Source: a virus. From it: a stretch of 20,690 bases of DNA. This document shows, piece by piece, positions 1 to 20,690 of the stretch (its first letter is position 1; every line of letters begins with the position of its first letter). The stretch is from positions 1 through 20,690 of IMG/VR virus record IMGVR_UViG_3300027861_000236, one strand, 5' to 3'. A program made the position numbers and the translations under genes. A model generated the notes under the pieces. That model was not told the origin of the DNA and did not search any database. It saw only the letters and a list, made by a program, of their open reading frames with translations.

Positions 1-285
1 TTTAGACACCATCCTCTTTTGATGCTTTGTGACTCTGTTTTTTTGATTTATAATTAGAACCAAATCAAAATCCTCATTTCTTGGTTCTATATTGAAACAC
101 AGAGAAGTAATCCATATGTTGACTTTAGAACCTACGTCTTTCTGTAGATGTGGTGATAATCGATAATTATTAAACCTAGCCACGTACTTATAACTGTCAA
201 TGAGCGATCCCTGGTTAGACCCCAACAGAGAACCTGAATTAGATATCAGTGCTGTGTCTTTTAGAATTTCTGGTAGCTCATTCAT
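1..285 (-). CDS. Glycosyltransferase family 29 (sialyltransferase-like), N-terminal part, cut by window edge
   Basis: An open frame of 95 codons runs from ATG at 285 to the left edge with no stop, so only the N-terminal part is present. Residues about 13-55 carry the sialylmotif L pattern of GT29 enzymes: a (G/S)NSGSLLGS stretch, then G-x-x-I-D, V-A-R-F-N-N, and DVGSK. In this family the motif binds the CMP-sialic acid donor; bacterial and phage members exist whose real donor and acceptor are unknown. Sialylmotif S and the catalytic His would lie beyond the edge, so activity cannot be judged. The gene follows the terminator after the capsid gene, and I see no clear ribosome binding site before its ATG; an in-frame TAG at 298-300 rules out a longer start. 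A role in decorating virion or host glycans is inference only. Confidence 0.75.
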   Translation of the reverse strand, partial: MNELPEILKDTALISNSGSLLGSNQGSLIDSYKYVARFNNYRLSPHLQKDVGSKVNIWITSLCFNIEPRNEDFDLVLIINQKNRVTKHQKRMVSK

Positions 286-323
286 ATTGTTAAGTTTCTA
301 ACTGTGCCATATGGAAGTATAAG

Positions 324-356
324 AAAAAAGCCCAGTTAGAAAACTAACTGGGCTTT
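324..356 (-). terminator. Rho-independent terminator after the capsid gene
   Basis: A perfect 10-bp inverted repeat (330-339 with 344-353), extended to 13 bp by A:T pairs, encloses an AAAA loop. On the minus strand it is followed by a run of six T (329-324). It lies 47 bases past the capsid stop codon and would end the head-gene transcript before the GT29 gene. On the plus strand the stem is followed only by TTT, so the minus direction is favoured. Confidence 0.88.
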
Positions 357-402
357 AAGTCTTATGTTATCTTCAACATCTTCAAAGATGTTAGATTCCA
401 AC

Positions 403-1977
403 TTATAGGTTAGAAACCGAGATGACACCGTAGTAAAGCCCACCGTCCTCGATCAGTTTCTTACCGTATCGGGTCATTACACCCTTATTTGGCGTGAAGC
501 TGTTCGGGTCCATGACTGTTGGAGTGCTGAGAAGCGGAATGTATGGTGCGTAGAAGTATCCCGCATCCAAAACGCTGCTTCCTTTAAATCCAAGAAGGAT
601 TTTGCAGTTGGGGAATAGTGGGTCTTTGTAGAGCTTCATCTTGCCCTGAATAGTACCCATGTTCATGATTCCGATATCAACGCCTTCAGTGGTGAATGCA
701 TCGCTTGCTCGGAAATCGTTCAACTGCTCAAACTTGCTGCAAAGGTCAGCACTAGTTACCATCCAGTTAGCAGGACCACGTAAAGTAGTTCTATGGATGA
801 TGTTAGCAACTTCAAGAGCCTTGTACATCAAAGCGATGTTTCGGTCAGTGAAGTTAACACTAGCGCCAGCAGCAGTAGCAAAGTTATGATCAGCACGGAT
901 GGCTGCAGCAACAATCAAATCGTTGATGATTTCACGATCGATTTCAGCAACCATCTCGTCGGCCATCAGGTCGGTGAGAGTGCTTTCTGCATCGATGTTG
1001 TGAACCGACTTGAGATCTTGAGCTGCTTCCAAACTCCAGCTAGTCTTAAGTTTACGAGTCATAGCAGCGACCGAATCGCTGTCAATGCTCAATGTTACTT
1101 CAGGCTGGAATGGGTTAGCTTCAAGATCGTACTCGTAATTGATCCTCGAAACTGCACCTGCTGGGAATGCACCAGCAGATAGTGTAACAGTAACGGCACC
1201 AGTCGAGTGATTGAAAACTGTTGTACCAGTATCAACTGCAATTGTCGATGTAAAGTTGGTGCAATCACCAATCAGAACAACATCAGCTGCGCCGTCAGCA
1301 TCGTAGCTAACTCGCAAGCATGGTTCTGCTTCTTCGCAGTTTGGATCAGCATCAGCTTCCGACTCATAAACTTCAACAACAACTGTACCAGCAAGAACTG
1401 GACGATGTGCAAGAGTAGCAGTGACGGTAGTACCGCCGCCACCAACAGTCGCATCCTCACCACGAACTTCTTGCGAAGAGTAGTAAGGATCAAGAGCCCA
1501 ACCGTTTTGCTTAGCAAAACTCTGAGCAGTGTTTTGGCGCATGATCTGAGTACCGGCAACAGTTTGACCTTTGGTCAAGGCGTAACGGTATCTGATGTAG
1601 AAAATCAAGCTGGCAGGCTGGCTCATTGGCTGAACACCAACAAGATTATCTGCGATCAACTTTGGGTACGATTTACGAATCAAAGGAAGCGCAAAGCGAG
1701 TGAAGTCAGCAATGTTAGCAGTGGTGGTCTGGTCTTCTAACAGTACCGATCGATTCTCTGGATTCCAGTGGTTGTACTGATTTTCCAGAATCGAAGCCAT
1801 CAAGCCAAACTTTTGCTTGCCAACTTCGCGGCATTTGTTAAGAACAGGTGACCATTTCTTGACCAACTGGTTTTTCTTCGACTCATGAAGAACAGCTGCT
1901 GAATGCAGGTCTGTCGCTTCGCTAATTGGACGCTGGGCACCTTCAGCGAGGTGACGTCCTCTAGTAGGTAATGACAT
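403..1977 (-). CDS. 23: Major capsid protein, T4 gp23-like
   Basis: Main shell protein of the phage head (524 residues; T4 gp23 is 521). The core reads like the gp23 family: a VGVQPM motif at 113-118 after the R-K-x-Y-P-x-L-I-A stretch, and a T-D-L-M-A-D-E-M-V-A-E-I-D-R-E-I helix at about 335-350. A Gly-rich hinge (179-182) opens a beta-rich insertion of about 100 residues (183-284), corresponding in place to the insertion domain of T4-type shells. The first 33 residues contain three matches to a prohead-protease site: LAE|G (10-13), ISE|A (18-21) and LHE|S (30-33), so the mature protein probably lacks a short N-terminal peptide. ATG at 1977 has an AGAGGAGA binding site at 1985-1992. It is the last gene of the head operon, after scaffold and protease, and ends just before a strong terminator. 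Confidence 0.95.
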   Translation of the reverse strand: MSLPTRGRHLAEGAQRPISEATDLHSAAVLHESKKNQLVKKWSPVLNKCREVGKQKFGLMASILENQYNHWNPENRSVLLEDQTTTANIADFTRFALPLIRKSYPKLIADNLVGVQPMSQPASLIFYIRYRYALTKGQTVAGTQIMRQNTAQSFAKQNGWALDPYYSSQEVRGEDATVGGGGTTVTATLAHRPVLAGTVVVEVYESEADADPNCEEAEPCLRVSYDADGAADVVLIGDCTNFTSTIAVDTGTTVFNHSTGAVTVTLSAGAFPAGAVSRINYEYDLEANPFQPEVTLSIDSDSVAAMTRKLKTSWSLEAAQDLKSVHNIDAESTLTDLMADEMVAEIDREIINDLIVAAAIRADHNFATAAGASVNFTDRNIALMYKALEVANIIHRTTLRGPANWMVTSADLCSKFEQLNDFRASDAFTTEGVDIGIMNMGTIQGKMKLYKDPLFPNCKILLGFKGSSVLDAGYFYAPYIPLLSTPTVMDPNSFTPNKGVMTRYGKKLIEDGGLYYGVISVSNL

Positions 1978-2010
1978 TTATATGTCTCCTCTAAATAGGC
2001 TCAGTTATTA

Positions 2011-2038
2011 AAATTAAAAGGCAACCGCAGGGGTTCCC
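2011..2038 (-). terminator. Weak hairpin with T-rich tail between scaffold and capsid genes
   Basis: On the minus strand a 7-bp arm pair (2038-2032 with 2026-2020, one mismatch) with a 5-base loop is followed by TTTTAATTT. It sits in the 67-base gap between the scaffold stop and the capsid start. It could be an attenuator or an RNA-processing/stability hairpin for the highly expressed capsid message. The mismatch and interrupted T-tract make it weaker than the terminator after the capsid gene. Confidence 0.35.
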
Positions 2039-2044
2039 CCCTTC

Positions 2045-2755
2045 TTATATCGTCTCGTCTACTTCACTAGCAATGGCGTTGATGCTAAATGGTGAATCAT
2101 TAGCTGCCGGTTGCTTTTTAGTCGGTGGACGACGATCTTGGCTTTCAGCCAAAGTAGCTCTGGTAGATCTTGGTTTGCCGGATTTACGGCTCTCTTCGAT
2201 TCTTCTAGTCTGCTTTCTGGGTGCCCTGCGGCTCTCAGTAACAGGTTTAGAAGATTCTTGAATTGACTTTAAAGCAGTAGCCAACTCTCGATTTCTTTTC
2301 AGAGCTTTTTCAGCAATAGCTGTCTTGCGATTTGCAAGTTCTACTGCCTTCCTTTTTCCCTCGGTTGCGACTTGAGCCTTTTGCTTTAGCTTTTCAACTA
2401 CAGCTGTAACGTTTCCGCTTGGCTTGCTATTAGGCTCTAAGCCATGTAACGTTGTTACAATGCTTTTGAGTTTAGCGGTAGCTTCGGATTCATTAAGGGC
2501 TGATTGCTTGGTAAGCTGAGCTTCTATCGCTGCTCCCTTGGTTTCACAGAAAATCTGTACTCTTCTTGCAAGTTCTCGTTTATGAGATTCGGTCTCTTCA
2601 ACCACTACTTGCTTTGCTTGTTCTATTTTGGCTCGGTAGTCAGCGTCATACTGCTCACGAAGAGAAGTTTTATAATTCTCTAAAGACTCGCAGATTTGTT
2701 TGGACAACTCTGACTTGACCCCAGCTTTTTCGAGCAATGCCTGGATCTTATTCAT
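2045..2755 (-). CDS. 22: Prohead core scaffold protein, T4 gp22-like
   Basis: Internal scaffold on which the capsid shell assembles and which the prohead protease later degrades. The 236-residue product is almost entirely helical and charged: a predicted coiled coil covers about residues 20-165, then a basic, Pro- and Ser-rich tail. The N-terminal segment (LLEKAGVKSELSKQICESLE, residues 7-26) has the gp22-family look. Five [LI]-x-E-S tetrapeptides occur (21-24, 87-90, 165-168, 186-189, 202-205), plus V-T-E-S at 172-175; these are candidate cleavage sites, concentrated in the tail. The frame is open to a GTG at 2782, but the ATG at 2755 has a GAGGAG site 7 bases upstream and is the better start. 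The order protease-scaffold-capsid matches T4 genes 21-22-23. Confidence 0.85.
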   Translation of the reverse strand: MNKIQALLEKAGVKSELSKQICESLENYKTSLREQYDADYRAKIEQAKQVVVEETESHKRELARRVQIFCETKGAAIEAQLTKQSALNESEATAKLKSIVTTLHGLEPNSKPSGNVTAVVEKLKQKAQVATEGKRKAVELANRKTAIAEKALKRNRELATALKSIQESSKPVTESRRAPRKQTRRIEESRKSGKPRSTRATLAESQDRRPPTKKQPAANDSPFSINAIASEVDETI

Positions 2756-2762
2756 TCTTATT

Positions 2763-2768
2763 CTCCTC
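2763..2768 (-). promoter_or_regulatory. Ribosome binding site deciding the scaffold start
   Basis: GAGGAG on the minus strand, 7 bases before ATG at 2755. It lies inside the open frame that could be extended to GTG 2782, and therefore favours the shorter 236-residue scaffold protein. Confidence 0.8.
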
Positions 2769-2815
2769 GTGAATTTATTCACTATAGGTATTTTTGCTAG
2801 GAATTATAACTTCTG

Positions 2816-3559
2816 TTACTTTAGATCAAAAAAATCGTTGATTTCAGATACCAACATGTCACTATAAACTTCAGGAGCAAACTTGTTCTTGCTTTTGGCC
2901 ATAGGCCGCAATCGTTTGTTCAATCCTTCCTGAATCTGAAGAATAGCGCCATTTACAGATGGCTCTGCAACCGCATCCCAGGTAACAAAAGCGTAACCGG
3001 GCATTACTCGGTATAATTCCTTACCTGCGCTTTCAACAACATCCATGTCGCCAACACCACGAGAAGAAATACCGACTCTAACCTTATGCTCAAATAAACC
3101 TCTGAGGCAAGCGCCACATGGTAAACTGTGCAAAATTTCAGCTTCACCATAAACCTTACGACCATCCATCCAGACTTTAGTCATTAAATGACTAACGCGA
3201 TCTAGATGAATTTTCGCATCAGCAGGGTGATCAAATTCTCCCATAACTGCTCTTGATGAAACATCATCTTGGATGCTTTCTACAGCGGGGCGCAATACAT
3301 CACTCGTTGAATAGATTCTACCATTTGCGTTTTCTCTATCTCCCATCTGAATTAGACCGGAAACACGCATAGCAGGTAATTCACGACCTTCTTTGCCTTC
3401 TACTACTATATCCTGTTTGTCGATTACGTCAAAAGAGAATGAGTCTCTAATTAACTGATAACCGGCAGGAATTACACCAGTCTCAGCAATAACCCTGCGA
3501 TCAAACCCAGGATTATTTTTAGACACCGACGTTTTGGCTTCTCTTCTTGTAGGTAACAT
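2816..3559 (-). CDS. 21: Prohead core protease, T4 gp21-like
   Basis: Serine protease that matures the prohead by cutting scaffold and capsid proteins. In the 247-residue product I see an ENANGRIY motif (76-83), typical of the family, then a candidate catalytic His111 in FDHPAD, Ser165/166 in VGISSRG, and Asp195 in TWDAVAEPS, the expected order for this herpes-assemblin-like fold. Near the C-terminus IQE|G (209-212) matches the T4 cleavage rule and may be an autoprocessing site that releases a 36-residue tail, as gp21 also processes itself. The open frame reaches TTG 3571, but ATG 3559 has a perfect GGAGG 5 bases upstream, so I place the start there. That gives a 12-base gap to the upstream 984-residue gene. 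Confidence 0.92.
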   Translation of the reverse strand: MLPTRREAKTSVSKNNPGFDRRVIAETGVIPAGYQLIRDSFSFDVIDKQDIVVEGKEGRELPAMRVSGLIQMGDRENANGRIYSTSDVLRPAVESIQDDVSSRAVMGEFDHPADAKIHLDRVSHLMTKVWMDGRKVYGEAEILHSLPCGACLRGLFEHKVRVGISSRGVGDMDVVESAGKELYRVMPGYAFVTWDAVAEPSVNGAILQIQEGLNKRLRPMAKSKNKFAPEVYSDMLVSEINDFFDLK

Positions 3560-3564
3560 TATTG

Positions 3565-3569
3565 CCTCC
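3565..3569 (-). promoter_or_regulatory. Ribosome binding site deciding the protease start
   Basis: GGAGG on the minus strand, 5 bases before ATG 3559. It overlaps the TTG codon at 3571-3569 that would otherwise be the longest start, so the TTG start is unlikely. Confidence 0.85.
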
Positions 3570-3571
3570 AA

Positions 3572-6526
3572 TTATTTGTGGTTCATTGGCTTAGCCGTTG
3601 GAGGCTTGGTTCCTGCTTCGTCACCTTGCTTCACATCTGGCCCAACATCTTCCAGCTTATCATCTGAAAAATCAGTTGGTTTGTGCTTGGGCATATCACG
3701 AGGATTTTCCTTCACATGCTTAGTGTATTTAGCGTTGGTTGGTTCCGAAATATCTTTATCTTCCATCATTTCGTCGTCTTCCTCTTCTTCTGACTCATCA
3801 TCAAAGCCATCATCAGAGTCATCATCTAAGGGTTCGAAGTCTGGCATTTCATTGTCATCATCTTCTACTTCCTCATCAGCTTCATCAGTATCAATAGAAT
3901 CAACCGCAGCCATACCCTCTGTTTCATCATCCATTTCAGGGTCGGCATCAAGTTCAATCATATCCATATCATCAGGATCAGCAGAATCTAAATCAACGTC
4001 CTTTTCGACAACTTCAACATCACCTTCGACTTCAACACTAAAACCACCTTCGGGATTAGATTTAATCGTGGCGACAGCTTGATCAATAGCTTGGTCAAGC
4101 TCATCGTCTTCATTTTCTGAAATAGGTCTTAACTGTTCAATCGAACCATGTAACCAATCAGCAAACACACTTGGTTGGCTAGTTGGAGTTGACTCTAACA
4201 TGCCAACGCTTGCAAAAGCACTATCAAACAATTTTTCTGGAATAGGAATTTCTACCGACCCATCTTCACTTAGAATCACAGGTTTAAGGTCAGAATCTCC
4301 ACCATGATCAAAGATGAAATTAACTCCATTCATCGATCCTGACACTCCATCCTCTTGAGCACTGCCCCATTGGATAGATTCGTTTTTGATTTCCATTGGA
4401 GCTATGCTATTTTTAGCATATCCCCTCTTTCTAATGCGTGGACCTTTTCTTTGATCCTCAGCAACGTCATCATCTTTTTCCCAAGGCTTGCCGCTACCCT
4501 TATCACCATCATCGCCGTCGTCGTGGTCAGAGTCTTCACTGTCGTCATCGTCTTCTTTAGCGCCAAATGGAGCAGCAGCACCAGGAAATGGTTTTTCCTC
4601 TGCAAACAATTCAATGCATTCTCCGATTGCAGAATCTAGTTTGCCATCGGGAACTCTAAATCCTAATGCAGTTATAGCAGCTTCTGCCATGCCTACTAGG
4701 TTATTATCTAACGCGCTGCCCACAAGCTTATGCTCTTTAGCAAGACGATCCATAATTCTAACGACATTCTGCTTATCCGATAAATTGGTGAAAACAGGTG
4801 CACCATAATCAGCCAATAAGCTAGATTCTTTTATTTGATCATTGTAAGCATAAGGGTCAGCGCCCTCTTCAAGATCACAATCATCATCAGGCATATCGTC
4901 ATCTTCTTCATCCTTCATTTCATAATGTAAAGGACGAGACTCACTAAGTGCTTCACGAGCGGCTCTGCTTTCCATTCCTGGGAGTGGAGCAGCAGGCTGC
5001 TGTGGAGCCGGAGCAGGAGCCGGAGCAGGAGCAGGAGCAGGAGCCGGAGCTTCTTGTTGTCCTATTACTGCATCTAATTCATCCTCATCGGGTAGCTGCA
5101 GTTCATCCAACTCTTCTTCTTCCTCTCCACCTGCAGAGCTTTTACCACCAATTTGAATCAATGGTGAATTAATATTGATAACAGGCTGGCCTGAATCTGC
5201 GTCGCCACCCATATCCATTAAAGGATCATCGCCAGGCATTTGATCAAAATCACCTAACGTTTCATTGGCTGCTAATTCTTCTTGAATCGTAGCAATCAAG
5301 TCCTCAGCCTCGAAAATTGCAGCATCATCAAAATCTTTCGCTTGCAACCTGTTAATCAAATTATCCAATTTGCTAGCTAAGTCAAACGACTCTTTGATTT
5401 TCGGAGTTGACTCCTTCAAAGATTCTAAAGTAATTGCTAAAGCTGATGCGGCAACTTCTTTGTTGCTGAAAGCTTCAAATATTAAATTCAAAAACTTATC
5501 ATATGCTGGTTCAAAATCTGTCACATTTTCCAAAATAGCGACATTTTCTGCTAATACAGGATGTTCAGCTTTTTTGGCAATATTTCTCCACTCATCGATG
5601 ATCTTATTGCGACTAATCTTCAAATTAGTACGATGCATCAAAGTGGCGGTATCCTTCACAATTGAATCGTTAAGGACTGCGTTTGCTGCTAACGCATTCT
5701 CAACCAACGTTTCCATTTGTTGAGTTGTTAGCAAGGTAAACTCTTCGTTTTCATTTAAGAAGACTGAAGCCAGCTTCACTGCCTCTTTCACATTGCCTTC
5801 AGCAACTAAGGAAGCTGTGTGCTTCACTCTTTGTTGAAAACCTTCAGACCAATATGCATTTGAAGCTGCATCACGCATTTTGCGAGCAACGAGCTTTCTT
5901 GCAGCCCATTTAGTTACGGGCAATTTGACAGGATTACCACCATTAAAGTGTCCTGCAACTACATGACCGTTTTCAACAATGACATGATCTTTCATGCCTT
6001 CTACAATTGTGCTGATTAATCGCGCTCTGCAATCTTCATCCAACGACTCACCAGTTGTAACATTAATATGGCGAATAACGTTGTCTCTACCTTTTACAAC
6101 ACCTGAAAATGGTACTGCACGACCGGAGAACCGTTGTGCCTGCATTCTTTTGTATGCAGACCCCATTCCCTTCTGGTCATTTTCTTCTATAGCATTAACC
6201 AACTTATAGCATGACTCGGAGAATAAATCTTGTTTCTCCTCCTCTACTATCTGAATTGGTTTAATATTATCAATTGAAACTTTGCCACCCTTTTCTTTGG
6301 TGTGTTCAGCAACAAAATATAAATTGTTGTCAACATCCTCAAAAAACAAGGTGTTAGAGTGCAAAGAAACTAATCTGTAATTTTTGCTAGCATATTTTCC
6401 CATGCTGGCAATTCTATTCTCGAAAAACGCAATTCTGGCCTGAGCGGAATCGTTCAGGGCTCCCAGAAACTTGCGACTATCCATTTTTACAGATTGGGCA
6501 GTCGAGGTGTTCTGATTCTGAGCCAT
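3572..6526 (-). CDS. Large acidic protein between portal and protease genes, probable head/prohead component (function unknown)
   Basis: I do not recognise a named family for this 984-residue protein. Residues 1 to about 370 look like an ordered, mostly helical region containing GRAVPFSGVVKGRD (135-148). From about 395 the chain becomes very acidic and low in complexity: an (AP)n repeat at 493-508, long Asp/Glu runs at 656-670 and 855-935, and a short ordered stretch at about 575-645. Candidate prohead-protease sites are LKE|S (370-373), IKE|S (377-380), LSE|S (527-530), LEE|G (552-555) and IKE|S (565-568), bracketing the acidic middle. ATG 6526 has AGGAG 8 bases upstream. Its position matches that of the small T4 core proteins 67 and 68 between genes 20 and 21, but it is far larger. 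A prohead core or internal head protein is my inference. Confidence 0.8.
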   Translation of the reverse strand: MAQNQNTSTAQSVKMDSRKFLGALNDSAQARIAFFENRIASMGKYASKNYRLVSLHSNTLFFEDVDNNLYFVAEHTKEKGGKVSIDNIKPIQIVEEEKQDLFSESCYKLVNAIEENDQKGMGSAYKRMQAQRFSGRAVPFSGVVKGRDNVIRHINVTTGESLDEDCRARLISTIVEGMKDHVIVENGHVVAGHFNGGNPVKLPVTKWAARKLVARKMRDAASNAYWSEGFQQRVKHTASLVAEGNVKEAVKLASVFLNENEEFTLLTTQQMETLVENALAANAVLNDSIVKDTATLMHRTNLKISRNKIIDEWRNIAKKAEHPVLAENVAILENVTDFEPAYDKFLNLIFEAFSNKEVAASALAITLESLKESTPKIKESFDLASKLDNLINRLQAKDFDDAAIFEAEDLIATIQEELAANETLGDFDQMPGDDPLMDMGGDADSGQPVININSPLIQIGGKSSAGGEEEEELDELQLPDEDELDAVIGQQEAPAPAPAPAPAPAPAPQQPAAPLPGMESRAAREALSESRPLHYEMKDEEDDDMPDDDCDLEEGADPYAYNDQIKESSLLADYGAPVFTNLSDKQNVVRIMDRLAKEHKLVGSALDNNLVGMAEAAITALGFRVPDGKLDSAIGECIELFAEEKPFPGAAAPFGAKEDDDDSEDSDHDDGDDGDKGSGKPWEKDDDVAEDQRKGPRIRKRGYAKNSIAPMEIKNESIQWGSAQEDGVSGSMNGVNFIFDHGGDSDLKPVILSEDGSVEIPIPEKLFDSAFASVGMLESTPTSQPSVFADWLHGSIEQLRPISENEDDELDQAIDQAVATIKSNPEGGFSVEVEGDVEVVEKDVDLDSADPDDMDMIELDADPEMDDETEGMAAVDSIDTDEADEEVEDDDNEMPDFEPLDDDSDDGFDDESEEEEDDEMMEDKDISEPTNAKYTKHVKENPRDMPKHKPTDFSDDKLEDVGPDVKQGDEAGTKPPTAKPMNHK
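5004..5050 (-). repeat. Hexanucleotide tandem repeat coding an Ala-Pro run
   Basis: The unit ggagc(a/c) on the plus strand repeats almost eight times without interruption. On the coding strand it gives the alternating Ala-Pro segment at residues 493-508 of the 984-residue protein, probably a stiff linker. Unit number may vary between isolates by slippage. Confidence 0.9.
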
Positions 6527-6643
6527 TTAATATACTCCTGCGGATTAATCCGATATTACATGTATGTGACTATACTAATTTTGATTTTGGAATTATATTT
6601 GACTAATTGTAAAATCAGCCATCGCAAATACAATTTTATTTAA

Positions 6644-8653
6644 CTACTTTGGAATATCATCTTCCGTAATTGCGCCGCTGTCTGCATTGCAACGTTGGTC
6701 ATTATTTTTGTCAGCCATCAATAGGTTATATACCTCATTAATGGCTGACTCACGTTCTTCCTCGTTTACTGACCACCCAATAATAATAGATTCACTGTCA
6801 GGATTAGTCGATTCATTTATAGTATCTTGAGAAGATTTGATGCTATCATAATCGCCGCTTAATGTATCGCCGTTGCCTTTATTAAGCCCATCTAATTCGT
6901 TGCTCTCAAGCATAAATTCATAATTACTGTTATATTCTGCTGAATCAGAAGAAAATGTTTTACCAACTTTATCCGCCCAGGATTCCAATATCTTACGCTT
7001 TTCTTCAATCTTTTCACTCTTACGCATCTCTGCGATTAATCTCTTTTCTGCCTCTAAATCAAACCCTTCTGCCTCAATTCCTCCTGCCTCAATTCCTCCT
7101 GCCTCAATTCCTCCATCTTCTCCGCCACCAGCTTGGTCTAGCATACCCTCTAACTCGCCATCAACTTCCGGTGATTCAATATCTCCGCCTTCTCCTTCTT
7201 CTCCTAACCCTTGGTCTAGATCATCCAAACCGCCAACAGGTCCTAAACCACCTCCAGCGCCGCCGCCGCCTGGTCCTCCTGATTCTTCGATTGACCCCAT
7301 CTCATCCATCTCTTCAATTTCATCTGGAGACAAATCAGTAAAATGTGTAACAATCCATTCTTTAGGGAACCAACCTAAATCTTTAAGATCAGCCATAACA
7401 CTAGCTCTAGTCTGCCATGTCTCAATCCTATAAAGCTCTTCCATAGCGGAAGTAGCTGTTAGAGCTATCTCAAATCCTTTTAAATCTTCCACTGAATATC
7501 CGCGCAGGGCCAAATGAACTATAGCTACTTTAGTTAGCCCCGTAGCCACTTCTCGTTGAACCCATTGGACAGCTTTGGCAAACTCAGAATGAGATTGCGA
7601 TAAGGACTTATCACTAGAATCTCCACTACCCTCACCTATCCCCACCCTAGAGAATGGTATTTTAGTGGGAGCTATCATCTTTTTCTTAAAGTATTCTATG
7701 TCCGCTATTTGATCAAGATTTTCTGCGCCAGGCATAGTTTCAATATCTGGGCCAGCACCATCAGGCCGTCTAGGCAAGAAAAAATCATCTTCTTGAATTA
7801 ATGGAGAATATCTCTCATCGAAAGAACCAGTTGTTGGATTATAAAATCTTTGGCGCTTAAAATTGCGGGCAATCATCTGCATATACTCAGGGACTTCCTT
7901 TGGTGGGATAAGTCCTACTGGTATTAAAAACTTACGCTTCTCTGGTGCTCTAGTAATCCTATATATTAAAGCTGCATCTTCCATCAGCCTTAATTGTTTA
8001 AACGCTTTTCTTCCACCATCTATTATAGATCTACCATATGGGTGGTAGATATTTTCAAAACTAGTTAACCTAGCATGCATTACCTGCCAAGGATGGAAAA
8101 ACTGAGGCTCCGCACTAAATTCATCGCTATGATAAAATCCTACTAACTCGCCATGCCTTGTCTCTACTCTAGTAAAGTCATAAACACTCATAAAGCGCAA
8201 TGAAGAAACACCATCTCTGTTTTTATTTAGAACAATTTCGTATGGCATGTCACCATACTTGCACAGGTATCTAATAGTTGGCCTGCAATAGCTATCCCAC
8301 AATAAAGTATTAAACAACAACTCTTCTAATTCTTTTTTAAGTCTTTTATTGCGTGCTCTTATTATAAGAGTGTGCTTGCGTTCTGGGTCAACTAAGCTAG
8401 CTTCATCTGCGTACAGATCTAACGCTAAAGTTATCTCACCCGTTTGATCCATCTGCTCATAATCTTTATATCTTTCTAATCTATTAATTTGCAGATTAGT
8501 CTGATCAATGATTGTAGCAGAATTATTAGATGGTAAATTCCCAGATAATCTATCTAAATCCGATTGATCCTGAAATATTCTTTCAGCTTGAAATATATTA
8601 TGTGAACGAGTGAGCGCTCTAATTCTGTCGAAGGCAAGTAGTGTGCTTGGCAT
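6644..8653 (-). CDS. 20: Portal vertex protein, T4 gp20-like, with long C-terminal extension
   Basis: Dodecameric ring through which DNA enters the head. Family features are visible: YADEAS near 81-86, a Y-R-I-T-R-A-P-E-K-R-K-F segment at 231-242 followed by P-x-E-Y-M, K-K-K-M-I-A-P-T-K-I-P-F-S-R at 323-336, and a Q-R-E-V segment near 366. T4 gp20 has 524 residues; this protein has 669, with core similarity ending near 450. The extra 215 residues are Gly/Asp/Glu-rich, include three GGIEA repeats (514-528), then a charged helix and a Ser/Asn-rich tail. Candidate protease sites IEE|S (455-458), ILE|S (555-558) and INE|S (612-615) all fall in the extension, so it may be removed during maturation. 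ATG 8653 has AGAGG 8 bases upstream. Confidence 0.93.
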   Translation of the reverse strand: MPSTLLAFDRIRALTRSHNIFQAERIFQDQSDLDRLSGNLPSNNSATIIDQTNLQINRLERYKDYEQMDQTGEITLALDLYADEASLVDPERKHTLIIRARNKRLKKELEELLFNTLLWDSYCRPTIRYLCKYGDMPYEIVLNKNRDGVSSLRFMSVYDFTRVETRHGELVGFYHSDEFSAEPQFFHPWQVMHARLTSFENIYHPYGRSIIDGGRKAFKQLRLMEDAALIYRITRAPEKRKFLIPVGLIPPKEVPEYMQMIARNFKRQRFYNPTTGSFDERYSPLIQEDDFFLPRRPDGAGPDIETMPGAENLDQIADIEYFKKKMIAPTKIPFSRVGIGEGSGDSSDKSLSQSHSEFAKAVQWVQREVATGLTKVAIVHLALRGYSVEDLKGFEIALTATSAMEELYRIETWQTRASVMADLKDLGWFPKEWIVTHFTDLSPDEIEEMDEMGSIEESGGPGGGGAGGGLGPVGGLDDLDQGLGEEGEGGDIESPEVDGELEGMLDQAGGGEDGGIEAGGIEAGGIEAEGFDLEAEKRLIAEMRKSEKIEEKRKILESWADKVGKTFSSDSAEYNSNYEFMLESNELDGLNKGNGDTLSGDYDSIKSSQDTINESTNPDSESIIIGWSVNEEERESAINEVYNLLMADKNNDQRCNADSGAITEDDIPK
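7071..7115 (-). repeat. Three 15-base tandem repeats in the portal gene tail
   Basis: The 15-base unit gcctcaattcctcct (plus strand) occurs at 7071-7085, 7086-7100 and 7101-7115, the last copy differing only at its final base. On the coding strand it encodes the repeated pentapeptide Gly-Gly-Ile-Glu-Ala. Near identity, including at synonymous positions, points to recent duplication. Confidence 0.92.
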
Positions 8654-8739
8654 ATTTTTAACCTCTACGGTTTATTTACCGAAACGATCCGCCCTCCTGT
8701 TTTAGATGGAAGACCTATATTAAAATTTGCATAATACAA

Positions 8740-9060
8740 TTAATGGTCTTCGCTAATGACCTGGCCACTGCTGGCTGACTTTTGTTGTAATGCAAAATCA
8801 GACGATGAAAGGTATTCAGTGCCGCCGGTATCGTTAGCCTTAAAAGCTACAGGTGTGTCAGGTCTATACTTAAGCTTAGATATTTTAAACACTGTTCTAC
8901 AAACAAGATAAGTTATAGCTACAACCGATAGCGACACTACCAATACTATAATTTCAGCTCTATTATCAGAATTTGATGTTAATACTAATATAGTATCGAC
9001 AACTCCAACTATAGTTGTTAGCCATAGCTCAGTTGTTTTAATGCCAGGCCCATTACCCAT
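8740..9060 (-). CDS. Small two-helix membrane protein, holin-like
   Basis: A 106-residue protein with two hydrophobic segments, about residues 10-29 and 37-56, joined by a short polar turn (N-S-D-N-R-A), and a hydrophilic C-terminal half. The start G-I-K-T-T-E-L-W-L-T and the end of helix 2 (I-T-Y-L-V-C-R-T-V-F-K) resemble small phage holin-like proteins with a K-T-x-E-F-W-L-T opening; this is recalled similarity, not a search. A holin would form lesions in the inner membrane to time lysis. No endolysin gene is in the window. ATG 9060 overlaps the terminase stop by 8 bases and has AGGA 6-7 bases upstream, so translation is probably coupled. Other membrane roles remain possible. Confidence 0.7.
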   Translation of the reverse strand: MGNGPGIKTTELWLTTIVGVVDTILVLTSNSDNRAEIIVLVVSLSVVAITYLVCRTVFKISKLKYRPDTPVAFKANDTGGTEYLSSSDFALQQKSASSGQVISEDH

Positions 9061-11017
9061 TGTTTTTCCTGTAATAGCTATTAGGTGGCGTTACAATTGG
9101 TCCACCTTGACCCATCGGTATTCCACCTATTTGCATTGCAAATTCTTCTAAGTGCCTTTGACGGGACAATTCTGGAGATTCATCCGCCGACATTGACATC
9201 GGCATCATTAATCCAACTCCGCCCTGATCAATATATTTACTTGCAGAATCTTTCTTTACTTCCGATGAAGATATCATAGGCCCAGCGAAACTTAAACTCT
9301 GCCCGCTCCCTGTCGGGATTAAATTGGCAGCATCTGGTATGTGTGCGTCAGACGTACCTACAAAAGCTAAAGCACAAGCGATAACCAAGTCATCAAAGTT
9401 ACCAGCACCATCTTCTGCCTCTGTCTTATTTGTGTCTCGTCCAGTCCTATCCCTCTTTCTAACATATGTCTGAAATTGTTTGAGCAATCTAGCACTGTAT
9501 ACCTTGTATCCCTCACCATTTTCCGATAAGTAATCGATCATATATTTATTTAAAGTCGGTTTACTCGCCATACTAGTCGCATACCCATAATGCCCAACTT
9601 TCAACGATCTTTGTCCAGAACTATTGCTTCTCGGTTTGTCATTTACCTCTTGTTTACGCCATATCCTTGGATACATAACGTCATATCTGAGGCTATCGAT
9701 TAACGTATCGCCCCCATTATTTCTCTCAACCACCGCTAGAGCAGCGTTATACCATCTACCAATCCTATCAATATATTTCACCAAATCGCGAGGTAAACAC
9801 CTAACCATCATTTCAGCGACTTGCTCCATAGTGTCTACATCAAACACTTCAATTGCGCTGTAATCTCGACCCTTGCCCGTTGCTATATCAACACCCATCA
9901 CATAAGAATGAGCGTTAGAGCCACCATCTATTATTTCATTACCTCGTTTTTTCATAGGTGTTGCCACCACAGGGTTTTGCCACACCCACAATCCTTCATC
10001 AGGATCATCAAATTCGAAGTTCATCTCCTCAACGATCCCGCTTACAGGGTGCACATATGTTTGTGCTCCACCGATTTTTTGTGCTGGATCTTTAATGTTG
10101 GTTTGAATGTTGGCTAATGTCTCTTTGGTCAATACGGTATGGCCAGATCCAATAAATGAGGCCAAGACTTCTTGTTCAAATTTCCACCCGTCGCCTTGGT
10201 CCTGCAAAGCATTAAATTGCTCTTGTAACCAAGGTGACCAATATGAACCGAATCGTGATATATCTTGCTTTTCAGAACATTTTTTAATGCCATCTCTAGG
10301 AGCGATTCTTTTAAATTGGTTAGATAGCGGGTCATTATACTCTATAGCCCAATCCATATCCCACCAATTAATCATAATTGGATTAAAGCCATTGACACCT
10401 GCATCCGCATCAGTCCACGTTGACCAATACCAATTACCAATACCATTTGTGGTGGAAATGACTATGACATTACCACCATGCTGCAAAGTAGGCCAACCAG
10501 CAGCCCACATACCATCCATTCCTTGAATAAACGCCGCTTCGTCAATAATGTTTAAGGAAGATGCGTTAGACCGTAATACTTCTGGATGTGAAGTTAATGA
10601 TTGAATTCTCGATCCGTTGGGAAATATTATCTCGTGTTCATTCTGTTTTTTTGGTTTCCAAACTTCTTTCATCCAAGGAGGTAAATGCTCATAGAGGAAT
10701 ACAACATTGTCTCTTAAAAACCCCATTGCGTCTTCATTTCTCCTAGACACAATGAGAATTGTTTTATGAGAATGCATCATTGCAAACCATGTCGCAAAAG
10801 CACCAGATATCTTCGAAATACCAGCTTGGCGGCACTTCCTAAAAATATTTAACCTATGTTGCCTGAAATCTTTAATCGCATTTCTTTGATAACTAAATGG
10901 GCGAAATGGAAGAATACCAGCCGATGGGTGTTTTAATTTACCAAAATGTGTCAACCACCAAGTCACAGATTGCTGTGATCGTCTAATAGCTTCTCTCTGT
11001 TTAGTATCTAATCTCAT
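9053..11017 (-). CDS. 17: Terminase large subunit, T4 gp17-like
   Basis: ATP-driven packaging motor and nuclease, 654 residues (T4 gp17: 610). ATPase domain: nucleotide-binding loop KCRQAGISK (61-69), Walker B LNIIDEA (155-161) with Asp159/Glu160, and coupling motif VISTTNG (186-192). Nuclease domain (RNase H fold): Asp377 in GVDIATGKGRDYSA, Glu431 in VVERNNGG, and Asp542/543 in NFDDLVIA. The first loop is odd: the Lys of T4's SRQLGKT position is Ile67, and the sequence instead fits the K-x4-G-x-S-K form known from phage lambda gpA. The gene starts on ATG 11017, sharing one base with the TAA of the upstream small-subunit gene, which implies coupled synthesis of the two subunits. Confidence 0.95.
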   Translation of the reverse strand: MRLDTKQREAIRRSQQSVTWWLTHFGKLKHPSAGILPFRPFSYQRNAIKDFRQHRLNIFRKCRQAGISKISGAFATWFAMMHSHKTILIVSRRNEDAMGFLRDNVVFLYEHLPPWMKEVWKPKKQNEHEIIFPNGSRIQSLTSHPEVLRSNASSLNIIDEAAFIQGMDGMWAAGWPTLQHGGNVIVISTTNGIGNWYWSTWTDADAGVNGFNPIMINWWDMDWAIEYNDPLSNQFKRIAPRDGIKKCSEKQDISRFGSYWSPWLQEQFNALQDQGDGWKFEQEVLASFIGSGHTVLTKETLANIQTNIKDPAQKIGGAQTYVHPVSGIVEEMNFEFDDPDEGLWVWQNPVVATPMKKRGNEIIDGGSNAHSYVMGVDIATGKGRDYSAIEVFDVDTMEQVAEMMVRCLPRDLVKYIDRIGRWYNAALAVVERNNGGDTLIDSLRYDVMYPRIWRKQEVNDKPRSNSSGQRSLKVGHYGYATSMASKPTLNKYMIDYLSENGEGYKVYSARLLKQFQTYVRKRDRTGRDTNKTEAEDGAGNFDDLVIACALAFVGTSDAHIPDAANLIPTGSGQSLSFAGPMISSSEVKKDSASKYIDQGGVGLMMPMSMSADESPELSRQRHLEEFAMQIGGIPMGQGGPIVTPPNSYYRKNNG

Positions 11018-11649
11018 TAGTCTAATTCGCCGCCCATAGGTTCAGAACCGCTTAGTATATCATCTAACTCAGAACCGGACACAGAAAGATTATTATTCTG
11101 GATATTAACACCGGCCTTAGTTGCAGCTATCATCTTAGCTACACCTTCCATCACTTTTACAGCGTTACCATTTATGCTAGCTTTTACTTCTACTGCTTTA
11201 ACCAAACCATCAACATACATCCTAGCTGGTGGGCGATCCTTGTTATGGGCCTCATCGCACTGCAACCTAAGCATATTTATAACATCCTGAGCTTCCTGCC
11301 TATCGTTACGACAAGAAATCAAAACTTCATCTGCTACCTCGTCCATCTTTTCGAGGTACTTTAAAACATCAGTGGATTCAGCAATTTTTGAATCATCTAA
11401 TGCTGGTGTTTCGTCTAATCTCTTAAAGCTTTGTTTGACTGGCCTTAATGCACTGCTTGGCACTTCATCTAGTATATTAGATTCTACCTCAGATTCTACC
11501 TCAGATGGTTTATCTTGGTTGATAATTTCTTCATTAATACTGTGTTGTTCGTTAGTTGACTCATTTATAGGTAATATGTTATCTGTCTGGTTTGGATCAT
11601 CATCTTCCAATTGATCCAACAAATCTTTTAAATCATCGTCAATATCCAT
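11017..11649 (-). CDS. Probable terminase small subunit, T4 gp16-like
   Basis: A 210-residue acidic protein encoded directly before the large terminase. The first 95 residues are low-complexity and acidic, with a duplicated V-E-S-E pair coded by a 12-base tandem repeat (11479-11502). Residues 95-180 are predicted helical. The end resembles gp16: helices with a K-D-R-P-P-A-R-M turn (137-144), then V-N-I-Q-N (181-185) and G-S-E-L-D-D-I-L (192-199), compared with N-I-Q-N and G-S-x-x-E-L-x-D-E-I in T4. Small terminases form rings that bind DNA and regulate gp17. INE|S (28-31) and IAE|S (89-92) match the proposed protease motif. A GAGGGG site precedes ATG 11649, and only one base separates it from the upstream stop. 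Similarity is weak, so the call rests largely on position. Confidence 0.65.
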   Translation of the reverse strand: MDIDDDLKDLLDQLEDDDPNQTDNILPINESTNEQHSINEEIINQDKPSEVESEVESNILDEVPSSALRPVKQSFKRLDETPALDDSKIAESTDVLKYLEKMDEVADEVLISCRNDRQEAQDVINMLRLQCDEAHNKDRPPARMYVDGLVKAVEVKASINGNAVKVMEGVAKMIAATKAGVNIQNNNLSVSGSELDDILSGSEPMGGELD

Positions 11650-11650
11650 A

Positions 11651-12205
11651 TTAACCCCTCTTTACGGTCAACTTTGTTATCTGTTCAGACAATTTATTAT
11701 TTATCTGCCTCACAATATTACTTCTTTTATCCTCTACCTCTACAGCAGCATTTCTCCTCTGCTTACGTGTGCTATGCCTGTGGCCAGTTTTGCCCCGCCC
11801 ATTCATCTGAGCCTGACCAGAAGGTTTACGCTTAGGTTGAACCCTACCAGCCACATTTAAGACGCCACTACGATGGCCATCTTGATCATGCTTTTTTCTG
11901 TTCGCTTTATTAGAAGGTGACATCCTTCTCCTTACTCTATCTCTTATTGAAGAAGGAGTAGATTCATTTAAAGACCTTCTCATTTCGATAAGACTAGCAA
12001 AATCTTGCGTTGTAACATCTTTATTATCAATTTTGGCTATTACTTTGATATAAGACTCTTCTAGCTGCTTTAGCTTATCATAATACTTTGGGTCTTCAAC
12101 CTTTGCCATGTTTTTCTCCTCATCTACGTTTATTAGATGCATCCCTTGTGGGCAACCTGGACAATCTTTGATGGGTCTTTTACAGCAACTTGTTATAAAT
12201 CGCAT
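11651..12205 (-). CDS. Basic protein with N-terminal Cys cluster, unknown function
   Basis: Not recognised. The long form has 184 residues: a Cys cluster (C7, C8, C15, C18 with C-P-G-C) that could bind zinc, a helical segment (about 38-80), then a strongly basic, Arg/Lys/His-rich region (about 90-152) and a C-terminal helix. The basic part suggests contact with nucleic acid. An internal ATG at 12109 has AGGAG 6 bases upstream and would give a 152-residue form without the Cys cluster; the upstream ATG 12205 has only AGG at 8 bases. I keep the long form because the extension is open and Cys-rich, but both may be made. LEE|S and LNE|S tetrapeptides occur. It precedes the terminase genes, so a packaging or DNA-associated role is possible. 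Confidence 0.72.
   Translation of the reverse strand: MRFITSCCKRPIKDCPGCPQGMHLINVDEEKNMAKVEDPKYYDKLKQLEESYIKVIAKIDNKDVTTQDFASLIEMRRSLNESTPSSIRDRVRRRMSPSNKANRKKHDQDGHRSGVLNVAGRVQPKRKPSGQAQMNGRGKTGHRHSTRKQRRNAAVEVEDKRSNIVRQINNKLSEQITKLTVKRG
12116..12120 (-). promoter_or_regulatory. Internal ribosome binding site for a shorter start
   Basis: AGGAG on the minus strand, 6 bases before the in-frame ATG at 12109. It is much better than the sequence before ATG 12205 and suggests that a 152-residue product starting M-A-K-V-E-D is made, alone or with the long form. Confidence 0.65.
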
Positions 12206-12273
12206 GTTGGATACCTATTAATATCTTGCTCTAGCCCTTGCTTATATTTTATATTTGTTAGACAGATTAAGTT

Positions 12274-13269
12274 TTACTCTTCGTCAAAGTCAATACCTAT
12301 CCGACGCCTATCTTTAATTTCAGCTATATTCTTACTTATCGGCGAATCAGTAAATTCAAAGCTTCTAAGCTTGATAAGTTTCATAAAACCAGTAATAATA
12401 GATCTTGAAAGACCTGTTTTAGCTACTAACTTACCTATTGTACCATCATGCGGTCGATCATCATTAAACAATAACCATTCTATAGCTTCTATTATTTTAA
12501 GGTGATCATCATTATACTTGCATACATCTTGCGCCTCTCCTAGGAATCTAACCATTATATCACTAAGAGGTCTAGACTTACTACCAAGATGACTCATGTA
12601 AGACTGAGAGTTCTTTCTATCACGACCTTCCTTTTTAATATATGCTAAGATGACCGTTCTGGCGACCTGGGACCACATATTAAAAACTTTAGACATGCCC
12701 CTATATAGGATAGCCTCAGATCCTCCATATAAATCCTGCACTGGCTCTATAACGTGATCATTAGTTAGCTTACCACCACAATATGGACATACTCGCCCTT
12801 TATGCATCTTTAAGACTTCTTCCATAGTCTTAATGCCATATTCTCTTTCTTGTGGCTGGTATAATAAAGATTTAGAAGGATTATCAGGATTATAGCAAAG
12901 ACGGCAATGTGGTCTAGATCTATACTTATACAGAGTTTTTTCAATCTGTACCCAAGCAGTTTGGAGCAGATCCCCAAATGCTGAATCCTCTTGTCCTGGG
13001 TATATGGTATGTAGACCTTGCTTTCTGATTATCTGTCTAATTAGCTCAGTAGCATTAGACATTATTTGGTCGCGCAGTTCTATTTTAGTACAACCAGTCC
13101 AGATATATTGAGTGAGATGCCATTCAACTATCTCATTTATAAAATAGAGCCGCCGTTTAGGTGGTTCTTGTTGCTCCTGCTCTGGTTTTTGTACAGATTC
13201 AGGTGACTCACTTTCTTTTGAGCCATTCTTTTTTGACGTGGAATCTACTTTTGACAAATTGAGCACCAT
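12274..13269 (-). CDS. Probable late-transcription sigma factor, gp55-like, with zinc ribbon and C-terminal HTH
   Basis: A protein of 331 residues (positions below count from the in-frame TTG at 13272). After a disordered, charged N-terminus (1-40), residues 43-118 read like sigma region 2: a Y-F-I-N-E-I-V-E-W helix, L-R-D-Q-I-M, and S-A-F-G-D-L-L-Q-T-A-W. The second part of the domain, K-V-F-N-M-W-S-Q-V-A-R-T-V-I-L-A-Y-I-K-K-E (195-215), resembles the DNA-recognition helix of gp55-type factors. Between them lies C-R-L-C (123-126) and C-P-Y-C (162-165), a zinc-ribbon pattern. A helix-turn-helix-like segment follows at about 278-300. T4 gp55 has 185 residues and lacks these additions. It would direct host RNA polymerase to late promoters for the downstream head genes. 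ATG 13269 overlaps the helicase gene by 62 bases and has only a weak binding site. Confidence 0.65.
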   Translation of the reverse strand: MVLNLSKVDSTSKKNGSKESESPESVQKPEQEQQEPPKRRLYFINEIVEWHLTQYIWTGCTKIELRDQIMSNATELIRQIIRKQGLHTIYPGQEDSAFGDLLQTAWVQIEKTLYKYRSRPHCRLCYNPDNPSKSLLYQPQEREYGIKTMEEVLKMHKGRVCPYCGGKLTNDHVIEPVQDLYGGSEAILYRGMSKVFNMWSQVARTVILAYIKKEGRDRKNSQSYMSHLGSKSRPLSDIMVRFLGEAQDVCKYNDDHLKIIEAIEWLLFNDDRPHDGTIGKLVAKTGLSRSIITGFMKLIKLRSFEFTDSPISKNIAEIKDRRRIGIDFDEE

Positions 13270-14797
13270 CAACGCTTCCGCCAGGGAAAATTATAGTCGT
13301 TTTATACCCGGCAGCAATCATTGCCTTTAGACGAGATCGTGAATGTTCATAAAGGTATTTGTTACCTCTAAATAAAAAATCGAAAATTCTACTTCTACCT
13401 CTCTTATTGTGCCTTACTGCCCTGCCGACTTTTTGAATAAAATCAGATTGCAGTTTACCACCGGTAGCTAGTATTAAATTTTCGCAGCCTCCTTTTAAAT
13501 CGAGGCCCCGATTTATTATCTTTCCTCCTATAAGTACATCAAAATCTCTATTTTCAAACCCCCGCAAATTTTCATTCCTACGACGTTTATCGGTTTTGCC
13601 ATATATGAAATTGGCAGTTAAACCCTTCGCAGCAATGCTCTCTAAAAGACTGTGGCCCAATTTTTCTCGATCCACTAGCGTTAATGTGCCGTCTCCTTTA
13701 TATTTTTTACATAATCCAGCTATCGTTCTATGAAATTCACTATTGCTAACCAACCAATCATCATATGCGATATCATAAGCAGATCTGTCTTTAATGCTTC
13801 CTTCAAGACCAAATGCTAACATGTAATAGTCAACAGGTATTATTCTACCTATTCTTTGCAACTCTTGCCTGGTTTCTTTAACGATCACAGAACCCAAGTG
13901 TTCTTGCATAACCAAGCCTTCTACAGGTTTTGAATCATCAAACGGCGTTCCACTAAACCCGTACCTTCTACGTCCCTTAAACATGTTCTTAAATAGTTTT
14001 TTAAACGGGTCGGAAGTAGCTTTATCACATTCATCTACAAGTAGCATTTCAGCATCTTTAATATATTGCTGAAGCTGCTTACAATTTTTCCTACGTGTTT
14101 TATATCCTTTATAAGATACCTCCCATTTAGCCAGCTTTTTATTATAAGTGGTATCTGTGTCATTATCAGATCTTTTAGGGACAGCTGGAGGTTTAGATGG
14201 AATAGTTAATGATTGAATAGTGCCTACAACTATTTGCTGCCCATCTGGTTTTTCACCGGCATAAAAAAGACCTACTTCATCTATCACATCTCTAAGTTCG
14301 AGTCTTGACTTAAGCTGTTCAACCACAATTCGCTGGTCAGCTATTACCACCGTTGGGCAAGTTATAGCCTTGCAAATGCCAGCTATAAGCTCGCCTTTCC
14401 CGCCGCCCGTAGGTATATCAGCAATACCACATTCAATTCTGCAAGCGGCTTGTATACCCCTTACTTGATGAGGATCTAAAGTTATCCCAGGCATAAAATC
14501 TGGTTTTATATCATCTGGGTCTGTTATAGAGTGAGACCAAGCTTCTCTTTTATCAACTATTACTAAAGGAACATCAAATTTTTTACAGACACCTTTAAGC
14601 ATGCTAAGTAAAGGTCTTGCCATTCTTTTTCTATGGCGATTATATTTCCTATAGATGCCATCCCAGTTACCCATTTGGCTGGGGTCAATATACATTCCTG
14701 GCTTGGTCACACTAAATTGTGTCCACAGCACTTCTTCTTCTGCATCAGTTATATTATCGAAGTATATCCACTGATTGTCTGTTATTATAGCTCTCAT
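13208..14797 (-). CDS. uvsW: SF2 DNA helicase, T4 UvsW-like
   Basis: A 529-residue superfamily 2 helicase, probably acting in recombination, fork regression and the switch of replication mode as UvsW does in T4 (587 residues). Visible motifs: L-D-P-H-Q (107-111), Walker A PTGGGKGE (129-136), ADQR (153-156), V-G-T-I-Q-S-L (191-197), motif II DECD (255-258) in place of the more usual DECH/DEAH, SGTP (282-285), motif V GGKIINRGLDL (424-434) and motif VI QKVGRAVRH (455-463). A Lys- and Thr-rich stretch (198-245) sits between motifs Ib and II. I use ATG 14797; an in-frame ATG at 14812 is possible, and neither has a clear binding site. Its 3' end overlaps the sigma-like gene by 62 bases. Homology to UvsW specifically rather than another SF2 branch is probable, not proven. 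Confidence 0.85.
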   Translation of the reverse strand: MRAIITDNQWIYFDNITDAEEEVLWTQFSVTKPGMYIDPSQMGNWDGIYRKYNRHRKRMARPLLSMLKGVCKKFDVPLVIVDKREAWSHSITDPDDIKPDFMPGITLDPHQVRGIQAACRIECGIADIPTGGGKGELIAGICKAITCPTVVIADQRIVVEQLKSRLELRDVIDEVGLFYAGEKPDGQQIVVGTIQSLTIPSKPPAVPKRSDNDTDTTYNKKLAKWEVSYKGYKTRRKNCKQLQQYIKDAEMLLVDECDKATSDPFKKLFKNMFKGRRRYGFSGTPFDDSKPVEGLVMQEHLGSVIVKETRQELQRIGRIIPVDYYMLAFGLEGSIKDRSAYDIAYDDWLVSNSEFHRTIAGLCKKYKGDGTLTLVDREKLGHSLLESIAAKGLTANFIYGKTDKRRRNENLRGFENRDFDVLIGGKIINRGLDLKGGCENLILATGGKLQSDFIQKVGRAVRHNKRGRSRIFDFLFRGNKYLYEHSRSRLKAMIAAGYKTTIIFPGGSVDGAQFVKSRFHVKKEWLKRK

Positions 14798-14945
14798 ACT
14801 TATACAATACATTTGGCATATTATTGAAAAGCCCTAAGAGATATATACGCGGGGGGAGCCGGTGCTGGCTTGATAGATGAAAAGACTTAACCTAGAGAAT
14901 CACTGGCAAAATCATCATTTCATCATCCTTTTTTACTTGAAAAAT

Positions 14946-15227
14946 CTACAAACAATAACAATCACCTGTCTCCATGAATTTCTTACAACATTCTTCTTCT
15001 TCTTTTCTCCTCTTTATCACCATCATCAACAATTCCAACAACTCTCTTTTAATATTCATCATCTTAATTACTTTATCTTCCTTCTCGCCGTTCTCTGGAT
15101 CAGCTTCAGACTCTCTATCTGCTTCATGAAGTGCTTTGGAATATTCTCTGATATTCTTCCTGATTTCTTCTTCTTCTTTTCTTATATTGCCTCTTTTATT
15201 TTTCTTTTTCCGCCGCGACCGCGACAT
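14946..15227 (-). CDS. Small, highly charged coiled-coil protein, unknown
   Basis: A 93-residue open frame that begins 12 bases after the stop of the 372-residue gene. The N-terminus is very basic (S-R-S-R-R-K-K-K-N-K-R), followed by alternating Glu/Lys/Arg helices likely to form a coiled coil, and a Cys-containing end (C-C-K-K, D-C-Y-C-L). A purine-rich stretch with GAGG lies about 10 bases before ATG 15227, a wide spacing. The Lys/Arg-Glu bias could be partly a product of A-rich sequence, so the gene is only moderately supported. No function is proposed. Downstream, 14828-14945 holds no gene that I can see; it is the leader of the helicase gene. Confidence 0.55.
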   Translation of the reverse strand: MSRSRRKKKNKRGNIRKEEEEIRKNIREYSKALHEADRESEADPENGEKEDKVIKMMNIKRELLELLMMVIKRRKEEEECCKKFMETGDCYCL

Positions 15228-15239
15228 TGAAGAACTGCC

Positions 15240-16358
15240 TCACCCTTCCTCTACCGCTTTATTATGAAAGCTTCCAGACATACCACCACGAGCTTCTCTT
15301 CCATCGTAGTTAGGCCCTGGATTAATTGGACCACCGGGAAAAGCATTTTCCAAATCCCTATCGCCAAATTCACCAGCATAATCGGGATCTGTTTGACCGA
15401 TCTCATCTACAAGATCATCAATTTGATTTTTAGCATCCTCTACATCTTTTGCCATACCAGCAAATTCGTTTCCAACAAAACTTTCACCACCATCAGCAAG
15501 ATCTGCATCATAGTAGTCAGGGTGAACCCAATCCCAATGCCCATATTCACTGCGCTCTATATTAAACCCTCTGTAATTTACTTTTTGTGAGGATTCTACA
15601 ATATATCCCAATGAGTCAGCTAACTTAGCCATGCTTGACACTTTTGGGCTATGATCTTTAGATTCTGAAATTAAACTGGCAATGGATTGCACAGATTCAG
15701 ATTGGACACTTGTCCTTAAAGGATCACGGTCTCTTTTACCTATTACTTTTAATCCTGATTTAGATAATACCGATTCAAAAAGTTCGAAGTCAGAATCGGC
15801 AATCAATTCTAAGTGGCTACTATCAGTGGACTCATAGTAATCTGTTCTATCGGCTTCAAAGTCATCTTGTAAACTCTCGCCAACCTCGTTAATATATTCT
15901 TCTGTTTTATTTTGAATCATTTGATTTACTCTTTTTTCAATTTGATCCACCAAATCTGGTGTTATTACGGAGCAATCTCCACTACTCTCCCCATTCTGTT
16001 TCCAACTACAAACCTCGTCGCCATCTTCGCCAGTATAAATATTGATTTCATTTATGCCATCCAAATACGCTTCTAATTCAGCTGGAGATCCAGGGTATCC
16101 TGATCCATCTGAATAGTACTTGACCATCGGTTCACCCTCTTGATAGTCATAAGCCACATCAGCTTCTATATGAATCGAGTAGGGGCCGATTTCTATCTCT
16201 TCAAACGTATCCTGCAATACAGACATACCATGAGCAGTAAATCTTCCTATATTCTCCAGACCCTGAGGCATGTTTTGCATTGAGCCATCAGGTTTGGGGC
16301 TAACCATGTCGTCAATATCTTCGCTAATAATTGACGCTATCTTGGATGGGGTGATCAT
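15240..16358 (-). CDS. Acidic protein of unknown function
   Basis: A 372-residue, strongly acidic protein that I cannot assign. Residues 50-115 hold a beta-type region with Y-S-I-H-I-E-A-D-V and E-I-N-I-Y-T-G. Residues 260-320 form what looks like a small domain: N-Y-R-G-F-N-I-E, then W-D-W-V-H-P-D-Y-Y-D, then a helix with E-D-A-K-N-Q-I-D-D-L, an arrangement seen in small phage proteins of unknown role. The tail is Gly/Pro/Asn-rich and ends in V-E-E-G. LFE|S (193-196), ISE|S (230-233) and IVE|S (253-256) match the motif discussed for the prohead protease. Its ATG at 16358 overlaps the TGA of the preceding 95-residue gene (ATGA), so translation is likely coupled. Confidence 0.8.
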   Translation of the reverse strand: MITPSKIASIISEDIDDMVSPKPDGSMQNMPQGLENIGRFTAHGMSVLQDTFEEIEIGPYSIHIEADVAYDYQEGEPMVKYYSDGSGYPGSPAELEAYLDGINEINIYTGEDGDEVCSWKQNGESSGDCSVITPDLVDQIEKRVNQMIQNKTEEYINEVGESLQDDFEADRTDYYESTDSSHLELIADSDFELFESVLSKSGLKVIGKRDRDPLRTSVQSESVQSIASLISESKDHSPKVSSMAKLADSLGYIVESSQKVNYRGFNIERSEYGHWDWVHPDYYDADLADGGESFVGNEFAGMAKDVEDAKNQIDDLVDEIGQTDPDYAGEFGDRDLENAFPGGPINPGPNYDGREARGGMSGSFHNKAVEEG

Positions 16359-16642
16359 ATTCCTAACCTGTTCCTAATCCGATTACAATATATTCTAAAG
16401 TAACAAGTGGCAAATAATGTATAACTTAACTTCAAAGGTATAAAACATTGTCTGTATTTCTTACCATTAAATTTGACAAAAGTTAATATATAAAATAGAA
16501 TTAGTTTAATCTTGCTTTGGTTTTGCATATATGCCATTGTTTCAAAAAACACTTTTGAGCGACCAGGCTTGCAACCAGCGTCTTGCTCTTCTTGGAATCT
16601 ACTATTTAGATCATCTAAATCTGAACATAACTTGCTAAACAT
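16355..16642 (-). CDS. Small hydrophobic protein, unknown
   Basis: A 95-residue product whose first 40 residues are polar and charged (L-C-S-D-L-D-D-L-N) and whose remainder has two hydrophobic patches (about 46-56 and 68-80) among Lys/Arg residues, suggesting a membrane-associated protein. The frame is open further upstream to an ATG at 16747, but that region lies inside the terminator hairpin of the reductase gene. ATG 16642 has GGAGAG 5 bases upstream, so I start there. The TGA stop overlaps the next ATG. No family is recognised, and the unusual C-terminal composition leaves some doubt. Confidence 0.6.
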   Translation of the reverse strand: MFSKLCSDLDDLNSRFQEEQDAGCKPGRSKVFFETMAYMQNQSKIKLILFYILTFVKFNGKKYRQCFIPLKLSYTLFATCYFRIYCNRIRNRLGI

Positions 16643-16647
16643 TATAA

Positions 16648-16653
16648 CTCTCC
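16648..16653 (-). promoter_or_regulatory. Ribosome binding site of the 95-residue gene
   Basis: GGAGAG on the minus strand, 5 bases before ATG 16642. It decides against the upstream ATG at 16747, which falls in the reductase terminator. Confidence 0.75.
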
Positions 16654-16719
16654 ATTGAATACTTACGTGACAATATATTGTTGCAAATAAAATAATTATT
16701 ATGAATACGGCAGAGGCAT

Positions 16720-16751
16720 AAAAAAAGGTAACGGACTTAGCGCCCATTACC
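16720..16751 (-). terminator. Rho-independent terminator after the ribonucleotide reductase gene
   Basis: On the minus strand GGTAATGG (16751-16744) pairs with CCGTTACC (16734-16727) as an 8-bp stem with one G:T pair and a 9-base loop, followed by seven T (16726-16720). It starts 33 bases after the reductase stop. On the plus strand the stem is followed by CC and six T, so weak bidirectional action is possible. Confidence 0.78.
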
Positions 16752-16783
16752 CCTTTTTTAAACTGTCGTGTTATTCAGTAATA

Positions 16784-19042
16784 TTAAGAAATAATACACT
16801 TATCAGAGTCACAGAATTTAGCACCTTCGGCCTCTTGGCCTGTGAAAGTTGAATAATCTGTATCCCGTAGTTTAGCTGTGTAATCTGCTACTTCACTGGC
16901 TGTGCATGGCTCATATGGGGCTTGCACATAACCATGAGTATTCAAAGGTAAAAAGCTTATACCCTTCAATTGATCCTCAAATGTCTCTAGAACTTTGTGG
17001 ATCTGGTCTGACTCTTCCATTTTAAATTTAACTGTGCATGATACTTGGTTGTCTGCCCAGTATCTTTGATAATCAACAACGTTAATCATCTGCTCCCACA
17101 TTGATACTTCACCAACTGGTTTAACTCTTTCGTCGCTGATCCCGAATTTAACAACCATAGTTCTGTCTTGGTCCTTAAAATCGGGTTCAATATCAAACCC
17201 AGCATCAGATAGGATTTTTATCAAGGGGCTACCTATGGCTATCCTCATTCTTCGCCAATAGGTAGTAGCTTCGGGATAATGAATGCCTGGAGTAGCACCG
17301 GCCACTAGGGAAACAGTGCCGCTTGGTTTAACAGATGTTACTTTAATTGACTTTTGGATGCAAAGCCACTCTGAATAGACTTCATCCCAACGCCGGATTT
17401 CATTGTATCCGGTATCACAAAAATCATTTAATACTGACCTTCTGCCAAACTTAGTAAACGCCTGAACAATCCCACTCTGTGACAAACCAATTCGCCTATT
17501 CCTAAGCGTTACTGAATTAGTGCGGGGGTTGTGAGTCGGCAATAGAGTGACAGTCTTAGCATAAAGATATGCAAATTTAAGGGTCCTCATGTAATCTTCA
17601 GCGTCAGTATGATTAGCCGGAAACGTCTCTACTAGATTGCAAAGCTCATAAGACTCAAGTGACTGCTCTAAGCATGGGTTGCCACCTTTGACTCTACCAT
17701 CAATACCAGGCTGCTTACCATCAATAAAGCGTCCGTAATCGCGCATATTATCAAGCCACATTAATCCTGGCTCACCATTGGCTGCAATTTGCTCGCCAAC
17801 TGCTTTATAATCCATGCCAACATAGGCGAATATTGAATTGTTAGAAGCCCAACGATGATGATTTAAAGCATTCCACCTTTCAATAGCCGGTTCTAATCTA
17901 TCTAATGGGATGACAGGCTCGTCAACTACTTTACCTTGCGCAGTCTCTGACTTAATTAATTTCCATCTTGGTTTTAAACCAACAATAAAGTCTGCAACCT
18001 CAGCTACTGACTCCTCTTCACTATAAAGCAGACCAGTTATTTCGTAAAATATCTCTAAATCTTCTGGTAGTAAAGAAGCAGTAGGATTTTTCATCTTACA
18101 ATATTCTGCATCATCGGGCTCACCAAATGCTATCTCAGCTGTGCGGCGTACATTGCCAGCGACCACGCATCTACCAATAAAGTTCATAATGTCTGTAATA
18201 TCGACACTAGAAAGCGTATCTCCTATCCTCTTTTCTAGGTGATCGCGCACAATATTATGTAATTCTATTAATATAACCGAACCAGATGCTTTGCCACCAA
18301 AACCTTTTATGCCACTGCCTGGCTGCCTGATTTGACTGTAGTCAAATTCTACACGACCGCTTTCACTTTGCACAGTATAAGACCAAATCAATTGTCTTAA
18401 AGACTCCACCCATCCTTCTCTTGAGTCTGGTATCACATGCGTGAAAGTTTTATCAGCTGGCTGCAGCACCTTTATTTTACCTGCACCCTTAGTATCAAAT
18501 CCAACACCCACACCAAGCATGGACATATCCATCAAAAAGCAGAATGGCTCTGCTGGGTCGGATTCAATCTGGTCATCTGTAGAAACAAAACCACAATTGT
18601 TAAGGGCTGCTGACCCCCTTTGCCACATAAACTCTGTGCCCATCATCCACAAACCACGACCGGGAGGTAAAAATTTAAACTCCCACATAAGCAAAAACAT
18701 TTCTTGAGCTGATCTCTGGGCTTTATTATAATCCCACGGTATGTGCATTTTGGCGCAATGTCTTCGTTGGATCTCATAACATCCTTCGACCACTCTCCTA
18801 AGAGTCAGCAAAAATGTCTCTTTGGTATCATCTGGTTGTAGACGAGAGTATGTTCTATAAAAAACACATTCACCAAGACCATTGAAACCAAAATTTGGCT
18901 TTTTATTAGCGTAACCAGCAACGAACTCAGCATCTAATTCAAATGACTTTTCATTTTTTTGGTTATTATTTATGTGACCAAAATAGTTATCTGAGATATT
19001 TTCATCCGATTTGAAGCTATTTAATGACACTATCTTCTCCAT
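16784..19042 (-). CDS. nrdJ: Adenosylcobalamin-dependent ribonucleoside-triphosphate reductase (class II, monomeric)
   Basis: Reduces ribonucleoside triphosphates to deoxynucleotides with a radical made from coenzyme B12, without oxygen or a second subunit. The 752-residue protein has the layout of the Lactobacillus leichmannii enzyme (739 residues): Cys150 in LNNCGFVS and Cys468 in ELCNLVE as the redox pair, Cys457 in GNPCLE as the radical-bearing residue with Glu459 nearby, and a C-terminal C-x4-C pair (744, 749) that reloads electrons. HHRWASNNS (395-403) and V-K-P-S-G-T-V-S (571-578) are also typical. A segment of about 70 residues (320-392) before HHRWASNNS seems to be an insertion. The start overlaps the upstream gene by 13 bases, and a terminator follows. 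No thioredoxin or other reductase gene is in the window. Confidence 0.95.
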   Translation of the reverse strand: MEKIVSLNSFKSDENISDNYFGHINNNQKNEKSFELDAEFVAGYANKKPNFGFNGLGECVFYRTYSRLQPDDTKETFLLTLRRVVEGCYEIQRRHCAKMHIPWDYNKAQRSAQEMFLLMWEFKFLPPGRGLWMMGTEFMWQRGSAALNNCGFVSTDDQIESDPAEPFCFLMDMSMLGVGVGFDTKGAGKIKVLQPADKTFTHVIPDSREGWVESLRQLIWSYTVQSESGRVEFDYSQIRQPGSGIKGFGGKASGSVILIELHNIVRDHLEKRIGDTLSSVDITDIMNFIGRCVVAGNVRRTAEIAFGEPDDAEYCKMKNPTASLLPEDLEIFYEITGLLYSEEESVAEVADFIVGLKPRWKLIKSETAQGKVVDEPVIPLDRLEPAIERWNALNHHRWASNNSIFAYVGMDYKAVGEQIAANGEPGLMWLDNMRDYGRFIDGKQPGIDGRVKGGNPCLEQSLESYELCNLVETFPANHTDAEDYMRTLKFAYLYAKTVTLLPTHNPRTNSVTLRNRRIGLSQSGIVQAFTKFGRRSVLNDFCDTGYNEIRRWDEVYSEWLCIQKSIKVTSVKPSGTVSLVAGATPGIHYPEATTYWRRMRIAIGSPLIKILSDAGFDIEPDFKDQDRTMVVKFGISDERVKPVGEVSMWEQMINVVDYQRYWADNQVSCTVKFKMEESDQIHKVLETFEDQLKGISFLPLNTHGYVQAPYEPCTASEVADYTAKLRDTDYSTFTGQEAEGAKFCDSDKCIIS

Positions 19043-19680
19043 TCTTTTTGCAAAATAGTTATAAAGTCTTGAATGTTATGTTCAGATTTTAAAAAATCTG
19101 AACGAATCATAAACAATTGAGTTGTTCTGGGCAAAAGCTCTCGTTCTTCAGGAAAATTAGCTTCCAAATGTCTTAACGCCTTGCCACATGAAATAGACAA
19201 TGCTAAGTACAGTCTAGATATTCTAGAAGCTTGATACCATTTTGTTAAATTGCAATATTCATGCTTATTATTTCTTTTCATTAAAACATTAAATAAATCA
19301 GCATTACTCTGCGACTCTAACCATTGGTGTATATGCTTGATAGTTTCACAATTTTGTTTGTTACTATTGTCTTGTCTTTTTAACTTATCGTAACAAATTT
19401 GCAACATATTACCTTGGTGTAATGCTGCCAAGCCTTTCCTAATAATACCTTGTTCTTTGCAGTGTTGAATAGCAATTTGTATAAATTGCTTTGAAGTGGC
19501 TTCATCAAATTCCCATTCAATAAATTTATTAGCAATAGCTTTTAAATATCGCCATTGATAAGTTTTAGTTGGATCTGTATTTGAAGGAAAACTGATTCGG
19601 TATCCATTTTGTAAATAACACTCGGAACACAAGTCCCACACTTCCATAATATCGTCATCAGTAATTTCTAAAGTATCCAT
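19030..19680 (-). CDS. Unknown protein encoded directly upstream of the reductase
   Basis: A 216-residue, mostly helical protein that I do not recognise. The first 15 residues are acidic (D-T-L-E-I-T-D-D-D), followed by several Cys/Trp-containing helices, including Y-Q-W-R-Y-L-K-A-I-A (about 42-51) and G-L-A-A-L-H-Q-G-N (about 84-92). The end is basic (L-Q-K-E-W-R-R). The stop lies 13 bases inside the reductase gene, so the two are probably translated together; that hints at nucleotide or DNA metabolism but proves nothing. The frame is open upstream to 19761, but ATG 19680 avoids overlap with the divergent gene at 19706. No good ribosome binding site is visible for either start. Confidence 0.7.
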   Translation of the reverse strand: MDTLEITDDDIMEVWDLCSECYLQNGYRISFPSNTDPTKTYQWRYLKAIANKFIEWEFDEATSKQFIQIAIQHCKEQGIIRKGLAALHQGNMLQICYDKLKRQDNSNKQNCETIKHIHQWLESQSNADLFNVLMKRNNKHEYCNLTKWYQASRISRLYLALSISCGKALRHLEANFPEERELLPRTTQLFMIRSDFLKSEHNIQDFITILQKEWRR

Positions 19681-19705
19681 ACAGTTTCTAATACGAGGAG
19701 AAGCA

Positions 19706-20101
19706 ATGAAAAACAATGACCCAATCCATGACCATGACAGCGAACTTGGTGAAGGTAACAATGATGACCATCAATATGATCCAAATGGCCACTTTTTGGA
19801 ACCTGTAGGCGATCTGAAAAGTCCCAGCCATCCAATCGATAGAGATGATGCAGCATCTGAAGATAACAATGAACAAGAAATATTTGAAGAGACATTCCAG
19901 TCTCTAATGCAACCATTTGGCAAGGCATGTGAAGAACATGGCATACAGTGTGCTATAGCAATAGCCACACACCCTGATCATGGAGAGCCATTTGTGTTTT
20001 ACAGAGCTTCTCACATCGTCGAAGCAGCTACTTTAATGGCTGGTGTTTTAAAAGGCGTCAAAAGTCAAATATTTGAGGATCTAGATACTAGCAGCGACTG
20101 A
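19706..20101 (+). CDS. Small acidic protein on the opposite strand, unknown
   Basis: The only plus-strand gene in the window, 131 residues. GAGGAG lies 5 bases before the ATG. The first 55 residues are Asp/Asn/His-rich and probably disordered; residues 58-125 look like a compact alpha/beta domain: a helix (F-E-E-T-F-Q-S-L-M-Q-P-F), a strand (C-A-I-A-I-A-T), then F-V-F-Y-R-A and a final helix (I-V-E-A-A-T-L-M-A-G-V-L-K). No family is recognised. It diverges from the 216-residue gene with only 25 bases (19681-19705) between the two start codons, so its promoter must lie inside that gene. It converges on the 122-residue gene across 50 bases. Confidence 0.75.
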   Translation: MKNNDPIHDHDSELGEGNNDDHQYDPNGHFLEPVGDLKSPSHPIDRDDAASEDNNEQEIFEETFQSLMQPFGKACEEHGIQCAIAIATHPDHGEPFVFYRASHIVEAATLMAGVLKGVKSQIFEDLDTSSD

Positions 20102-20151
20102 AAACTAAATAACAACTTTAATTTATTTTAACTGCCGCTTTTAATAGCAGA

Positions 20152-20520
20152 TCAATTATTAGGCGTATTCTCAAATATTTTGTTGATTCTATCTTTTAAG
20201 TCATCATCACTAGTAGTGTGATATGACTCAGTTAATAGTTGATGTATCCTGCTTGTATTATCTATGCTCCAAGCGTATACAAAAACGTATAGATTGTCAA
20301 ACTTAAGAGGTATAAACTTTTCGCCTCTCAATTCTGTCATTGTTTCGCTTATATAAGAGCAAATATCATCAATCTCTGGTGTTTCTTCTCCATAATACCC
20401 ACGTATAGAACTTTCAACAGAAGCCATCGCTTTATTATAATCTGTAAAATTATAAACGCGATCAGCATTCCCATCATAGCAGATGGACCACATAGGAATC
20501 ACTCTATCTAGATTGGTCAT
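20152..20520 (-). CDS. Unknown 122-residue protein
   Basis: Not recognised. The product alternates short beta-like and helical stretches, with W-S-I-C-Y-D-G-N near the start, Y-V-F-V-Y-A-W near 83, and an acidic, helical end (D-D-D-L-K-D-R-I-N-K-I-F). ATG 20520 overlaps the end of the upstream gene by 17 bases; an in-frame ATG at 20493 lies 11 bases after that gene's stop and has a loose GAG 8-10 bases upstream, so either start is possible. It points toward the plus-strand gene; the 50 bases between them show no convincing terminator. Confidence 0.65.
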   Translation of the reverse strand: MTNLDRVIPMWSICYDGNADRVYNFTDYNKAMASVESSIRGYYGEETPEIDDICSYISETMTELRGEKFIPLKFDNLYVFVYAWSIDNTSRIHQLLTESYHTTSDDDLKDRINKIFENTPNN

Positions 20521-20690
20521 ACTTTTGCCATATAATAGAAGCTATTTTGTCTACTTCTGCAGCGTCAATATTACCACCTTCAACAATCCTAACAATATCG
20601 TTAACTACTACACGACCTCCGCGATCACTAAAGTACTCTTCTACTACCATCCCATCGCGTCTCACCACAAATAAATGTGGCACTAAAGAA
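20504..20690 (-). CDS. C-terminal fragment of a gene running off the right edge, unknown
   Basis: An open frame enters from the right edge (first full codon at 20689) and ends with TAG at 20504-20506, giving 61 residues. The composition looks like real protein: F-V-V-R-R-D-G-M-V-V-E-E-Y-F, then G-G-R-V-V-V-N-D-I-V-R-I-V-E-G-G, and a final helix A-E-V-D-K-I-A-S-I-I-W-Q-K-Y. Its stop overlaps the next start, as is usual in this operon. The start could be internal (ATG codon 14 of the fragment), but continuation beyond the edge is more likely. No function can be given. Confidence 0.6.
   Translation of the reverse strand, partial: SLVPHLFVVRRDGMVVEEYFSDRGGRVVVNDIVRIVEGGNIDAAEVDKIASIIWQKYDQSR

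Follow-up and report, generated by a model that had tools for sequence, protein, structure and literature searches.

Why would a T4-like phage carry, next to its major capsid gene, the start of a gene of glycosyltransferase family 29 (GT29), the family that animals use for sialic acid capping of surface glycans and that is also known in plants, and what would its product transfer, and to which acceptor? The gene lies at the left edge of the window, i.e., the whole stretch of DNA analyzed, which corresponds to an entire IMG/VR record (20,690 bases), and whatever extends beyond that edge is outside the record. It occupies the minus-strand frame 285..1, starts with ATG at 285..283 and stays open for 95 codons up to the contig end, which cuts it and leaves its 5' part (translation from the ATG: MNELPEILKDTALISNSGSLLGSNQGSLIDSYKYVARFNNYRLSPHLQKDVGSKVNIWI...). 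The readable part is sialylmotif L (codons 16-54; 124..240, minus strand), recognizable in the translation and in the alignment to GT29 structures and complete phage homologs. The four elements of this motif named in the preliminary description are all present in the claimed order: NSGSLLGS (residues 16-23), G-S-L-ID (26-30), V-A-R-F-N-N (35-40) and DVGSK (50-54). Motifs S, III and VS fall left of the contig end, and a search for the remainder of the gene with one of its 27-base tags gave no exact match in any other viral contig.

The visible part of the window gene belongs to GT29. In a Pfam scan of the fragment, PF00777 (Glyco_transf_29) was the sole matching family, with a score of 37.2 bits (E 2.9e-9; curated cut-off, 23) and residues 9-62 aligned on profile positions 55-107, that is, 53 of 272 positions; no PF00777 match was found in 14 control genomes. 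Identity with the bacterial sialyltransferase families GT42, GT52 or GT80 was rejected, as the scan returned PF00777 alone. When the fragment was compared by phmmer with PDB sequences, only GT29 sialyltransferases were retrieved, weakly (best E 0.0033). A structure predicted for the fragment with the aid of 10 relatives (pLDDT 82) gave GT29 chains at all PDB ranks 1-30 with a probability of 0.99-1.00, while the following match dropped to 0.08; most of the GT29 matches showed 35-39% identity and an rmsd of about 1.3 A over 51-52 residues. The E-values are modest (best 3.3e-3), owing to the shortness of the fragment. The profile search and the fold comparison that had been proposed beforehand thus agree, the former exceeding the curated cut-off and the latter yielding GT29 as the only confident matches. 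Neither the fragment nor the L002/L116 homolog described below matched any of the 38,880 phage protein families in PHROG. We regard the window gene as a new representative of an already known family, incomplete in this record.

As for the genetic context, the minus strand of the window carries a T4-like phage head module composed of genes for the terminase large subunit (9053..11017; phrog_2, E 1.3e-29), the portal (6644..8653; phrog_213, E 3e-63), a 984-aa acidic protein, the head maturation protease (2816..3571; phrog_207, E 1.5e-39) and, as the last gene, the major capsid protein (403..1977; phrog_138 major head protein, E 5e-83; relatives 71-89% identical). PF00777, the fold match and phrog_138 together bear out the initial claim of a GT29-type gene start adjoining a T4-like major capsid gene. 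Two further minus-strand genes drew our attention. The 984-aa protein (3572-6526), encoded between the portal and protease genes, is highly acidic, with poly-Asp/Glu and Pro-Ala tracts, and has no PHROG match and no significant Pfam match. In turn, a 332-aa protein with a Cys4 zinc-ribbon-like insert (12274-13272), encoded between the helicase and terminase genes and likewise devoid of significant Pfam or PHROG matches, might, as a guess, be a divergent late sigma factor.

Between the capsid and GT29 genes lies an intrinsic terminator-like hairpin (327..356, minus strand) with a 13 bp stem, a 4-nt loop and a T tract. We fetched 80 capsid relatives (71-89% identical) and found a terminator-type hairpin with a T tract at the same post-capsid position in 31 of the 35 that were checked for it. 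In none of the 80 does GT29 immediately follow the capsid gene; in L023/L122, a GT29 gene is located about 2.4 kb downstream of the capsid gene, on the opposite strand. The post-capsid slot of the relatives is occupied by genes for XamI-like restriction, LAGLIDADG (homing-endonuclease), HTH-type, Mom-like and Stealth-type proteins and sulfotransferases, as well as, judging from translations, by aminotransferase-like and methyltransferase-like genes. Since the gene content after the capsid gene differs between phages and the hairpin recurs, the window GT29 gene is one occupant of a hypervariable cargo slot behind a terminator. Both the terminator and the nature of the slot weaken the earlier argument from a late head operon, and we do not read late expression from the position after the head genes. 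No sigma-70-like promoter for the GT29 gene was found on the minus strand within 1-2200. The heptamer ATGTATT, which occurs just after or near the post-capsid terminator in 14 of 34 sequences (L011-L087; top shuffled 7-mer at most 7), is perhaps a promoter heading the cargo slot; it is absent at the corresponding place in the window.

Scans of viral contigs revealed complete copies of GT29 in a 395 kb phage, its near copy and several others. The closest homolog, described below, and about ten more complete viral relatives mostly possess motifs S and III, and all of them align a motif-VS His. A family search of whole records contributed GT29 copies from three that share the capsid clade of the window, namely G015 (capsid 85% identical), G033 (77%) and G047 (74%). 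The closest complete homolog (L116:18525-19160), encoded by the 395 kb phage, scores 46% over motif L, and its model (pLDDT 73) retrieved GT29 chains at PDB ranks 1-29 (best E 3.7e-6), followed at rank 30 by a Pasteurella sialyltransferase. In the alignment of 19 complete phage and bacterial relatives, the motif-VS His column is invariant (19/19), mostly as H-x4-E, and motif S ([PL]-[ST]-x-G ... GF[DSN]) and motif III (HY) are kept in most of them. Animal sialyltransferases of CAZy GT29/PF00777 (ST3Gal-I, ST6Gal-I, ST8SiaIII, ST6GalNAc2) share the order and spacing of motif L and the fold with the window fragment, and motifs S, III and VS with most complete phage relatives, which in comparison are short (about 200-290 aa). 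A separate contig, L128 (IMGVR_UViG_3300008448_014967), possesses five tandem GT29 genes (7889-11376) with five PF00777 matches, and this array sits downstream of virion-structural-looking genes in a phage contig.

That GT29 is best known from animals, as previously remarked, is true; yet GT29 proteins have also been described from bacteria (PMC5811610), and the closest cellular relatives that we found belong to this domain, namely to Gastranaerophilales (L123), Azospirillum CAG:239 (L124) and Rhizobiales (L125), with 39-46% over motif L. They carry an N-terminal extension ahead of the GT29 domain, whereas the window protein begins directly at motif L. In the tree, the window gene is grouped with the bacterial relatives and the copy of the 395 kb phage, weakly (89/91), and the L023/L122 gene is placed in another group, again with weak support and on a long branch, which only suggests that the two may have been captured independently.

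Phage-borne GT29 genes are uncommon in GenBank, in line with what had been stated: among 50,697 GenBank phages searched by tblastn with GT29 queries, LR756508.1, a huge phage, was the one confident record, other matches having E 0.6-1. As this search was confident for that record only, the gene of Azotobacter phage TayeBlu annotated as alpha-2,3-/2,8-sialyltransferase (PMC12772287) probably represents another family or lies outside the searched collection. Among other viruses, a coccolithovirus gene is annotated as glycosyltransferase family 29 (PMC5371807); it is virus-borne like that of the window, but it is carried by a giant virus that infects a eukaryotic alga and not by a phage. In the literature searched (phage GT29, Kdo and sialic acid pathways) we found no description of huge-phage GT29 genes accompanied by their own CMP-ulosonate genes.

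GT29 enzymes require an activated sugar, and in six phage lineages (G001, G033, G004, G005, G051 and LR756508.1) GT29 is positioned near genes of CMP-ulosonate synthesis. In G001, NeuB, CTP_transf_3, KdsA, KdsB and a KdsD-like isomerase are encoded 12-15 kb from GT29, KdsA and KdsB exceeding the NCBIfam cut-offs. G033 has CTP_transf_3 and KdsA within 2 kb and a DapA/NanA superfamily aldolase within about 3.5 kb of GT29; CTP_transf_3 lies within 1.5 kb of it in G004 and G051, and in G005 NeuB is at 3.4 kb and CTP_transf_3 at about 8 kb. The 484 kb genome LR756508.1, unannotated in GenBank, contains five GT29 copies (L130, 310000-340000; also 308069-309847); NeuB, as judged from its translation, lies among four of these, and CTP_transf_3 is located beside the fifth. 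In the 395 kb phage, consecutive genes (L116:3472-7289) code for NeuB, a CMP-sugar synthetase, KdsA, KdsB and a KdsD-like isomerase; by sequence, these are predicted to make up an almost complete pathway to CMP-Kdo along with a nonulosonate synthase.

Random placement of GT29 gave p values of 0.01-0.2 per record and a combined value of 1.4e-4 for closeness to the CMP-ulosonate genes, in a small test devised after the pattern had been seen and in a setting where glycan genes cluster generally. In each of the five records with GT2 genes (5/5), GT29 lay nearer to the donor genes than any of these did, and the CMP-ulosonate and GT29 genes all group in glycan islands. CTP_transf_3 was not found in the GT29-bearing G003, G006, G047, G050 and G052, most of which are fragments, and the sole CMP-sugar-type neighbor in G015 is a sub-threshold PseF-like protein. 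CTP_transf_3 is also present in huge phages without GT29 (G017, G021, G038), and the link therefore rests on proximity, which is good but not decisive evidence. It favors a CMP-ulosonate donor without separating Kdo from sialic-acid-type sugars. No CMP-sugar genes were found within the 20.7 kb window record. Beside the GT29 gene of the capsid relative L122, a minus-strand gene (7776-8417) gives a weak PseF-like match below the cut-off (E 8.6e-4) and possibly encodes a divergent CMP-sugar synthetase.

A precedent for the Kdo donor comes from Arabidopsis RCKT1/MGP2, a member of the same family as the window gene, which was proposed from mutant chemistry to be a CMP-Kdo transferase (PMC11288761); by this analogy Kdo is a plausible GT29 donor, but RCKT1 works in the plant Golgi, on pectin RG-II. 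On balance, we lean toward a captured GT29 transferase that would move a CMP-activated ulosonic acid, either Kdo or a sialic-acid-like sugar, onto a host surface glycan, the donor and target being judged from the relatives.

A strict sialyltransferase, moving Neu5Ac (or legionaminic or pseudaminic acid) and not Kdo, appears unlikely. In plant GT29 proteins sialyltransferase activity is absent (PMC11288761). Over motif L, the fragment and human ST8SiaIII share 37% identity, and NeuB occurs together with GT29 in G001, G005, G007 and LR756508.1 (in the last one as read from translation); however, the NeuB and non-KdsB CTP_transf_3 matches do not reach the cut-offs that NCBIfam sets for Neu5Ac or Pse enzymes, and the neighbors include KdsA and KdsB in G001 and KdsA in G033.

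We give a low probability to a GT29-fold enzyme with some other donor, such as a galactosyltransferase, of which the Arabidopsis GT29 member GALT29A is an example. Family membership by itself leaves the donor unfixed, but the relatives cluster with CMP-ulosonate genes and the fragment keeps both motif-L Asn residues that we take, from ST3Gal-I, to be the CMP-contacting positions in GT29 structures. Agreeing with such diversity of donors, proposed activities differ among the plant members (PMC11288761).

Similarly improbable is the addition of an acidic sugar to capsid or fiber proteins. The preliminary description allowed for either virion decoration or a change of the host surface, and the GT29 gene is indeed the next one after the major capsid gene; yet the terminator separates the two, unrelated cargo fills the slot in the capsid relatives, and complete relatives, e.g., those of G001 and G033, reside within large glycan-biosynthesis clusters. 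Nothing points specifically to the virion, and the host surface is favored by the several relatives found in glycan clusters with CMP-ulosonate genes. A decayed or truncated gene, with an N-terminal remnant running past the contig edge, is very improbable, for although the contig terminates within the gene, its GC content (35%) is lower than that of the head genes, and mobile and homing elements occur in the slot of the relatives, no stop codon interrupts the frame, motif L is intact with its conserved positions retained, and the GC content is inside the range of the window (13% of its 285-base stretches are as low).

According to the favored reading of a captured ulosonic acid transferase, a T4-like phage belonging to a huge-phage clade would have acquired a cargo gene whose product is predicted to be a complete, active and soluble inverting GT29 glycosyltransferase. 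By analogy with the complete relatives, it would bind CMP-Kdo or a CMP-sialic-acid-like nonulosonate via motifs L and S, and the motif-VS His would serve as the base for sugar transfer. The acceptor would be a glycan destined for the exterior of the infected cell, i.e., LPS, O-antigen or capsule, and the changed, negatively charged surface could hinder rival phages or defenses. By analogy, capping of a host surface glycan during infection is the most likely role. Jumbo phages are known to carry surface-polysaccharide clusters, which are thought to block rivals (PMC7824862). These LPS and capsule clusters of jumbo phages and cyanophages likewise combine phage-borne sugar-making and glycosyltransferase genes, but, unlike for the GT29 clusters described here, the main text of that survey nowhere refers to sialyl, sialic, Kdo or CMP sugars.

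Our broader proposal is more tentative: huge phages may repeatedly capture GT29 along with modules that supply CMP-ulosonate (KdsD-KdsA-KdsB or NeuB-NeuA), in several independent events, so that the infected cell would show a phage-specified sialic-acid-like or Kdo cap. If true, this would constitute an undescribed class of phage surface remodeling that employs CMP-sugars instead of UDP/GDP-sugars. The recurrent pairing of GT29 with CMP-ulosonate genes is more interesting than the window gene alone, and the complete short homologs of L116, L118 and LR756508.1 are suited to expression and assay. The phage genes bear on the little-known prokaryotic side of the GT29 family, and their recurrence near matching CMP-sugar genes offers a concrete hypothesis for the recoding of the host surface by large phages.
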